A stretch of 64,000 bases of DNA, from NCBI RefSeq assembly GCF_030373245.1, contig NZ_JAUCZF010000003.1, forward strand, positions 62,001-126,000. The letters are read 5' to 3'. This document shows, one piece after another, positions 1 to 64,000 of the stretch. Below the pieces are notes generated by a model. It saw only the letters and a list, made by a program, of their open reading frames with translations. It was not told where the DNA came from and did no database searches. A program made the translations under genes and the position numbers. The stretch is from Hydrogenophaga sp. (GTDB lineage: Bacteria; Pseudomonadota; Gammaproteobacteria; Burkholderiales; Burkholderiaceae_C). How positions within the stretch are numbered: position 1 is the first letter of the stretch; each line of letters begins with the position of its first letter.

Positions 1-12
1 GCTCAGCATCAT
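1..12 (-). CDS. Start of next Mrp-operon gene (probably subunit C), cut by window edge
   Basis: Only four codons (Met-Met-Leu-Ser) are visible. The ATG overlaps the TGA stop of the fused Mrp A/B gene in an ATGA arrangement, the same coupling seen throughout the neighbouring Mrp operon. In fused-AB Mrp operons the next gene is normally the NuoK-like subunit C. That identity is inferred from order alone, because almost nothing of the gene lies in the window. Confidence 0.35.
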
Positions 13-2879
13 GAGCGCACTCCCGGTGTACCCGTTTCAGCGCCGGTGTCGTGCACCGGCCCGGCGTCCCGGCTCGGAATGCCCTCGCGGCTGGCGGTGC
101 CCAGTACCGAGATCGTCAGCAGGGTCGCGCCGACCACGGTGAAGTACACGCCGAGGTCGAACAGCGCAGCGCTGGCCAGTGGCAGCTCACCGAGCCACCC
201 CACATGCGGGTGGCCATGGGCACTGGTGAGAAAGGGTTTCCCGAACAGGAACGCACCGGCGCCGGTGAGCCCGGCAATGCCCAGGCCGGCGCCAATCCAG
301 CGCACGAAACGCCGTCCCCCATGGGCCCGCAACACCGCTTCGGCGCGCGCCTGCCCCAGCGACATGAGTTGCAGCACCAGTGCCACCGAGGTGATGAGGC
401 CGGCAATGAAGCCGCCGCCGGGCATGTTGTGGCCGCGCATGAAGATGTAGATGCTGAACACCAGCGCCACGGGCAACACCACCGACGCCGCGACCCGCAG
501 CAGCAGCGGCTGATCCACGAAGGTCCAGCGCCGCCCGCCTGGATCGGCCAGCGGACGACGTGCCGTCATGCCTTCCATCAGTGCCAGCACCCCGATGGCC
601 GCGATGCCGAGCACCGTGATTTCACCGTAGGTGTCGTAGCCGCGGAAGTCCACCAGGATCACGTTGACCACGTTGCTGCCACCGCCCAGCGGCAGCGATT
701 TTTCCAGGAAGTACCAGGCGATGGATTCGTGACCTCGCGTCAGCAGCACCCAGGCCAGCCAGGCCACGCCAGCGCCACCGGCCAGCGCCAGCACCGCATC
801 GCGCACGCGCCGCGCGTTCGTCGATTCGCGCGGCGACTGCGCCGGCAACAGCGCCAGGCCCATCAGCAGCAGCACGGTCGACACCAGCTCCACCGACAGC
901 TGGGTCAACGCAAGGTCTGGCGCCGACAGGCTCACAAAGGTGAGCGACACGGCCAGACCCACCACGCCCAGCAGCACCACCGACTGGAATCGCCGGTGGT
1001 GGGTGAGCACGATTGCCAGGCAGGTGGCGCCCAGCAGCAGCCAGATCGCCACCGCCAGCGCGTTGGCCGGCAGCAGCTCGCGCGATCCAGCGCTGATGCC
1101 CCCTCCGCCCAGCAACGGTACGGCGCCGACCACCACGGCAGCGCCCACCATCCAGGCCAGGTAACGCTGCAAAGAACCCGTTTCCAGGCGAATCGAAATG
1201 CGCCCTGCAATGGAAAACACGCCGTCGATGGTGCCTTCGAACACCCGGCGACCCAACAACGGGCCGAACCAGGACTCGCTGCTGATGCGATGCAACCAGC
1301 GCGCGCGCGCCAGCCAGAGGTAAAGCGACACACCCACCGCCAGCGCAATCGCACTCATGAGCAGCGGCAGGTTGAAACCATGCCAAAGCGCCAGGTGGTA
1401 CTCGGGCAGGGCTTGGCCGGCCAGTGCGGTGGCGGCCACGTGGACCAGCGGGCCAAAGGTGAATGCGGGCAGCAAGCCCACCACGATGCACATCACGACC
1501 AGCAAGATCGCCGGCAGCTTCATGCCCAGCGGCGGCTCGTGCGGATGCTCGTTCGGGACATCGCCCAGTTCCCCGTTGAAATAGGTGTCGTGCACGAAGC
1601 GCAGCGAGTAAGCCACGCTGAACACGCCGGCCAACGTCACCAGCGCTGGCACCACCCAGGCCCAGACGCCAGCCGTACCCACCACCGCCTCCGTGAAGAA
1701 CATTTCCTTGGACAAGAAGCCGTTGGTCAGCGGCACACCGGCCATGGAAGCGGCCGCCACCATCGACAGCGTGGCGGTCCAGGGCATGAGCTTGTAGAGG
1801 CCTCCGAGCTGGCGCATGTCGCGCGAGTGCGTTTCGTGGTCGACGATGCCGGCGATCATGAACAGCGAGGCCTTGAAGGTGGCATGGTTGAGCACGTGGA
1901 ACACCGCGGCCACGGCCGCCAGCGGCGATCCCAGGCCGACCAGGAAGGTGATCAGCCCGAGGTGGCTCACGGTGGAATAGGCGAGCAAACCTTTGAGGTC
2001 GTGCTTGAAGATGGCGACAAAGGCAGCGAACAGCACCGTGATCAGCCCGACGCTGGTCACGATCACTTCAAAGTAGCCCGATCCTGCCAGCACCGGGTAC
2101 ATGCGCATGAGCAGAAAGATGCCGGCCTTGACCATGGTGGCCGAGTGCAGGTAGGCCGACACGGGGGTGGGCGCCGCCATGGCGTCGGGCAACCAGAAAT
2201 GAAACGGGAACTGCGCGCTTTTGGTGAACGCGCCCACCAGAATCAGCAACAGTGCTGGCAGGAACATCGGGTCAGCCTGGATGGCTGCCGCGTTGGCCGC
2301 CATGGCACTGAGCTCGTAGGTGCCAGCGATCTGACCCAGCAGCACGAATCCGCCGAGCATGGCCAGGCCCCCACCGCCGGTCACAGCCAGCGCCTGGCGC
2401 GCGCCGGCGCGGGCATCGGCCCGGTGGCTCCAGTAACCCACCAGCAAGAACGACGACAGGCTGGTCAGCTCCCAGAACACCACCAGCAGCAGCAGGTTGT
2501 CCGAGAGCACCACGCCCAGCATGGCCGCCATGAACAGCATCATCAGGCTGTAGAACTTCGCGGCTGAGTCCTTGGCGCTCAGGTAGAAGTGCGCGTAGAC
2601 GATGATGAGCAGGCCGATGAAAAGAATCAGTCCGGCAAACATCATCGACAGGCCATCGAGCCGGAAACCCAGGTTCAGCCCCAGCGAAGGCACCCAGGGC
2701 CAGCTGTTCATCACCGTTTCGCCGACCATCACCGAAGCGCCTTGTTGCACCAGCAGCGCCAGACTGGCCAAGGTGATTGCGAAGGCCAAAACCGCAGCAC
2801 CCAAACGGGAACGGTTGCCGAGCCACATGGTGCTCAGGGTGCCCACCAGCAGGGGAAGCAGAACGATCAGCAGCAACAC
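9..2879 (-). CDS. Mrp-type Na+(K+)/H+ antiporter, fused subunits A and B
   Basis: This 956-residue polytopic membrane protein combines the large NuoL-like proton-translocating subunit A with subunit B. The antiporter core is visible as FWELTS (Glu137) and GAFTKSAQFPFHFWLP (Lys220), followed by the SAYLHSATMVK loop; Glu and Lys are the residues of the proton path in NuoL/MrpA proteins. The middle holds MbhD/MbhE-like segments including NVVNVILVDFRGYDT. The C-terminal part carries the MnhB signature GHNMPGGGFIAGL. The start is GTG at 2879 with no strong ribosome site. It lies 163 bp after the last gene of a complete Mrp operon and overlaps the next gene by ATGA, so it appears to open a second paralogous Mrp set. 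Confidence 0.9.
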   Translation of the reverse strand: MLLLIVLLPLLVGTLSTMWLGNRSRLGAAVLAFAITLASLALLVQQGASVMVGETVMNSWPWVPSLGLNLGFRLDGLSMMFAGLILFIGLLIIVYAHFYLSAKDSAAKFYSLMMLFMAAMLGVVLSDNLLLLVVFWELTSLSSFLLVGYWSHRADARAGARQALAVTGGGGLAMLGGFVLLGQIAGTYELSAMAANAAAIQADPMFLPALLLILVGAFTKSAQFPFHFWLPDAMAAPTPVSAYLHSATMVKAGIFLLMRMYPVLAGSGYFEVIVTSVGLITVLFAAFVAIFKHDLKGLLAYSTVSHLGLITFLVGLGSPLAAVAAVFHVLNHATFKASLFMIAGIVDHETHSRDMRQLGGLYKLMPWTATLSMVAAASMAGVPLTNGFLSKEMFFTEAVVGTAGVWAWVVPALVTLAGVFSVAYSLRFVHDTYFNGELGDVPNEHPHEPPLGMKLPAILLVVMCIVVGLLPAFTFGPLVHVAATALAGQALPEYHLALWHGFNLPLLMSAIALAVGVSLYLWLARARWLHRISSESWFGPLLGRRVFEGTIDGVFSIAGRISIRLETGSLQRYLAWMVGAAVVVGAVPLLGGGGISAGSRELLPANALAVAIWLLLGATCLAIVLTHHRRFQSVVLLGVVGLAVSLTFVSLSAPDLALTQLSVELVSTVLLLMGLALLPAQSPRESTNARRVRDAVLALAGGAGVAWLAWVLLTRGHESIAWYFLEKSLPLGGGSNVVNVILVDFRGYDTYGEITVLGIAAIGVLALMEGMTARRPLADPGGRRWTFVDQPLLLRVAASVVLPVALVFSIYIFMRGHNMPGGGFIAGLITSVALVLQLMSLGQARAEAVLRAHGGRRFVRWIGAGLGIAGLTGAGAFLFGKPFLTSAHGHPHVGWLGELPLASAALFDLGVYFTVVGATLLTISVLGTASREGIPSRDAGPVHDTGAETGTPGVRS

Positions 2880-3042
2880 GTTTTTCGAGCTTTCGGGGGA
2901 GACTCAGTCGACCCCCAGCAGAGGCCGGCGGCGGTCAAGATCGGTGGGTCAGCAGCAGACTGGGTCTGCGCGAGCAAGCATGGATGTTAAACGAGCGCCT
3001 GTCGCAGACCTTGCAGCGCCCGGTCCGAGGGCGCTCCCGGAC

Positions 3043-3375
3043 TCAGCGCGGTGGCTGTCGGGTGCTCAGCACCGGAGCCTCGTCGATGCCGCGCTGATGC
3101 GCAGCCGACTCGCGCACCGCCGCGCGCGCCAGCAGGTGCGAGGCCACCGGCAAGGTGACCAGCAGGAACACGACGATCAGCAGCAGTCGGCGCACCCACT
3201 CCCACTCGGGCATGACAAGCATGGCGCCCACACACAGCAACGCAAGCGCGAGCGTGCCCGCCTTGGTCGCCGCGTGCTGGCGCGCCAGCGCATCGGGCAG
3301 CTTGATGACCCCCCAGGCGGCGATCAGCAACAACACCGCAGCGGCGAGGATCAGCACCGTGGCCAGGAGAGTCAT
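3043..3375 (-). CDS. mrpG: Mrp antiporter subunit G
   Basis: This 110-residue membrane protein has three hydrophobic segments and the MnhG/PhaG pattern GVIKLPDALARQHAATKAG near residues 22-40. It is a small structural subunit of the multi-subunit monovalent cation/proton antiporter in the inner membrane. Its ATG overlaps the TGA of subunit F, and it is the last gene of the A-to-G operon. A longer reading frame runs upstream through the F and E region, but the start at 3375 gives the usual family length and hydrophobic N-terminus. Confidence 0.88.
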   Translation of the reverse strand: MTLLATVLILAAAVLLLIAAWGVIKLPDALARQHAATKAGTLALALLCVGAMLVMPEWEWVRRLLLIVVFLLVTLPVASHLLARAAVRESAAHQRGIDEAPVLSTRQPPR

Positions 3376-3659
3376 GGGCGGTCCTCCTGCGCATTGTCGG
3401 AATCGGCCTTCTGCACCAGGCGAGCCCAGCCGATGGTGCCGACAAATCCCACCAGCGCCAGGCCAATCGCCACATCGAGAAACACGGTGCGCGCCGTCAG
3501 CAGCGAAGCCGCCACCCCCAGCGCCACGCCAGCCGCCAGAAAGATGTCGAGCGCCACAATGCGATCGGCGTTCGTGGGGCCGACCACGATGCGCACGCTG
3601 GCCAGCGCCAGCGCCAGCAGCGAGAAAACCACCAGCGCGGTCGTGGCCCAGGCGATCAT
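3372..3659 (-). CDS. mrpF: Mrp antiporter subunit F
   Basis: This 95-residue protein has three transmembrane segments and the MnhF/PhaF signature RIVVGPTNADRIVALD at about residues 23-38. Subunit F is one of the small hydrophobic components that every Mrp complex needs for assembly. ATGA overlaps join it to subunit E upstream and subunit G downstream, which suggests translational coupling and equimolar synthesis. The C-terminus is short and polar (KADSDNAQEDRP). Confidence 0.9.
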   Translation of the reverse strand: MIAWATTALVVFSLLALALASVRIVVGPTNADRIVALDIFLAAGVALGVAASLLTARTVFLDVAIGLALVGFVGTIGWARLVQKADSDNAQEDRP

Positions 3660-4006
3660 GCGGTGACTCCGAACACAGCCACCAGACCCGGCTCGAAATC
3701 GGTTCGAATGCCGTCGAGCATGTCCTGCACCGCGGTCTCATCCAGCACGTGCAGCAGCAGCTCGTGGTGATCCATGTCGATGTCCAGCGTGGTCGTGCCC
3801 GGGGTGAGCGACACCATGCAGCCAAGGATGGCCGCGCCAGTGGCATTCATGGGGGCAAACCGCACCCGCACAAAAGTGCCGGTGCGCGCAGGTGCACCAC
3901 CGGGCGCAGTCGCCAGGATGACCTGGACCGTCTGAAGACCCGAGAGCACCACGGCTTTCAGAAAGCGCAGCAGCAGCACCAACAGCGCCCCAAGTTTGCC
4001 CAGCAT
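3656..4006 (-). CDS. mrpE: Mrp antiporter subunit E
   Basis: This 116-residue protein fits the MnhE/PhaE family: a hydrophobic N-terminal half and a small cytoplasmic domain with SLTPGTTTLDIDMDHHELLLH, the family's conserved SxTPGT segment. The frame stays open well upstream, inside subunit D, but the ATG at 4006 sits just past the subunit D stop and gives the expected hydrophobic start MLGKLGALLVLLLRF. Family members are commonly about 160 residues, so this copy is somewhat short at its N-terminus. Its function is as a membrane subunit of the antiporter. Confidence 0.85.
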   Translation of the reverse strand: MLGKLGALLVLLLRFLKAVVLSGLQTVQVILATAPGGAPARTGTFVRVRFAPMNATGAAILGCMVSLTPGTTTLDIDMDHHELLLHVLDETAVQDMLDGIRTDFEPGLVAVFGVTA

Positions 4007-4008
4007 GT

Positions 4009-5475
4009 TCACTGCCCTCCCAAAGTAGCCGCAGCCGCCTGCGCGTAGGCCACCAGGGCCTGCGGGTTGAGGCTGATCGCCAGTGTCACCGCCGCCAGAC
4101 CCAGCGTGGCGATCCAGGCGGGTGCCACGCGGGCATGGGTCGGAAGCGTCCAGCTGGCATCGGGATGCGGCTTCCAGAAAGCCTCCATCCAGATTTTCAT
4201 CATCGAATACAGCGTAAGCACGCTCACCGCCAGCGCAACCACGGTCCACACGATGCGACCCTGACCAATGGCCTCCTGCAGGATCATCAGCTTGGCCCAG
4301 AAACCCGAGAGAGGCGGAATGCCCACCAGCGACAGCGCAGGCACCAGGAACAGCAGCGCCAGCAGCGGCTTGGCCGCGTACAGACCGCCGATGCGCCGCA
4401 GGTCGTAGCTGCCGGTGTAGCGCCAGATGAGCGCGGCGATCAGGAACAGGTTGGCTTTCACCACGATGTGATGGATGGTGTAGAACAGCGTGGCGGCATT
4501 GCCGGCCTCGCTGGCCAGCGCAATGCCCAGCAGGATGTAGCCGATCTGGCTGATGATGTGGAATGCAAGGATGCGCCGCATGTCCCAGTGGTAAGCGGCA
4601 CCGAACACGCCAAACAGCATGGTGGCCGCAGCGATCCAGCCCAGGGCCTCCATCAACACCGCCGGGGCTGGCGAAAACACATCGCCCGCCGTGCGCATCA
4701 CCGCGTAGACCCCGACCTTGGTCAGCAGCCCGGCAAACAGCGCCAGCACCGGTGCGGACAGCGTGTGGTACGAAGCGGGCAGCCAGGCAAACAGCGGGAA
4801 GGCGCCGGCCTTGACGAGAAAGGCCAGCAGCAGCGTACCCAGCACCAGAACAGACAACGCCTCCGGCATGCCGGGGCTGGCCTGGGCCAGCGCGCCGAAG
4901 TTGAGGTGACCGGTGACGGCGTACACCATGCCGACCGCGATCAGCAGAAGCAACGTGCCGACCAGATTCAGCACCAGGTACTTGAAGCTGCCGTCCAGCT
5001 GATCGAGCCGCCCACCGATGGCAAACAGGCCAACGGCGCAGATCAGCATCACCTCAAACCACACATACAGGTTGAACAGGTCGGCGGTGACAAAGGCTCC
5101 GCCCACGCCCGCCAGCAGTCCGTGCAACAGCGGCAACAGCAGGCCGTGGTGCTCGCCGGTGTCGGCATCGCTGGCCAGAAACAGCAGGCTGGCCAGTCCC
5201 ATGAGGGCGGTGATCAGCACCAGCGAGGCGCCGGTGCGGTCGATGCGAAACTCGATGCCGTAGGGAGCTACCCAGCCACCAAAGGCCGCGCTGGGCACCG
5301 CACCGGTGGCCGCAATCTGCACCAGCCAGATGGCGCAGCCCAGAAACAGCAGCACGCCGGCGTAGCTGATGCCACGCTGCAGGCCAGCACGTTCGCGCGC
5401 CAGCGTGGCCAGCACCGCGGTGGTCAGCGGCACCAGCACCGGCGAGATCACCAGCGCGTTCATCAACCCGCTCAT
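4009..5475 (-). CDS. mrpD: Mrp antiporter subunit D (NuoM/NuoN-like)
   Basis: This 488-residue, roughly 14-helix protein belongs to the proton-conducting membrane transporter family. The conserved glutamate is in VWFEVML (Glu141) and the conserved lysine in VKAGAFPLFAWLPASYHTL (Lys222), matching the proton-path residues of complex I antiporter subunits. Together with subunit A it is expected to form the ion-translocating core of the Mrp complex. Its ATG overlaps the subunit C stop, and subunit E follows after two bases. Confidence 0.93.
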   Translation of the reverse strand: MSGLMNALVISPVLVPLTTAVLATLARERAGLQRGISYAGVLLFLGCAIWLVQIAATGAVPSAAFGGWVAPYGIEFRIDRTGASLVLITALMGLASLLFLASDADTGEHHGLLLPLLHGLLAGVGGAFVTADLFNLYVWFEVMLICAVGLFAIGGRLDQLDGSFKYLVLNLVGTLLLLIAVGMVYAVTGHLNFGALAQASPGMPEALSVLVLGTLLLAFLVKAGAFPLFAWLPASYHTLSAPVLALFAGLLTKVGVYAVMRTAGDVFSPAPAVLMEALGWIAAATMLFGVFGAAYHWDMRRILAFHIISQIGYILLGIALASEAGNAATLFYTIHHIVVKANLFLIAALIWRYTGSYDLRRIGGLYAAKPLLALLFLVPALSLVGIPPLSGFWAKLMILQEAIGQGRIVWTVVALAVSVLTLYSMMKIWMEAFWKPHPDASWTLPTHARVAPAWIATLGLAAVTLAISLNPQALVAYAQAAAATLGGQ

Positions 5476-5900
5476 GAACGCTCCCCCTGCGCCATCGACG
5501 GGTGGACCGGCTCCAGCGCCGCGGGCGTGTACGGCGGCTTGACCGGGTCATCGGGCAGCGGCTCGGCGTGGCGCAACTGCTCGGCATCGTCGGTGGCGGC
5601 CACCTGGATCAACCGCAACACCAGCACCAGCGCAAAGCAGATCAGCGCAAAGCCGATCACGATCGCCGTGAGCACAAGCGCCTGCGGCAGCGCATTGCCC
5701 GCTTCACCCAGCACCTGCTCGCCCAGCGGCACGATGGCCGGCCGCGCCGAACCAAGGCGGCCAGCGGCAAACAGCACCAGATTGGCCGCTGCGCCCAGCA
5801 CGCCCAGGCCCAGCACGCAACGGAACACGTCGCGCGACAGCGCCAGGTACACGCCTGCAGTGATGCAGACAAAGACAGTCAGGGCCAGCAACCAGATCAC
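5472..5900 (-). CDS. mrpC: Mrp antiporter subunit C (NuoK-like)
   Basis: This 142-residue protein has three hydrophobic helices and the MnhC/PhaC pattern GLGVLGAAANLVLFAAGR. It resembles NuoK of complex I and pairs with the A and D subunits in the membrane. It starts with GTG, whose bases overlap the TGA of subunit B (GTGA). The polar tail after about residue 110 is longer than in many homologues and ends in a proline- and glutamate-containing stretch. Confidence 0.9.
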   Translation of the reverse strand: MIWLLALTVFVCITAGVYLALSRDVFRCVLGLGVLGAAANLVLFAAGRLGSARPAIVPLGEQVLGEAGNALPQALVLTAIVIGFALICFALVLVLRLIQVAATDDAEQLRHAEPLPDDPVKPPYTPAALEPVHPSMAQGERS

Positions 5901-6340
5901 GCGCCGCCCTCCTTCGGTTCATCCAGACCCAGCAAACCCAGCGAATAGCCGGCCAGACCGCCCCAGACGCAGAGGTAGACACCCAGATCAAAGACCATCA
6001 CGGTCGACACTTTGAGGGATGTGAAACCCAGCGGCAGACTGCCCCATGCGTGGGTGAGGAAGTCTTCAGCACCCCAGAAGGAATGCACACCCGACAGCGC
6101 TGCCAAAGCAACGCCCACAGCGGCAAGCCGCACCGCGTCGCCCAGCGGCAGGCGCCGCTCGGCCGCCTGCGAGCCGTGTGCCACCGCCCACAACACGGTC
6201 GCGCTCACGGCCACCAACCCGCCGATGAAGCCACCGCCCGGCTCGTTGTGGCCGGTGAACAGCACCCAGACCGAGGCGGCCAGGATGATCCAGTACAGCG
6301 GCCGCGCCACCACCTCCAGAATGACCAGGCGATCGCGCAT
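5897..6340 (-). CDS. mrpB: Mrp antiporter subunit B (MnhB domain)
   Basis: This 147-residue membrane protein carries the MnhB signature FTGHNEPGGGFIGGL at about residues 28-42. Here B is a separate gene, whereas the paralogous set at the left edge has it fused to A. The ATG at 6340 overlaps the stop of subunit A. A longer frame upstream belongs to the overlapping subunit A gene and was not used. The role is as a structural subunit of the cation/proton antiporter. Confidence 0.9.
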   Translation of the reverse strand: MRDRLVILEVVARPLYWIILAASVWVLFTGHNEPGGGFIGGLVAVSATVLWAVAHGSQAAERRLPLGDAVRLAAVGVALAALSGVHSFWGAEDFLTHAWGSLPLGFTSLKVSTVMVFDLGVYLCVWGGLAGYSLGLLGLDEPKEGGA

Positions 6341-8640
6341 CAGACGCCGCCTTTCGGTGTCGAGGTGCGCCGCCCGCGCAGCGCTTGCAGCAGCGGCCAG
6401 GCGGCCAGGAAAGACAGCATCACCACGGTGATTTCGCCCAGGGTGTCGAGGGCGCGGAAATCCACCAGGATCACGTTGACCACGTTGCGACCAAACGCTT
6501 CGGGAACACTGCGGGCGGCGAAGAAATCGGTGAGGCTGGTGTCGAAGGTGCCGGCCGTGGCCAGCAGCAGCAAGGCGGTGAGCACCGCGCCCGCAAGCAG
6601 CGCCACGGCGAGCGCCAGCGGGCGCAGCGCCGGCTCGGGCAGGCTGCTGCCACGCCCCTGGCGCTTGAGCCTGATCAGCACCGAAGCCACCACGATCACG
6701 AAGACCGTCTCCACCACAAACTGGGTGTAGGCCACATCCGGCGCGCCGGTGAACAGGAACAGCACGCCGCAGCCAAAACCCACCAGCCCGGTGGCCAGCA
6801 GCAACACCAGCCGGTTGCGCACGCCACAGGCCAGCACGGCGCCGGCGATGATCAACAGACAGGCACCCACGAAGCCCACCGACGGCGCTTCCCAGGCCGG
6901 CCAGACCCATTGCCCCCAACCTGCCAGCAGCAACATCAGCAAAGCCAGCGAGAGGCTGCTCACGGTGAGCAGCGTGTAGCTCGGCAGACTGCCGCCCTGA
7001 ATCCAGCGCGTGGCGCCGGCCGCCAGTTGCGGAATGCCTTTGAGCGAGCGCTCATAGACCGAGATCATGCCGAAGTGACCCGTCAAGGCAGACAGACGCT
7101 CAAACACCCGGTGCAGTGGATCCCAGAACACGTAGATCAGGCCACCAATGGCCAGCGTGACGGCCAGCGAGCTCAGTGCCGGGCCCAGATCGAGCGCCAG
7201 GCTGAGCGCGGCCACCTGGGTGTCGGGCGTCATGGCCAGCGAGGCGTCTGAGATCAGGCCCTGAATCAGAAAAGGGAACACACCCAAAGCCATGCCGATC
7301 AGGGCCAGCGCGAGCGGTGGACCCACCAGCGAAGGCCCACCTTCGTGGGCATCGGGCGGTGGCAGGTTTTCGCTGCGCGGTCGCCAGAAAATGCGGATCG
7401 CCGCCACGCCGGCCACCGCCACCGCAATTGCACCGAACACGGTGTAGGCCGCTGTGGCAAAGGCGAACACATCGCCCGAGGCCTTGGCCTCCAGGATCAG
7501 GTCTTTGGCGATGTAGCCAAACGACAGCGGCATGCCCGCCATCGACGCGCCCGCCAGCAAAGCCACCGCCGCCGTCCATGGCATGGCGTGACGCAGGCTG
7601 CCGAGCTTGTCGATCACGCGGGTGCCGGTGCCATGGTCCACGTTGCCGGCCACGAAGAACAGAGGCGCCTTGTACAGCGCGTGTGCCAGCAACAAGGCCC
7701 CCACCGCCACCGTGGCGCCCTCGCCGCGCAGGCCAACCAGCATCACCAGCGTGCCCAGCGTGGCCACGGTCGACCAGGCCAGAATGCGCTTGAGGTCGCG
7801 CTCGCGCAACGCCAGCGCCATGCCCCAGGCAGCGGTGATGGAACCCGCGCCCTTGAGCGCCCACTCCCACAGCGCCCATTCGCCAAAACCCGGATCCAGC
7901 CGCGCGAGCAGGAACACGCCCAGCTTCACCATGGTGGCCGAGTGCAGATAGGCCGACACCGGCGTCGGCGCCGACATGGCGTTGGGCAGCCAGAAATGGA
8001 ACGGGAACTGCGCACTCTTGGTGAAGGCTCCGACCAGGATCAGCACCAGCGCGGTGGTGAGTTGCGGGGTTTGCTCCATCTCCGGCAGGCGCAGAACGAT
8101 CTCGCTCATGGACCAGCTGCCCATGGCCTGACCCAGCACGATGAAGCCGGCCAGCAGCACCAGGCCGCCAGTGCCTGTCACCAGCAGGGCCTGCTGCGCC
8201 GACTTGCGGCTGTCCGGCTGCTCGTGGTTGAAGCCCACCAGCATGAACGAAGTCAGGCTGGTCATTTCCCAGAACAGGAACAGCACGATCAGGTTGTCGG
8301 CGGTGACGCAGCCGATCATGGCCACCATGAACAGGCTGAGCAGGATGTAGAGCCGGTGTTGCTGAGGATGGCCGGCCAGGTAGCCTCCTGCGTACACAAA
8401 CACCGCGCTACCCACACCGGTGATCATGAGCAGCATGAGCGCCGAAAGGCCATCGACATAAAACGAGAACTCCACGCCCAGCGCCGGAACCCAGGCCGCG
8501 GCCCACTGCAGCGGCAGCTCAAACCGCCACAGCAGCCAGATCAGCAGGCACAACGCCGCCACCGGCACCGCGATGAACGCAGCCCGCCCCGGCCAGCCCA
8601 GGCTGGTCGCGGATGCATCGAGTGAATGGGCTTGAGCCAT
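6340..8640 (-). CDS. mrpA: Mrp antiporter subunit A (NuoL-like)
   Basis: This 766-residue subunit opens a complete A-B-C-D-E-F-G operon. It has the antiporter core FWEMTSLTSF (Glu125) and GAFTKSAQFPFHFWLP (Lys208), then MbhD-like and MbhE-like C-terminal segments ending with NVVNVILVDFRALDTLGEI. It exchanges cytoplasmic Na+ or K+ for protons as part of the hetero-oligomer and so supports pH and sodium homeostasis. The ATG at 8640 is the first gene start after a 134-bp gap, where the operon promoter must lie; I could not assign a clear -35/-10 pair there. Confidence 0.92.
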   Translation of the reverse strand: MAQAHSLDASATSLGWPGRAAFIAVPVAALCLLIWLLWRFELPLQWAAAWVPALGVEFSFYVDGLSALMLLMITGVGSAVFVYAGGYLAGHPQQHRLYILLSLFMVAMIGCVTADNLIVLFLFWEMTSLTSFMLVGFNHEQPDSRKSAQQALLVTGTGGLVLLAGFIVLGQAMGSWSMSEIVLRLPEMEQTPQLTTALVLILVGAFTKSAQFPFHFWLPNAMSAPTPVSAYLHSATMVKLGVFLLARLDPGFGEWALWEWALKGAGSITAAWGMALALRERDLKRILAWSTVATLGTLVMLVGLRGEGATVAVGALLLAHALYKAPLFFVAGNVDHGTGTRVIDKLGSLRHAMPWTAAVALLAGASMAGMPLSFGYIAKDLILEAKASGDVFAFATAAYTVFGAIAVAVAGVAAIRIFWRPRSENLPPPDAHEGGPSLVGPPLALALIGMALGVFPFLIQGLISDASLAMTPDTQVAALSLALDLGPALSSLAVTLAIGGLIYVFWDPLHRVFERLSALTGHFGMISVYERSLKGIPQLAAGATRWIQGGSLPSYTLLTVSSLSLALLMLLLAGWGQWVWPAWEAPSVGFVGACLLIIAGAVLACGVRNRLVLLLATGLVGFGCGVLFLFTGAPDVAYTQFVVETVFVIVVASVLIRLKRQGRGSSLPEPALRPLALAVALLAGAVLTALLLLATAGTFDTSLTDFFAARSVPEAFGRNVVNVILVDFRALDTLGEITVVMLSFLAAWPLLQALRGRRTSTPKGGV

Positions 8641-8774
8641 GTCGTCTTAGGTTTATGAAAGCCTGGCTCTTGGCCTCAGGGTGGATCGGGGCAGCCCGAA
8701 AACGCAAAGGCCATCATCATAGTGGCCCTGTCAAAGGCTTTCGCCGAATCGGGGTGTTCGAGGCTGCGAGAGCT

Positions 8775-9944
8775 TCAGGTTCGCGGCGATGGCGCAGGTG
8801 AAGGCATGCGCCGCGCGAGATGCGAACCGACTCCCACCACCACCCCCACCGCCCAAAACACCCCGGCCACGCCGATCACGACGCCAGCAGAGCCAAACAG
8901 CAGCGGCATCACCACGCTGGAGCCGTTGATCGCCAGCGCGCGCAGGCCCAGCGCCTCGCCGTGACGGTGTCTGGGCGTGATCTGGTGCAGCGTGCTCATG
9001 ATCATCGGCTGTACCGAGCCTAGCGCCACGCCCAGCAAGATGGACAACAAACCCATCGCCCAGGGGGCGTGCACCAGCGGGTAGAGCGCAAACAGCAGCG
9101 CGGTCGCCACCATGGCTGAGGCGATCACCGACGACTCGCGAAGGTGCATGGCCACCCGAGGCATGAGCAGGCGAATCGCAGTGGCAGCGAGCGCAAATCC
9201 GCCTAGGATGGCGCCAATGGCCGAAGCGCTCAACCCCCGCTCGTGACCCAGCACCGGCACCAGGAAGGTGTGCACGTCCCAGCACGACGACAGTATCCAG
9301 TTGATGATCATGAGCCGGCGCAGATCGGGCTGACGCAAAAGGTTCCAGGCCGACCCGCTGCTGCCCGGCGCCTCGCTGTGTTGAGCTGGCACCTCGGTGA
9401 GCTGGCGCGCCCAGAACCAGGCCAGCGAAGGCAACAAGGCCAGCAGCAGGTAGGCCGCGCGAAAGCCCGAGGCGTCGATCAGCAGGCCCGCCAGAAACGG
9501 CCCGACGAAGTTGGAGATGGACGGGCCGATCGCCAGCCAGCTGAACACCTGCTTGAGTTGGGTGCCGTCGTGGGCGAGCTTGCCGGCGTGGCGCTGGACA
9601 GCCGTCATGGTCAGACAGGAGGCAGCGCCGCTGGTGAGCGCGGTCACGCACAGCACACCAAACACCGGCCAGGCCAGTGCCAGCAGGGCGCCGAAGGTTG
9701 CGACCCCGATCGCCAGCTGCAGCGGGCGGCGGATGCCGCGGCGGTCAGCCAGCCGCCCCGCGGGCAGCGCCAGGATCACCTGCGCCAGCGCAAAAAGCGC
9801 CAGCAGCATGCCCACCGCCGCTGCGCTGTGGCCCTCGCGCAGCGCCATCAGCGGCGCGGCCATGCGAAAGCCTGTCATGCAGGCGTGCAGGCAGACCTGC
9901 GCAGCGATCAGCCGCGCCAGCTCAGTGCGTGGCAGCGCGCTCAA
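8775..9944 (-). CDS. Major facilitator superfamily transporter
   Basis: This 389-residue protein has about twelve hydrophobic segments and the MFS loop 2-3 motif GRLADRRGIRRP at residues 63-74, with a second-half counterpart near PRVAMHLRESS. It is probably an inner-membrane secondary transporter, either a drug-efflux-type or a metabolite exporter. The substrate cannot be told from sequence. The predicted start is TTG at 9944, overlapping the rmuC stop (TTGA). The first hydrophobic helix begins about ten residues in, which supports that start over internal ATGs. Confidence 0.8.
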   Translation of the reverse strand: MSALPRTELARLIAAQVCLHACMTGFRMAAPLMALREGHSAAAVGMLLALFALAQVILALPAGRLADRRGIRRPLQLAIGVATFGALLALAWPVFGVLCVTALTSGAASCLTMTAVQRHAGKLAHDGTQLKQVFSWLAIGPSISNFVGPFLAGLLIDASGFRAAYLLLALLPSLAWFWARQLTEVPAQHSEAPGSSGSAWNLLRQPDLRRLMIINWILSSCWDVHTFLVPVLGHERGLSASAIGAILGGFALAATAIRLLMPRVAMHLRESSVIASAMVATALLFALYPLVHAPWAMGLLSILLGVALGSVQPMIMSTLHQITPRHRHGEALGLRALAINGSSVVMPLLFGSAGVVIGVAGVFWAVGVVVGVGSHLARRMPSPAPSPRT

Positions 9945-11461
9945 GCGTCACCGACGGCGGGATCTTGATCGCTCGGGTCCAGCGGCAGCAAGGCGCTGGC
10001 CTGGTCTTGCGGCAGGGCTTCTACCGTCTTGAGCGCGCGCCCCATGGCGCGGCTGCGGGTTTCAGCCGCGTCGATGGTGTTGAGCACCGTCTGGGTCTGG
10101 TTCTTCACCCGGGCCAGCACATCGCCGAACTTGCCGAACTCGGTCTTCACCGCGCCCAGCACCTGCCAGACCTCGCTGCTGCGTTTCTCCAGCGCCAGCG
10201 TACGAAAGCCCATCTGCAACGAGTTGAGCATGGCCATGAGCGTGGTCGGCCCGGCAAGCGTGACGCGGTGCTCTCGCTGCAACACCTCCATCAGACCGGG
10301 GCGGCGCAGCACCTCGGCGTACAAACCTTCGGTGGGCAGGAAGAGGATGGCGAAGTCGGTGGTGTGCGGCGGCTCGAGGTACTTCTCGGCCATGCTTTTG
10401 GCTTCGAGCCGGATGCGCTGCTCCAGGCCGCGAGCAGCCAGCTCGGCGCCCTCCACGTCGGCGCGCTGCTGCGAATCGAGCAGGCGTTCGTAGTCTTCGT
10501 TTGGGAACTTGGCGTCGATCGGCAGCCAGCACGGCGCGCCGTCGTCACCCCGGCCCGGCAGCTTGATCGCAAAGTCCACCACATTGCGGCTGCCAGGTTT
10601 GGTGGCGACCTGGGTCGCATACTGGTCGGGCGCGAACACCTGCTCCAGCAAGGCACCAAGCTGGGCCTCGCCAAACATACCGCGGGTCTTTACGTTGGTC
10701 AGAAGGTGCTTCAAATCACCCACACCCTGCGCTAGGGTCTGCATCTCGCCCAGACCCTTGTGCACCTGTTCCAGGCGGTCGGCCACCTGTTTGAAACTCT
10801 CGCCCAGGCGTGCCTGCAGCGTGCTCTGGAGCTTTTCGTCCACCGTGGCGCGCATCTCGTCGAGCTTGGCGGCATTGCTCTGCTGCAGCTGGGCAAGCTG
10901 GGCGTCCAGCGTGGTGCGCACCTCGGCGAGGCGGCGCGCATTGCTTTCGCTCATGTCCTGCAGCTGGCGCACCAGGGTGTCGGACAGCGTGGTGCGCAGC
11001 TGCACCAGTTGCTGGGCAAACGCGTCGATCTGCGCGTTCTGCGTGCGCGTGGCCTCGGCCGCCTGCTGGCCCATGCCCAGGCTGATCGCCTGCAGCTGCT
11101 GGGTCAAGGTATCGCCGAGCGTGCCGCGCAGCTGCAGCAGCTGCTGGGAAAACGCATCGAGCTGTGTGTTCTGCGTGCGCGCGGCTTCGGCACTCTGACG
11201 CGACACCGCCTCCTGAAAGCCACCAAGCGTCTGCTGGATCTCCTGGCGGGCGACGCGCGCGTTGTCACCGATTTCACGCCGCAGCTCGCCCTCCACATGC
11301 TCGACCCGCTGCCCGATCTGCTGGTTCTGGCTTTGCAGCAGCTGGCGGTGCGCCAGCTCGTCGGCGCCGGGCTGGCGTGGCCGCAGAAGCAGCCACAGCG
11401 CCAGCAGCAGGTTGAGCGCGACGCCGACCAGCAGGGCCCAGATCAGCGTCTCGGTGGTCAT
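9941..11461 (-). CDS. rmuC: RmuC family DNA recombination-limiting protein
   Basis: This 506-residue protein has an N-terminal membrane anchor (about residues 5-27), a long coiled-coil region rich in Gln, Glu and Ala (about 40-250), then the RmuC nuclease-like domain with LPGRGDDGAPCWLPIDAKFPNEDYERLL. RmuC limits inversions at short inverted repeats and is thought to act as a structure-specific nuclease. The coiled coil contains repeats of an LRGTLGDTLTQQLQ / LRTTLSDTLVRQLQ type, evidence of internal duplication. Its ATG overlaps the dehydrogenase stop (ATGA), so it is probably cotranscribed with the gene upstream. Confidence 0.93.
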   Translation of the reverse strand: MTTETLIWALLVGVALNLLLALWLLLRPRQPGADELAHRQLLQSQNQQIGQRVEHVEGELRREIGDNARVARQEIQQTLGGFQEAVSRQSAEAARTQNTQLDAFSQQLLQLRGTLGDTLTQQLQAISLGMGQQAAEATRTQNAQIDAFAQQLVQLRTTLSDTLVRQLQDMSESNARRLAEVRTTLDAQLAQLQQSNAAKLDEMRATVDEKLQSTLQARLGESFKQVADRLEQVHKGLGEMQTLAQGVGDLKHLLTNVKTRGMFGEAQLGALLEQVFAPDQYATQVATKPGSRNVVDFAIKLPGRGDDGAPCWLPIDAKFPNEDYERLLDSQQRADVEGAELAARGLEQRIRLEAKSMAEKYLEPPHTTDFAILFLPTEGLYAEVLRRPGLMEVLQREHRVTLAGPTTLMAMLNSLQMGFRTLALEKRSSEVWQVLGAVKTEFGKFGDVLARVKNQTQTVLNTIDAAETRSRAMGRALKTVEALPQDQASALLPLDPSDQDPAVGDA

Positions 11462-12444
11462 GCCCGGATCACTTCCGGATTCAGTGGCGTGAGCGCTTGG
11501 CCTTGGGTCAGGTAGGCGATCACGTTGTCGGCCGCGAGCTGTGCCATGGCCCGGCGCGTGGCCAGGGTGGCGCTGGCGATGTGGGGCGTGAGCACCACGT
11601 TGGGCACGGTGAGCAGGTCAGGATGCACCTTGGGCTCGCCCTCGAACACGTCCAGGCCGGCGGCCGCGATGCGGCGCTCGCGCAAGGCAGCGGCCAGGGC
11701 CGCGTCGTCCACGATGCCGCCGCGTGCGATGTTGACCAGCGTGGCCGTGGGCTTCATGCGCGCGATTTCAGCTGCACCGATGGCGTGGTGCGATTCAGCG
11801 CTGTAGGGCAGCACCAGGATCAGGTGATCGGCCTGCTGCAGCAGCTGGTCTTTGCTCACGTAGCTTGCGCGCAGATCGGCTTCGATGGCAGCGTCCAGCC
11901 GCGAGCGATTGTGGTAAATCACCTTCATACCAAAGCCGTGCGCGCCGCGTCGGGCAATGGCCTGGCCGATGCGGCCCATGCCCAGGATGCCCAGCGTGCT
12001 GCCGTGCACATCGGCGCCGGCGAACATGTCCAGCGCCCACTTGTTCCACTTCCCCGCGCGCAGAAAATGTTCGCTCTCGGTCAGGCGGCGGGCCGTGGCC
12101 ATGATGAGGGCGAAGCCGAAGTCTGCCGTGGTCTCGGTGAGCACGTCGGGCGTGTTGGTGCCGAGCACGCCGGCGGCCGTCATCGCCGGCACGTCGAAGT
12201 TGTTGAACCCGACCGCGATGTTGGCCGCCACCCTGAGCCCAGGACAGGCCGCCAGGAGGGCCGCATCGACCCGCTCGCTGCCGGTGGTGAGCACACCCAC
12301 CTTGCCCTGCAGACGCTGCGCCAGCTGTTCGGGGGTGAGCGCCACGTCGTCGTCATTGGTGTCGACCTCGAAGTGCTCGCGCAAAGAGGCAATGACTTCC
12401 GGAAAGATGGCGCGTGCGACCAGGATGGAGGGGCGTGGATTCAT
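11458..12444 (-). CDS. D-2-hydroxyacid dehydrogenase (glyoxylate/hydroxypyruvate or 2-ketogluconate reductase type)
   Basis: This 328-residue NAD(P)-dependent dehydrogenase has the Rossmann motif GILGMGRIG (residues 152-160) and the catalytic triad of the family: Arg241 in NIARGG, Glu270 in DVFEGEP and His288 in LTPHIAS. It reduces 2-oxoacids such as glyoxylate, hydroxypyruvate or 2-ketogluconate to D-2-hydroxyacids in the cytoplasm. The GhrB-like subgroup is the best guess; the exact substrate is uncertain. It is the first gene of a run with rmuC and the MFS transporter, joined by four-base overlaps. Confidence 0.88.
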   Translation of the reverse strand: MNPRPSILVARAIFPEVIASLREHFEVDTNDDDVALTPEQLAQRLQGKVGVLTTGSERVDAALLAACPGLRVAANIAVGFNNFDVPAMTAAGVLGTNTPDVLTETTADFGFALIMATARRLTESEHFLRAGKWNKWALDMFAGADVHGSTLGILGMGRIGQAIARRGAHGFGMKVIYHNRSRLDAAIEADLRASYVSKDQLLQQADHLILVLPYSAESHHAIGAAEIARMKPTATLVNIARGGIVDDAALAAALRERRIAAAGLDVFEGEPKVHPDLLTVPNVVLTPHIASATLATRRAMAQLAADNVIAYLTQGQALTPLNPEVIRA

Positions 12445-12602
12445 GTCAGGCTCCGAATTGCAGCGTTAAGAGAAAGTAGCCGTTGAGGATCGCGCATCCA
12501 GCCTCGGTACAGAGCGTGGAACCGGCAGCACCGGGACGCTGGCTTGCCCACTTGAGGGTCGAGGACCGCGGCTGCAAGTTTGCCTGTGCCGAACTGGACG
12601 GG

Positions 12603-12633
12603 ACGAAGCGGCACGGCTTCTTGGCCGCTTCGT
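12603..12633. repeat. Perfect 10-bp inverted repeat downstream of the FKBP gene
   Basis: ACGAAGCGGC (12603-12612) and GCCGCTTCGT (12624-12633) form a 10-bp stem with an 11-nt loop. It lies between the FKBP stop (12671) and the dehydrogenase start (12444). No U-run follows on either strand, so it is not a classical intrinsic terminator. It may be a 3'-end stabiliser or part of a Rho-dependent end. Confidence 0.6.
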
Positions 12634-12670
12634 GCCCTTCAAAGGAAGCGAGGCGTCGCCGCGAGATACC

Positions 12671-13018
12671 TCAGACGGCCAGCAGATCAACCTCGAACAG
12701 CAGCGTCGCGTTGGGCGGAATCACGCCTCCCGCGCCACGCGCGCCATAACCCAGCGCTGCCGGGATGACCAGGCGGCGTGTGCCACCCACAGCCATGCCT
12801 TGTACGCCCTCGTCCCAGCCCTTGATGACGTGGCCAGCGCCCAGCGGGAATTCAAACGGCTGGCCGCGGTCCTTGCTGGAATCGAACTTGGCGCCCTGCA
12901 CGCCATCGTTGTAGAGCCAGCCGGTGTAGTGCACCTGCACCGGGCGACCGGCCTGGGCGACCTCGCCGTTACCCACGGTGGTGTCTTCGTATTGCAGGCC
13001 GCTGGGGGTCGTGATCAT
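12671..13018 (-). CDS. FKBP-type peptidyl-prolyl cis-trans isomerase
   Basis: This 115-residue single-domain FKBP is of the short soluble type. It contains VQVHYTGWLYNDG, FDSSKDRGQPFEFPLG, VIKGWDEGVQGM and LGYGARGAGGVIPPNATLLFEV, which together make up the conserved FK506-binding pocket. There is no signal peptide, so it is expected in the cytoplasm, catalysing proline isomerisation during folding. The ATG at 13018 follows a GAGGA ribosome site. It is separated from its neighbours and could be transcribed alone. Confidence 0.95.
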   Translation of the reverse strand: MITTPSGLQYEDTTVGNGEVAQAGRPVQVHYTGWLYNDGVQGAKFDSSKDRGQPFEFPLGAGHVIKGWDEGVQGMAVGGTRRLVIPAALGYGARGAGGVIPPNATLLFEVDLLAV

Positions 13019-13063
13019 GGTGGAGTCCTCGAGTTGAGTTGTTGAAAGAATGCGTTGGAAGGA

Positions 13064-13789
13064 TTATTCCAGCCACTGGGTGAAGCTGGCCACAGGCTCG
13101 CGCGGCGTGTGAAAACCGTTGACCTTTTCGTCGGGGTCAGCAAAGCCCAGCGCCATGCCGCAGACCAGCATCTCGCTGTCGCTGGCGTCGATGTGCGGCA
13201 GGATGATCTTGGCAAAACCGTTCCAGGCCGCCTGCGGGCAGGTGTGCAGGCCATGGCCGCGCGCGGCGATCATGAGGTTTTCCAGGAACATCCCATAGTC
13301 CACCAGCGAGCCACGGCCCATCACCTTGTCCAGCGTGAACATCAGCCCCACCGGCGCGTCGAAAAATCGGAAATTGCGCTGGTGCTGGGCATGCATCTTG
13401 TCCTTGTCGCCCTTGGTGATGCCGAGCAGGCCGTAAAGGCTCCAGCCGTTTTCACGCCGCCGGTCGATGTAGGGGCTGACCCATTGCTCGGGGTAGTAGT
13501 CGTATTCCTCGCGGTATTGCGCCGCCAGAGAGGGGTCCGCGCGCAGGGCATCGTGGGCGGCACACACTTTGTCCACCAAGGCGTTGCGGCTGGCACCCTG
13601 CAGCACGTAGACCTTCCACGGCTGGGTGTTGGTGCCCGAGGGTGCTCGGCTGGCGAGCGTGAGCAGGTGCTCGATGGTGGCGCGTGGCACCGGCTTGGGC
13701 AGAAAGGCGCGCGCCGACATGCGGGTGCTGATGGCAGCGTCGACACTGGCGGCGTCGATGACGGGCAGCGTGGTGGGGTTTTGGCTCAC
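13064..13789 (-). CDS. Nitroreductase family FMN-dependent oxidoreductase
   Basis: This 241-residue protein has the nitroreductase fold signatures: [15 protein letters not shown] at the N-terminus, [17 protein letters not shown] for FMN binding, and [15 protein letters not shown] near the C-terminus. Such enzymes reduce nitroaromatics, quinones or flavins using NAD(P)H. The physiological substrate is not evident. It starts with GTG, overlapping the stop of the upstream thioesterase gene (GTGA), so the two are probably translated together. Confidence 0.9.
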
Positions 13790-14235
13790 AGCAGTTTCTC
13801 CAGGGAGTTTTTCAAAGTCTCGGGTAATGGCACCGGGCGCTGGGTCACGCGATCAACATAGACGTGAACAAAATGACCGCAGGCGGCCGCGGTTTCGTGG
13901 CCTTCGGCGAACAGCCCCACCTCGTAGCGAACACTGGAACTGCCCAGCTGAGCGACGCGCAGGCCGGCCTGTACGGTTTGCGGAAAGGCCAGCGGCGCGA
14001 AGTAATTGCATTGGGTCTCGACCACAAAGCCGATCACCGCGCCCTGGTGGATGTCCAGCGCTCCCTTCTCGATCAGGTGGGCGTTGACCGCGGTGTCAAA
14101 CCAGCTGTAGTAGACGACGTTGTTGACGTGGCCATACACGTCGTTGTCCATCCACCGCGTACCGATGTCGCGAAAGACGCGGTAGTGGCTGCGGGGGCGG
14201 GCTTGCGGGCGCCCCGCCGGAGAATCGTTGCTCAT
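13786..14235 (-). CDS. Acyl-CoA thioesterase, 4HBT/YbgC-like hotdog protein
   Basis: This 149-residue hotdog-fold protein has the active-site segment [20 protein letters not shown] at residues 30-49, where the Asp of the DxxGHVNN motif is the usual catalytic residue of YbgC/4-hydroxybenzoyl-CoA thioesterases. It probably hydrolyses short acyl-CoA thioesters. The frame is open to 14301, but that longer version would overlap the upstream hydrolase. The ATG at 14235 leaves a 23-bp gap and starts the conserved region appropriately. Confidence 0.87.
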
Positions 14236-14258
14236 GGCCGAAGATTGTGCCAGCCGCC

Positions 14259-15218
14259 TCAGCGGGTGCCTGTCGCCAAGCCGCCTGCCCAGCGCTGCCA
14301 CCGCGCGTGGTACTCAAGCGCCACGGCGTAGGTGTTGATCTGCACCTGCACCGTGGCTTCGAGGTCGGTACCGTAGCCACCAGCCATGCAGAACACCAGC
14401 GGCACGCGCCGCTGCCAGGCCCAGTCCATCACGCGCCGGTCACGGGCCTCCAGGCCGTCGAAACTGATCTTCAGACGCCCCAGCCGGTCGCCTTCGTGCG
14501 GATCGGCCCCGGCAAGGTAGATCACCATCCCGGGATCAAAGCGCCGCTCCAGCTCCTCAATCGCGCGCTCCAGCGCGTCCAGGTATTCGATGTCGCCGCA
14601 GCCGTCGGGCAGCTCCACGTCCAGATCGCTGGGCTCCTTGCGGAATGGAAAGTTGCGCGCGCCGTGCAGCGACAGGGTGAACACCGACGCATCGTTGACG
14701 AAGATGCGCGCGGTGCCATTGCCTTGGTGCACATCAAGGTCAATGATGGCCACACGCAACAGGCCGGCCGCACGGTGTTGACGCGCGTGCTCGGCCTGCA
14801 GCAGACGGGTCGTCACTGCCGCGTCGTTGAACACGCAAAAGCCGCTGCCCTTGTCGGCGTAGGCGTGGTGGGTGCCCCCGGCCAGGTTGGCGGCCAGGCC
14901 TTCGCCAGCCATCGCACGACGACCCGCCAACACCGTGGCACCGACCGACCGGCGAGCCCGCTCGGCCATGGCCGGACTCCAGGGAAATCCGATTTCGCGC
15001 TGCGCAGCGGTGCTTAGAGTGCCCTCGGCCACGGCGCGGATGTAGTCCGGCGTATGCACCAGCGCCAACTCGCCGTCGGTCGCCGGCAGAGCCTCCTGCA
15101 GGCTCACGCCGGGCAGTTCGGCCGCCAGTCGCTGGCGCAAGCGGCCGTACTTGGCCATGGGGAAGCGATGTCCCGTGGGCAGAGGCAGGACGAAATGATC
15201 GGCGTAGTAAGCGTGCAC
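14259..15218 (-). CDS. Histone deacetylase-like zinc amidohydrolase
   Basis: This 319-residue protein is of the arginase/deacetylase superfamily (class II HDAC, AcuC or acetylpolyamine deacetylase type). Zinc and catalytic residues are visible: GGTHHAY (His117, His118), [12 protein letters not shown] (Asp160, Asp162, His164) and [11 protein letters not shown]. Bacterial relatives deacetylate small amines or lysine side chains, and the true substrate is unknown. The start is GTG at 15218. It heads a three-gene minus-strand run with the thioesterase and nitroreductase. Confidence 0.88.
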
Positions 15219-15307
15219 AAGCGAGATGGCGTAACGGGCTGCCCCGATTGTGGCGGCGCCATGAAAACCGGCGGGCAGACCCGGTGTTTAGAAGACCCCG
15301 CCTAGAA

Positions 15308-15323
15308 TGTTGCGTCGCAGCAA
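15308..15323. promoter_or_regulatory. Upstream copy of a TGC-rich repeat flanking the phasin promoter
   Basis: TGTTGCGTCGCAGCAA matches the sequence at 15367-15382 in 13 of 16 positions. It lies 7 bp upstream of the -35 element of the phasin promoter. Its partly palindromic TTGC...GCAA form recalls the TGC-rich operators described for PhaR, the polyhydroxyalkanoate-responsive repressor of phasin genes. That assignment is inference. Confidence 0.5.
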
Positions 15324-15330
15324 AAAAGCC

Positions 15331-15358
15331 TTGCAAAGCCACGGGTAATCCCTATAAT
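15331..15358 (+). promoter_or_regulatory. Sigma-70 promoter of the phasin gene
   Basis: The -35 box is TTGCAA (15331-15336, 4 of 6 consensus bases) and the -10 box is a perfect TATAAT (15353-15358), with a 16-bp spacer. Transcription would start near 15365, giving a leader of about 120 nt before the phasin ATG. Confidence 0.7.
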
Positions 15359-15366
15359 TTGAGGTA

Positions 15367-15382
15367 TGTTGCAGTGCAGCAA
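15367..15382. promoter_or_regulatory. Downstream copy of the TGC-rich repeat at the phasin transcription start
   Basis: TGTTGCAGTGCAGCAA sits at about +2 to +17 relative to the predicted start. A protein bound here would block promoter clearance. Together with the copy at 15308-15323, 59 bp away, it brackets the core promoter. Confidence 0.5.
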
Positions 15383-15484
15383 AGCGAACGAGAACAACAG
15401 CGTCGAGACAGCGCGGGTTCGGGAGCAGCCCTCAACTAGGTTCTTTTTTACCTCGTCTGACCTTTCAATAATTGGAGTACCACC

Positions 15485-16027
15485 ATGCTGACCGCTGAAC
15501 AAATCGTCGCCGCCCAGAAAGCCAACATCGAGACCATTTTTGGCCTGACCCAGAAAGCCTTTGAAGGCGTCGAAAAGCTGGTTGACCTCAACGTGCAAGC
15601 CACCAAGGCCGCCATGTCCGAGTCCGCCAACAACGCCCAGGCCATGCTCAGCGTGAAAGACGCTCAGGAACTGCTGACCCTGCAAGCCGCCCTGATGCAG
15701 CCCCTGGCCGAAAAGACCGTGGCCTACAGCCGTCACCTGTATGACATCGCCTCGGGCACCAGCGCCGAGTTCACCAAAGCCGCTGAAGCCCAATCGGCCG
15801 ACGCCCAGAAGAAATTCATGGCCGTCGTGGACAACGCCGCCAAGAACGCGCCCGCCGGTTCCGAAACCGCCGTGACCATGATGAAGAGCGCCGTATCGGC
15901 AGCCAACAACGCCATGGAATCGGTGCAAAAGGCCGTCAAGCAAGCCACCGAAATGGCCGAGTCCAACTTCAACACCGTGACCAGCCAGGCCACCAGCGCT
16001 GTCAAGGCTTCCGCTAAGAAGCGTTGA
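15485..16027 (+). CDS. phaP: Phasin (polyhydroxyalkanoate granule-associated protein)
   Basis: This 180-residue, Ala-, Lys- and Gln-rich, wholly helical protein is of the phasin_2/PhaP family and begins [20 protein letters not shown]. Phasins coat PHA granules, set granule size and number, and promote PHA storage. GGAG at 15474-15477, seven bases before the ATG, is the ribosome site. It has its own strong promoter and an intrinsic terminator, so it forms a monocistronic unit. Codon use is strongly biased, consistent with high expression. No PHA synthase gene is in the window. Confidence 0.92.
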
Positions 16028-16032
16028 ATTGA

Positions 16033-16178
16033 AGCGGGATCGCCCCGCTCCAGACCGCTTTGCCGTTCGGCGGAGCGGTCACACTCAAAACATCGGTGAT
16101 CGACCACCTACTGGTTTGTCGATCACCTCAACCGGTTTCTCTGGTTGTCTCCTCGGGTCCTTTTCGACATCGGATGTC
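16033..16178 (+). repeat. Run of four stem-loops in the phasin 3' region
   Basis: Four hairpins follow the phasin stop: AGCGGG/CCCGCT (16033-16049); GACCGCT/AGCGGTC with an inner GCCG/CGGC (16053-16080); GGTGATCGAC/GTCGATCACC, ten perfect pairs (16095-16127); and GACAT/ATGTC (16066 plus 100, that is 16166-16178). They precede the intrinsic terminator. Such a structured 3' end could protect the transcript or release a small RNA. Confidence 0.65.
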
Positions 16179-16190
16179 ATCGGATCCCTT

Positions 16191-16221
16191 AAGCCCTCAC
16201 CGCAACGTGAGGGCTTTTTTT
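16191..16221 (+). terminator. Rho-independent terminator of the phasin gene
   Basis: AAGCCCTCAC (16191-16200) pairs with GTGAGGGCTT (16207-16216) around a 6-nt loop and runs into a T-tract ending at 16221. It ends plus-strand transcription 32 bp before the convergent patatin-family gene. Confidence 0.93.
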
Positions 16222-16252
16222 CGGCCCTACATTGGCAGGTCTGGCAACAGCG

Positions 16253-17185
16253 TCAGGGCTGGCGAAGCTTGGCCAGCTCTGCCTTGAGGCGCGGCATGGC
16301 CGCCTGCATGGCTGCGCGACCGGCCTCGATGGAGCGCTGACGCGAAGCAAAATCAGCGCTGCCCACCCCGCTGAGTGCCGGGCGCACCACCAGCTCGGCG
16401 CTGGCCAGCTCAAAGCGGTTGATGCTCTGGCCCATGATGGCGGTGGTCTGCAGCAGCAGCCCCAGCATGCCGCTGGCGTCGTTACCCTGCGGGTCCGCCG
16501 AGATGTCGACCGCCAGCACCACCTCAGCACCCATGGAGCGCGCCTGTCCCACCGGCACCGGAGCCACCAGGCCACCGTCGACATATTCGCGGCCTGCAAT
16601 CAGGACCGGCGCGAACACGCCGGGCACTGCACTGGAGGCGCGAACCGCCTGGGCGGCGTCGCCGCGGCGAAACAGCACGCCCTGCCCGCTGCCCAGATCG
16701 GTGGCCAACACACCCAGCGGCATGGCCATGTCTTGCAGCAGGCGTCCGCCCACAGCCTGTCGCACGTAACGCGCCAGCGCATCTCCGCGCAACATGCCTC
16801 GGCTGAGGATGGGGAGCATCCAGTCCGTGAGCGTGGCTTCGTCCATGCTGAGCGCGGCACGCTCCAGCGCCGCGGCGTCCATGCCGCTGGCGTACAGCGC
16901 CGCCACCAGGCTGCCAGCCGAAGTGCCCACCACAAGATCGGGGCGAATCCCATTGCGCTCCAGTTCCTGGATCACGCCGACATGGGCAAAACCACGTGCT
17001 GCGCCGCCTCCCAGCGCCAAGCCCAGTCGGGGTGGCCTGCGCACCGGCTCAACCAGCGGCGGGGTTGTCACCACGGGCGGAGCCATCGGGGGTGGTTCGG
17101 TCTGGGCGGGCAGCAGAGAGCAGCCCGAAAGCAGGACCAACAGTGCTCCGTTGATCCATATCAATATTTTTTTATTGAGAACCAT
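16253..17185 (-). CDS. Patatin-like phospholipase, predicted lipoprotein (RssA-like)
   Basis: From the ATG at 17185 this is a 310-residue protein with a lipoprotein signal peptide (MVLNKKILIWINGALLVLLSGC; lipobox LLSGC, Cys22), a Pro-rich linker, and a patatin domain. The domain shows GGGAARGFAHVG (oxyanion loop), GTSAGS (nucleophilic Ser) and DGGLVAPVPV (catalytic Asp). It is probably a lipid-acyl hydrolase tethered to the envelope. The frame is open to 17287, but the lipobox spacing decides for 17185 (an alternative ATG is at 17203). It is divergent from the iron-binding protein gene, and its coding start overlaps that gene's promoter. Confidence 0.87.
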   Translation of the reverse strand: MVLNKKILIWINGALLVLLSGCSLLPAQTEPPPMAPPVVTTPPLVEPVRRPPRLGLALGGGAARGFAHVGVIQELERNGIRPDLVVGTSAGSLVAALYASGMDAAALERAALSMDEATLTDWMLPILSRGMLRGDALARYVRQAVGGRLLQDMAMPLGVLATDLGSGQGVLFRRGDAAQAVRASSAVPGVFAPVLIAGREYVDGGLVAPVPVGQARSMGAEVVLAVDISADPQGNDASGMLGLLLQTTAIMGQSINRFELASAELVVRPALSGVGSADFASRQRSIEAGRAAMQAAMPRLKAELAKLRQP

Positions 17186-17205
17186 TCGTATTTCGGTTAT
17201 CATTA
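17175..17205 (+). promoter_or_regulatory. Promoter with overlapping Fur-like box upstream of the iron-binding protein
   Basis: TTGAGA (17175-17180) and TATCAT (17198-17203) are separated by exactly 17 bp, each matching 5 of 6 consensus bases. The same stretch resembles a Fur box: TGAGAACCATTCGTA at 17176-17190 (partial 7-1-7 dyad), then TTATCATTA at 17197-17205. A Fur-type repressor bound here would cover the whole promoter of an iron-uptake gene. Confidence 0.6.
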
Positions 17206-17280
17206 AATCCGTGCTTCGTTCAGCGATGCTTAGGCCCACACAGGCCCTAAGCCACCCAGTTTTTAAACCTGAGAGCCACC

Positions 17281-18351
17281 ATGCCATCCTTTTTCACTTC
17301 ACGGGTTCCGTCCGTCGCCCGCCTCCCGATCTTCGCTGCATTGGCCTTGTGCACCACCCTTCCCGCCATGTCCCAGGACAAGGTGCTGAATCTGTACTCC
17401 GCCCGGCACTACCAGACCGATGAGGTGATGTACGACACGTTCACCAAGACCACCGGCATCAAGATCAACCGCATCGATGCCGACGACGCAGGCATCTTGG
17501 CCCGCCTGCGCGCCGAAGGCTCCGCGTCACCGGCAGACGTGGTGCTGCTGGTGGATGCGGCCCGCCTCACGGCGGCGGACGCACAAGGGTTGTTCCAACC
17601 CATCCAGTCGGCGAAACTGCAAGCGGCCATCCCGGCCACGCTGCGGGCCGCGGCCACCCCACAGGGCACAACCTGGTACGGCTTCTCCACCCGTGCGCGC
17701 GTGATCGTGTACGACCCCAAGCGGGTCAGGGCCGAAGACGTGGCCACCTACGAACAGCTCTCAGATCCCAAGCTCAAGGGCCTGCTGTGCACCCGTTCAG
17801 GCTCACATCCCTACCAGCTCTCCTTGTTCTCCACTGTGGTGGAGCGCCTGGGTGATGCCAAGGGGGAAGCCTGGCTCAAGGGTCTGGTGGACAACATGGC
17901 ACGCGCGCCCAAGGGTGGTGACACCGACCAGATCAAGGCGGTGGCCTCAGGCGAATGTGGCGTGGCGATCACCAACACCTACTACGCCGCGCGCTTGCTC
18001 AAGTCGGACAAGGCGGAGGACAAGGCGGTAATGGAGAAGGTGCGGGTGGTCTTCCCCAACCAGGGCACGAGCGGCACCCACGTCAACATCAGTGGCGGCG
18101 CGGTAGCCAAGCACGCCAAGAACCGGGACAACGCCATTCTGTTCATGGAATACCTGGCCAGTCCGTTCGCACAGAACTACTTTGCAAACGGCAACAACGA
18201 ATACCCGGCGGTCACCGGAGTGAAGGTGGACAACGCTGCCCTCACCGCGATCGGAAGCAATGGATTCAAGGCCGAGACCGTTCCCCTCAACGTGGTAGCG
18301 AAGAACGTGACCAAAGTTCAACAGATGCTGGACCGCGTCGGATACAAGTGA
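17281..18351 (+). CDS. fbpA: Fe(3+) ABC transporter periplasmic substrate-binding protein
   Basis: This 356-residue protein has a Sec signal peptide ending near TTLPAMSQ (about residue 32) and the ferric-binding fold of FbpA/FutA/AfuA proteins. Candidate ligands are visible in LYSARHYQTDE (His43, Tyr44) and the adjacent tyrosines TNTYYAAR (Tyr234, Tyr235), typical Fe(3+) ligands. It delivers iron in the periplasm to an ABC permease, but no permease or ATPase gene follows here, so its partners lie elsewhere. The start ATG at 17281 follows the Fur-like promoter, with a leader of about 70 nt. Confidence 0.9.
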   Translation: MPSFFTSRVPSVARLPIFAALALCTTLPAMSQDKVLNLYSARHYQTDEVMYDTFTKTTGIKINRIDADDAGILARLRAEGSASPADVVLLVDAARLTAADAQGLFQPIQSAKLQAAIPATLRAAATPQGTTWYGFSTRARVIVYDPKRVRAEDVATYEQLSDPKLKGLLCTRSGSHPYQLSLFSTVVERLGDAKGEAWLKGLVDNMARAPKGGDTDQIKAVASGECGVAITNTYYAARLLKSDKAEDKAVMEKVRVVFPNQGTSGTHVNISGGAVAKHAKNRDNAILFMEYLASPFAQNYFANGNNEYPAVTGVKVDNAALTAIGSNGFKAETVPLNVVAKNVTKVQQMLDRVGYK

Positions 18352-18371
18352 ATCAACCCCGCGCCGCCTGC

Positions 18372-18399
18372 GGCGTCACACCCTCCAGGGGGTGACGCC
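18372..18399. repeat. Stable stem-loop between convergent genes
   Basis: GGCGTCAC (18372-18379) pairs with GTGACGCC (18392-18399), with three further G-C pairs inside and a small loop. It lies between the iron-binding protein gene and the convergent sigma factor gene. No T-tract follows, so it may stabilise 3' ends or assist Rho-dependent termination for both genes. Confidence 0.6.
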
Positions 18400-18425
18400 C
18401 GAGCATCCGGCCGGCGGGGGGGTGA

Positions 18426-18962
18426 TCAGCTCACCAGGTGTTTTCTTGCCCGGTGCAGCCGCACATAAAGGCTGTCCTGGCTGATGCCCAGCCGTTCGCA
18501 CACCGCCTCGGTCGGCTCGTCGTTGAGCACGCTCCATTGCATCGCATCTCGCAGCCCGCCTGGCAGCTGCTGGATGCGGGACATCACCAGGGCCAGGCGT
18601 TCGCGCTGCTCGGCCAGGTCGTCTGGCCCCGGGGCACCACAGACTTGCCGGCTGTTGGGTTCATCGCTTTCGTCTTCATCGCGGTCCAGCGCGCTGTAAC
18701 GCACGCGGTCTCGGATCAAGTCGACCAGCTTGTTCTTGAGGATGCCGACCAGCCAACTGCGCAAAGCACTGCGCCCGCCAAACTGGGCGCGGCCGCCGAG
18801 CACGGCTTCAAACACATCGTGCACCACGTCTTCGGCCAAGGCGGGGTCGTGCAGCTTGCGCCGGGCAAAGCGCAGGAGATAGTCGCGGTGCGCCAGCACC
18901 TCGTGCCAACACACGCCCGCAGGCTGGGGCAGGAAAGGCGAAAGCGGTGCGACTGACGTCAT
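18426..18962 (-). CDS. ECF-type RNA polymerase sigma factor
   Basis: This 178-residue sigma-70 family protein has only region 2 (YLLRFARRKLHDPALAEDVVHDVFEAVL ... SWLVGILKNKLVDLIRD, shown in parts) and region 4 (LPGGLRDAMQWSVLNDEPTEAVCERLGISQDSLYVRLHRARKHL, in parts), which is the ECF layout. It would direct polymerase to a small stress or envelope regulon. No anti-sigma or zinc-binding membrane partner gene is adjacent, which is unusual for this class. It is divergent from the two-component system, with 133 bp between the two start codons. Confidence 0.9.
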   Translation of the reverse strand: MTSVAPLSPFLPQPAGVCWHEVLAHRDYLLRFARRKLHDPALAEDVVHDVFEAVLGGRAQFGGRSALRSWLVGILKNKLVDLIRDRVRYSALDRDEDESDEPNSRQVCGAPGPDDLAEQRERLALVMSRIQQLPGGLRDAMQWSVLNDEPTEAVCERLGISQDSLYVRLHRARKHLVS

Positions 18963-19008
18963 GTGAGGTCCTTGGTGGGGGTGATGGCTCCACTGTGTGA
19001 GACGGGCA

Positions 19009-19046
19009 TCACAGCCACCTCGAGAAACCTCACATTTGCATCACAT
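19009..19046 (+). promoter_or_regulatory. Phased TCACA direct repeats upstream of the response regulator gene
   Basis: TCACAG at 19009, TCACAT at 19030 and TCACAT at 19041 are spaced 21 and 11 bp apart, close to two turns and one turn of the helix. OmpR/PhoB-type regulators bind direct repeats of about 11-bp period. The cluster lies 50-90 bp before the regulator's ATG and between divergent genes, so it is a candidate autoregulatory site. Confidence 0.4.
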
Positions 19047-19095
19047 CGCAGCCAGGTTCGGCGTAAGAATGGCGCGCGAATACCGACTCAAGCCC

Positions 19096-19833
19096 ATGAA
19101 CGAGCCCAAACGCATCCTGGTGGCCGAGGATCAGACCGACATCCGCGACCTGCTGGTGCTCAACCTGCGCGCGGCGGGTTACGCGGTGAGTGAAACCCGC
19201 GATGGATTGTCGGCACTGGCCTTGCAGACCGAGGCGCCCTGCGATGTCCTCGTGCTCGATCTCATGATGCCAGGCCTGGACGGGTTGGAGCTGTGCAAGA
19301 CGCTGCGCGGACGCGGAGACACGACGCCCATCCTCATGCTCACCGCCAAGTCCACCGAGCTCGATCGCGTGCTGGGTCTGGAGCTGGGTGCAGACGACTA
19401 CCTCACCAAACCGTTTTCGCTCGCTGAACTGATGGCGCGGGTCAAAGTTCTGTTGCGCCGCGCCGAACAGCTGCGCGCTGCGCTGGCGGCACAGGCCACG
19501 GCCAGCGACACGGCGTCGGCGCTGATCAACGGCGAGCTGGAGATCCAGCCCGTCAAGCGCCAGGTTCGCGTGCGCGGTCAGGCGCTGGATTTCACCGCGC
19601 TGGAATTCGACCTGCTGATGCACTTCGCCCAGCACCCGGGCCATGTGTATTCGCGCAGCCAGTTGCTGAGTGCCGTCTGGGGTTACAGCCACGACGGCTA
19701 CGAGCACACCGTCACCACCCACATCAACCGATTGCGAGCCAAGCTGGAGGACGATCCGCTCAGGCCAGCGTTCATCCTCACGGTGCGCGGCGCGGGCTAC
19801 AAGATGCGTGAGCGCCCAGGCGCTGGCTCATGA
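19096..19833 (+). CDS. OmpR/PhoB-family response regulator
   Basis: From the ATG at 19096 this is a 245-residue protein. The receiver domain (about 1-120) has VAEDQTD acidic residues, phosphoacceptor Asp55 in LVLDLMMPGLDG, LTAKS and LTKPF. The winged-helix DNA-binding domain (about 145-245) ends in the TVTTHINRLRAKLEDDP recognition segment. It would bind direct-repeat DNA when phosphorylated by the kinase encoded next. The frame is open to 18997, but this start places the receiver at the usual N-terminal position. ATG at 19069 is an alternative. Confidence 0.92.
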   Translation: MNEPKRILVAEDQTDIRDLLVLNLRAAGYAVSETRDGLSALALQTEAPCDVLVLDLMMPGLDGLELCKTLRGRGDTTPILMLTAKSTELDRVLGLELGADDYLTKPFSLAELMARVKVLLRRAEQLRAALAAQATASDTASALINGELEIQPVKRQVRVRGQALDFTALEFDLLMHFAQHPGHVYSRSQLLSAVWGYSHDGYEHTVTTHINRLRAKLEDDPLRPAFILTVRGAGYKMRERPGAGS

Positions 19834-21374
19834 CGGTCCGCGCCAAGATCGCGTTCACGATCCTGTTCACCGGCCTGTTGACCGCGCTCGGCGTGGTGTT
19901 GGCACTTGTGCTGGCCTACGAGCGCTTCGAGCACGAATCGAGCTACTACCGGGCCGACGCTTTCCTCAAGCGCGTGACCGAGCAGCACAGCGACCTGCTG
20001 GGCATGCGCGAGCGTTTCGGCGAAGACTTCGACAGCTTTCTGGCCAACCTCGTGCTCTACGAGCCGGATACCCAGCTCTACCTGCTCGACCCCCAAGGGC
20101 AGGTGCTGAGCTCCACTGGCCAGCGGTCGCTGGCGGCAAATTTCCGCGTCAACATGGGACCGGTGATGCTGGCCTCTGGCAACGACCCCATGCCTTACGT
20201 GTTGGGCGACAACCCCGAGCGCATGGACGCGCGGGTGGTGGTGGCGGCGCGCGCACTCAAGCCAATGTCGATTGCCCCCGACCCGCCGGTGGCCGGCTAC
20301 CTCTATCTGGTGACCCGCCCACGTGGCTTCACCGAGAGCCGCAGCACCGCCTTGCACAGCGCGCTTTCGCAGCCGTTTGTGTTGCTGATGCTGGTGGTGG
20401 TGGCCTTGACCACCGGCCTCGCAGCCTGGATCACCGCCACCGTCACCCGCCCGCTCACCCGCCTCACCGCCTCGGTCAGTCGCATCCGGGATGAAGGACT
20501 GTCAGACGCGTTGCCACTCGCCGCGAACGACGCCGACGCACCCTGGAACCTGCCCGATGCCCGCGACCAACACAACGAGTTTGGCCAGCTCGCGCGCGGC
20601 ATCGGCGCCATGCTTCAAACCCTGCGCCGGCAATGGGCTGCGCTGCGCCGCCTCGACCACTTCCGCCGCGAAGGCGTGAGCAACCTGTCGCACGACCTGC
20701 GCTCTCCGCTGACCGCCACCAGCGCCTGCCTGGAAACGCTGGACAACCGCTGGCAAGGCGATCCGGCCCGCGACGCTGACCGCGAACTGGTGGCGGTGGC
20801 GCTGCGCAACACGCACAACGCCGCGCGCCTGGTGCAAAGCATGGGTGACCTGGCGCGGCTGGACGAGCCGGCGTTTGAGCTGAAAACCGAGGTGCTGGAC
20901 CTGGGAGAGTTGCTCGATGACGTGGCGATCCGCTTTGCCGAACGCGCGCGCCAGCTCGGCGTGATGCTGTCCACCGGGGACCCGCCGGGCCAGCCCCACG
21001 GCGCCGCGCTGGCTCGGGTGGATGTGCAGCTGATCGAGCGCGCGGTGGCCAACCTGATCGACAACGCGCTGAAGTACGGAGCCGCGGGCGGCGCGATCAC
21101 GCTGCGCGCGCAGCGGGCCGAGAACACCGACGGGGCACAAGCCCTGGTCACCGTGAGCGACAGAGGGCCAGGCATTGCCGCCGACGACCTGCCCCACCTC
21201 TTCGACCGCTTCTACCAGAGCCGCCATCAGGTCGCTCCGGCCACTGGCGAGGGTGGAAAAGGCCTGGGCCTGGCCATCGTCAAACGGATCGCCGAACTGC
21301 ACGGCGGCCAGCTGTCGCTGGCCAGCACACCGGGCTCGGGCACGGTGGTGACGCTGGCGCTTCCGGCTGCCTGA
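19830..21374 (+). CDS. Membrane sensor histidine kinase
   Basis: This 514-residue kinase has one transmembrane helix near the N-terminus and another at about residues 180-200, bounding a periplasmic sensor domain. A HAMP-like linker follows, then the phosphoacceptor motif SHDLRSPLTATSACLE (His288), the N-box ANLIDNALKYGA, and the G-boxes DRGPGIA and GEGGKGLGLAIVKRIAE. It pairs with the preceding regulator through an ATGA overlap. The ligand is unknown. Unlike the folD-adjacent kinase, it has no PAS domain that I can recognise. Confidence 0.92.
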   Translation: MTVRAKIAFTILFTGLLTALGVVLALVLAYERFEHESSYYRADAFLKRVTEQHSDLLGMRERFGEDFDSFLANLVLYEPDTQLYLLDPQGQVLSSTGQRSLAANFRVNMGPVMLASGNDPMPYVLGDNPERMDARVVVAARALKPMSIAPDPPVAGYLYLVTRPRGFTESRSTALHSALSQPFVLLMLVVVALTTGLAAWITATVTRPLTRLTASVSRIRDEGLSDALPLAANDADAPWNLPDARDQHNEFGQLARGIGAMLQTLRRQWAALRRLDHFRREGVSNLSHDLRSPLTATSACLETLDNRWQGDPARDADRELVAVALRNTHNAARLVQSMGDLARLDEPAFELKTEVLDLGELLDDVAIRFAERARQLGVMLSTGDPPGQPHGAALARVDVQLIERAVANLIDNALKYGAAGGAITLRAQRAENTDGAQALVTVSDRGPGIAADDLPHLFDRFYQSRHQVAPATGEGGKGLGLAIVKRIAELHGGQLSLASTPGSGTVVTLALPAA

Positions 21375-21400
21375 GCTAACCCCAGCCTCGTCGGTGATAA

Positions 21401-21416
21401 TTGACGTTTACGTCAA
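21401..21416. promoter_or_regulatory. Palindromic operator upstream of the short-chain dehydrogenase gene
   Basis: TTGACGTTTACGTCAA is a dyad with 7-bp arms TTGACGT/ACGTCAA around TT, followed at once by another CGTCAA. A -10-like GATAAT (21395-21400) lies just upstream, so the operator would cover the transcription start. From memory it resembles operators of LiuR/MerR-type regulators of branched-chain and fatty-acid catabolism; this was not checked. Confidence 0.55.
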
Positions 21417-21451
21417 CGTCAATCCCGGCACATTCCCCGAAGGAGCATCCC

Positions 21452-22210
21452 ATGGACATTCAAGGCAAAGTCTTCATCGTCACCGGCGGCGCATCGGGCC
21501 TGGGCGAAGGCACGGCACGCATGCTGGCGGCCAACGGCGCGAAGGTGGTCATCGCCGACATGCAGACCGACAAAGGCGAAGCCGTGGCCAAGGACATTGG
21601 TGGCGCGTTCGTGAAATGTGATGTGAGCCAGGAGGCCGATGGCCAGGCGGTGGTGGCCAAAGCCGTCTCCATGGGCAAGCTCATGGGCCTGATCAACTGC
21701 GCCGGCATCGCGCCAGCCGAGAAAACCGTGGGCAAGACCGGCGCGCACTCGCTGGCGGTTTACACCAAGACCATCATGGTCAATCTGGTCGGCAGCTTCA
21801 ACATGATCCGCCTGGCGTCAGAGGCCATGTGCAAGAACGAGCCCGAGACCACCGGCGAGCGCGGCGTGATGATCTCCACCGCCAGCGTGGCGGCCTACGA
21901 CGGCCAGATCGGCCAGGCGGCCTACGCAGCCAGCAAGGGCGGCGTCGTCGGCATGACGCTGCCGATCGCGCGCGACCTGTCGCGCAACGGGATCCGCAAC
22001 ATGACCATCGCCCCCGGCATCTTCGGCACGCCCATGCTGTTTGGCATGCCGCAAGAGGTGCAGGACGCGCTGGCCGCCAGCGTGCCATTCCCCAGTCGCC
22101 TGGGCACGCCGGCCGACTATGCCAAGCTCGCCAAGCACATCATCGAAAACGACATGCTCAACGGCGAGGTGATTCGCCTTGACGGCGCGATCCGCCTGGC
22201 GCCGCGCTGA
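21452..22210 (+). CDS. Short-chain dehydrogenase, 3-hydroxyacyl-CoA dehydrogenase type II-like
   Basis: This 252-residue SDR has the cofactor motif TGGASGLG (residues 11-18) and the catalytic set Ser145, Tyr158 and Lys162 (YAASK). The sequence is closest in character to HSD10/FabG-like NAD-dependent 3-hydroxyacyl-CoA or 2-methyl-3-hydroxybutyryl-CoA dehydrogenases of acyl-CoA and isoleucine breakdown. GAAGGAG at 21439-21445 is an excellent ribosome site six bases before this ATG; the upstream in-frame start lies inside the operator and was rejected. It stands alone between the kinase gene and a convergent flavoprotein gene three bases away. Confidence 0.88.
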
Positions 22211-22213
22211 TCC

Positions 22214-23626
22214 TCAGATCGCCTGGGCTGCCAGCTTCTGCAGATTGGACATGGCCGGCATGGCGGCGGCGCGGATGCGACCAAGCACCGCCAGCTTGTC
22301 GATGTCGTCCGGCGGAATCCCCGCGATCACCTTGCCGAATCCATCCAGCCGACAGTCGCGGATCCAGCGGCTCAGCGCCTTGTCCTGACCCCAGCGGAAC
22401 TGGTTGGCCATGTTGGCCATGTTGCAGTGCAGGTATTGATGCAGCTCGTGGGGAAACGGCACCGTGGCGCACAGAGCGTTTTTGGTCGCATCGTCCGGGT
22501 AATGGGCCTCCACGTAAGCAATCAGCGCAGCGCTGAACGCCGGCTGCGGCGCACGCACCAGTTGCGGCACGATGCGCTCGCCCTGAAAGATGGCGCTGCC
22601 CGGCCGAGGCTCCACCGCCGAGGCGGTGCAGTCGATGTAGAGCGTGCCGTCGGCCGGCATCGCTACCCGGCCCTGCTCCATCAGCAAGCCTTCAGCGTCG
22701 ATGGCTGTCACCCGACCCAGGCGGATCACTTGCGTGATGCGGCGCAAAGTCTCGATCTCGCCGGTGGACATGGTGGCAAAGTGAAACATGCTGGGGCGCA
22801 CCGCGCGGTCGATGCGCAGCATGATGCCCGCCGCCTCCAGCCGATCAAACAGGTCGTCCAGCGAGCTCGCTGCGGCAAACGCTTCCATCTGGTCGGCCTG
22901 ACCGCCCAGTGTCTGATGGAAAAACTCCAGACCGGGCTGGATGTGCAGTCGATTGAGCAACCAGGAGTCGCGCGGCACCACCCAGTGGATGCTCTCGGGT
23001 CTGGCACCGCTGCCCAGCAGCCACACGCCCACGTCCATCGCCGTCTTGCCTGCACCCACGATCACGAATCGTTTGGGGCGTTGCGCGGCCGGCTTCATCC
23101 ACAGCTGTGGCAAGGCGTTGGGCGGCACGAGGTCCATGCCGTCGGCCAGGGCGAAGCGCGGGGTGTGGGTGGCGGGCACCGAGGTGCCGAAAAAGGTGGC
23201 GTCCACCGTCTTGCGAGCCACACGCACCTGCGTTTCTTCACCCGACAGCATTGATACAAACCGGCCATCACCCAAGTAGTCACACAGTGGGTGGTAGCTC
23301 ACCCGGCCGCTGGGCAGCAGGCGCTGGCGCATGACGGCGTCGAAATAGCCGCTGACCTCGGGGCCAGAGGCCAGCTCGTACAGCCCCTGGTTGACGCCGA
23401 CGGTGTCTTTGCGGTTGCTGCCCAGCGGCAGCGAGTTCACGCCGTAAAACGCCGAAGGCTGGTGCAAAGCCACAAACGCGTAGGCATCGTTCCAGTGGCC
23501 ACCGGGCTTGCCGTGGCGGTCGACGATGGTGATGCGTGCGTCGGTTTCCTGCAGCAAGGTATCGGCAAAGGCCAAACCGACAGCGCCGCTGCCGATCACG
23601 AGGTAGTCGGTCTGCAGGGTATTCAA
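22214..23626 (-). CDS. FAD/NAD(P)-dependent oxidoreductase (flavin monooxygenase-like)
   Basis: This 470-residue flavoprotein has the N-terminal FAD-binding motif VIGSGAVG (residues 10-17), KPGGHWNDAYAFV, and a second dinucleotide-binding site IVGAGKTAMDVG (189-200) like those of flavin-containing monooxygenases. Substrate and product are unknown. The start is TTG at 23626, supported by GGAG six bases upstream and by the placement of the Rossmann motif. It converges on the dehydrogenase gene, so the two probably do not share a transcript. Confidence 0.75.
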   Translation of the reverse strand: MNTLQTDYLVIGSGAVGLAFADTLLQETDARITIVDRHGKPGGHWNDAYAFVALHQPSAFYGVNSLPLGSNRKDTVGVNQGLYELASGPEVSGYFDAVMRQRLLPSGRVSYHPLCDYLGDGRFVSMLSGEETQVRVARKTVDATFFGTSVPATHTPRFALADGMDLVPPNALPQLWMKPAAQRPKRFVIVGAGKTAMDVGVWLLGSGARPESIHWVVPRDSWLLNRLHIQPGLEFFHQTLGGQADQMEAFAAASSLDDLFDRLEAAGIMLRIDRAVRPSMFHFATMSTGEIETLRRITQVIRLGRVTAIDAEGLLMEQGRVAMPADGTLYIDCTASAVEPRPGSAIFQGERIVPQLVRAPQPAFSAALIAYVEAHYPDDATKNALCATVPFPHELHQYLHCNMANMANQFRWGQDKALSRWIRDCRLDGFGKVIAGIPPDDIDKLAVLGRIRAAAMPAMSNLQKLAAQAI

Positions 23627-24009
23627 TGGAATCTCCGATGGGCCGTTTCGCCGCCGGGCGAATGCGCCAAGGACCAGTATCGCAGTCCTGAACCGGATGG
23701 GCGGAGTTTTCAGGGGCGCTTAAGAACCCTCCTGTTTGTGCCGCATTGCACACAAAAGTCCCTTCATGAACTTGAAAAAGTAGGTCAAACGGCACTACTT
23801 GCAACACAATGTTTCTGTTACCACTGGGCTTGCCCCTATGCGCCCCGAACCCGGCAGGTCGTCACCGCAACCGAGTGCAACTCCCTCGGCATCAAGGGCT
23901 CACCTCCAAACCGGCATTGGTTTGCCCGCCGGGCGTGCCTGCTGGAGTCAAGCCATCACGTGTTCGGTCGACCGCATGGCGCCCCTGCCACTCAAAAGAA
24001 ATCTGTCAC
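23627..24009. other. 383-bp intergenic region before the NTF2-like gene
   Basis: This divergent regulatory region lies between the flavoprotein and the membrane-anchored NTF2-like gene. It holds a CRP-like dyad (23737-23752) and moderately AT-rich sequence at about 23720-23820 that could hold promoters. I see no credible gene; the plus-strand frame open from 23809 is only the upstream extension of the gene starting at 24010. Confidence 0.6.
23737..23752. promoter_or_regulatory. CRP/FNR-like dyad TGTGC-N6-GCACA
   Basis: TGTGC (23737-23741) and GCACA (23748-23752) are perfect inverted repeats separated by 6 bp, the geometry of CRP-family sites (consensus TGTGA-N6-TCACA). It lies 111 bp upstream of the flavoprotein start and 258 bp upstream of the NTF2-like gene start. 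Confidence 0.4.
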
Positions 24010-24819
24010 ATGGAACGCATCAGGTACGCAATTGAAAAGGCCAGAGAGGCTGCCAATCAACGTCGGCTAGGGCAAGTGCCCACCGAAACGGGGGATGCAA
24101 TTGCCTGGGCCGCTTCGATGACACCCAAACCCTTGACGGGACCCGAGGCGCTGGCGCCAGAGGGCGCCGACCCACGTCGGCGCGTGCCTGTCGTGCTGTT
24201 GCTGGGTGTGGTCGCCCTGATCGCTGGATGGGCTTTGTGGTCAACCCAGCAGAGCGTACCAGCGCCCTCCAGCCCTTCGGCCACAGCCGCATCGTCCATC
24301 TTGGTCAACCCACCCAACCCAGGCGCTCAGCCGGTGCCCGCAGCGCCTCTTGTGGCCGCTGCGCCAATTCAAGCCCTCCCGGCCAGCCCGATGCAGGCTG
24401 CAATCACTGCACCAGAGCCTCCCAGCGCGCCGGAGGTTCTGCTGGTGGATCAGGTCGCGCGCGCAGTCGAGTCCTGGCGCCAGGACTGGGCTGCTCGCAA
24501 CATGATGGCCTACCTGGATCATTACAACGAGGCGTTCACGCCGGCAGACGGTGTGTCGCGCCGTGACTGGATCGCCAGTCGTTATCGCAATGTGGGCGGC
24601 CGTACCTCCATCGAGGTGCAGATCAAGGATCTGCAGATCTTTCCCCTGAGCGACGATCGGGTGCGAGTGGGCTTTTTGCAGGATTACGCCTCTGGCAGCT
24701 ACCGCGAGATCGCTCGGCCCAAGACGCTCGAACTCGTGCTTGGGCCTGATGACCGTTGGCGCATCGTGGGCGAATGGCAGGGTAAGCCCCCTGCGCTTGT
24801 GGCGTCAGACAATTCGTGA
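24010..24819 (+). CDS. Membrane-anchored protein with C-terminal NTF2-like/Cds6-type domain
   Basis: This 269-residue protein has three parts. The N-terminal cytoplasmic helix MERIRYAIEKAREAANQ resembles the opening of bacterial exopolysaccharide tyrosine kinases and GspB-like proteins. One transmembrane helix spans residues 60-78. An Ala/Pro-rich linker leads to a C-terminal domain (about 150-260) with VESWRQDWAARNMMAYLDHY and LVLGPDDRWRIVGEWQGK, typical of NTF2-like or Cds6 folds found in periplasmic proteins. The function is not known. The start was set by the family-like N-terminus; the ribosome site is weak. It lies just upstream of the DUF2853 gene and near the exosortase locus. Confidence 0.7.
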   Translation: MERIRYAIEKAREAANQRRLGQVPTETGDAIAWAASMTPKPLTGPEALAPEGADPRRRVPVVLLLGVVALIAGWALWSTQQSVPAPSSPSATAASSILVNPPNPGAQPVPAAPLVAAAPIQALPASPMQAAITAPEPPSAPEVLLVDQVARAVESWRQDWAARNMMAYLDHYNEAFTPADGVSRRDWIASRYRNVGGRTSIEVQIKDLQIFPLSDDRVRVGFLQDYASGSYREIARPKTLELVLGPDDRWRIVGEWQGKPPALVASDNS

Positions 24820-24892
24820 GCACCGCTGCTGCACAAAAATACTACTTTCAGCTTCCATAGTCGGGCCGACTGCGGCACACTTGAACCGCAGG

Positions 24893-24938
24893 GGGCAGAT
24901 TCCGACTCCCTGCTCCGTTCGACCCAGTCGATCTGCCC
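24893..24938 (+). repeat. Inverted repeat in the DUF2853 leader
   Basis: GGGCAGAT (24893-24900) and ATCTGCCC (24931-24938) are perfect 8-bp complements 30 nt apart. A smaller CTGCGG/CCGCAG stem (24870-24891) precedes them. The stem ends just before the AGGAG ribosome site, so folding could influence translation of the DUF2853 gene. Confidence 0.5.
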
Positions 24939-24954
24939 ATCACCAGGAGAAAAC

Positions 24955-25266
24955 ATGTCTGAATACCTCGCCGATGTCCGCAAGTACGCCCCCCAGGCCA
25001 GCGAAGCCGCTGTCAACGCCATCGTCAAGTACTGCGGGATCGCCCTGCGCAATGCCGATTCGTCACTGGTCTCGGGCACCGACCCGAAAGAACTGGCCAC
25101 GGTGCGCGACGGTTTTGCCGCCAAGAAGCTGGGCCTCTCGGCCGAAGCCGCCGATGCGGGCATTGCGCGCGTGGTGGAGAAGATGAAGGGTGTGAACCGC
25201 AAGAGCCGCGTCACTTTCTACTACCTGCTGGCCGAGGCCACCGGCTCGCTGAGCAAGCTCGGCTAA
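24955..25266 (+). CDS. DUF2853 family protein
   Basis: This 103-residue acidic-to-neutral, all-helical protein begins MSEYLADVRKYAPQASEAAVNAI and contains CGIALRNADSSLVSGTDPKELATV, recognisable as the DUF2853 family, whose function is unknown. It has no signal peptide or membrane segment, so it should be cytoplasmic. AGGAG precedes the ATG by a normal distance. It has its own structured leader and an intrinsic terminator, so it can be expressed alone. Confidence 0.8.
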   Translation: MSEYLADVRKYAPQASEAAVNAIVKYCGIALRNADSSLVSGTDPKELATVRDGFAAKKLGLSAEAADAGIARVVEKMKGVNRKSRVTFYYLLAEATGSLSKLG

Positions 25267-25287
25267 GCACCACAGAATCCCTCCAGG

Positions 25288-25314
25288 AAAACCGGTCAAT
25301 GGACCGGTTTTTTT
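25288..25314. terminator. Intrinsic terminator between convergent DUF2853 and exosortase genes
   Basis: AAAACCGGTC (25288-25297) pairs over ten bases with GACCGGTTTT (25302-25311) around an AATG loop, and a T-tract runs to 25314. It ends the DUF2853 transcript. The stem also carries four T residues at its end on the minus strand, so it may serve the exosortase transcript too. Confidence 0.9.
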
Positions 25315-25443
25315 CTGGTGCGATCGGACTCACGCGTCTTGCATGTTGCTAAGTTGCCAACACGTTCAACAGCGAAACGCCTGGGTGTGATGCGATGTGA
25401 AGCCTATGTTGCGCGATGTAGTACTGCTTTGCTCCAGCAGAAA

Positions 25444-27042
25444 CTACCAGAGCGACCAACTTCCGGTCGTCAATATGTAGACCGATAGCAGCCCGTTGGT
25501 CGTTGCATGAGCAACGAATGCATCGGCAATGTTGTTGCGATAGATTCGAACCAGTCCGTATGCCACTCCTGCAAGCAGACCAGCTATCCACGCACTATGG
25601 AGCATGCCAAACAGAATTGAGGATACGGCTAGTGCGAGCCATGGAAAATGTGTCCGTCCGTTCACGCTGTGGCCAGTACCAAGCCATTCGAACAGATAGC
25701 CACGAAAGGCAAGCTCCTCGGCCAGAGGCACGGTGATCACAGCACCCATGGTTCTGACCACCAGCCAAGCGATCAGCAGTCCGGAAGGTATCTCATGCAG
25801 GTGCTGGTCGATCATGGGGCTTGCTGCAGGATCGTCTGGAACCAGCAGCAGCCAGAGCAAGAACACCAGTACACCGACTGCCACCGCAAACCAGGTGACT
25901 CGAAACGAAATGCTGCGATAGTGCCGCCAGAGAAGGGCCAGTGCACATGCCGTGAGAACGACCCGAATCGGATACCACCAGTCGACTGTGATGGTCATGG
26001 CCGACGTGATGAGCGTCGCCGACAGCATCACCACCAGCGGGATCAGCAGCGCCATCCTGAAACTGATCGGCTGTGCGCTCAATGTTTGAGGTGATCGGCT
26101 GAACAGCGCGCTGCTGTGCGCTAGCAGCAGTATGCAGGCTGTGACCAGAACGAAACTGATCCAGCCGGCCATGCTGTGAAACCCGCCCAGCGCCAGCTCT
26201 GGCGAAATCTCGGCACCGATGCCAATCAATGCCGCGATGCGAAAGATATTGAACAGCCAGATCGTGGCCACGCCCAGGGGTAGCAGCAACAGCGCTTGGG
26301 GAAAGCGGAAATCCTGGCGGAAGATGGTCAGATAAAACCCGGTGAATATCAGCACCAGCCCGATGCCTTCGTAGCCGGAGCACACGGCTGCAATCTCAAC
26401 AACGAAGTCGCCGACCCCGAGAATGCGTTGCTGCGGGTCGACAACGACATCGGCGTAAAACAGCTGAAGCACTGAGGTTGCCACGTCAAAAGTGGCACCG
26501 CTTAGTGGATCCCACAGGCCCTGAGTAACCAGCGTGAATCCCCAGGTCAGCGTGGCGATGGCGCAGGCAAAACCAATGGTGATCGCCTCTTCCCGCGCAA
26601 ACCGTAGGCAAAATTTGATGGGAGCGATTGTGCTCAGCCAAAGCACTGCGACCAATACCAGTGCAGCCAACCAGAACAGGGGAAAAGGGATTGCAGGCCC
26701 TTCCCAACGACTCGTTGTCGTCGAAAAGACCAGGTAGGTCAGGGCGAAAAACAGCAGATAGGCGATGAGCTGCAGCGAGAGCCACAAATGGTAGCTATGA
26801 CCATCGGCGGCCACTTGTAGATGCCGGCTCCATTGCTTCAACCTGGGGCCCAGCGCCACCAGGAGCGCAACGACCCAGATGAACAGGATTTTTGATGCAG
26901 CACCTGCATGCCCCAACCACCCATAGCCGGCCGCGGCGTGCTGTTGCGGCAGTGTGCTCGCATCAAAAGCAACAGAGATTGCCAAAGCCTCGCCAACAAT
27001 CAGCAGAACGAGCGAGAAAAGTCGGGCGGTGGTGGTTCGCAT
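25444..27042 (-). CDS. xrtE: Exosortase E fused to CAAX-type (CPBP) protease, VPEID-CTERM system
   Basis: This 532-residue polytopic membrane enzyme has two catalytic units. The exosortase half carries the triad Cys221 (AAVCSGYEG), Arg268 (FNIFRIAALIG) and His289 (GGFHSMAGW), as in proteases that cleave C-terminal sorting signals. The C-terminal half is a CPBP/CAAX-type intramembrane protease: AEELAFRGYLFEW (Glu442, Glu443), FGMLHSAW (His482) and AHATTNG (His512). This fusion is the known layout of exosortase E. The ATG at 27042 was chosen over the adjacent TTG. The gene lies 105 bp downstream of a gene for a VPELDG-type sorting substrate, its probable target. It looks less GC-rich than its neighbours. 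Confidence 0.92.
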   Translation of the reverse strand: MRTTTARLFSLVLLIVGEALAISVAFDASTLPQQHAAAGYGWLGHAGAASKILFIWVVALLVALGPRLKQWSRHLQVAADGHSYHLWLSLQLIAYLLFFALTYLVFSTTTSRWEGPAIPFPLFWLAALVLVAVLWLSTIAPIKFCLRFAREEAITIGFACAIATLTWGFTLVTQGLWDPLSGATFDVATSVLQLFYADVVVDPQQRILGVGDFVVEIAAVCSGYEGIGLVLIFTGFYLTIFRQDFRFPQALLLLPLGVATIWLFNIFRIAALIGIGAEISPELALGGFHSMAGWISFVLVTACILLLAHSSALFSRSPQTLSAQPISFRMALLIPLVVMLSATLITSAMTITVDWWYPIRVVLTACALALLWRHYRSISFRVTWFAVAVGVLVFLLWLLLVPDDPAASPMIDQHLHEIPSGLLIAWLVVRTMGAVITVPLAEELAFRGYLFEWLGTGHSVNGRTHFPWLALAVSSILFGMLHSAWIAGLLAGVAYGLVRIYRNNIADAFVAHATTNGLLSVYILTTGSWSLW

Positions 27043-27147
27043 CAACGAGCAAACAACCCAGCACGAGCCGTTGCAGATCAGGTGCTGGATTGTGGATGGC
27101 CTCTCAACCGACCAAGGGAAACGGCCAGTTGGCAGATGGAGAAAGGA

Positions 27148-27420
27148 TCAGCGCGAGCGACGCTTCTCGCGAATCAGGCCACCCACGGCGAGGGTCAACC
27201 CAAGCGCCATCACTGCCATGCTGCCATCCAGCTCCGGTACGGCCGTCGGCTTGGTCGCCGTCGCGTTGCTTTTGCTTCCCCTGTTGTCGGGTTTCTCTGT
27301 TTTTTCTTTCAAGCTATTCATTGCAAAGTCACGCTTGATGCCGCTGGAGTTACCGAAAGCCATAGCGTTGCTAGCGAGGAGCAGGCCCACAAGCAGTGCA
27401 AGAGGAGTCTTGTAAGTCAT
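27148..27420 (-). CDS. VPEID-CTERM sorting-domain protein, predicted exosortase E substrate
   Basis: This 90-residue protein has a Sec signal peptide (about 1-21, ending SNAMA) and a Ser/Asn/Lys/Thr-rich mature segment (22-60). Its C-terminal tripartite sorting signal consists of VPELDG (61-66), a transmembrane helix (about 68-83) and the basic tail REKRRSR. The motif is a Leu variant of the VPEID signature recognised by exosortase E. Cleavage at the motif would leave a peptide of only about 40 residues. It lies directly upstream of the exosortase gene on the same strand. The coding sequence is visibly AT-richer than the surrounding genes, hinting at transfer. Confidence 0.85.
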   Translation of the reverse strand: MTYKTPLALLVGLLLASNAMAFGNSSGIKRDFAMNSLKEKTEKPDNRGSKSNATATKPTAVPELDGSMAVMALGLTLAVGGLIREKRRSR

Positions 27421-27463
27421 TTTTTCCGATCGAACATGTAATAAAAACAGACTAAAACTTTGC

Positions 27464-27480
27464 TGTAAACACTGTCTACA
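27464..27480. promoter_or_regulatory. 17-bp imperfect dyad upstream of the VPEID-CTERM gene
   Basis: TGTAAAC-ACT-GTCTACA has 7-bp arms with one mismatch. It lies 44-60 bp before the ATG of the sorting substrate, at promoter distance, and is a candidate regulator-binding site for the exosortase E unit. Confidence 0.45.
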
Positions 27481-27713
27481 TGCCTAAATGTTAACTTATT
27501 TGCTTATTCGTTAGTAAATGTTTCGGTCGGTTGCCGTGAGATTTTTCGCATCTCTATGGAGTTGGCATAGGCTGAGAGGGAAATGATGACCACCTGAATC
27601 GCAGGCCGTGCTTCCAGGGTTTCTCTCATCTCGGCTTTGATCAGCTGAATGGCAGGTCAAAGCTTCAAGCGCAGATGCTCAAGGCGCATACTCACCGCAT
27701 CGCTTCAACGAGC

Positions 27714-27745
27714 AAAAATGCCCCGGACGGTTTCCCGCCCGGGGC
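27714..27745 (-). terminator. Intrinsic terminator of the pyruvate dehydrogenase operon
   Basis: Read on the minus strand, GCCCCGG pairs with CCGGGGC (27739-27745 with 27720-27726), with three more pairs beyond a mismatch, and is followed by TTTTT (27718-27714). It lies 28 bp after the lpdA stop. Confidence 0.9.
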
Positions 27746-27772
27746 TTTCGCTTTGTGCAGCGCTAAGTACGC

Positions 27773-29608
27773 CTACTTTTTCGCAGGCGGCAGATCCGTG
27801 CAAGACCCGTGCGCCACTTCCGCCGCCATGCCGATGCTCTCGCCCAGCGTGGGGTGTGGGTGGATGGTCTTGCCGATGTCCACCGCGTCGGCGCCCATCT
27901 CGATGGCGAGAGCGATCTCGCCGATCATGTCGCCGGCGTGCGTGCCGACCATGCCGCCGCCCAGGATCTTGCCGTGGCCATGGGCCTCCGGACTGTCGTC
28001 GAACAGCAGCTTGGTGACGCCTTCATCGCGGCCGTTGGCGATGGCGCGGCCTGATGCCGTCCAGGGGAACAGGCCCTTCTTGACCTTGATGCCCTGCGCC
28101 TTGGCCTGGTCTTCCGTGAGACCCACCCAGGCCACCTCGGGGTCGGTGTAGGCCACGCTTGGAATGACGCGGGCGTTGAACGCGGCGGCTGCCAGCTCTT
28201 TGTTGTCTTGCAGTTCACCGGCAATCACTTCAGCTGCCACGTGCGCCTCGTGCACCGCCTTGTGCGCCAGCATGGGCTGGCCCACGATGTCGCCGATGGC
28301 GAAGATGTGCGGCACGTTGGTGCGCATCTGGATGTCGACATTGATGAAGCCACGGTCGGTCACGGCCACACCGGCCTTGTCGGCAGCGATCTTCTTGCCG
28401 TTGGGCGTGCGGCCTACGGCCTGCAGCACCAGGTCGTACACCTGTGGCGCGGGGGCGGTACCGCCCTCTTCCGCTGCCGCGAACGTCACCTCGATGCCTT
28501 CGGGCGTGGCCTTGGCCCCCACCGTCTTGGTCTTGAGCATGATGTTGTCGAAGCGGTGGGCGTTCATCTTCTGCCAGATCTTGACCAGGTCGCGGTCGGC
28601 GCCCTGCATCAGGCCGTCCATCATCTCCACCACGTCCAGTCGGGCACCCAGCGTGCTGTAGACCGTGCCCATTTCCAGGCCGATGATGCCGCCGCCCAAG
28701 ATCAGCATGCGCTTGGGCACTTCCTTGAGCGCGAGCGCGCCGGTGCTGTCGACCACGCGCGGATCGTCGGGCATGAAAGGCAGGCGCACGGCTTGCGAAC
28801 CAGCGGCGATGATGGCTTTCTTGAAAGCCACGGTCTGCTTTTTGCCGGTTTTCTCCTGGGCTGTGCCGCTGGTTTCTTCCACCTCCAGGTGGTTGGCGCC
28901 GACAAACGAACCGTATCCGCGCACGATGGTGACCTTGCGCATCTTGGCCATGGCGGCCAGGCCGCCGGTGAGCTTGCCAATGACCTTTTCTTTGTGGGTG
29001 CGCAGTTTGTTGATGTCGACCTTGGGCGCACCGAAGTCCACGCCCAGATCGGCCATGTGGCTGACTTCGTCCATCACCGCGGCCACGTGCAGCAGCGCTT
29101 TGGACGGGATGCAACCCACGTTCAGACAAACGCCGCCAATGGTGGCGTACCGCTCCACGAGCACCACTTTGAGGCCCAGGTCGGCGGCGCGGAACGCGGC
29201 GGAATAACCACCGGGACCGCCGCCGAGCACGAGCAGGTCGCAATCCATATCTGCTGAACCGCCGAAGCTCGCGGCTGCAGGCGCCACCACCGGAGCGGGG
29301 GCAGCAGCAGCGGGCGCCGGTGCAGCCGCTGCGGGCGAAGCGGCGGGCGCCGCAGGAGCGCTGGCGGCGCCCGCAGCTTCGAGCACCAGCACCACGCTGC
29401 CCTGCTTGACCTTGTCGCCCAGCTTCACCTTGAGTTCTTTCACCACGCCGGCGTGCGACGAGGGGATTTCCATCGAAGCCTTGTCCGACTCCACGGTGAT
29501 GAGCGATTGCTCGGCCTTGACGGTGTCGCCGGATTTGACCAGCAACTCGATGACCGCCACTTCGTCGAAGTCGCCAATGTCGGGAACTTGAATATCGATC
29601 AGTGCCAT
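27773..29608 (-). CDS. lpdA: Dihydrolipoyl dehydrogenase (E3) with N-terminal lipoyl domain
   Basis: This 611-residue E3 component of the pyruvate dehydrogenase complex reoxidises dihydrolipoamide with NAD+. A lipoyl domain occupies residues 1-80 (lipoylated Lys43 in ESDKASMEI), followed by an Ala/Pro linker. The flavoprotein part has GGGPGGYSA (129 onward) and the redox disulfide [13 protein letters not shown] (Cys161, Cys166). A lipoyl domain on E3 is known from Cupriavidus and Neisseria enzymes but absent from the E. coli type. It starts at ATG with an AAGGAA site, nine bases after the aceF stop, and is the last gene before the terminator. Confidence 0.97.
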
Positions 29609-29617
29609 CGCGATTCC

Positions 29618-31252
29618 TTAAAGAAGAACACGACGGAAATCGCCGAGGATCTGGCCGAGGTAGGCGTTGAAGCGAGCGGCAGCGGCGCCGTCGATGACGC
29701 GGTGGTCCCAGGTCAGCGACAGCGGGAGCATCAGGCGCGGCACGAACTGCTTGCCGTCCCACACCGGTTCCATGTTGCTCTTGCAGACGCCGAGGATGGC
29801 GACTTCGGGCGCGTTGATGATGGGCGTGAAATACCGGCCACCGATGCCGCCGAGCGACGAGATGGTGAAGGTGGCTCCGCTCATTTCGGCCGGGCTCAGT
29901 TTGCCATCGCGCGCCTTCTTGGCGAGTTCGCCCATTTCCTGGCTGATCTGCAGCACGCCTTTCTTATCGGCGTCCTTGATCACCGGCACCATCAGGCCGT
30001 TGGGCGTGTCGGCCGCAAAGCCGATGTGCCAGTACTGCTTGTAGACCAGCGAGTCGCCGTCGATCGAGCTGTTGAACTCCGGGAATTTTTTGAGCGCGGC
30101 CACCGAGGCCTTGATCAGGAAAGCCAGCATGGTCACCTTGACGCCGCTCTTCTCGTTCTCCTTGTTGGTGGAGACGCGGAAGGCTTCTAGGTCGGTGATG
30201 TCGGCGTCGTCGTGGTTGGTGACGGCCGGGATCATGACCGCGTTGCGCAGCAGGTTGGCGCCGCTGATCTTCTTGATGCGACCCATCTCCTTGCGTTCGA
30301 TGGGACCGAACTTGGCGAAGTCGACCTTGGGCCAGGGGATCAGGCCCAGTTCGGAACCGCCAACGCCGCTCGCAGGCGCTTTGGCCGCCTGGGCCTGCGT
30401 CTGGGTGCTGCCACTCATCACCGACTGGGTGAACTTCTGGATGTCTTCGGCGGTGATCCGTCCCTTGAGGCCCGAGCCCTTGATCTCGGCCAGCGGCACG
30501 CCGAGCTCGCGCGCGAACTTGCGCACCGAAGGCGACGCGTGGGGCAGGCCCACAGCCGGGCTGGCGGTCGGGTTGTGGGCCGGTGCGGCAATGCTGGGTG
30601 CGACAGGCGCGATAGCTGCCGCTGCAGGCGCCACAGATTCCGGAGCGGACGCAGCTGGCGCTGAAGCGGCAGCTCCTGCAGTCCCCTCGAGCACGGCCAG
30701 CAGATCACCGATGTTGACCGTATCACCCACCTTGACCTTCAACTCCTTCAACACCCCAGCATGGCTCGACGGAATCTCCATCGACGCCTTGTCGGACTCG
30801 ACCGTGATCAGGCTTTGCTCGACTTTGATGGTGTCCCCTGGCTTGACGAAGACCTCGATCACCGCCACGTCCTTGAAGTCACCGATGTCAGGCACCATGA
30901 CCTCGACCCGCCCGCCACCGGCTGTGACTACCGGGGCCGCTGCGGCTGCCGGAGCAGGTGCCTGAACAGGCGCGGGAGCGGCAGCAGCAGCGGGCGCCGC
31001 GGCTGCAGCCTCGCCGACAGCCTCTACAACCAACACCACCGAGCCCTCTTTCACCTTGTCGCCCAGGGCCACGCGCAGTTCCTTGACCACACCCGCCGTG
31101 CTCGACGGAATCTCCATCGACGCCTTGTCCGACTCGACAGTGATCAGCGACTGTTCGGCCGCCACCGTGTCACCTGGCTTGACCAGCAACTCGATCACCG
31201 CCACTTCATCAAAGTCACCGATGTCTGGGACCTTCACTTCTATCAATGCCAT
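29618..31252 (-). CDS. aceF: Dihydrolipoamide acetyltransferase (E2) of pyruvate dehydrogenase
   Basis: This 544-residue E2 core protein has two lipoyl domains (lipoyl lysines Lys43 and Lys155, each in [10 protein letters not shown]), Ala/Pro-rich swinging linkers, a peripheral subunit-binding domain (ASPSVRKFARELGVPL, about residue 250), and the catalytic domain ending with the DHRVIDG active-site motif. It transfers acetyl groups from E1 to CoA. GGAG six bases before the ATG at 31252 fixes the start; the longer frame to 31264 includes that ribosome site. It lies between aceE and lpdA. Confidence 0.97.
   Translation of the reverse strand: MALIEVKVPDIGDFDEVAVIELLVKPGDTVAAEQSLITVESDKASMEIPSSTAGVVKELRVALGDKVKEGSVVLVVEAVGEAAAAAPAAAAAPAPVQAPAPAAAAAPVVTAGGGRVEVMVPDIGDFKDVAVIEVFVKPGDTIKVEQSLITVESDKASMEIPSSHAGVLKELKVKVGDTVNIGDLLAVLEGTAGAAASAPAASAPESVAPAAAAIAPVAPSIAAPAHNPTASPAVGLPHASPSVRKFARELGVPLAEIKGSGLKGRITAEDIQKFTQSVMSGSTQTQAQAAKAPASGVGGSELGLIPWPKVDFAKFGPIERKEMGRIKKISGANLLRNAVMIPAVTNHDDADITDLEAFRVSTNKENEKSGVKVTMLAFLIKASVAALKKFPEFNSSIDGDSLVYKQYWHIGFAADTPNGLMVPVIKDADKKGVLQISQEMGELAKKARDGKLSPAEMSGATFTISSLGGIGGRYFTPIINAPEVAILGVCKSNMEPVWDGKQFVPRLMLPLSLTWDHRVIDGAAAARFNAYLGQILGDFRRVLL
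30764..30793. repeat. 30-bp identical segment, copy in aceF lipoyl domain 2
   Basis: These 30 bases are identical to 31100-31129. They encode the region around the lipoylated lysine. Identity at synonymous positions suggests recent duplication or gene conversion between the two lipoyl domains. Confidence 0.8.
31100..31129. repeat. 30-bp identical segment, copy in aceF lipoyl domain 1
   Basis: This is the partner of 30764-30793, 336 bp away, in the first lipoyl domain. The flanking codons are also very similar but not identical. Confidence 0.8.
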
Positions 31253-31357
31253 GTCTGTCTCCAATCAGATATTCGCAACGCTGCGCGCCAGTACTTCAAC
31301 CCGGGAGGCCACCGATCTGGCTTGGCCAGTCGGCAGGCTCTCACGCCCTTGAGGGGG

Positions 31358-31374
31358 AAGCGCCGGAGGCGCTT
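31358..31374. repeat. Stem-loop between aceE and aceF
   Basis: AAGCGCC (31358-31364) pairs with GGCGCTT (31368-31374) around a GGA loop, in the 133-bp spacer between aceE and aceF. There is no T-tract. It may mark an RNA processing point that sets different E1 and E2 levels. Confidence 0.5.
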
Positions 31375-31385
31375 TGGGCGATGGG

Positions 31386-34088
31386 TTATGCGTACAGCGG
31401 GTTGATCTTGTCCACTTTGATGCCGTACTTCTTCAGCGCCTCTGCCACCTTGGCCACTGGCACGGAGCCGTCTTCGCTCAGCGCCTTGAGAGCGGCCACC
31501 ACGATGTAGTGGCGATTGACCTCAAAGTGCTCGCGCAGCCTGACACGGAAATCGGAACGGCCAAAACCGTCGGTACCCAACACCTTGTAGGTGCGTCCCT
31601 TGGGAATGAACGGGCGAATCTGCTCGGCGTAAGCTTTCATGTAGTCGGTTGACGCCACAACCGGCCCGGCGTGTTGACTCAGCTGCTGTCCCACGAACGG
31701 CACACGCGGCGTCTCCAGCGGATGCAGCAGGTTCCAGCGCTCGGCGTCCTGACCGTCGCGGGTCAGTTCGTTGAAGCTCGGGCAGCTCCACACGTCGGCC
31801 GCGATTCCCCAGTCTTTCTCCAGCAGTTCCTGCGCAGCAATCGACTCACGCAGAATCGTGCCCGAGCCCAGCAGCTGCACGCGCTGCTTGAGCTGGGCGC
31901 CCGGCTTGCAGAGGTACATGCCCTTGATGATCTGGTCTTCGGTACCAGGCGTGAGACCCGGCATGGCGTAGTTTTCGTTCAGCAACGTCAGGTAGTAGAA
32001 GACGTTGTCCTGTTTTTCAACCATGCGCTTCAAGCCATGGTGCAGGATCACACCGACTTCGTGCGCGAAGGTCGGGTCGTAGCTGATGCAGTTGGGGATG
32101 GTGCCCGCCAGGATGTGGCTGTGGCCGTCTTCGTGCTGAAGACCTTCGCCGTTGAGCGTGGTCCGGCCCGAAGTACCGCCGAGCAGAAAACCGCGCGCCT
32201 GCATGTCGCCCGCTGCCCAAGCGAGGTCCCCGATGCGCTGGAAGCCGAACATGGAGTAATAGACGTAGAACGGGATCATGATCCGGTTGCTCGTGCTGTA
32301 ACTCGTGGCCGCCGCGATCCAGCTGCTCATGCCGCCCGCTTCGTTGATGCCTTCCTGCAGAATCTGACCGGCCTTGTCTTCCTTGTAATACATGACCTGG
32401 TCTTTGTCGACCGGGGTGTACTGCTGGCCTGCCGGGTTGTAGATGCCGATCTGGCGGAACAGGCCCTCCATGCCGAAGGTGCGGGCCTCGTCGACCAGAA
32501 TCGGTACCACGCGGGGACCGATTTCCTTTTCTCGCAGCAGCTGAGTCAGAAAGCGCACATAGGCCTGCGTGGTGGAGATTTCCCGGCCTTCGGCAGTTGG
32601 CTCGATGACGGCCTTGAAGGTCTCGATCGGCGGTACGGTGAACGTTTCGTCGGCCTTGGTGCGGCGGTGCGGCAGGTAGCCGCCGAGCGCTTTGCGGCGC
32701 TCGTGGAGGTACTTCATTTCCGGGGTGTCATCTGCCGGCTTGTAGAACGGCAGTTCAGCCAGCTGGCTGTCGGGGATCGGAATGTTGAAGCGATCGCGGA
32801 AGAACCTGATGTCTTCATCGCTCAGTTTCTTGGTCTGGTGAACCGTATTCTTGCCCTCGCCCACCTTGCCCATGCCAAAGCCCTTGACGGTCTTGATCAG
32901 CAACACGGTTGGCTGGCCCGTGGTTTTCACAGCAGCATCGAACGCGGCGTAGACCTTCTTGGAGTCGTGACCACCGCGACGAAGGTCGCCGATTTCTTCA
33001 TCGCTCATGTGGGCGACCATTTCGAGCGTGCGAGGATCGCGACCGAAGAAATGCTTGCGGACATAGGCGCCGTCGTTGGCTTTGAAGGCCTGGTAGTCGC
33101 CGTCGTTGCACTCCATCATGATCTTGCGCAGCGCGCCGTCCTTGTCAGCAGCCAGGAGCGGATCCCACTGACTGCCCCAGATCAGCTTGATCACGTTCCA
33201 GCCCGAACCGCGGAACTCGCCTTCAAGCTCTTGGATGATCTTGCCGTTGCCACGAACCGGGCCGTCCAGGCGTTGCAGGTTGCAATTGATCACGAAGATC
33301 AGGTTGTCCAGCTTTTCCCGAGCCGCCAGGCCAATGGCACCCAGCGATTCCACCTCGTCCATCTCGCCATCACCACAAAACACCCAGACCTTGCGGTTTT
33401 CGGTGTTGGCGATGCCGCGCGCATGCAGGTACTTCAGGAAACGCGCCTGGTAGATCGCCATGAGGGGCCCCAGGCCCATCGACACCGTTGGGAACTGCCA
33501 GAAGTTGGGCATCAGCTTGGGATGCGGGTAGCTGGACAGGCCCTTGCCGTCCACTTCCTGGCGGAAGTTGAGCAATTGCTCTTCCGTCAGGCGGCCCTCC
33601 ATGTAGGCGCGGGCGTACACGCCGGGCGACACGTGACCTTGGATGAAGAGACAGTCACCGCCATGGTTTTCGCTCTCGGCGTGCCAGAAATGGTTGAAGC
33701 CGGCGCCAAACAGGCTGGCCAGCGAGGCAAAAGAGCCGATGTGGCCGCCGAGGTCCCCACCGTCCTCGGGATTGTGGCGGTTGGCCTTCACCACCATCGC
33801 CATGGCGTTCCAGCGCATGTAGGCGCGAAGACGCTGCTCGATTTCCAGGTTGCCGGGCGAACGTGCCTCCTGGCCGGGCTCGATCGTGTTCACGTAACCG
33901 GTGTTGGCCGAAAACGGCAGGTCGATGCTGTTTTGCCGGGCTTCTTCCAGCAACTGCTCCAGCAGAAAGTGCGCGCGCTCGGGGCCCTCGCGCTCGATCA
34001 CGGCGACCAGCGCCTCCATCCATTCGCGGGTTTCCTGGGCATCCAGGTCACCTGCACCGCGACCCTTGAGAGCGTCTGACGCTGACAT
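31386..34088 (-). CDS. aceE: Pyruvate dehydrogenase E1 component, homodimeric type
   Basis: This 900-residue single-chain E1 decarboxylates pyruvate with thiamine diphosphate and acetylates the E2 lipoyl groups. Visible signatures are FNHFWHAESENHGGDCLFIQGH, given here as its parts FNHFWH and GGDCLFIQGH, and the ThDP-Mg motif region VFCGDGEMDEVES ... FVINCNLQRLDGP. The length matches the E. coli and Cupriavidus type (about 887-895). AGGAG precedes the ATG at 34088. It opens the aceE-aceF-lpdA operon and is divergent from a sensor kinase/regulator pair. Confidence 0.98.
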   Translation of the reverse strand: MSASDALKGRGAGDLDAQETREWMEALVAVIEREGPERAHFLLEQLLEEARQNSIDLPFSANTGYVNTIEPGQEARSPGNLEIEQRLRAYMRWNAMAMVVKANRHNPEDGGDLGGHIGSFASLASLFGAGFNHFWHAESENHGGDCLFIQGHVSPGVYARAYMEGRLTEEQLLNFRQEVDGKGLSSYPHPKLMPNFWQFPTVSMGLGPLMAIYQARFLKYLHARGIANTENRKVWVFCGDGEMDEVESLGAIGLAAREKLDNLIFVINCNLQRLDGPVRGNGKIIQELEGEFRGSGWNVIKLIWGSQWDPLLAADKDGALRKIMMECNDGDYQAFKANDGAYVRKHFFGRDPRTLEMVAHMSDEEIGDLRRGGHDSKKVYAAFDAAVKTTGQPTVLLIKTVKGFGMGKVGEGKNTVHQTKKLSDEDIRFFRDRFNIPIPDSQLAELPFYKPADDTPEMKYLHERRKALGGYLPHRRTKADETFTVPPIETFKAVIEPTAEGREISTTQAYVRFLTQLLREKEIGPRVVPILVDEARTFGMEGLFRQIGIYNPAGQQYTPVDKDQVMYYKEDKAGQILQEGINEAGGMSSWIAAATSYSTSNRIMIPFYVYYSMFGFQRIGDLAWAAGDMQARGFLLGGTSGRTTLNGEGLQHEDGHSHILAGTIPNCISYDPTFAHEVGVILHHGLKRMVEKQDNVFYYLTLLNENYAMPGLTPGTEDQIIKGMYLCKPGAQLKQRVQLLGSGTILRESIAAQELLEKDWGIAADVWSCPSFNELTRDGQDAERWNLLHPLETPRVPFVGQQLSQHAGPVVASTDYMKAYAEQIRPFIPKGRTYKVLGTDGFGRSDFRVRLREHFEVNRHYIVVAALKALSEDGSVPVAKVAEALKKYGIKVDKINPLYA

Positions 34089-34145
34089 GTTTGTCTCCTG
34101 TTGATTTGAAGTCGAGCTTAAGGCGGCTTTTGCACGCTGTCAGCG

Positions 34146-34174
34146 ATTTTGCCATCAACCGCAGGCCATTTCAA
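34146..34174 (-). promoter_or_regulatory. Candidate aceE promoter
   Basis: On the minus strand TTGAAA (34174-34169) and CAAAAT (34151-34146) are separated by 17 bp. The -35 matches 5 of 6 bases and the -10 matches 4 of 6. The start point would lie about 50 bp before the aceE ATG. The adjoining divergent region up to 34240 is AT-rich and may hold regulator sites. Confidence 0.45.
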
Positions 34175-34302
34175 TATGTGCTTTACGGTTTTGTCTTATG
34201 AAATTTTTTTGATGACAGATTGATGCATGCTTGACAAGCCGCAGAGGCGCTGGAGCGCAAGAAACCGCAACCAAGGCGCCCCTCACGTAGACTTGGGGCT
34301 TC

Positions 34303-36861
34303 ATGACGCCGCGCCCTGCCTCCGACACCGCAGCCGACACCAAGCGCTCGGCCGCGCCCTTGTGGAACCGGTGGTGGCGTCGCCTGCCACCCTCCCGCCA
34401 AGACCGGGTGGCCACCCTCGTCCCTCTGCTGGCGGTGCTCCTTTTTCTGGCGGCCATCGTGGTCGCCATCACCTACCTGCGCTACGAAGAGCTGGATCGC
34501 GAGCAAGAGGCGGTGACACGCGACGTGGAATACGCGCAGCAGAGGCTGCGCCTGCGACTGCTTGAACGCCAGGAGCAGCTGATGCGGCTGGCGCGCGAAA
34601 TCGACAACAAAGAGATTGCGACCGAAGAGTTTGAGTTCCAGGTCGAATCCCTGATCAGCCAATTCCCCGAGCTGCTGGCCATCAGTTGGGTCGACGCGCG
34701 GCGCAACGTGTTGGCCACCTACGCGTCACCAAGCACACCTCCCGCCCTGATTCGCCAGGCCGGCAGTATCCTCGGATCGGATGAAACCGATGGCTCATTT
34801 GATCTTGCGCGCGAGCTGCGACAGCCGATCTATTCGCGCCCGCTGGGAGAAGACCCGCGCAACGCCACTCTGATGCTGCAGGTGCCGCTGTCTGAGCAAG
34901 GGCGGTTTGCCGGTACGGTGATGGGTGAGTACTCGATCGACGGGCTGATGCGCTTTGGCATGCCGCCCGAAATCATGGCTCGCTACGCCGTGGCCTTGCT
35001 CGACGACCGCCAGCGTGTGCTAGCGGGCAGCCTGCAGAACGAGAGCGAGGTGTTGCGCGTGTTGCCCTGGTCAGCGCAACCGATGGAGCACGAGGCGCCG
35101 GTGTCACCGGTGGGCAATGGCCTGATCATCAAGGCCCAGGGCTACCGGACCTCGCAGGACATCGTGGGCAGCGGCTTCTTCTGGGTCATTGGGGCACTGA
35201 GTGCGCTAACGGTGTGGATGCTGCTGGGCACCTGGCGCCACACGCGCCGGCGGGTGCAGGCCCAACAGGCGTTGGTATCGGAGACCAACTTCCGTCGCGC
35301 CATGGAAAACTCCATGCTCACCGGTATGCGCGCGCTGGATATGCAAGGCCGCATCACCTACGTGAATCCGGCGTTCTGCTCCATGACCGGCTGGACCGAG
35401 GGCGAACTGGTCGGGCGCACTGCGCCCTTCCCTTACTGGCCAGACGCTGATCATGAGCTGCTGGCCGCGCGGCTGGAGGACGAACTCAAGGGACGGTCAA
35501 CGCCCGGCGGTTTCGAGGTGCGGGTGCAACGCCGCGATGGCTCCATCTTTGATGCCCGCATGTACGTCTCACCGCTGATCGATCCCAAAGGACATCAGAG
35601 CGGCTGGATGACATCGATGACCGACATCACCGAGCCCAAGCGCATCCGCGAAGAACTGTCGGCCTCCTACGAACGATTCACCACCGTGCTGGAGAGCCTG
35701 GACTCCGCGGTATCGGTGGCGCCACTGGGCAGCGACGAAATGCTCTTTGCCAACAAGATGTACCGCCTCTGGTTTGGCACCCGCGGCCAGGGCCACCGGC
35801 GACTGGTCGAGCTGGCGGGCAAGCAGCCCAGCCCCAGTCCGGACGACGGCGACGCGGTGGACGCGTTCGCTGGAATGCCCACAGACTCGCTGACCGACGC
35901 CGGTTCTGAAAACGCCGAGGTCTTCGTCGAGGAACTTGATCACTGGTTGGAGGTGCGCACCCGATACCTGACCTGGGTCGACGGGCGCCTGGCGCAGATG
36001 GTGATCGCCAGCGACATCACCGCCCGCCGCAATGCCGAGACCCAGGCCGCACGCCAGGCCGAGCGCGCGCAGACCGCCAGTCGCCTGATCACCATGGGCG
36101 AGATGGCCTCCAGCGTGGCGCACGAGCTCAACCAGCCGCTGACCGCCATCAGCAACTACTGCAACGGCATGATTTCGCGCGTGCGAGAAGATCGCATCGG
36201 CACCGGCGAGCTGCTCGGTGCGCTGGAGAAAACCGCTCGACAGGCCCAGCGCGCTGGTCAGATCATCCAGCGCATCCGCGCCTTCGTGAAGCGCAGCGAG
36301 CCCAACCCGACACTGTCGGAAGTCGCTCCAATGGTCGCCAACGCAATCGAACTGGCCGACATCGAGCTTCGCAGGCAGCAGGTTCGCCTGACGCCCTATG
36401 TGGCCGCGCGGCTGCCTCCGCTCATGGTCGACCCCATCCTGATCGAGCAGGTTTTGATCAACCTGCTGCGCAACGCAGGGGACGCCATTGCGCAAGCCGG
36501 GCGGCTGCCCGGCGCGCGCTTTATCGAACTGCGGGCGGGACCGGGCCAGCGCGAAGGCGTCGAGGTGGTGGAGTTCTCGGTGAGCGACTCCGGCAACGGC
36601 GTCCCCGACGAAATGTTCGAGCGCATCTACGAAGCCTTCTACAGCACCAAGAGCGAAGGCATGGGCATCGGGCTCAAGCTGTGTCGCAGCATCGTGGAGT
36701 CGCACCACGGCCGGATGCACATGGAGAACATCTACAATGGCTCCGAGGCGGTGGGTTGCTGCTTCAGTTTCTGGATCCCTGTGGTCTCGCGACTGCGGCC
36801 TGAGGCTTCGCAACCCGAATCCACCTCGGCGTCGTTGCCGGAACCAGAAAGAGCGAGATGA
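34303..36861 (+). CDS. PAS-domain membrane sensor histidine kinase
   Basis: This 852-residue kinase has two transmembrane helices (about 36-59 and 287-308) around a large periplasmic sensor region that begins in a coiled coil. A PAS domain (about 330-440, TYVNPAFCSMTGWTEGELVG) follows, then a second PAS-like segment, the H-box SSVAHELNQPLTAISNY (His607), and an ATPase domain with LLRNAGDAI, SDSGNGVPD and GMGIGLKLCRSIVE. This is the architecture of FixL/DctB/TtrS-type kinases. It overlaps the next regulator gene by ATGA. The signal is unknown, though the divergent pyruvate dehydrogenase genes suggest a link to carbon metabolism. Confidence 0.9.
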   Translation: MTPRPASDTAADTKRSAAPLWNRWWRRLPPSRQDRVATLVPLLAVLLFLAAIVVAITYLRYEELDREQEAVTRDVEYAQQRLRLRLLERQEQLMRLAREIDNKEIATEEFEFQVESLISQFPELLAISWVDARRNVLATYASPSTPPALIRQAGSILGSDETDGSFDLARELRQPIYSRPLGEDPRNATLMLQVPLSEQGRFAGTVMGEYSIDGLMRFGMPPEIMARYAVALLDDRQRVLAGSLQNESEVLRVLPWSAQPMEHEAPVSPVGNGLIIKAQGYRTSQDIVGSGFFWVIGALSALTVWMLLGTWRHTRRRVQAQQALVSETNFRRAMENSMLTGMRALDMQGRITYVNPAFCSMTGWTEGELVGRTAPFPYWPDADHELLAARLEDELKGRSTPGGFEVRVQRRDGSIFDARMYVSPLIDPKGHQSGWMTSMTDITEPKRIREELSASYERFTTVLESLDSAVSVAPLGSDEMLFANKMYRLWFGTRGQGHRRLVELAGKQPSPSPDDGDAVDAFAGMPTDSLTDAGSENAEVFVEELDHWLEVRTRYLTWVDGRLAQMVIASDITARRNAETQAARQAERAQTASRLITMGEMASSVAHELNQPLTAISNYCNGMISRVREDRIGTGELLGALEKTARQAQRAGQIIQRIRAFVKRSEPNPTLSEVAPMVANAIELADIELRRQQVRLTPYVAARLPPLMVDPILIEQVLINLLRNAGDAIAQAGRLPGARFIELRAGPGQREGVEVVEFSVSDSGNGVPDEMFERIYEAFYSTKSEGMGIGLKLCRSIVESHHGRMHMENIYNGSEAVGCCFSFWIPVVSRLRPEASQPESTSASLPEPERAR

Positions 36862-37484
36862 GTTTGATCCCCAAGAAAGGCACCGTCTATGTCGTTGATG
36901 ACGACGAGGCAGTGCGAGATTCTCTCCAATGGCTGCTTGAGGGCAAGGACTACCGAGTCCGCTGCTTCGAATCGGCCGAATCCTTTCTGAGCCGCTATGA
37001 CGCGCGCGAAGTGGCCTGCATGATCGCTGACATCCGCATGGGTGGCATGACCGGCATGGAGTTGCAGGAAAAGCTGATAGAGCGGCAGTCGCCGCTGCCC
37101 ATCGTCTTCATCACAGGGCATGGCGATGTGCCGATGGCGGTGGAGTCAATGAAGAAGGGCGCGCTGGATTTCATCCAGAAGCCGTTCAAGGAAGACCAGC
37201 TGGTGGCCCTGGTCGAGCGCATGCTTGATACTGCCAAAGAGGCATTTGCCACCCACCAGCAGGCCGCCAGCCGCGAAGCTCTGCTCTCCAAGCTCACCAG
37301 CCGCGAAGCCCAGGTACTCGAACGCATCGTTGCGGGCCGGCTCAACAAGCAGATTGCCGACGATCTGGGCATCAGCATCAAGACGGTGGAGGCACACCGC
37401 GCCAACATCATGGAAAAACTCGGCGCCAATACCGTGGCCGACCTGCTCAAGATTGCACTCGGCCCGACCGCCGCCAAGGTCTGA
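36858..37484 (+). CDS. FixJ/NarL-type response regulator with LuxR-like HTH
   Basis: This 208-residue regulator has a receiver domain with [14 protein letters not shown], phosphoacceptor Asp58 in [23 protein letters not shown] and FIQKPF, then a LuxR-type helix-turn-helix (about 140-205) with [20 protein letters not shown] and [16 protein letters not shown]. It is the partner of the kinase encoded immediately upstream. It is followed by an intrinsic terminator, so kinase and regulator form a two-gene unit. The target genes are not known. Confidence 0.93.
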
Positions 37485-37505
37485 CGCACCCCTTCTTCAC
37501 GCACA

Positions 37506-37540
37506 CGCCCGCCGACCCGTCCCGGCGGGCGTTTCTGTTT
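37506..37540 (+). terminator. Intrinsic terminator after the FixJ-type regulator
   Basis: CGCCCGCCG (37506-37514) pairs with CGGCGGGCG (37523-37531) around an 8-nt loop and is followed by TTTCTGTTT. It separates the two-component genes from folD. Confidence 0.88.
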
Positions 37541-37563
37541 CAACACCGCCCGACTGCACCCAA

Positions 37564-38409
37564 ATGACCGCCCAACTCATCGACGGCAATGCCCTGTCAC
37601 GACAACTCCGAACCGATATCGCGGTCCGCGCAGCAGCGCTCAAAGCACGCGGGGTGACGCCAGGCCTTGCGGTGATTCTGGTCGGCGAAGATCCCGCCTC
37701 TGCGGTCTATGTGCGCAACAAGATCAAAGCTTGCAACGAGACCGGCATCCACTCGGTGTTCGAGAAATACGACGCCATGCTGAGCGAGGCGGATTTGCTG
37801 ACCCGCATCAAGGCGCTCAACGACGACCCCAGCATCCACGGCATCCTGGTGCAGATGCCGCTGCCTAAACACATCCACCCGCAGCGCGTGATCGAGACCA
37901 TTTCCACCGCCAAAGATGTGGACGGCTATTCGGTGCAAAGTGCAGGTGACTTGATGGCGGGACTGCCTGGTTTTCGCCCCTGCACGCCCTATGGCTGCAT
38001 GAAGCTGATCGAAACCACCGGCATCAACCTCAAGGGCAAGCACGCCGTCGTGATCGGACGCAGCAACACGGTCGGCAAGCCGATGGCCTTGTTGTTGCTG
38101 CAGGCCAATGCCACCGTCACCATCTGCCACAGCGGAACGCCCGACATCGGCGCCTTCACCCGCCAGGCTGATGTGGTGGTGGCCGCCGTAGGCCGGCGCA
38201 ACGTGCTCACCGCCAACATGGTCAAACCCGGCGCCGTCGTGATCGATGTCGGCATGAACCGCAACGACGAAGGCAAGTTGTGTGGCGACGTGGACTTTGC
38301 TGGCGTAAAAGAGGTAGCCGGCTGGATCACGCCAGTCCCCGGTGGCGTCGGCCCCATGACCATCACCATGCTGATGGTCAATACGCTGGAAGCCGCAGAG
38401 AGAAGGTAG
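37564..38409 (+). CDS. folD: Bifunctional methylenetetrahydrofolate dehydrogenase/cyclohydrolase
   Basis: This 281-residue FolD interconverts 5,10-methylene- and 10-formyl-tetrahydrofolate with NADP+. It contains the catalytic Lys segment [37 protein letters not shown], the NADP-binding [15 protein letters not shown] and the C-terminal [15 protein letters not shown]. The start at 37564 gives the family's usual length; an open frame upstream overlaps the regulator gene and the terminator, so it was rejected. No ribosome site of note is visible. It is convergent with the DUF4149 gene. Confidence 0.97.
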
Positions 38410-38436
38410 CCTCCGCCGCAGCCGCGCCGCGGTGGA

Positions 38437-38895
38437 TTACCTGTTCAGTCTCCACAGCACCGCCCCACTGCACAGCCATTGCCCCAGCACCATGGCGCTG
38501 CCCACAGCGTGCCAGAGCTTCAGATCCCCACCGCTGGCGCGCGCCGTCACGATGCGCTGGGCGACGCCAAACTCCACCAGCAGCGCCAGCATCATGCCGA
38601 GAATGACGAAACCCATGGTCGCCAGCGCGCGTTGCATGCGAGCCACCTGCTCGGGCGATGGTGCAGCGACATCCATCTGCGAGCGTTCACGGCGCAGCAA
38701 CAGCAGCAGTGCCAAGCCGAGCAGCAGGCCGGCCCAGCATTGCAGCGAAAACAGCTTGGCCGCAACCGAACCGGCCAGTGCGGGGTTACCCAGGGTGGCG
38801 AACAGCGTCGGTACCGCCAGGAAGCTCAACGCGCTGATGCCACCCCACCACAGGGCGGCTACCAGCACCGGAAGGCGGGCAAGCAGCGCGGACAC
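38437..38895 (-). CDS. DUF4149 family membrane protein
   Basis: This 152-residue protein has four hydrophobic segments, including ALWWGGISALSFLAVPTLFATLG near the N-terminus and a WHAVGSAMVLGQWLCSG C-terminal helix, and matches the DUF4149 family of unknown function. It probably sits in the inner membrane. It starts with GTG eight bases after the greA stop, so it is likely cotranscribed with greA, an arrangement common in Burkholderiales. Confidence 0.78.
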   Translation of the reverse strand: MSALLARLPVLVAALWWGGISALSFLAVPTLFATLGNPALAGSVAAKLFSLQCWAGLLLGLALLLLLRRERSQMDVAAPSPEQVARMQRALATMGFVILGMMLALLVEFGVAQRIVTARASGGDLKLWHAVGSAMVLGQWLCSGAVLWRLNR

Positions 38896-38903
38896 GGAGA
38901 GCG

Positions 38904-39380
38904 TCAGACGTAGCGCACCGCCATGACTTCATAGCGCCGCGTGCCTCCAGGCGCTTGAACCTCAGCCACATCCCCCACTTCCTTGCCGATGAGTGCGCGC
39001 GCGATCGGGCTGCTGATGTTCACCAGGCCGAGCTTCAGGTCGGCCTCGTCCTCACCGACGATCTGGTAAGTCAGCTTGGCACCGCTGCTTTCATCTTCCA
39101 GGTCCACCGTGGCGCCGAACACCACCCGGCCAGTTGCCTCCACCGTGGTTGGGTCGATGATCTGCGCGGCCGACAGCTTGCTCTCGACTTCTGCGATGCG
39201 GCCTTCGATGAAGCCCTGGCGGTCCTTGGCGGCCTCGTACTCGGCGTTTTCGCTCAGATCGCCCTGCGCGCGCGCCTCGGCAATCGCGTTGATCACGGCC
39301 GGTCGCTCCACCGTCTTCAGGCGATGCAGTTCTGTCTTGAGCTTTTCAGCACCGCGCAGGGTGATGGGAATGGTGGGCAT
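38904..39380 (-). CDS. greA: Transcription elongation factor GreA
   Basis: This 158-residue protein has the N-terminal coiled coil ([21 protein letters not shown], about 8-28; [21 protein letters not shown], about 35-55) and the C-terminal FKBP-like domain ending [20 protein letters not shown]. It reaches into the polymerase secondary channel and stimulates cleavage of backtracked RNA; the acidic tip residues Asp and Glu lie in [11 protein letters not shown] terminator separates it from carB upstream, so it needs its own promoter in 39381-39430. Confidence 0.97.
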
Positions 39381-39430
39381 GGTTTCTCTCCAGCAAGCTG
39401 GGTGCCGCCATCTGCAAGCGGCGCCAGCAC

Positions 39431-39471
39431 AAAAGGAAACCGCCGAGCGTTACCGGTCGGCGGTGGTTTCC
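39431..39471 (-). terminator. Intrinsic terminator of the carA-carB transcript
   Basis: On the minus strand GGAAACC and CCGCCGA (39471-39457) pair with TCGGCGG and TTTCC (39446-39435), with one bulged base, and are followed by TTTT (39434-39431). It lies 60 bp after the carB stop and before greA. Confidence 0.88.
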
Positions 39472-39530
39472 CAGCATTATGCAGCACGCCACCCCGCCAA
39501 GGATGGGCGCACCATTTTCGCAGCGGTGAC

Positions 39531-42818
<3,288 letters not shown>

Positions 42819-42864
42819 GGCGGTCCGGTGGCGGTGCGTTGGGTCGTTCGATGGTGCGCGCAGT

Positions 42865-43227
42865 TCAGGGCTGGCGGCGGGTGTCCAGGTGGTTCAGCAA
42901 GGCTTGCACGCGTTCGGCCGGTATGTTTTTCTGCATGAGCTGCAACAAGCCATCACCCTCGATCATGGGACGCAGCACCTCGACTTCGGTCGGGTGAAAC
43001 AGGGCGTCCCAAGCAGCCAGCTCGGTGGCAAAGGTATCGGCGTCCCAGCTCTTGCCTTTGGCGATCAGGGTCACCAGCGGCATGGCCTTGTTTTCGACAA
43101 AGGACTTGCGGTACGGCTTCTGCGCCCAGCGCTGGGCAAACCACTCCTTGTGGGGTGACGGCAGCGAGAGCATGCGTTTGGCAATCGCCTTTTCGACCGC
43201 AAACACGGGAAAACTGAACAACTTCAT
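42865..43227 (-). CDS. Conserved-looking protein of unknown function between lysE and carB
   Basis: This 120-residue soluble protein begins [20 protein letters not shown] and contains [20 protein letters not shown]. It has no signal peptide, membrane helix or motif I recognise. The frame is clean, starts at ATG and fits without overlap between the exporter (21-bp gap) and carB (46-bp gap), so it is probably real and part of the carA-carB transcript. I assign no function. Confidence 0.6.
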
Positions 43228-43248
43228 GTCACTCCTTGGGCACAGTCA

Positions 43249-43908
43249 TCAGAGGCTGGCGGTGGCCAGCTTGGCACCGAAGCCGACAAACAAAACCCCC
43301 ACACCGCTGGCCAGGCCGGCTGAGAGCCGACGACGTGCGCGAAACACCTGCGCCAGATGCGCACCACCCACGATCAGCGCTGAGAGGTAAAGCGCACTGA
43401 ACAGCATGACGATCGCACTCAGGATCAGGAACGGCACCGCCGGGACTGGGTAGGCAGGGTCGATGAACTGCACAAAAAACGACAGCAAGAATAGGATGGC
43501 CTTCGGGTTGAGCAGGCTGATGAGCAGGGCGCGCCGAAACGGATGGGCCGCGGGCGCGTCGGGCCGGGTGGAGACGCTCTCGGCGCAAGCTGCCACTGGC
43601 GCGAGGCCCTGGCGCAAGGTGCTGCGGATCAAGCCAACGCCGAGCCAGGCAAGGTAGGCAGCGCCGGCGTATTTCACCACCACGAACAGTGCCGGGTAGG
43701 TGTGCAGCAAGGTGGCGGCGCCCAGTGCCGTCAGCAACAACAACACGGCGTCACCCACGAAAACGCCGGTGGCCGCCTGGTAGCCGGCTGTCACCCCGCG
43801 CGCGCTGGCCACTGCCAGCACAAACATCGAGTTGGGCCCAGGCAGCAACACGATTCCCAGAGCGCCCAGAGCGTACGTCCAGATGTCGGTGACACCGTAG
43901 AAGCTCAT
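43249..43908 (-). CDS. LysE/RhtB-family amino acid exporter (LeuE-like)
   Basis: This 219-residue membrane protein has six hydrophobic segments and the family pattern [21 protein letters not shown] near the N-terminus, then [12 protein letters not shown] and [17 protein letters not shown]. Members export leucine, homoserine, lysine or related compounds. The sequence is closest in style to LeuE. Its ATG overlaps the carA stop (ATGA), which places an exporter inside the carbamoyl-phosphate synthase operon. Confidence 0.87.
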
Positions 43909-45059
43909 GCGGTTTTTTCCATCAGGCCGATGAAGCGGTCAAACAGGTAGCCGATGTCGTGCGGGCCGGGCGACGCCTCCGGATGGCCTTGGAAGCAGAA
44001 TGCGGGGCGATCGGTGCGGGCCAGTCCTTGCAAGGTGCCATCGAAAAGGCTCACATGGGTCGCTCGCAGGTTGGCAGGCAGATTTTTTTCGTCCACCGCA
44101 AATCCGTGGTTCTGGCTGGTAATGCTCACACGGCCACTGTCCAGGTCTTTCACCGGGTGGTTGGCGCCGTGGTGGCCAAACTTCATCTTGAAGGTCTTGG
44201 CGCCGCTGGCCAAGGCCATGATCTGGTGTCCCAGGCAGATGCCGAAGGTGGGTACACCGCTGTCAATGATGTCGCGCGCCGCGGAGATGGCGTAGTCGCA
44301 GGGCTCGGGGTCGCCTGGCCCGTTGGAGAGGAACACGCCATTGGGCTTGAGCTTGGCCACATCGGCCGCAGAGGTCTGCGCGGGGACCACCGTGATCTTG
44401 CAGCCCCGGGCCGCCAGCATGCGCAGAATGTTGCGCTTCACGCCAAAGTCGTAGGCGACCACATGGAATTTCGGCGAGATCTGCTCGCCATAACCAAAGC
44501 CCAGTTGCCATTCGGTCTGGGTCCAGGCATAAGGCTCTTTGACGCTGACGACACGGGCCAGGTCCTGGCCTGCCATGTTGGGCGCTGTCTGCGCAGCAGC
44601 GATGGCCTGTGCGCGGTGCGCATCGGTGATGACAACGCCCGCTGCCAAGGCCAGGATGCAGCCGTTTTGCGCGCCGTGGGTGCGCAAGCGCCGGGTGAGT
44701 GCGCGGGTGTCGAGTTCGGCGATGGCCACCGTGTGTTCACGCTGGAGGTATTGCGCCAGGGAGATCTCGCTGCGGAAGTTCGACGCGAGCAGCGGCAGAT
44801 CTTTGATGATCAGACCGGCGGCATGGACACGACTGGCTTCCACATCTTCGGCGTTGATGCCGGTGTTGCCGATGTGCGGATAGGTCAGCGTGACGATCTG
44901 CTGGCAGTAGCTCGGATCGGTCAGGATTTCCTGGTAGCCGGTAAGTGAGGTGTTGAACACCACCTCACCCACGGTCTGCCCTGTGGTGGCAATCGAGATG
45001 CCGGTGAACACGGTGCCGTCGGCGAGCGCGAGGAGGGCTTTCGGGTGGACGGGCAGCAA
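43905..45059 (-). CDS. carA: Carbamoyl-phosphate synthase small (glutaminase) subunit
   Basis: This 384-residue class I glutamine amidotransferase supplies ammonia to CarB. The nucleophilic Cys is in [15 protein letters not shown], and the catalytic His and Glu are in [13 protein letters not shown]. The start is placed at TTG 45059: GGAG lies six bases upstream, the length then matches E. coli CarA (382), and [18 protein letters not shown] is the normal N-terminus. An in-frame ATG at 45212 would add 51 unconserved residues and was rejected. A leader of about 170 nt precedes the gene. Confidence 0.95.
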
Positions 45060-45244
45060 GTTCTTCTCCAGAGGTTTTTTTTCGAGCGCACCCGCCCCGT
45101 CAAGGGACACAACCGGGGAGGAATCGGGCCGTTCTGGTCGGGCTTCAGGCCAGCCGAGCCCCGAGATGAACGAGCCGGCAACCTGTGCGAGAAGCCGGGT
45201 GACGCAGAGCACTGCGTCGGTTGCGGGTAAACCCCGGAATTATA
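45060..45244 (-). promoter_or_regulatory. carA promoter element and leader
   Basis: A perfect TATAAT lies on the minus strand at 45244-45239, without a convincing -35. The leader to the TTG start is about 170 nt. It contains a perfect GACGCAG/CTGCGTC hairpin (45201-45218) and an eight-A run just before the ribosome site. Pyrimidine- or arginine-linked control of carA is common in bacteria, but no specific site can be named here. Confidence 0.5.
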
Positions 45245-45289
45245 GCGTCTGCCCGCTGCGCAACCGGCCCTTGAGCGCGTGTGCCAGGC

Positions 45290-46057
45290 TCAGCGAGTGG
45301 TGGCGCTCGCGTGCAGGCAAATGGCCGCCGCTGCCGCCACATTGAGCGACTCCTCGCCTCCCGGCTGGGCAATGCGCACCGACTGCTGGGCCAGCGCCAC
45401 CAGCGCCGGGTCCACGCCCTGCCCTTCATGGCCCAGCACCCAGGCGCAGGGCCAGGGGAGCGTGGCCTTGTGCAGCCAGTCGCCGGCATGAGAACTGGTC
45501 ACCAGCAAAGGCACTTTCAGCGCTTTCGTGTCGTCGTGCGAGAGTCCTTCGACCAGGTTCAGACCAAAGTGCGCGCCCATGCCGGCGCGGACTACCTTGG
45601 GTGACCAAAGGGCCGCCGTGCCCTTGATCGCCAGCACCTGGGCAAAGCCCAGGGCAGCGGCGCTGCGCAAGATGGAGCCCACGTTGCCGGCGTCCTGCAG
45701 TCGGTCCAGCACCACCGTTGGCAGTGAAGGATTCACCTCAACCCGGGTCGGTAGTGTCCAAAGAAAACCCATGCGCGCAGGCGATTCCAGGCCACTGAGG
45801 CTCGCCATCAGGTGGTCCGGGATGCGACTCACCTGCGGCGCTGCCTCGCGCAGCACCGGCTCGGCCTGGGGCCAGAAGGATTCGGTGAACACAGCAACCG
45901 CTGGCCGCAGACCTCTCGCCAGCAGCGCCAGGCAGAGGTGTTCCCCCTCAAGCCACACCTGCCCTTGCTTGCGGTAAGCCGTGCTGTCTTGCGACAGCTG
46001 GCGCAGGCGCTTGATCAGCGGGTTGTCGCGCGAGGCGATATCCTGCGGTGCGATCAC
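45290..46057 (-). CDS. TrmH/SpoU-family RNA 2'-O-ribose methyltransferase
   Basis: This 255-residue knotted (SPOUT) methyltransferase has an N-terminal substrate-binding domain and the three SpoU motifs: [44 protein letters not shown], and [11 protein letters not shown] ... [22 protein letters not shown] (in parts). It uses S-adenosylmethionine to methylate a ribose in rRNA or tRNA; an RlmB-like 23S role is plausible but unproven. GTG start overlapping the rnhB stop (GTGA) couples it to the long envelope cluster. Confidence 0.88.
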
Positions 46058-46686
46058 CGAGACGCCTGCTGCTGCAAGGCCCGGGCCACCGGTGCGAACG
46101 AGCGCCGGTGTGCTTCCAGCGGGCCCAGGGTGCGAAGGGCCAGCAGATGCTGGGCGGTGCCGTAGCCCTTGTGGCGGTCAAAGCCGTAGCCAGGAAACTG
46201 GTCGTGTAGCTTGAGCAGCAAGCGGTCGCGCGTGACCTTGGCCAGGATGGAGGCAGCCGAAATCGCTGGCACCAGCGCATCGCCAGAGACCACCGCCTCG
46301 GCCAGCACATCCAGCGCGGGAAGGCGGTTGCCGTCGACCAGCACCTTGGCTGGCTTCAGACGCAGGCCCAGCACAGCGCGCTGCATCGCCAGCAACGTGG
46401 CCTGCAGGATGTTGAGACGGTCAATTTCTTCGACCGACGCCTGAGCCACGCTGCAGCACAGTGCCTTGGCCCGGATCTCGTCGTACAGCTGCTCACGACG
46501 CCGCTCACTGAGCTGCTTCGAATCGGCCAGCCCCTTGATGGGTGCGCGGTCGTCCAGAATGACCGCGGCGGCGACCACCGGGCCGGCCAGCGGACCACGC
46601 CCGGCCTCATCAACCCCTGCGATGAGACCAGGCAGATCCCAGACCAGCGAGGCCTGCTCAGCCTGCAAGAACTTGTTCGATCGCAT
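46054..46686 (-). CDS. rnhB: Ribonuclease HII
   Basis: This 210-residue enzyme cleaves RNA of RNA-DNA hybrids and removes misincorporated ribonucleotides. The active-site segment [19 protein letters not shown] (about 24-42) carries the DEG acidic residues; further conserved pieces are [11 protein letters not shown] and ILAKVTRD. Its start overlaps the lpxB end by 29 bp, so an internal start is possible but would remove conserved residues only slightly upstream of DEG. Position after lpxB is standard in proteobacteria. Confidence 0.95.
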
Positions 46687-47803
46687 CGGTGGCGAGTTGA
46701 GCGGTATCGCGCCTCAAAGTGTGGTGAAGCGCCTGAAAGCGCTGCTGCAGAGCTTCGATTCTCGCAGCATCGTCGAGCCAGTCGATTACCCCCTGGGCCA
46801 TGGCAGCTGGCGTGGCCGCATCCTGCAAGAGCTCGGGCACCACCGCGTTTTCGCACAGGATGTTGGGCAGGCCAACCCAGGGCTGCAGCTGTTTGCGTCG
46901 CATGATCTGCCAGGACAGCCAGTGCATGTTGTATGCGATCACCATGGGCCGCTTGAACAGCGCTGCCTCCAGCGTCGCCGTGCCGCTGGCGATCAGGGTC
47001 ACGTCGCAAGCGGCCAGCGCCGTGTGCGACTGCCCATTCAGCACCTGGACGGCATCGACCAGGCCGCTGGTGCGCACCAGTTGCTCGATGCGCTCACGCA
47101 GCGCGGGTACCGCCGGGATCACGAAGCGCACTTCCGGCCGCGCCTGGCGGATGCGCAGCGCCGCCTGCAGAAATCGGGCCCCGAGGTATTGCAGTTCCGA
47201 CGCGCGGCTACCCGGCAGGAGAGCGACCACTGGGGCATCCAGGGGCAAGCTCAAGGACGTGCGCGCCGCCGCGCGATCGGGCTGCAGCGGGATCACGTTG
47301 GCCAGTGGGTGGCCGACGTAGGTGGCGGCAATGCCATGTTGCGCCAGCAGATCGGGCTCAAAGGGAAAAATGCACAGCACATGGTTGACGCTGCGGCGAA
47401 TCTTCTCGACCCGATCCGCCCGCCAGGCCCAGATCGACGGGCAGACAAAGTGCACGGTAGGAACGCCCTGCGCCTTGAGCGCGGCTTCGAGATCGAGGTT
47501 GAAATCGGGCGCGTCCACGCCAATGAACAGGTCTGGCCGGTCGCGGGTCAACAGGCGTTCGCGCAGCTGGTTGCGGATCTCGACAATGCCACGGTAGTGG
47601 CGCAGCACCTCGATGTAGCCACGCACCGCCAGCCGATCACTCGGCCACCAGGCCTCGAAGCCCTGCTCCGCCATGCGCGGGCCACCGATGCCATAGCACT
47701 GTTGATCGGGCCAGCGCTGGCGCATTCCGCCCAGCAGCAGCCCAGCGAGCAGGTCACCCGACGTCTCGCCTGCCACCAAGGCAAAACGCTGGCTGCCGTC
47801 CAT
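46658..47803 (-). CDS. lpxB: Lipid-A-disaccharide synthase
   Basis: This 381-residue glycosyltransferase condenses UDP-2,3-diacylglucosamine and lipid X to form the lipid A disaccharide at the inner membrane. Signatures are [16 protein letters not shown] at the N-terminus, [23 protein letters not shown] and [12 protein letters not shown]. It lies between lpxA (4-bp gap) and rnhB. The length is typical of the family. Confidence 0.97.
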
Positions 47804-47807
47804 GCCG

Positions 47808-48602
47808 TCAGCGAACGATACCGCGCTGGGGGGAGATCTGCTTCAGGAAGTCCAGCATCATGGCCACATCGGGAGCCGCCTCGGGCGTCTGCTCACCCAG
47901 CACCGCGATCTCCTGCATGGCGCGCTCCAGCGTCAAGTCACCGCGGTACAAGGCCTTGTGCATGCCCTTCACCGCCGCGATCCGAGGAGCGGTGAAACCG
48001 CGTCGGCGCAGGCCTTCGTAATTCATGGAGCGAGCGCCAGCGGGCTGCCCCTGGCACATCACGAACGGCGGCAGATCGGCAAACAGCAAAGAACACATGG
48101 CGGTCATTGCATGCGCACCGATGCGCACGAACTGGTGCGCGACGGTGAATCCACCCAGGATCACCCAGTCGTCGACGACCACATGGCCAGCCAGCTGCGA
48201 GTTGTTGGCGAAGATGGTGTGGTTGCCCACCCGGCAATCGTGAGCCAGGTGCACATAGGCCATGATCCAGTTGTCGTTCCCCACCGAGGTCATCGCCCCC
48301 CCGGTGGGCGAGCCGATGTTGAAGGTGCAGAACTCGCGCACCGTGTTGCGGTCTCCGATGACGAGCTCACAGGGCTCGCCTGCGTATTTCTTGTCCTGCG
48401 GAATCGCGCCGAGCGAGCTGAACTGGAAGATGCGGTTGTCGCGCCCGATCGTGGTGTGGCCCTCGATCACACAATGTGCACCGATGGTGGTACCAGCACC
48501 AACCTTCACGTGCGGACCAATCACGGTGTACGGGCCAACACTGACCGAACTGTCGAGTTCTGCGCCCGGATCAACCAGGGCGGTGGGGTGAACCTGGGCC
48601 AC
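47808..48602 (-). CDS. lpxA: UDP-N-acetylglucosamine acyltransferase
   Basis: This 264-residue left-handed beta-helix acyltransferase performs the first step of lipid A synthesis. Hexapeptide repeats run through the first 190 residues, and the catalytic His is in [12 protein letters not shown]. The start chosen is GTG at 48602, giving the N-terminus [16 protein letters not shown] and the E. coli-like length of 262-264 residues. A TTG at 48629 would add nine residues and overlap fabZ by eight bases; it remains possible. Confidence 0.95.
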
Positions 48603-48621
48603 GGCAACGAACCCGGCTGCT

Positions 48622-49062
48622 TCAGGCAATGGTGCGCATGGTGCACATCAGCTGTGCCTCGCACACCACATCGCCTGCGACCCGCGTCACGCCGGTGAAC
48701 TTGAAGATGCCAGACTTCATGCGGTCGAGCGTCACATCCATGATGAGCTGGTCGCCAGGCTCCACAGGTCGCTTGAAGCGCGCCGCGTCGATGCCAGCAA
48801 AATAATAGACCGTGTTGTCGTCCGGTGTCTTGTCCAGCGCATCAAAGGCCAGCAAGGCAGCGGCCTGGGCCATGGCTTCGAGCATCAACACACCCGGCAT
48901 CACGGGGCGGTGCGGAAAGTGGCCACCGAAAAATGGCTCGTTGATCGTGACGTTCTTCAGCGCCTGGATGCGCTTGCCTTTCTCCATCTCGATCACGCGA
49001 TCCACCAGCAGGAACGGGTAGCGGTGCGGAAGCTGCTTGAGGATTTCGTGGATGTCCATCAT
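48622..49062 (-). CDS. fabZ: (3R)-hydroxyacyl-[ACP] dehydratase
   Basis: This 146-residue hotdog-fold dehydratase of fatty acid synthesis begins [23 protein letters not shown] and contains the active-site helix region [19 protein letters not shown] with catalytic His and Glu. It acts on the same acyl-ACP pool that LpxA and LpxD use, and its place between lpxD and lpxA is the conserved one. Its ATG overlaps the lpxD stop (ATGA); a second ATG follows immediately. Confidence 0.97.
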
Positions 49063-50114
49063 GGTGATTCAGGTGTCTCGCGTGTCGCGAGTGTCATCGA
49101 CTGTTCAATCGCTCTGAGGCGATCCCGCAGCCGGTGGAGTTGCTTCAGGGAAGCCGCGTTTTTCTCCCAGACTGCATTGTCGTCGATGGGAAACATGCCA
49201 GTGTATTGGCCCGGCTGCCTGATCGATCGGGTCACCACCGACGCCGCAGAGATATGCACCCCATCGGCCAGAGTCAGGTGCCCAAGCACCACGGCGCCAC
49301 CCCCGACGGTGCAGTGCGCGCCAATGATCGCGCTGCCGGCCACACCCACACAGCCCGCCATTGCCGTGTGTGCGCCGATGTGCACGTTGTGACCGATCTG
49401 AATCAGGTTGTCGAGTTTCACCCCGTCTTCAATGACGGTGTCGTCCAGCGCGCCGCGATCGATGCAGGTGTTGGCACCGATTTCCACGTCGTTGCCGATG
49501 CGCACCGCGCCCAGCTGCTCTATCTTGACCCACCGGCCGGCGTCGGCCGCAAACCCAAAACCGTCGGCCCCGACGACCACGCCGGCGTGAAGGATGCAGC
49601 GGGCACCCAGACGGCAATCGTCCCCGATCGTCACCCGCGAGTACAGGACCGAACCCTCGCCGACCTCGGCTCGGGCTCCAATGACGCAATGGGCGCCGAT
49701 GCGCGCACCCTTGGCGATCCTCGCCTCGGCATCGACCACGGCAAAAGCCCCGACATCCGCCAGAGGGTCGACCAAAGCGGTGGGATGGATGCTGGCCGAT
49801 GGGTGCACGGCGGGCGCTGCCACCGGTGCCAGCTCGGCGCGCCACCACTGCGTCAGGCGTGCGAAGTACAGATAAGGGTCAGGCGTGACGATGCAGGCGC
49901 CGCGCGCTGCGGCGGCCGTCGCCAGCTCGGGCATCACGATCAGGGCCGATGCCCCGGTGGTCTGAATCTGATGGATGTATCGGGCCTGCGCCACAAAAGC
50001 CAGCGCCCCTGTCTGGGCTGTCGACAGCGGCGCCAGCCGCACGATCGGCGTGGCCGGGTCTCCGAGCAAATCACCACCCAGGGCCTCGACCAGGGAGCCC
50101 AGGGATTTGGACAC
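49059..50114 (-). CDS. lpxD: UDP-3-O-(3-hydroxyacyl)glucosamine N-acyltransferase
   Basis: This 351-residue trimeric acyltransferase adds the second acyl chain in lipid A synthesis. The N-terminal uridine-binding domain (about 1-100) is followed by a long run of hexapeptide repeats containing [14 protein letters not shown] and [19 protein letters not shown] with the catalytic His, and a C-terminal helix. The start is GTG. It lies 11 bp after ompH. Confidence 0.97.
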
Positions 50115-50125
50115 CTGGGGGCCTC

Positions 50126-50644
50126 TTACTTGAGACTGTTCAAGCCGCTGAGCACCTTGTCGGTGATGTCGTGCTTGGGGTTGATGTAGACCGCTTCCTG
50201 GATCACGAGGTCGTACTTCTCGTTCTCGGCGACCTGCTTGATGACGCGGTTGGCGCGCTCCAGCACCTGCTGAAGCTCTTCGTTCTTGCGCAAGTTCAGG
50301 TCTTCCTGAAACTCGCGCTGTTTGCGCTGGAAGTCGCGATCGAGCTCGACCAGCTGGCGCTGGCGGGTCACGCGCTGCGACTCCGGCAAGGTGGGCGCTT
50401 CCCGTTCGAACTTCTCAGACGCCGACTTGAGCTGAGAAGCCAGGCCTGCGACCTCTTTCTCGCGGCGCGAGAACTCCTGCTCGAGCTTGGTCTGCGCCGC
50501 CTTGGCCAGATTGGCCTCGCGGAAAATCCGCTCGGTATTGACGAAGCCGATGCGGAACTCCTGCGCCAGCGCCGCGCCGGCCAGCAGACCACAAGCGGCC
50601 AGGGCAATCAGGGGACGAACGAACGAGCGGGAATGAGTCTTCAT
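50126..50644 (-). CDS. ompH: Periplasmic chaperone Skp/OmpH
   Basis: This 172-residue protein has a signal peptide (ending AGAALAQ, about residue 28) and long coiled-coil helices rich in Lys, Glu, Gln and Arg ([18 protein letters not shown] and [19 protein letters not shown]). This is the trimeric jellyfish-like Skp chaperone that carries outer-membrane proteins across the periplasm to BamA, whose gene is immediately upstream. The ATG at 50644 overlaps the bamA stop; a TTG one codon earlier was not used. Confidence 0.95.
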
Positions 50645-52941
50645 CAAAACGACGTGCCGATCTGAAACTGGAATTTCTGGATTCTATCGCCAGCGAACTT
50701 GCGCACCGGGTTGGCGTAAGCAAATCGGAGCGGACCAATGGGCGAGATCCAGCTCAGGCCCACGCCGACCGAAGCCCGCATTTCGCTGAAGTCAATCTTT
50801 TCCTTTTCACCATAAACATTGCCCACGTCGACAAACCCGAACACGCGCAACGTGCGGTCGTTGCCCGCGCCCGGAAACGGAGCAATGAATTCGGCGTTCA
50901 GGCCAAGCTTGCGCGGGCCTCCGATGAAGGAGCCGGTGATGTCCCGCGGACCCAGCGTGCCTTGATCAAATCCACGCACCGAGCCCAGTCCACCCCCAAA
51001 GAAGTTCTTGAACACTGGGAACGGGCGGCCGCCGAGACCCTTGCCCCATCCGGCCTCGGCGTTGAATGCCAGGGTGTACTGCTTGTTCAGCGGGATGTAT
51101 TGCTGGAACTGGTAGTTCAGCTTGGTGTAGCGGGTATCGCCGGCAATGCCCACCTCCCCGTTCACGCGCTGCAGTCGGCCGGTGGTGGGCACCAGCGAGC
51201 TGTCTCGGTTGTCACGGCTCCATCCGATGGTGAGCGGCACCGAGGTGCTTTTGAAGCCGAAATCGGTGGCGTACTTGAGGTAGGCTGCCGGAATGTTGGT
51301 GCCGGGCTCGATCTCGGTTTGCTCCGCGCCAATACCGAAGAACACGGTGTCCTGCTCGGTGAACGGCACACCGTAGCGCACGCTGATGCCCGGTGTGATC
51401 AGGCGGTAGTCCCCGCCTTGCTCGGTGAACGGCGTGGTGGTGCGGTAGTAGAGATCAAACGTGCGCGAAATGCCATCGGCCGTGTAATACGGATCGGTCG
51501 TGCTCAGCACAAACTGGCGGTTGAATTTGCTGGTGTTGATGTCCAGCCCCAGGTAGTTTCCCGAGCCAAAGACGTTTTCCTGCTTGATGCCGGCAATCAG
51601 GGAAAGCCCCTCAGCCTGCGAATAGCCCGCGCCCAGCGAAAGGTTGCCGGTGGGTTTCTCGACCACGCTCAGGGTCAGGTCGACCTGATCAGGCGAGCCG
51701 GGCACCGGCTGCGTCTCAACACCCACCTGGGTGAAAAACCCGAGGCGGTCGACGCGATCGCGCGAGAGGCGGATGCGGTCGCTGTCGTACCAAGCCGATT
51801 CGAGCTGACGGAGCTCGCGGCGAATCACCTCGTCTCGGGTACGGTCGTTGCCTTCGACATTGATTCGGCGCACGTAGACGCGGCGCGATGGCTGGGCACG
51901 AAGCACAAATGCCACGCGGTTGTTCACGCGGTCGATTTCGGGTGTGGCTTCAACCTGCGCAAAGGCATAACCGAAAGCGCCAAAATAATCGGTGAAGGCC
52001 TTGACTGTGGTCGACACGTCTTCGGCGTTGTAGGGCTCACCGGCGCGCAGCGCCACCAGCGACTTGAATTCGGCTTCTTTCCCCAGGTACTCACCCTGCA
52101 ACTCCACTGAGGACACCACATAGCGATTGCCCTCACTGATGTTGATGGTGATGGTCATGTCCTCCTTGCCCGGATCGATCGCCACCTGGGTCGAATCGAT
52201 GCGGAACTCGAGGTAGCCACGCGTGAGGTAGTAGGACCTCAAGCTCTCCAGGTCGGCGTTGAGCTTGGCGCGGGAGTAGCGGTCGGACTTGGTGTACCAG
52301 GTCAGCCAGCCACCGGTGCTGAGGTCAAACAGACCACGCAGCGTCGACTCGGGAAAGGCCTGATTGCCCACGATACGGATGTCGCGGATCTTGGCTACAT
52401 CGCCTTCGGTCACGCTGAAGTTCAGACTCACCCGGTTGCGCTCGGCCGGCGTAACCGTGGTCACCACCTGCGCGGCATACAGGCTGCGGTTGATGTACTG
52501 GCGCTTGAGCTCCTGTTCGGCCCGGTCGGCCAGCGCCTTGTCGTAGGGCCGACCTTCGGTCAAGCCAATGTCGCGCAGCGACCGCCTGAGCACCTCCGCA
52601 TCAAACTCTTTGATGCCGGAGAAAGTGACATCAGCGACCGTCGGCCGCTCCTCCAGGATCACCACCAGCACGTCACCATTGACCTGCAGCCGCACATCAC
52701 TGAACAGACCCAGACCAAACAGCGCCCGGATCGCGGTGGAGCCCTTGTCGTCGTTGTACTGATCACCGATGCGAAATGGCAGCGAGGCGAACACCGTGCC
52801 AGGCTCCACCCGCTGCAGGCCTTCGAGGCGGATGTCGCGAACGGTGAACGGATCGACAGCCCAGGCGGGCAAGGCCGCCAGCAGGGAAGATGCGAGCACC
52901 GACAACGTCAGGCCACGCAGACCGATCTTGGATATTTTCAT
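50644..52941 (-). CDS. bamA: Outer membrane protein assembly factor BamA
   Basis: This 765-residue Omp85 protein has a signal peptide ending AALPAWA, five POTRA domains (about 25-425; for example FTVRDIRLEGLQRVEPGTVF and VRRINVEGNDRTRDEVIRRE, in parts) and a 16-strand beta-barrel with the conserved VRGFD loop motif and a C-terminal aromatic residue (FQIGTSF). It inserts beta-barrel proteins into the outer membrane. Its position between rseP and ompH is the classic one. Confidence 0.97.
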   Translation of the reverse strand: MKISKIGLRGLTLSVLASSLLAALPAWAVDPFTVRDIRLEGLQRVEPGTVFASLPFRIGDQYNDDKGSTAIRALFGLGLFSDVRLQVNGDVLVVILEERPTVADVTFSGIKEFDAEVLRRSLRDIGLTEGRPYDKALADRAEQELKRQYINRSLYAAQVVTTVTPAERNRVSLNFSVTEGDVAKIRDIRIVGNQAFPESTLRGLFDLSTGGWLTWYTKSDRYSRAKLNADLESLRSYYLTRGYLEFRIDSTQVAIDPGKEDMTITINISEGNRYVVSSVELQGEYLGKEAEFKSLVALRAGEPYNAEDVSTTVKAFTDYFGAFGYAFAQVEATPEIDRVNNRVAFVLRAQPSRRVYVRRINVEGNDRTRDEVIRRELRQLESAWYDSDRIRLSRDRVDRLGFFTQVGVETQPVPGSPDQVDLTLSVVEKPTGNLSLGAGYSQAEGLSLIAGIKQENVFGSGNYLGLDINTSKFNRQFVLSTTDPYYTADGISRTFDLYYRTTTPFTEQGGDYRLITPGISVRYGVPFTEQDTVFFGIGAEQTEIEPGTNIPAAYLKYATDFGFKSTSVPLTIGWSRDNRDSSLVPTTGRLQRVNGEVGIAGDTRYTKLNYQFQQYIPLNKQYTLAFNAEAGWGKGLGGRPFPVFKNFFGGGLGSVRGFDQGTLGPRDITGSFIGGPRKLGLNAEFIAPFPGAGNDRTLRVFGFVDVGNVYGEKEKIDFSEMRASVGVGLSWISPIGPLRFAYANPVRKFAGDRIQKFQFQIGTSF

Positions 52942-52954
52942 GAAAGGGAAGCGG

Positions 52955-54319
52955 TCAGCCAGCCAGGCGGGCTACATCATTGAACAAAGCGACGGCCATG
53001 AGTGCAAACAGAATCGCCACACCTCCGCGCTGCAGGCGCTCCATCCAAGCATCGCTCACACTGCGCCCGGTCACACCTTCCCAAAGATAATACATCAGGT
53101 GCCCGCCATCGAGCACCGGCAGCGGCAGCAGGTTCAACACACCCAGACTCACGCTGATGAGCGCGAGAAACAGCAGATACTGGGTAATGCCCAGACTGGC
53201 AGATTTGCCCGCATAGTCGGCAATCGTAAGTGGTCCACTGAGGTTTTTGATCGAGGCCTCACCGATGAGCATGCGCCCCATCATCTTGAGCGTGAGCCAG
53301 GACACTTCCACCGTGCGCACCGTGCCTTGCCACAGGCCATCCAACGGGCCGAACCGCACCGTCATCATCTCGGGCGCGGCCCCAATGTAGGCGCCGACGC
53401 GTCCGACCCAGGCCTCACCCTGTGGCTCTGGCGCCGGGGTGACCACCAGTTGCAGTGGCAGGGAGGCACGGCGGATCTCCCATTGCTGTTCCACCGCCTG
53501 GCCGGCGGGCCCCACCCCGGCCCGAATCAGGGCACGCAGCCGCTGGCCGTCACCGACCGGCTTCCCGTCGATGCTGATCACGCGGTCGCCTTCGCGCAGG
53601 CCAGCCGCCTCGGCAGCACCGCCAGCCATCACCTCACCCACCACCGGATCGCTCCAGGGACCGACGATGCCGATGCGCTGGAACAGGCTGGCGTCGGCCT
53701 CGCGCACGTCGAGTTCGGCCAGCGGCAGAATCACCGCTCGCGCCGTGCCGCCCTCGGCATCTGCCAGCCAGAGCGTCATGTCCTCGTTGGACAACGCAGC
53801 CTGGGTCAGGCGCCAGCGCAGGCCGTCAAACGAACCCACATCGCTAGGCGCTTCATCAGGGCCCGCGGTCTGCACCACCCATTCGCCGCCCTGGATGCCA
53901 GCGCGCTCGGCCACGGACGCAGGCGCAGGGCTGCCGAGCACAGGCTTGGGCTCTTCGACGCCGGTCCAATTCACCAAGGCGTAGATCAGCACCGCCAGCA
54001 ACAGATTGGCAGCGGGACCCGCTGCCACAATCGCCGCTCGCGAGCGCAGCGGCTGGGTGTTGAAGGCCAGATGCCGTTCGGCCGCCTCCACCGGCGCTTC
54101 GCGCTCGTCGAGCATGCGCACATAACCGCCCAGCGGCAAAGCGCCCACCACAAACTCAGTCGGGTTGCCCGGGCGCCTCCAGCTCAGGAGCGGCTTGCCA
54201 AACCCGACCGAAAAACGCAGCACCTTCACGCCGCAGGCCACGGCCATGCGGTAGTGACCGTATTCGTGCACAGCGATCAACAGGCCCAAAGCCAGAATGA
54301 AAGCAAACAAGGTGAGCAT
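52955..54319 (-). CDS. rseP: RseP site-2 (RIP) metalloprotease
   Basis: This 454-residue inner-membrane zinc protease has HEYGH at residues 18-22 in the first helix, two periplasmic PDZ-type domains (GGAAEAAGLREGDRVISIDG marks one) and the LDG motif in NLLPLPVLDGGHLMYYL near the C-terminus. In enterobacteria it cleaves RseA to release sigma E and removes signal-peptide remnants. It lies 13 bp before bamA, fitting its envelope-stress role. Confidence 0.96.
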   Translation of the reverse strand: MLTLFAFILALGLLIAVHEYGHYRMAVACGVKVLRFSVGFGKPLLSWRRPGNPTEFVVGALPLGGYVRMLDEREAPVEAAERHLAFNTQPLRSRAAIVAAGPAANLLLAVLIYALVNWTGVEEPKPVLGSPAPASVAERAGIQGGEWVVQTAGPDEAPSDVGSFDGLRWRLTQAALSNEDMTLWLADAEGGTARAVILPLAELDVREADASLFQRIGIVGPWSDPVVGEVMAGGAAEAAGLREGDRVISIDGKPVGDGQRLRALIRAGVGPAGQAVEQQWEIRRASLPLQLVVTPAPEPQGEAWVGRVGAYIGAAPEMMTVRFGPLDGLWQGTVRTVEVSWLTLKMMGRMLIGEASIKNLSGPLTIADYAGKSASLGITQYLLFLALISVSLGVLNLLPLPVLDGGHLMYYLWEGVTGRSVSDAWMERLQRGGVAILFALMAVALFNDVARLAG

Positions 54320-54358
54320 AAGAGGGTTCCGTCGCGGTATCGGGGTCGACCGGCCCGG

Positions 54359-55543
54359 TCAGTCGGACAGGCGCCGCACCTGATCCTGGGCCAGTTGCCT
54401 GGCCTCCAGATCGATGGCCAGCAGGTCGGCCAGGGAGCCCGGTTTGGAGGGGCTGAGCGCCGACAAAGTTGCATGGATCACCGCATGAATGCGATCAAAC
54501 CGAAGGCGTTCATCAAGAAAAGCGGCCACCGCCACTTCGTTGGCCGCGTTGAGCACCGTCGAGGTGCCTTCAGGCGCGCGCAAGGTCTCCCAAGCGAGGG
54601 CCAGGCCTGGGTAGCGCTGCAAGTCGGGCTCACGAAACGTGAGGGCAGCGAGCCGGCGGAAATCCAGAGGATCGGCACCGCTTTCGAAACGCTCTGGCCA
54701 GGACAGGCCGTAGGCAATCGGCACCCGCATGTCGGGCGTTCCCAATTGGGCCAGCACGGAGGCGTCGTGAAACTGCACCATCGAGTGGATGATCTGCTGA
54801 GGGTGAATCAGCACCTGAATCTGCTCGGGCGCGAGATCAAACAACCAGCGCGCCTCGATCACTTCCAGCGCCTTGTTCATCATGGTGGCCGAGTCGACCG
54901 AAATTTTTCGCCCCATGACGAAGTTGGGATGGGCACAGGCCTGGTCCGGCGTGATGCTGGCCATCTGGCTCAGCGGCGCATCCCGAAAAGGGCCACCGGA
55001 CGAGGTGAGCATGATGTGCTGGATGCTGCGGCGCCAGGTGGATGCGTCGGGTGGCAGGCACTGGAAAATGGCCGAATGTTCGCTGTCGATGGGTAACAAG
55101 GTCGCACCGCCCTCGCGTACCGCCGACATGAACAGCTCCCCCCCCACCACCAGCGCTTCCTTGTTGGCCAGCAGCAATCTCTTTCCTGCGCGCGCCGCGG
55201 CCAGCGAGGGCGCCAGCCCTGCGGCACCGACGATGGCCGCCATCACCACATGCACCTCGGTTGCCTGCGCCACGTCGCAAAGCGCCTGCGCGCCAGAGAG
55301 CACCTCCACCGCCAAACCTTGCTGCCGGATCCGCTGTGCCAGATCCTGGGCAGCGGTGGCGTCGGCCATCACCGCGAAGCGCGGCTGAAAACGCACGCAT
55401 TGCGCCAGCATGGTTTCGACCTGCGTCGAGGCGGTGAGCGCGAACAGGCGGAAACGGTCGGGGTGGCGGGCCAGCACGTCGAGTGTGTTGGTGCCGACGG
55501 ACCCTGTTGAGCCTAGGATGGTGACGAATTGCAGCGTGGTCAT
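54359..55543 (-). CDS. dxr: 1-deoxy-D-xylulose-5-phosphate reductoisomerase
   Basis: This 394-residue NADPH-dependent enzyme commits carbon to the MEP isoprenoid pathway. The N-terminal nucleotide-binding motif is ILGSTGSVG (9-17). Metal and substrate residues appear in LLPIDSEHSAIFQ, SSGGPF and KISVDSATMMNKALEVIEA. Isoprenoid supply feeds UppS, whose gene lies two positions upstream. A 39-bp gap separates it from rseP. Confidence 0.97.
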   Translation of the reverse strand: MTTLQFVTILGSTGSVGTNTLDVLARHPDRFRLFALTASTQVETMLAQCVRFQPRFAVMADATAAQDLAQRIRQQGLAVEVLSGAQALCDVAQATEVHVVMAAIVGAAGLAPSLAAARAGKRLLLANKEALVVGGELFMSAVREGGATLLPIDSEHSAIFQCLPPDASTWRRSIQHIMLTSSGGPFRDAPLSQMASITPDQACAHPNFVMGRKISVDSATMMNKALEVIEARWLFDLAPEQIQVLIHPQQIIHSMVQFHDASVLAQLGTPDMRVPIAYGLSWPERFESGADPLDFRRLAALTFREPDLQRYPGLALAWETLRAPEGTSTVLNAANEVAVAAFLDERLRFDRIHAVIHATLSALSPSKPGSLADLLAIDLEARQLAQDQVRRLSD

Positions 55544-55547
55544 GGGT

Positions 55548-56381
55548 TCACAAAGTGGCCAGCATCATGGTAAGAGGCAGAACGGGCACCAACGCATCGA
55601 CCCGATCGAGCACGCCGCCGTGGCCGGGCAGCAGGCGGCTGGAATCCTTGGCACCGGCGCTGCGCTTGACCAGCGACTCCACCAGGTCGCCCACCACACT
55701 CATCACGATCAGGTACAGCAGGCCCAGCGCCGCCAGCAGAGGCCCCAGCGACCAGAGGCGCACATACAGGCTGTTGTGATCGCCCCAGCCGCGCGCGTCG
55801 GCCCAGATCCAGGCGCCAGCCATCAGAAACACACCGACCGCACCACTGATGGCGCCCTCCCAGGTTTTGCCCGGACTCACCGTGGGCGCCAGCTTGCGAC
55901 GCCCCAGGGTCTTGCCCCCAAAGTAGGCGGCAATATCGGCCATCCAGACCAGCAGCAGCGCCGACAGCAAAAAGCCCAGGCCTATCTGGCGCGCCTGCAC
56001 CAGGGCCAACCAGGCGCAGGCGATCAACAGCAGACCGCCCCACAGCCGCAAACCCGTCGGCCATTTGGCCCAGCCCTGCACGCCCCGAGACAGCATCAAG
56101 AAAGCAAGCACCAACCAGACGCCCCCCAGCACCCGCCAGAGCACGCGCCAGTCCTGAGCCAGGCCGCCAGCCCACCAGAACACCGCCAGCGCCACGCCCA
56201 GACCGATGCCCAAGAGCCGGGAAGCCTGTGGGCCAGATCCGTTGAGGCGGGCCCATTCCCAACCGGCAGCAGCGATCAACACCAGCGTCAGCAACCCAAA
56301 CGGCTCGATGCGGGGATAGAACAGCGTCGGCAGCAGCACGGCCAGCAACAGCACGGCCGTGATGATCCGCTGCTTAAGCAT
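55548..56381 (-). CDS. cdsA: Phosphatidate cytidylyltransferase
   Basis: This 277-residue protein with about eight membrane helices makes CDP-diacylglycerol from phosphatidate and CTP. The family signature is near the C-terminus: KRSAGAKDSSRLLPGHGGVLDRVDAL, in parts SAGAKDSS and PGHGGVLDRVD. The ATG at 56381 gives the hydrophobic start MLKQRIITAVLLLAVLLP and overlaps the uppS end by 8 bp. A longer frame to 56447 would overlap uppS by 74 bp and was rejected. Confidence 0.95.
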   Translation of the reverse strand: MLKQRIITAVLLLAVLLPTLFYPRIEPFGLLTLVLIAAAGWEWARLNGSGPQASRLLGIGLGVALAVFWWAGGLAQDWRVLWRVLGGVWLVLAFLMLSRGVQGWAKWPTGLRLWGGLLLIACAWLALVQARQIGLGFLLSALLLVWMADIAAYFGGKTLGRRKLAPTVSPGKTWEGAISGAVGVFLMAGAWIWADARGWGDHNSLYVRLWSLGPLLAALGLLYLIVMSVVGDLVESLVKRSAGAKDSSRLLPGHGGVLDRVDALVPVLPLTMMLATL

Positions 56382-57114
56382 ATTGCGGCCCGATCGGCTG
56401 TTGAACCTGTTCGCCGATCTGCCCAAAACGCCGCTCTCGTTCGGCATAGGCCTTCAGAGCACGCGCCATTTCGAAGTCGTCGAAGTCTGGCCACAGACAA
56501 GCCGAGAAAAACAGTTCGGTGTACGCCGACTGCCAGAGCAGGAAATTGCTGATGCGCATTTCGCCACCGGTGCGGATCAGCAGATCGGGGTCACCGACAT
56601 GGGCCAGCGCTGTGGCCTCGGAGAGGTTTTTCTCAGTGATCTCACGACCCTCGGCCACCAGACGCCGGGCTGCATGGGCGATGTCCCAGCGTCCGCCGTA
56701 GTTGAAGCAGACATTGAGCACCAAGCGCTGGTTGTGGGCCGTGCGCGCTTCTGCTGCCGCCAGCCCTTGCGCCACCCGCTCGGACAAACCTGCGCGATCA
56801 CCAGGGAAGTGCAGCCGCACGCCGTTGGCGGAAAGGGACTCCACCTCGCGGTCCAATACCAGCGAAAGCAGATCCATCAGACCAGCGACCTCGGCGGCGG
56901 GCCGGCTCCAGTTCTCGGAGGAAAAAGCAAACACGGTGAGCACCGACACACCCTGGTCGAGGCTGGCCTGCACTGCCCGACGCAGCGCATCGACACCCTT
57001 TTTGTGACCCGCCAGCCGAGGCAGATGGCGCTGGCTCGCCCAGCGCCCGTTGCCATCCATGACGATGGCCACGTGGCGCGGTACGCTGGTCGGCACCTGG
57101 ACGGCTTGGGTCAA
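56374..57114 (-). CDS. uppS: Isoprenyl transferase (undecaprenyl diphosphate synthase)
   Basis: This 246-residue cis-prenyltransferase builds the C55 carrier lipid for peptidoglycan and O-antigen. Signatures are HVAIVMDGNGRWAS (catalytic Asp20), FAFSSENWSRP and LLIRTGGEMRISNFLLWQSAY. The start is TTG at 57114, with GGAAGAG a normal distance upstream and only a short N-terminal extension before the conserved motif. It follows frr. Confidence 0.96.
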   Translation of the reverse strand: MTQAVQVPTSVPRHVAIVMDGNGRWASQRHLPRLAGHKKGVDALRRAVQASLDQGVSVLTVFAFSSENWSRPAAEVAGLMDLLSLVLDREVESLSANGVRLHFPGDRAGLSERVAQGLAAAEARTAHNQRLVLNVCFNYGGRWDIAHAARRLVAEGREITEKNLSEATALAHVGDPDLLIRTGGEMRISNFLLWQSAYTELFFSACLWPDFDDFEMARALKAYAERERRFGQIGEQVQQPIGPQYA

Positions 57115-57168
57115 AACGGGTCTCTTCCGATGAGGTGGACAAGGGGCCGCAGGCAGCGCACTGGCGCC

Positions 57169-57729
57169 TCACACCGCCATGATGTCCTGCTCTTTGGCCG
57201 CCACCAACCGATCTACTTCGTTGATCATGCGGTCGGTAAGCTTTTGCACGTCTTCTTGTGCGCGGCGCTCGTCGTCTTCAGAGGCCAGCTTTTCCTTGAC
57301 CAGCTTCTTGACAGCGTCATTGGCATCACGACGAAGGTTGCGGATGGCGATCTTGGCAGCCTCTCCATCGTTGCGCACCACCTTGGTCAGCTCCTTGCGG
57401 CGCTCTTCGGTCATGGCTGGCATGGGCACTCGGATCAGGTCACCCTGGCTCGAGGGATTGAGGCCCAGATCGGATTCACGAATCGCTTTTTCGATCTTGG
57501 TCCCCATGCCCTTTTCCCAGGGCGCCACGCCAATGGTGCGCGCATCCAGCAGCGACAGGTTGGCCACCTGCGACAGCGGCAACATGGCGCCGTAGTACTC
57601 TACATGGACCGTGTCCAGCAGCTGGGGGCTGGGGCGACCGGTGCGGATCTTGGTGAGGCCGTGCTTGAAAGACTCCAGCGACTGCAGCATCTTGTGCTCG
57701 GCCTGTTCGTGAATCTCGGGAATGCTCAT
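57169..57729 (-). CDS. frr: Ribosome recycling factor
   Basis: This 186-residue two-domain, tRNA-shaped factor splits post-termination ribosomes together with EF-G. Conserved segments are [39 protein letters not shown] and [23 protein letters not shown] precedes the ATG. It lies 55 bp after pyrH, as in most proteobacteria. Confidence 0.97.
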
Positions 57730-57784
57730 GAATACTCCTCAGTAGGGTCAGTGTAGCCAGCCTCTGCGCTCCAGAGCAGCGGGC

Positions 57785-58495
57785 TCAGACGTGAACCAGG
57801 GTGCCTTCGTCGCCACCCAGCACCACCTTGCGCAGTGCGCCGGGCTTGAAAATCGAGAACACCTTGACCGGCAGCTTCTGGTCTCGGCACAGCGCAAACG
57901 CGGTGGCGTCCATCACCTGAAGGTTCTTCGCCATCGCTTCATCGAACGAAATGGTGGCGTAGCGCGAGGCGGTGGGGTCCTTGTTGGGATCTGCGCTGTA
58001 AACCCCATCGACCTTGGTCGCCTTGAGCACGATTTCGGCGCCGATCTCGGCGCCACGCAACGCCGCTGCGGTGTCGGTGGTGAAAAACGGGTTGCCGGTG
58101 CCAGCAGCAAATACCACGACCTTGCCCTCTTCCAGGTACTGCAAGGCCTTGGGGCGCACGTAGGGCTCAACCACCTGCTCGATGGCGATGGCCGACATCA
58201 CGCGCGCCACCACACCAGCCTTTTCCATGGTGTCGGCCAGCGCGAGCGAGTTCATCACCGTGGCCAGCATGCCCATGTAATCCGCCGTGGCGCGGTCCAT
58301 GCCGACCGAGCCACCGGCCACACCGCGAAAGATGTTGCCGCCCCCGATCACGATGGCCACCTCGACGCCCAGGCGTGTCACCTCCGCAATTTCTTCCACC
58401 ATGCGAACGATGGTGGCCCGGTTGATGCCAAAAGCATCGTCACCCATCAGGGCCTCACCCGAGAGTTTGAGCAGAATCCGTTTGTAGGCTGGCAT
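57785..58495 (-). CDS. pyrH: UMP kinase
   Basis: This 236-residue amino-acid-kinase-fold protein phosphorylates UMP to UDP and is normally activated by GTP and inhibited by UTP. Visible motifs are [53 protein letters not shown] and [19 protein letters not shown]. It lies between tsf and frr. The 154-bp gap upstream carries a stable hairpin. Confidence 0.97.
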
Positions 58496-58591
58496 AAATC
58501 ACTTTCTGGTCGTCAGAGTCGCCAACAGACGACCCCTTGAGTGTACCGACCGGCCGGTGCCGATCGCAGGCATCGAGCCCCTGCTGACGTG

Positions 58592-58615
58592 ACAACGGGC
58601 CCTGCGGCCCGTTGT
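58592..58615. repeat. Stem-loop between tsf and pyrH
   Basis: ACAACGGGCC (58592-58601) pairs perfectly with GGCCCGTTGT (58606-58615) around a 4-nt loop. No T-tract follows on the minus strand, so it is not an obvious intrinsic terminator. It could be a processing or stabilising structure after tsf. Confidence 0.65.
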
Positions 58616-58649
58616 GATCTGGCGAATCGGCTGCGAACAGCCAGGTGCG

Positions 58650-59537
58650 TCAGGCGCCTTTGGCGGCAGCCACCTGGGCGGCCACTTCGGCGGCAAAGTC
58701 GTCGACCTTCTTCTCGATGCCCTCACCCACCACATACAGCGTGAAACCCTTGACTGTGGTACCGCTGGCCTTGAGCATCTGCTCGACGGTCTGCTTGTCG
58801 TTCTTGACGAAAGGCTGATTGAACAGCGATACCTCTTTCAGGTATTTCTGCACCGAACCTTCGATCATCTTGGCCGCAATGTCGGCTGGCTTGCCCGATT
58901 CCGCGGCCTTGGCCGTGGCCACCGAGCGCTCCTTGTCGATCAGGTCGGCTGGCACGTCGGCGCTGGTCAGCGCCACGGGTTTCATGGCCGCAATGTGCAT
59001 GGCGGTGTCCTTGGCCGGTGCTTCCTCGCCGTCGAACTCCACCAACACACCAATGCGCGTGCCGTGCAGGTAGCCGGCGACCTTGCCGCCGTTGCTGTAG
59101 CGCTTGAAACGGCGAAAACTCATGTTCTCGCCAATCTTGCCAATCAGGCCCTTGCGCACTTCTTCCAGCGTCGGGCCGAAGCCGTCCTGGCTGTAGGGCA
59201 GCGCACCCAGCGCAGCCACGTCAGCCGGGTTGTGCTCGGCCACCAGGGCGGCAGCTGCATTGGCCAGGGCCAGGAAGCTGTCGTTCTTGGTCACGAAGTC
59301 GGTTTCGCAATTGACTTCGATCATGGCGCCGGTGTTGCCGTTGATGGCACTGGCAACCACGCCTTCAGCGGTCACACGGCTGGCAGCTTTACCAGCCTTG
59401 GTGCCCAGCTTGACGCGCAGCAGCTCTTCGGCTTTGACCATATCGCCATCGGCCTCGGTCAGTGCTTTCTTGCATTCCATCATCGGCGCATCGGTCTTGG
59501 CGCGCAGTTCGCCAACCATGCTTGCGGTAATTGCCAT
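58650..59537 (-). CDS. tsf: Translation elongation factor Ts
   Basis: This 295-residue factor recycles EF-Tu-GDP to EF-Tu-GTP. Signatures are [20 protein letters not shown] near the N-terminus, the core Asp/Phe-containing segment [17 protein letters not shown], and [16 protein letters not shown] lies a normal distance before the ATG at 59537. The open frame to 59618 runs through the rpsB-tsf attenuator and was rejected. It is the second gene of the rpsB-tsf unit. Confidence 0.97.
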
Positions 59538-59605
59538 TGGGGTTCTCCATGGGCCACATTGCCGGGATCTGGCAGCGGGCAGTTCGTTAAACAAATCGGG
59601 TTGTG

Positions 59606-59628
59606 AAAAAGGGGCCACGCGAGCCCCT
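59606..59628 (-). terminator. Terminator-like attenuator between rpsB and tsf
   Basis: On the minus strand AGGGGC (59628-59623) pairs with GCCCCT (59615-59610) around a 7-nt loop and is followed by TTTTT. The weak six-pair stem between cotranscribed genes fits partial termination, which would give more S2 than EF-Ts mRNA. Confidence 0.7.
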
Positions 59629-59648
59629 CTTTCTCGCAGTGCCTGGGG

Positions 59649-60404
59649 TCAGGCTGCTGTGTCTTCCTTGACCTCGACGAATTCGTCGCCGCCCTCGGCC
59701 GACACGGCCTTGACCACCTGGCTCACCGCGTTGTTGCGGCCTTCCAGGATGGCGTCGGCGATACCACGGGCGTACAGTGCGATGGCGCGAGCCGAGTCGT
59801 CGTTACCGGGAATCACGTAGTCAATGCCAACCGGCGAGTGGTTGGTATCAACCACACCCACCAGGGGAATACCCAGCTTTTGCGCCTCGAGCACCGCGAT
59901 CTTGTGGAAGCCGACGTCAATGACGAAGATGGCGTCCGGCAGGGCATTCATATCCTGAATGCCGCCGATGTCCTTTTCCAGCTTCTCCATCTCGCGGGCG
60001 AACATGAGCTGCTCTTTCTTGCTCATCGCATCCAAACCAGCTTCTTTCTGTGCCTGCATCTCTTTCAGGCGCTTGATCGAGGTCTTCACCGTCTTGAAGT
60101 TGGTCAGCATGCCACCAAGCCAGCGTTGATCGACATACGGAACGCCAGCACGGCGGGCTTCCTGGGCCACGATGTCGCGCGACTGCCGCTTCGTGCCAAC
60201 CATCAGAATGGTGCCGCGATTGGCCGACAGCTGACGAACAAACTTCGCTGCTTCTTCAAACAGCGGCAACGTCTTCTCAAGGTTGACGATGTGAATTTTG
60301 TTGCGATGCCCAAAGATGTACGGCGCCATCTTGGGGTTCCAGAAGCGGGTCTGGTGGCCAAAGTGGACACCGGCTTCCAGCATTTCGCGCATGGAGATAG
60401 ACAT
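59649..60404 (-). CDS. rpsB: 30S ribosomal protein S2
   Basis: This 251-residue S2 protein begins [19 protein letters not shown] and contains [37 protein letters not shown] and [20 protein letters not shown]. It binds late to the small subunit and joins S1 to it. The ATG at 60404 fits the conserved N-terminus; the longer frame runs through the leader. It is the first gene of the long minus-strand cluster. An extended -10 promoter lies about 170 bp upstream. Confidence 0.98.
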
Positions 60405-60777
60405 GAGATAAGTTTCCAAAGGTTGGTTCTGAAATCCAGCCCCGATTGCGACACAGGCCGGCACCAGAGTACCTCGACCCACGTCCCAACACCCGGATGG
60501 GCTGGTTTGCGATTGACTTCGCCGGTCGACCCTGCTCCAACACCAGGAACAGGTCGCCATCTGCAAAGCCAGTCGATTATAACAGGCGCCCGGCAACACT
60601 CCACCGCACTCGGCCGGCCTGACGCGACACCCAAAGCTGCTACCAGGCACTGGTGTTGCCCAGATGGCCCGCTCCTGTGCGGAAATGGACGGGCACCGGT
60701 TCGAGGCCTTGACGCCGGCCGTCAAGCATCGCACGATGCCCCTTGATCCTTTTCACTTACCCAACCAGGAGATTTTC
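60405..60777. other. 373-bp divergent promoter region between rpsB and the LysM gene
   Basis: The region holds the rpsB leader (about 60405-60570), the rpsB promoter (60576-60584) and upstream sequence for the divergent LysM gene, whose own -35/-10 I could not identify. I see no gene here; frames open through it are extensions of rpsB or of the LysM protein. Confidence 0.65.
60576..60584 (-). promoter_or_regulatory. Extended -10 promoter of rpsB
   Basis: On the minus strand TGTTATAAT (60584-60576) is a perfect TATAAT with the TGN extension. No good -35 is visible. The leader to the rpsB ATG would be about 165 nt, long enough for S2-mediated autoregulation as known for rpsB in enterobacteria. 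Confidence 0.65.
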
Positions 60778-61278
60778 ATGGGCATGTTCAGTTTCATCAA
60801 GGAAGCCGGCGAGAAGTTGTTCGGCATTGGCAAGGCCCAGGCCGCAACCCCAGCGGCGCCGGCAGCGCCTACCCCGGAACAGGCTGCCGAACTGAGCAAG
60901 ACCGCTGGCAACGCGATTGCCACCTACATCAACAGCATGGGGCTGAAGGTGGAGGCGCTCGACGTGGGCTTTGATGCCGCCACCGAAACCGTGACCGTCT
61001 CGGGCGTCGCGCCCGACCAGACTACGCGGGAAAAGGTGGTGCTTTGCTGCGGCAATGTGGCCAACGTCACCAAAGTCAACGATCTGATGACGGTCTCCGC
61101 ACCGGAGCCGGAGTCGCAGATGTACACCGTGGTCAAGGGTGACAACCTGTCCAAGATCAGCAAACAGTTCTACGGCACGCCCAACAAGTACCCGCAGATC
61201 TTCGAGGCCAACAAACCCATGCTGACCCACCCCGACAAGATCTACCCCGGCCAGGTGCTGCGCATTCCAGCCGCCTGA
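60778..61278 (+). CDS. BON and LysM domain protein (Kbp/YgaU-like)
   Basis: This 166-residue protein begins MGMFSFIKEAGEKLFG, has a BON domain (about 40-100, with YINSMGLKVEALDVGF and ETVTVSGVAPDQTTREKVVL) and a C-terminal LysM domain (about 119-166, YTVVKGDNLSKISKQFYG ... YPGQVLRIPA). E. coli Kbp with this layout binds potassium in the cytoplasm, and no signal peptide is seen here. AGGAG before the ATG decides the start. It may be cotranscribed with the NAD(P)HX repair gene four bases downstream. Confidence 0.9.
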   Translation: MGMFSFIKEAGEKLFGIGKAQAATPAAPAAPTPEQAAELSKTAGNAIATYINSMGLKVEALDVGFDAATETVTVSGVAPDQTTREKVVLCCGNVANVTKVNDLMTVSAPEPESQMYTVVKGDNLSKISKQFYGTPNKYPQIFEANKPMLTHPDKIYPGQVLRIPAA

Positions 61279-61282
61279 TCGC

Positions 61283-62842
61283 ATGCCGCTGCGGCGGATC
61301 ACCCAGCAGTCGATTGAACCGCTTCATGGCGTGGCGCAAACCCGCGCACTGGAGCAGGCGGCTGCGACCAGGCTACCTGTTCATGTGTTGATGGGCAGGG
61401 CTGGCTTGGCTGTGGCCCAGCTCGCGCAGGCCCTGACACCTCACGCGCGCTGCATCTGGGTCGCTTGTGGCCCTGGGAACAACGGCGGCGATGGCCTGAT
61501 CGCCGCCACCTATTTGCACCAATGGGCGTTGGCGTCTGGCCACGGTTTGCAAGTGGTTGTCACCCTGCTGCCTGCCGCGCAACGGCCAGCCGATGCCGCG
61601 TGGGCCCTGGCGAAAGCGCAGGCCGTGGGCGTCCAGATCAGCGAACACCCCCCGGAGACATGGGACCTGTCGATCGACGCCTTGCTCGGCATTGGCGTTA
61701 CGCGCCCACCCGACGGCGTGATGGCCGATTGGTTGTCCTGGCTGCACCATGCCAACGCCCCCTGCCTGTGTGTGGATGTGCCCTCGGGACTGGACGCGGA
61801 CAACGGCCGCTGGCTGGGGCACAGGGACAACGACCCCACACTCGGACCTGCAGGCGAGCGCCACACGCTGGCCTTGCTGACCCTGAAGCCAGGCCTGTTC
61901 ACCTACCGTGGTCGCGATCTGGCCGGACAAGTGTGGTTCGACGACCTGCAGTGCCCGCCCTCCTCTGATGTGGGGACAAAGGCCTTGCTGGCCGGTCGTC
62001 CGGATGGCGGCAGGTCCTGCACCGCAGGCCCCCACAGCGACCACAAGGGCAGCCGGGGAGACGTGGTGGTGATCGGTGGACAGGACATCGCCCTGTGCGG
62101 CGCAGGGATGACCGGAGCCGCGGTGCTGGCGGCCCGCGCTGCCTTGCACGGCGGCGCTGGTCGCGTTCTGGTGGGCTTGCTCGAAGGCGCCGATTCGCGC
62201 ACCGCCTGGGACCCGGTGGCTCCCGAACTCATGTTCCGTCACCTCGACCTGCTGCTGCGGGACGGCGCTCTCAGCCATGCGACCACGGTCTGCGGCTGCG
62301 GTGGCGGCCAGGCGGTTGCTGCTGTCCTGGCCACCGTGTTGCCCCGCGCGCCTCGCCTGGTGCTGGACGCCGACGCACTGAACGCCATCGCCACCGACGA
62401 GGCACTGCAGCAGCAACTCACTCAACGGGCCCGTCGCGCCTGGATCACTGTGCTCACGCCGCACCCGCTGGAAGCGGCTCGCCTGCTGGGTACCGACACT
62501 GCGCGGGTGATGGCTGACCGTCTGCTGGCGGCAGATGAACTGGCCGAACGCTTTCAGGCCGTGTGTGTCCTCAAGGGCTCGGGCACGGTGATCGCGGCAC
62601 CAGGCAAAGTGCCCATGATCAATCCGACCGGGAATGCTGCACTGGCCACCGCCGGCACTGGCGACGTGCTTGCGGGTCTCGTGGGAGCGGCGCTGGCCGC
62701 TCCGGAACTCACCTCGGAGCAGGCCTTACAGCGCGTGGCCGACGCGGTGTACCAGCACGGCTGGCTGGCCGACCATTGGCCTACCGAAAGCGGTGCCCTG
62801 AGTGCAAGCCGGCTCGCGGAACGGGTGAGACCTGTGCGCTAG
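61283..62842 (+). CDS. nnr: Bifunctional NAD(P)H-hydrate epimerase/dehydratase
   Basis: This 519-residue metabolite-repair enzyme has an N-terminal YjeF epimerase domain (about 1-220; GPGNNGGDGLIAA and DVPSGLDADNG) and a C-terminal ribokinase-like dehydratase domain (about 240-515; HKGSRGDVVVIGG, DADALNAIA, NPTGNAALATAGTGDVLAG). It converts damaged R- and S-NAD(P)HX back to NAD(P)H. Its TAG stop lies in CTAG, which is also the stop of the convergent yggT gene. Confidence 0.93.
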   Translation: MPLRRITQQSIEPLHGVAQTRALEQAAATRLPVHVLMGRAGLAVAQLAQALTPHARCIWVACGPGNNGGDGLIAATYLHQWALASGHGLQVVVTLLPAAQRPADAAWALAKAQAVGVQISEHPPETWDLSIDALLGIGVTRPPDGVMADWLSWLHHANAPCLCVDVPSGLDADNGRWLGHRDNDPTLGPAGERHTLALLTLKPGLFTYRGRDLAGQVWFDDLQCPPSSDVGTKALLAGRPDGGRSCTAGPHSDHKGSRGDVVVIGGQDIALCGAGMTGAAVLAARAALHGGAGRVLVGLLEGADSRTAWDPVAPELMFRHLDLLLRDGALSHATTVCGCGGGQAVAAVLATVLPRAPRLVLDADALNAIATDEALQQQLTQRARRAWITVLTPHPLEAARLLGTDTARVMADRLLAADELAERFQAVCVLKGSGTVIAAPGKVPMINPTGNAALATAGTGDVLAGLVGAALAAPELTSEQALQRVADAVYQHGWLADHWPTESGALSASRLAERVRPVR

Positions 62843-63390
62843 CCCAGCACCATCAGCGCCACCTGCAGCAGGATGATGAGCACCAGCACCGACAAGTCGA
62901 TACCACCCACGGTGGGAATGATGCGGCGCACCGGCCGCAGGAGCGGCGAACAGAGGCGGTCCAACGTACCCAACACCGGCGCCTGAGGTTGCAGCCACGA
63001 GAGGATGGCGTAAACCAGCAGCAGCACCATCAGTCCTTGCAGCACGGTGCGCAGCAAAAGCTTAAAAGCCAGTGTGGGGATGGCCAGGATCATGGCGGCG
63101 GACGAAAACTCGGCCGATGAACCCATGGTCGCCAACGTGAGCCAAAGTCCCCCGTAGGCAATGGCCAGCAGCAAGGCGGCCATCAGGCTGCCCCAGTCGA
63201 CCCGGCTTTGTGCCAGCCCGCGAGGCAGTACCCGACGCACCGGCTGCACCAGCCAGTCGGTCAGGGCAATGACGAACTGCCCAGGCTGAGCCGACATGTG
63301 GATGCGCAGCTGGTTCATCCAGGCGCGCACCAGGGCCGCAGCCACCAGAAAAAAGAACAGGGTATCCAGAAGAAAAAAAACGACTTGCAT
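62839..63390 (-). CDS. YggT family membrane protein
   Basis: This 183-residue protein contains two YGGT repeats, each a pair of hydrophobic helices: IALTDWLVQPVRRVLPRG in the first and LDRLCSPLLRPVRRIIPTVG in the second. It resides in the inner membrane; in other bacteria members are linked to osmotic tolerance or division, but no activity is established. It starts at ATG next to an A/G-rich tract and is the gene after rnr on this strand, 54 bp away. Confidence 0.88.
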   Translation of the reverse strand: MQVVFFLLDTLFFFLVAAALVRAWMNQLRIHMSAQPGQFVIALTDWLVQPVRRVLPRGLAQSRVDWGSLMAALLLAIAYGGLWLTLATMGSSAEFSSAAMILAIPTLAFKLLLRTVLQGLMVLLLVYAILSWLQPQAPVLGTLDRLCSPLLRPVRRIIPTVGGIDLSVLVLIILLQVALMVLG

Positions 63391-63444
63391 AGGACAGGCT
63401 CGGGCGCGAACAGGATCAAGTGAGGACCAAAGACACGCAAGGCA

Positions 63445-64000
63445 TCAACGTCGGGTTTTCCGGGCTTTACCGGCAGCGCTGCGGGAGCCGCCCCGGTCCG
63501 TGCGTTTGGGTTCCGAGCGGCGGCCGCTCGACTTGGCAGGCGCACCTGCCGCTTCCCCAGCGGCGCTCCCCTTGGTCCGATCACGGGGCGCGGCGTCACC
63601 CGACCGGCTGCGGCGCGACTTGCTGGCCGGGACTCCTGGCGTGGGCTCTGCGCCATTTTTGTCGCGCATGGCCCTCAGGGTGAGATCTTCGTCACCCGTT
63701 ACCAGTCGGAAATCGATGCGGCGTCCATCCAGGTCCACGCGGCTCACCTGAACCTGCACACGGCTGCCCAGCGCATACCGGATGCCAGTGCGCTCGCCGC
63801 GCAGCTCCTGGCGTGCTTCATCGAAGCGGAAATACTCGCCGCCCAGCTCGGTGATGTGCACCAGGCCTTCGACATACATGCTGTCGAGCGTGACGAACAG
63901 GCCGAAGCTGGTGACCGAACTCACCACGCCGCTGAACTCCTCGCCCAGGTGCTCGCGCATGTATTTGCACTTGAGCCAGGCTTCCACATCTCGGCTGGCC
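63445..64000 (-). CDS. rnr: Ribonuclease R, C-terminal part (cut by window edge)
   Basis: The frame is open to the window edge and encodes the end of an RNase R/VacB exoribonuclease: the end of the RNB domain (ASRDVEAWLKCKYMREHLG), then an S1 RNA-binding domain (EFSGVVSSVTSFGLFVTLD ... GLVHITELGGEYF) and a long basic, Ser/Arg/Lys-rich tail of about 75 residues. RNase R degrades structured RNA 3' to 5'; the basic tail aids unwinding and ribosome association. The apparent GTG start at 63987 is only an internal Val codon, since conserved sequence continues upstream of it. Confidence 0.93.
   Translation of the reverse strand, partial: ASRDVEAWLKCKYMREHLGEEFSGVVSSVTSFGLFVTLDSMYVEGLVHITELGGEYFRFDEARQELRGERTGIRYALGSRVQVQVSRVDLDGRRIDFRLVTGDEDLTLRAMRDKNGAEPTPGVPASKSRRSRSGDAAPRDRTKGSAAGEAAGAPAKSSGRRSEPKRTDRGGSRSAAGKARKTRR

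Follow-up and report, generated by a model that had tools for sequence, protein, structure and literature searches.

A gene for a 90-residue protein lies directly upstream of a gene for an exosortase fused to a CPBP protease in the 64,000-nucleotide stretch of Hydrogenophaga sp. DNA analysed here (the window), raising the question of whether the two genes form a protein-sorting unit dedicated to a single substrate, and whether such a unit is unusual. We consider it probable (roughly 0.78) that they do, with the small protein as the substrate that the fusion enzyme (XrtE) would cut and anchor. The features of the locus are:

25444..27042 (-), exosortase E/CPBP protease fusion (XrtE), 532 aa from ATG; TIGR04162
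25492..25767 (-), CPBP/Rce1-like glutamic protease domain, residues 426-517 (E442, E443, R447, H482, H512, N516); PF02517, 53.8 bits
26116..26919 (-), exosortase domain, residues 42-309 (C221, R268, H289); PF09721, 41.1 bits; TIGR04178, 54.8 bits
27043..27147 (-), 105-bp spacer between substrate and enzyme genes; similar in length in four Hydrogenophaga genomes by alignment
27148..27420 (-), substrate gene, 90 aa; ORF, tail-model match at E 2.6e-13 and same-site orthologs
27151..27240 (-), putative sorting tail, residues 61-90: VPELDG, hydrophobic helix, basic end REKRRSR
27241..27357 (-), mature segment (passenger), residues 22-60, 39 aa, polar; from comparison with L080 and L081
27358..27420 (-), predicted Sec signal peptide, residues 1-21, ending ANAMA with F next; read from sequence
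27720..27745 (-), terminator-like hairpin and T run after lpd; terminator scan

The originally predicted exosortase E/CPBP fusion passed the TIGRFAM check suggested for it, as XrtE matched TIGR04162 ('exosortase E/protease, VPEID-CTERM system') at 238.1 bits against a cut-off of 150, over positions 2-515 of the 516 in the profile, and both the exosortase Cys/Arg/His set and the CPBP protease site were present as described. TIGR03008 also matched the enzyme, at 134 bits over residues 334-532, and an alternative TTG start one codon earlier would give a protein of 533 aa. Residues C221, R268, H289, E442, E443, R447 and H482 were invariant in all 90 of the 90 aligned enzymes, and H512 and N516 in 89, the remaining row being gapped there. 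From family knowledge we take the Cys/Arg/His and the CPBP EExxxR/H/HxxxN sets to be catalytic, and since both are invariant across the 90 enzymes, both active sites seem to be needed. Foldseek with a confident AlphaFold2 model of XrtE (mean pLDDT 85.9, pTM 0.73) returned nothing from the PDB at E≤0.001, so the model adds no distant relative, and a sequence-profile search of the PDB gave no match at E≤1.

The 90-residue protein reads as MTYKTPLALLVGLLLASNAMA, then 39 aa, then VPELDGSMAVMALGLTLAVGGLIREKRRSR, with the signal peptide, VPELDG, helix and basic tail that had been attributed to it. Its same-site orthologs in three other Hydrogenophaga genomes (L080, L081 and L082) are 92%, 49% and 48% identical to it, and a heuristic rule placed their signal-peptide site at residue 21. 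No curated family in NCBIfam or Pfam scored above cut-off for the substrate, and the VPEID-CTERM model TIGR04161 (cut-off 33 bits) gave no match to it in a search of its own genome even at E≤10, showing that it fails the curated tail model despite having the same layout. It does match the tail definition built here, being a signal-peptide protein beside xrtE with a PE[ILM]-D motif, a helix and a basic end.

Searching the 3.86-Mb, 90.85%-complete assembly with a tail model (A2) made from 25 tails adjoining xrtE genes found a single good match, the substrate (52.5 bits, E 2.6e-13), with the next at E 0.71; the window tail is one row of A2, which favours its own score and does not favour the absence of a second match. 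The claim of one dedicated substrate was thus borne out by a genome scan for similar C-termini, as far as the assembly's 90.85% completeness reaches, and the one target lies beside its enzyme, as in a dedicated system. When A2 was run at E≤0.1 against 30 other XrtE genomes, 17 had exactly one match and 13 had 2-8; these genomes were drawn from 80 genome loci, many of which supplied A2 rows, so a first match is expected.

The pair had further been called unusually minimal, a view that a survey of other XrtE loci overturned. The survey covered 89 loci, nine of them alphaproteobacterial plasmid loci (of 13 such records) and the others the best 80 of 415 relatives, which were filtered for ORFs with a signal peptide, PE[ILVM], a helix and a basic tail. 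Such tail ORFs occurred in 57 of the 89 loci, a lower bound given that the filters miss small VPEID-tail proteins in L065, L066 and L069, the last of these annotated. All 71 ORFs found lie on the xrtE strand, 66 upstream and five downstream at distances of up to 3.6 kb, and 52 loci have one upstream within 800 bp, 29 within 250 bp. A match in L107 was excluded from the counts as a false positive. The same filter found no tail ORF in 199,896 control bases, taken without taxon matching from short stretches beside other matches in the family and class of the window. At least six of the 32 loci without a tail ORF under these filters have little upstream sequence; in the first scan, six of 26 loci without a match had under 1.4 kb upstream. 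These results show that the pair is a known kind of system and that a small tail protein upstream of xrtE is its usual arrangement. Single-target 'dedicated systems' of sorting enzymes were moreover already an established concept, described in 2011 (PMC3237569).

A literature search on the exosortase E/VPEID-CTERM system found no paper on it. Two variations on the layout were seen among the surveyed loci. In L126, L135, L150, L158, L087, L115 and L122, a single xrtE is preceded by two or three VPEI mini-proteins whose passengers are very short. In four gammaproteobacterial loci (L085 2993-3841, L086, L087 and L088) a gene of the fatty-acid hydroxylase family starts 13-29 bp after xrtE; the L085 copy is over the cut-off for PF04116 and weakly resembles the ornithine-lipid hydroxylase OlsE, and hydroxylase-like genes in L133 and L139 lie farther away. 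The hydroxylase gene is a possible hint at a lipid acceptor.

Around the unit itself, the hairpin after lpd suggests that the two genes would be transcribed apart from those upstream; the region holds 4 terminator-like sites against 3.5 expected from shuffles, so this call rests on the 11-pair GC-rich stem and its position. A promoter scan around the unit found no sigma-70-like site, and a search of window positions 24000-29000 found no known RNA family at gathering threshold. The statement that no polysaccharide cluster adjoins the unit agreed with the part of the surroundings scanned with Pfam, 14 neighbouring proteins, among which there were no polysaccharide genes (35 ORFs were predicted besides the unit). 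A Cds6_C (NTF2-like) domain protein at 23809-24819 and the adjoining DUF2853 are ordinary neighbours. Simple ORF pickers run on the window's clade found no recurring neighbour hinting at function, apart from the genes that mark the common site. AT-richness is not peculiar to the substrate gene, as had been thought: it has 57.1% GC against 57.2% for the enzyme gene (64.0% for the window), and the AT-rich stretches are codons 1-59 of the substrate gene (52% GC) and the intergenic region upstream (47% GC).

XrtE is sparsely distributed in the surrounding lineages. Among 399 sampled genomes of the family, the only full-length XrtE was the window's own, the other matches listed beginning at residue 301 or later, in the CPBP half, and among 369 sampled genomes of the class the window's enzyme was again the only one above cut-off. 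Within the genus, five of 67 genomes have it. The three Hydrogenophaga MAGs L080, L081 and L082 carry the unit at the same site, after aceE-aceF-lpd (names read from translations, not from a family search), with 81-87% enzyme identity, and DUF2853 lies on the other side in L080 and L081 as well; with such flanks in common, contamination of the MAGs is unlikely. In L083, the fifth member, xrtE and lpd are on different contigs. The region around lpd was read in 24 further genomes of the genus, one of which has the unit within 1.5 kb after lpd; the other 23 do not have it there. What appears by eye to be the start of an IS3-type transposase gene lies downstream of lpd in a relative from the genus, L172 (G839). 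The site after lpd may be open to insertions.

In a quick enzyme tree (midpoint root, SH-aLRT supports), the five genus members grouped together as a clade (100); L084, L086 and L089 attach to it (97), and L085, L087 and L088 complete a set of 11 (97). Submitters labelled L084-L089 gammaproteobacterial. The pairing of the window with L080 had a support of 88 in this whole-protein tree and is valid for the front part of the enzyme only. Because the enzyme branches among gammaproteobacterial ones and the unit has 57% GC against 64% for the window, transfer of the whole unit from a gammaproteobacterium into the window's lineage is suggested. Acquisition by transfer had been argued from the AT-richness of the substrate gene; that argument fell, and what favours transfer, of the whole unit, is the tree and the patchy distribution in the genus (5/67 genomes).

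Alignment of the Hydrogenophaga units separated what is kept from what is exchanged. The tail matches that of the window at 30/30 residues in L080 and 29/30 in both L081 and L082, and the mature segment at 34/39 in L080 and 4/39 in L081; window-L081 DNA identity in 60-column blocks was 0.27 in the mature segment and 0.88 in the tail. Since certain features (ALAQS..., RAVPELDG) are common to L081, L082 and the outgroup L083, the window/L080 type looks derived, and the simpler reading is that the mature segment was replaced in an ancestor of the window and L080, probably together with the promoter region. Fast divergence was considered as well and set aside: enzyme codons 1-310 differ from the window's at 31 residues in L080 and 48 in L081, and the segment at 5 and 35 of 39, so replacement is the simpler account. 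Against replacement count the segment length of 39 aa in the window, L080, L081 and L082 and the 11/21 residues common to the signal peptides of the two types, which also blur its 5' limit.

Mosaic structure shows in the enzyme gene as well. As far as roughly codon 280 the window's gene mostly matches L080 best, with L081 marginally ahead in block 201-240. Across the CPBP half, about codons 361-532, L081 is the best match in all blocks but 361-400; from codon 401, DNA identity was 0.83-0.89 to L081 versus 0.63-0.76 to L080. Together with the segment replacement, this indicates that the unit exchanges pieces among its Hydrogenophaga relatives, as judged from the alignments. Between the window and L080, dN and dS were 0 and 0.35 in the tail, 0.056 and 0.37 in the passenger, 0.051 and 0.32 in enzyme codons 1-310, and 0.104 and 1.32 in codons 311-532. 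For the mature segment, dN/dS was ~0.15 between the window and L080 and ~0.19 between L081 and L082, with 17/39 residues changed. The comparable parts are thus under purifying selection: the tail and enzyme in the pairs compared, and the mature segment in window-L080 and L081-L082.

Elsewhere the passenger can nearly vanish. Using a simple heuristic signal-peptide rule on the 71 survey substrates, counted apart from the window's own protein, we found mature segments of ≤6 residues in 23/71 and ≤14 in 36/71, with the ≤6 class making up 11/13 in Acidobacteriota and 8/15 in Planctomycetota. The window's clade relatives have 39, 39, 39 and 51 aa, and several relatives have passengers of 99-305 aa. 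Keeping tail and enzyme while the mature segment is swapped or near absent calls a simple cargo view of the family into question.

Large adhesin-like proteins adjoin some of these units. In five alphaproteobacterial loci (L064 1107-4001, L065 2625-4058, L067 1250-4216, L071 2157-4175 and L156 1263-4190) the mini-protein gene is preceded by one for a large protein; all five large proteins have a C-terminal domain in common, and SdrD_B repeats occur in four. The common domain of ~130 aa contains QxAIWxLxD and, in 4/5, a final DCLC; the L067 protein matched the Pfam thioester domain (TED) below threshold (E 8.7e-4), and we take the Cys and QxAIW to resemble those of thioester adhesins. In seven planctomycete loci (L106, L113, L118, L120, L136, L148 and L152) an SdrD_B protein adjoins xrtE downstream on the same strand, and several of these begin with an LEPRxLL-like stretch. 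Five of the 12 matches in the SdrD_B scan were loci whose sequences had built the model, and a match in L150, to a fragment that lies 4.7 kb off on the opposite strand, was not counted as a neighbour. A 333,480-base control, made up of short loci without planctomycetes, held no such large SdrD_B protein. None of the eight large proteins that end inside their locus has a PEI tail at its end, and four planctomycete ones run off the locus. Where a large protein and a measured mini-protein occur together, the shortest passenger is ≤13 residues in 9/9 loci versus 17/48 other loci, a comparison that does not separate the trait from lineage. One SdrD_B protein in the window's genome passes the cut-off; it is encoded on a different contig.

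From this co-occurrence of short passengers and tail-less large neighbours one could imagine that in many XrtE systems the VPEID protein is a near passenger-free two-helix hook supplying the sorting signal in trans. XrtE would then join the tiny mature peptide, or an acceptor that it carries, to the adjacent SdrD_B or thioester-domain-like surface protein, and the window's unit would be a variant with its own replaceable 39-aa segment. We regard this as a speculative idea that is quite unlikely to be right.

For the window, the dedicated sorting unit suggests the following mechanism. Sec would export the 90-aa protein and its signal peptide would be removed, leaving it held in the inner membrane by the C-terminal helix and basic end. 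The exosortase half (C221/R268/H289) would then cut near VPE-LDG. Exosortases are thought to transfer the cut C-terminus to a lipid or glycan acceptor, and by analogy this half would probably pass the new C-terminus to one. The CPBP half (E442/E443/R447/H482/H512/N516) would make a second intramembrane cut, most likely to clear or trim the tail remnant. A CPBP enzyme on its own can cut and sort a tripartite tail, as experiments have established for myxosortase, which cuts MYXO-CTERM, in E. coli too (PMC11980579). Computed support for the sorting unit comes from the enzyme family, the intact conserved sites, the one-to-one pairing in the assembly, purifying selection and conserved adjacency. 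Counted against it are the failure of TIGR04161 on the substrate, the 32/89 loci without a tail ORF, the lack of a similar solved structure by profile search or Foldseek, and the near-absent mature segments in other phyla, which would be odd if the purpose were cargo display.

That last point leads to another reading, in which the small protein is a working partner or precursor and not cargo: a two-helix membrane peptide that XrtE cleaves so as to free or anchor a very short peptide, or that serves to prime or regulate the enzyme. The many segments of ≤6 or ≤14 aa fit this idea, as does replacement of the segment between close relatives while the tail stays. The 39-51 aa of the window's clade, with purifying selection between the window and L080 (dN/dS ~0.15), and the passengers of 99-305 aa in several relatives do not, and the signal-peptide sites behind the short lengths rest on a heuristic, so that we judge it unlikely for this locus.

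The genome also encodes a second exosortase, XrtB fused to EpsI (TIGR03113, 389 bits), and, no more than ~20 kb from it on contig C1 (G000:C1:582155-619976), three PEP-CTERM proteins that pass the cut-off, so XrtB might process the substrate as a PEP-CTERM protein and leave XrtE to act on something else. We find this very improbable, as the PEP-CTERM model (PF07589) did not list the substrate among its matches even at E≤10, which makes the two systems look separate; the substrate gene adjoins xrtE on a contig other than XrtB's, and like tail proteins accompany xrtE elsewhere. Patchiness in the genus (5/67 genomes) and a GC content below that of the window could also point to what is left of a mobile element, decaying and no longer functional. 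Against this, the frames are open at the shared site in four genomes, the active sites are intact and, in the pairs compared, tail and enzyme have dN/dS far under 1, and we give this account hardly any credence. The dedicated sorting unit is thus the reading that we carry forward, and its interest lies in the surrounding survey results and in its size: with one substrate bearing a 39-aa mature segment, one enzyme and two mutable active sites, it is a very small, compact test system.

Set beside known systems, the unit is a real, intact and probably transferred member of the exosortase E systems. Like the exosortase E/VPEID-CTERM pair defined by TIGR04162 and TIGR04161, it combines a full-length enzyme over the TIGR04162 cut-off with an adjacent small signal-peptide protein whose tail is of the PE[I/L] type, an arrangement also seen on several Rhodobacterales plasmids. 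It differs in having VPELDG instead of VPEID, with no TIGR04161 match, in an enzyme from a gamma/betaproteobacterial branch, and in its surroundings, since several plasmid loci lie near polysaccharide genes and none was among the window's scanned neighbours. With MrtJ/JDVT-CTERM, likewise a two-gene enzyme-target unit in beta- and gammaproteobacteria (PMC11980579), and with myxosortase/MYXO-CTERM it shares a CPBP glutamic protease and a tripartite C-terminal tail; the window's CPBP domain, unlike theirs, is fused to an exosortase, its tail lacks Cys, and the MrtJ model NF033192 matched the enzyme weakly (30.9 bits, cut-off 75). The exosortase domain and tail layout are common to the XrtA/XrtB PEP-CTERM/EpsH systems, among which four EpsH-CAAX protease fusions were recorded in 2006 (PMC1569441). 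XrtA/XrtB-type systems as a rule handle many PEP-CTERM targets and are associated with exopolysaccharide loci (PMC1569441, PMC3237569), and the XrtB of this genome with its three PEP-CTERM proteins is such a system, unlike the window's unit. In rhombosortase/GlyGly-CTERM, enzyme and target are usually side by side when there is a single target (PMC3237569), and the window's enzyme likewise adjoins its one target, although the two protease families are unrelated.
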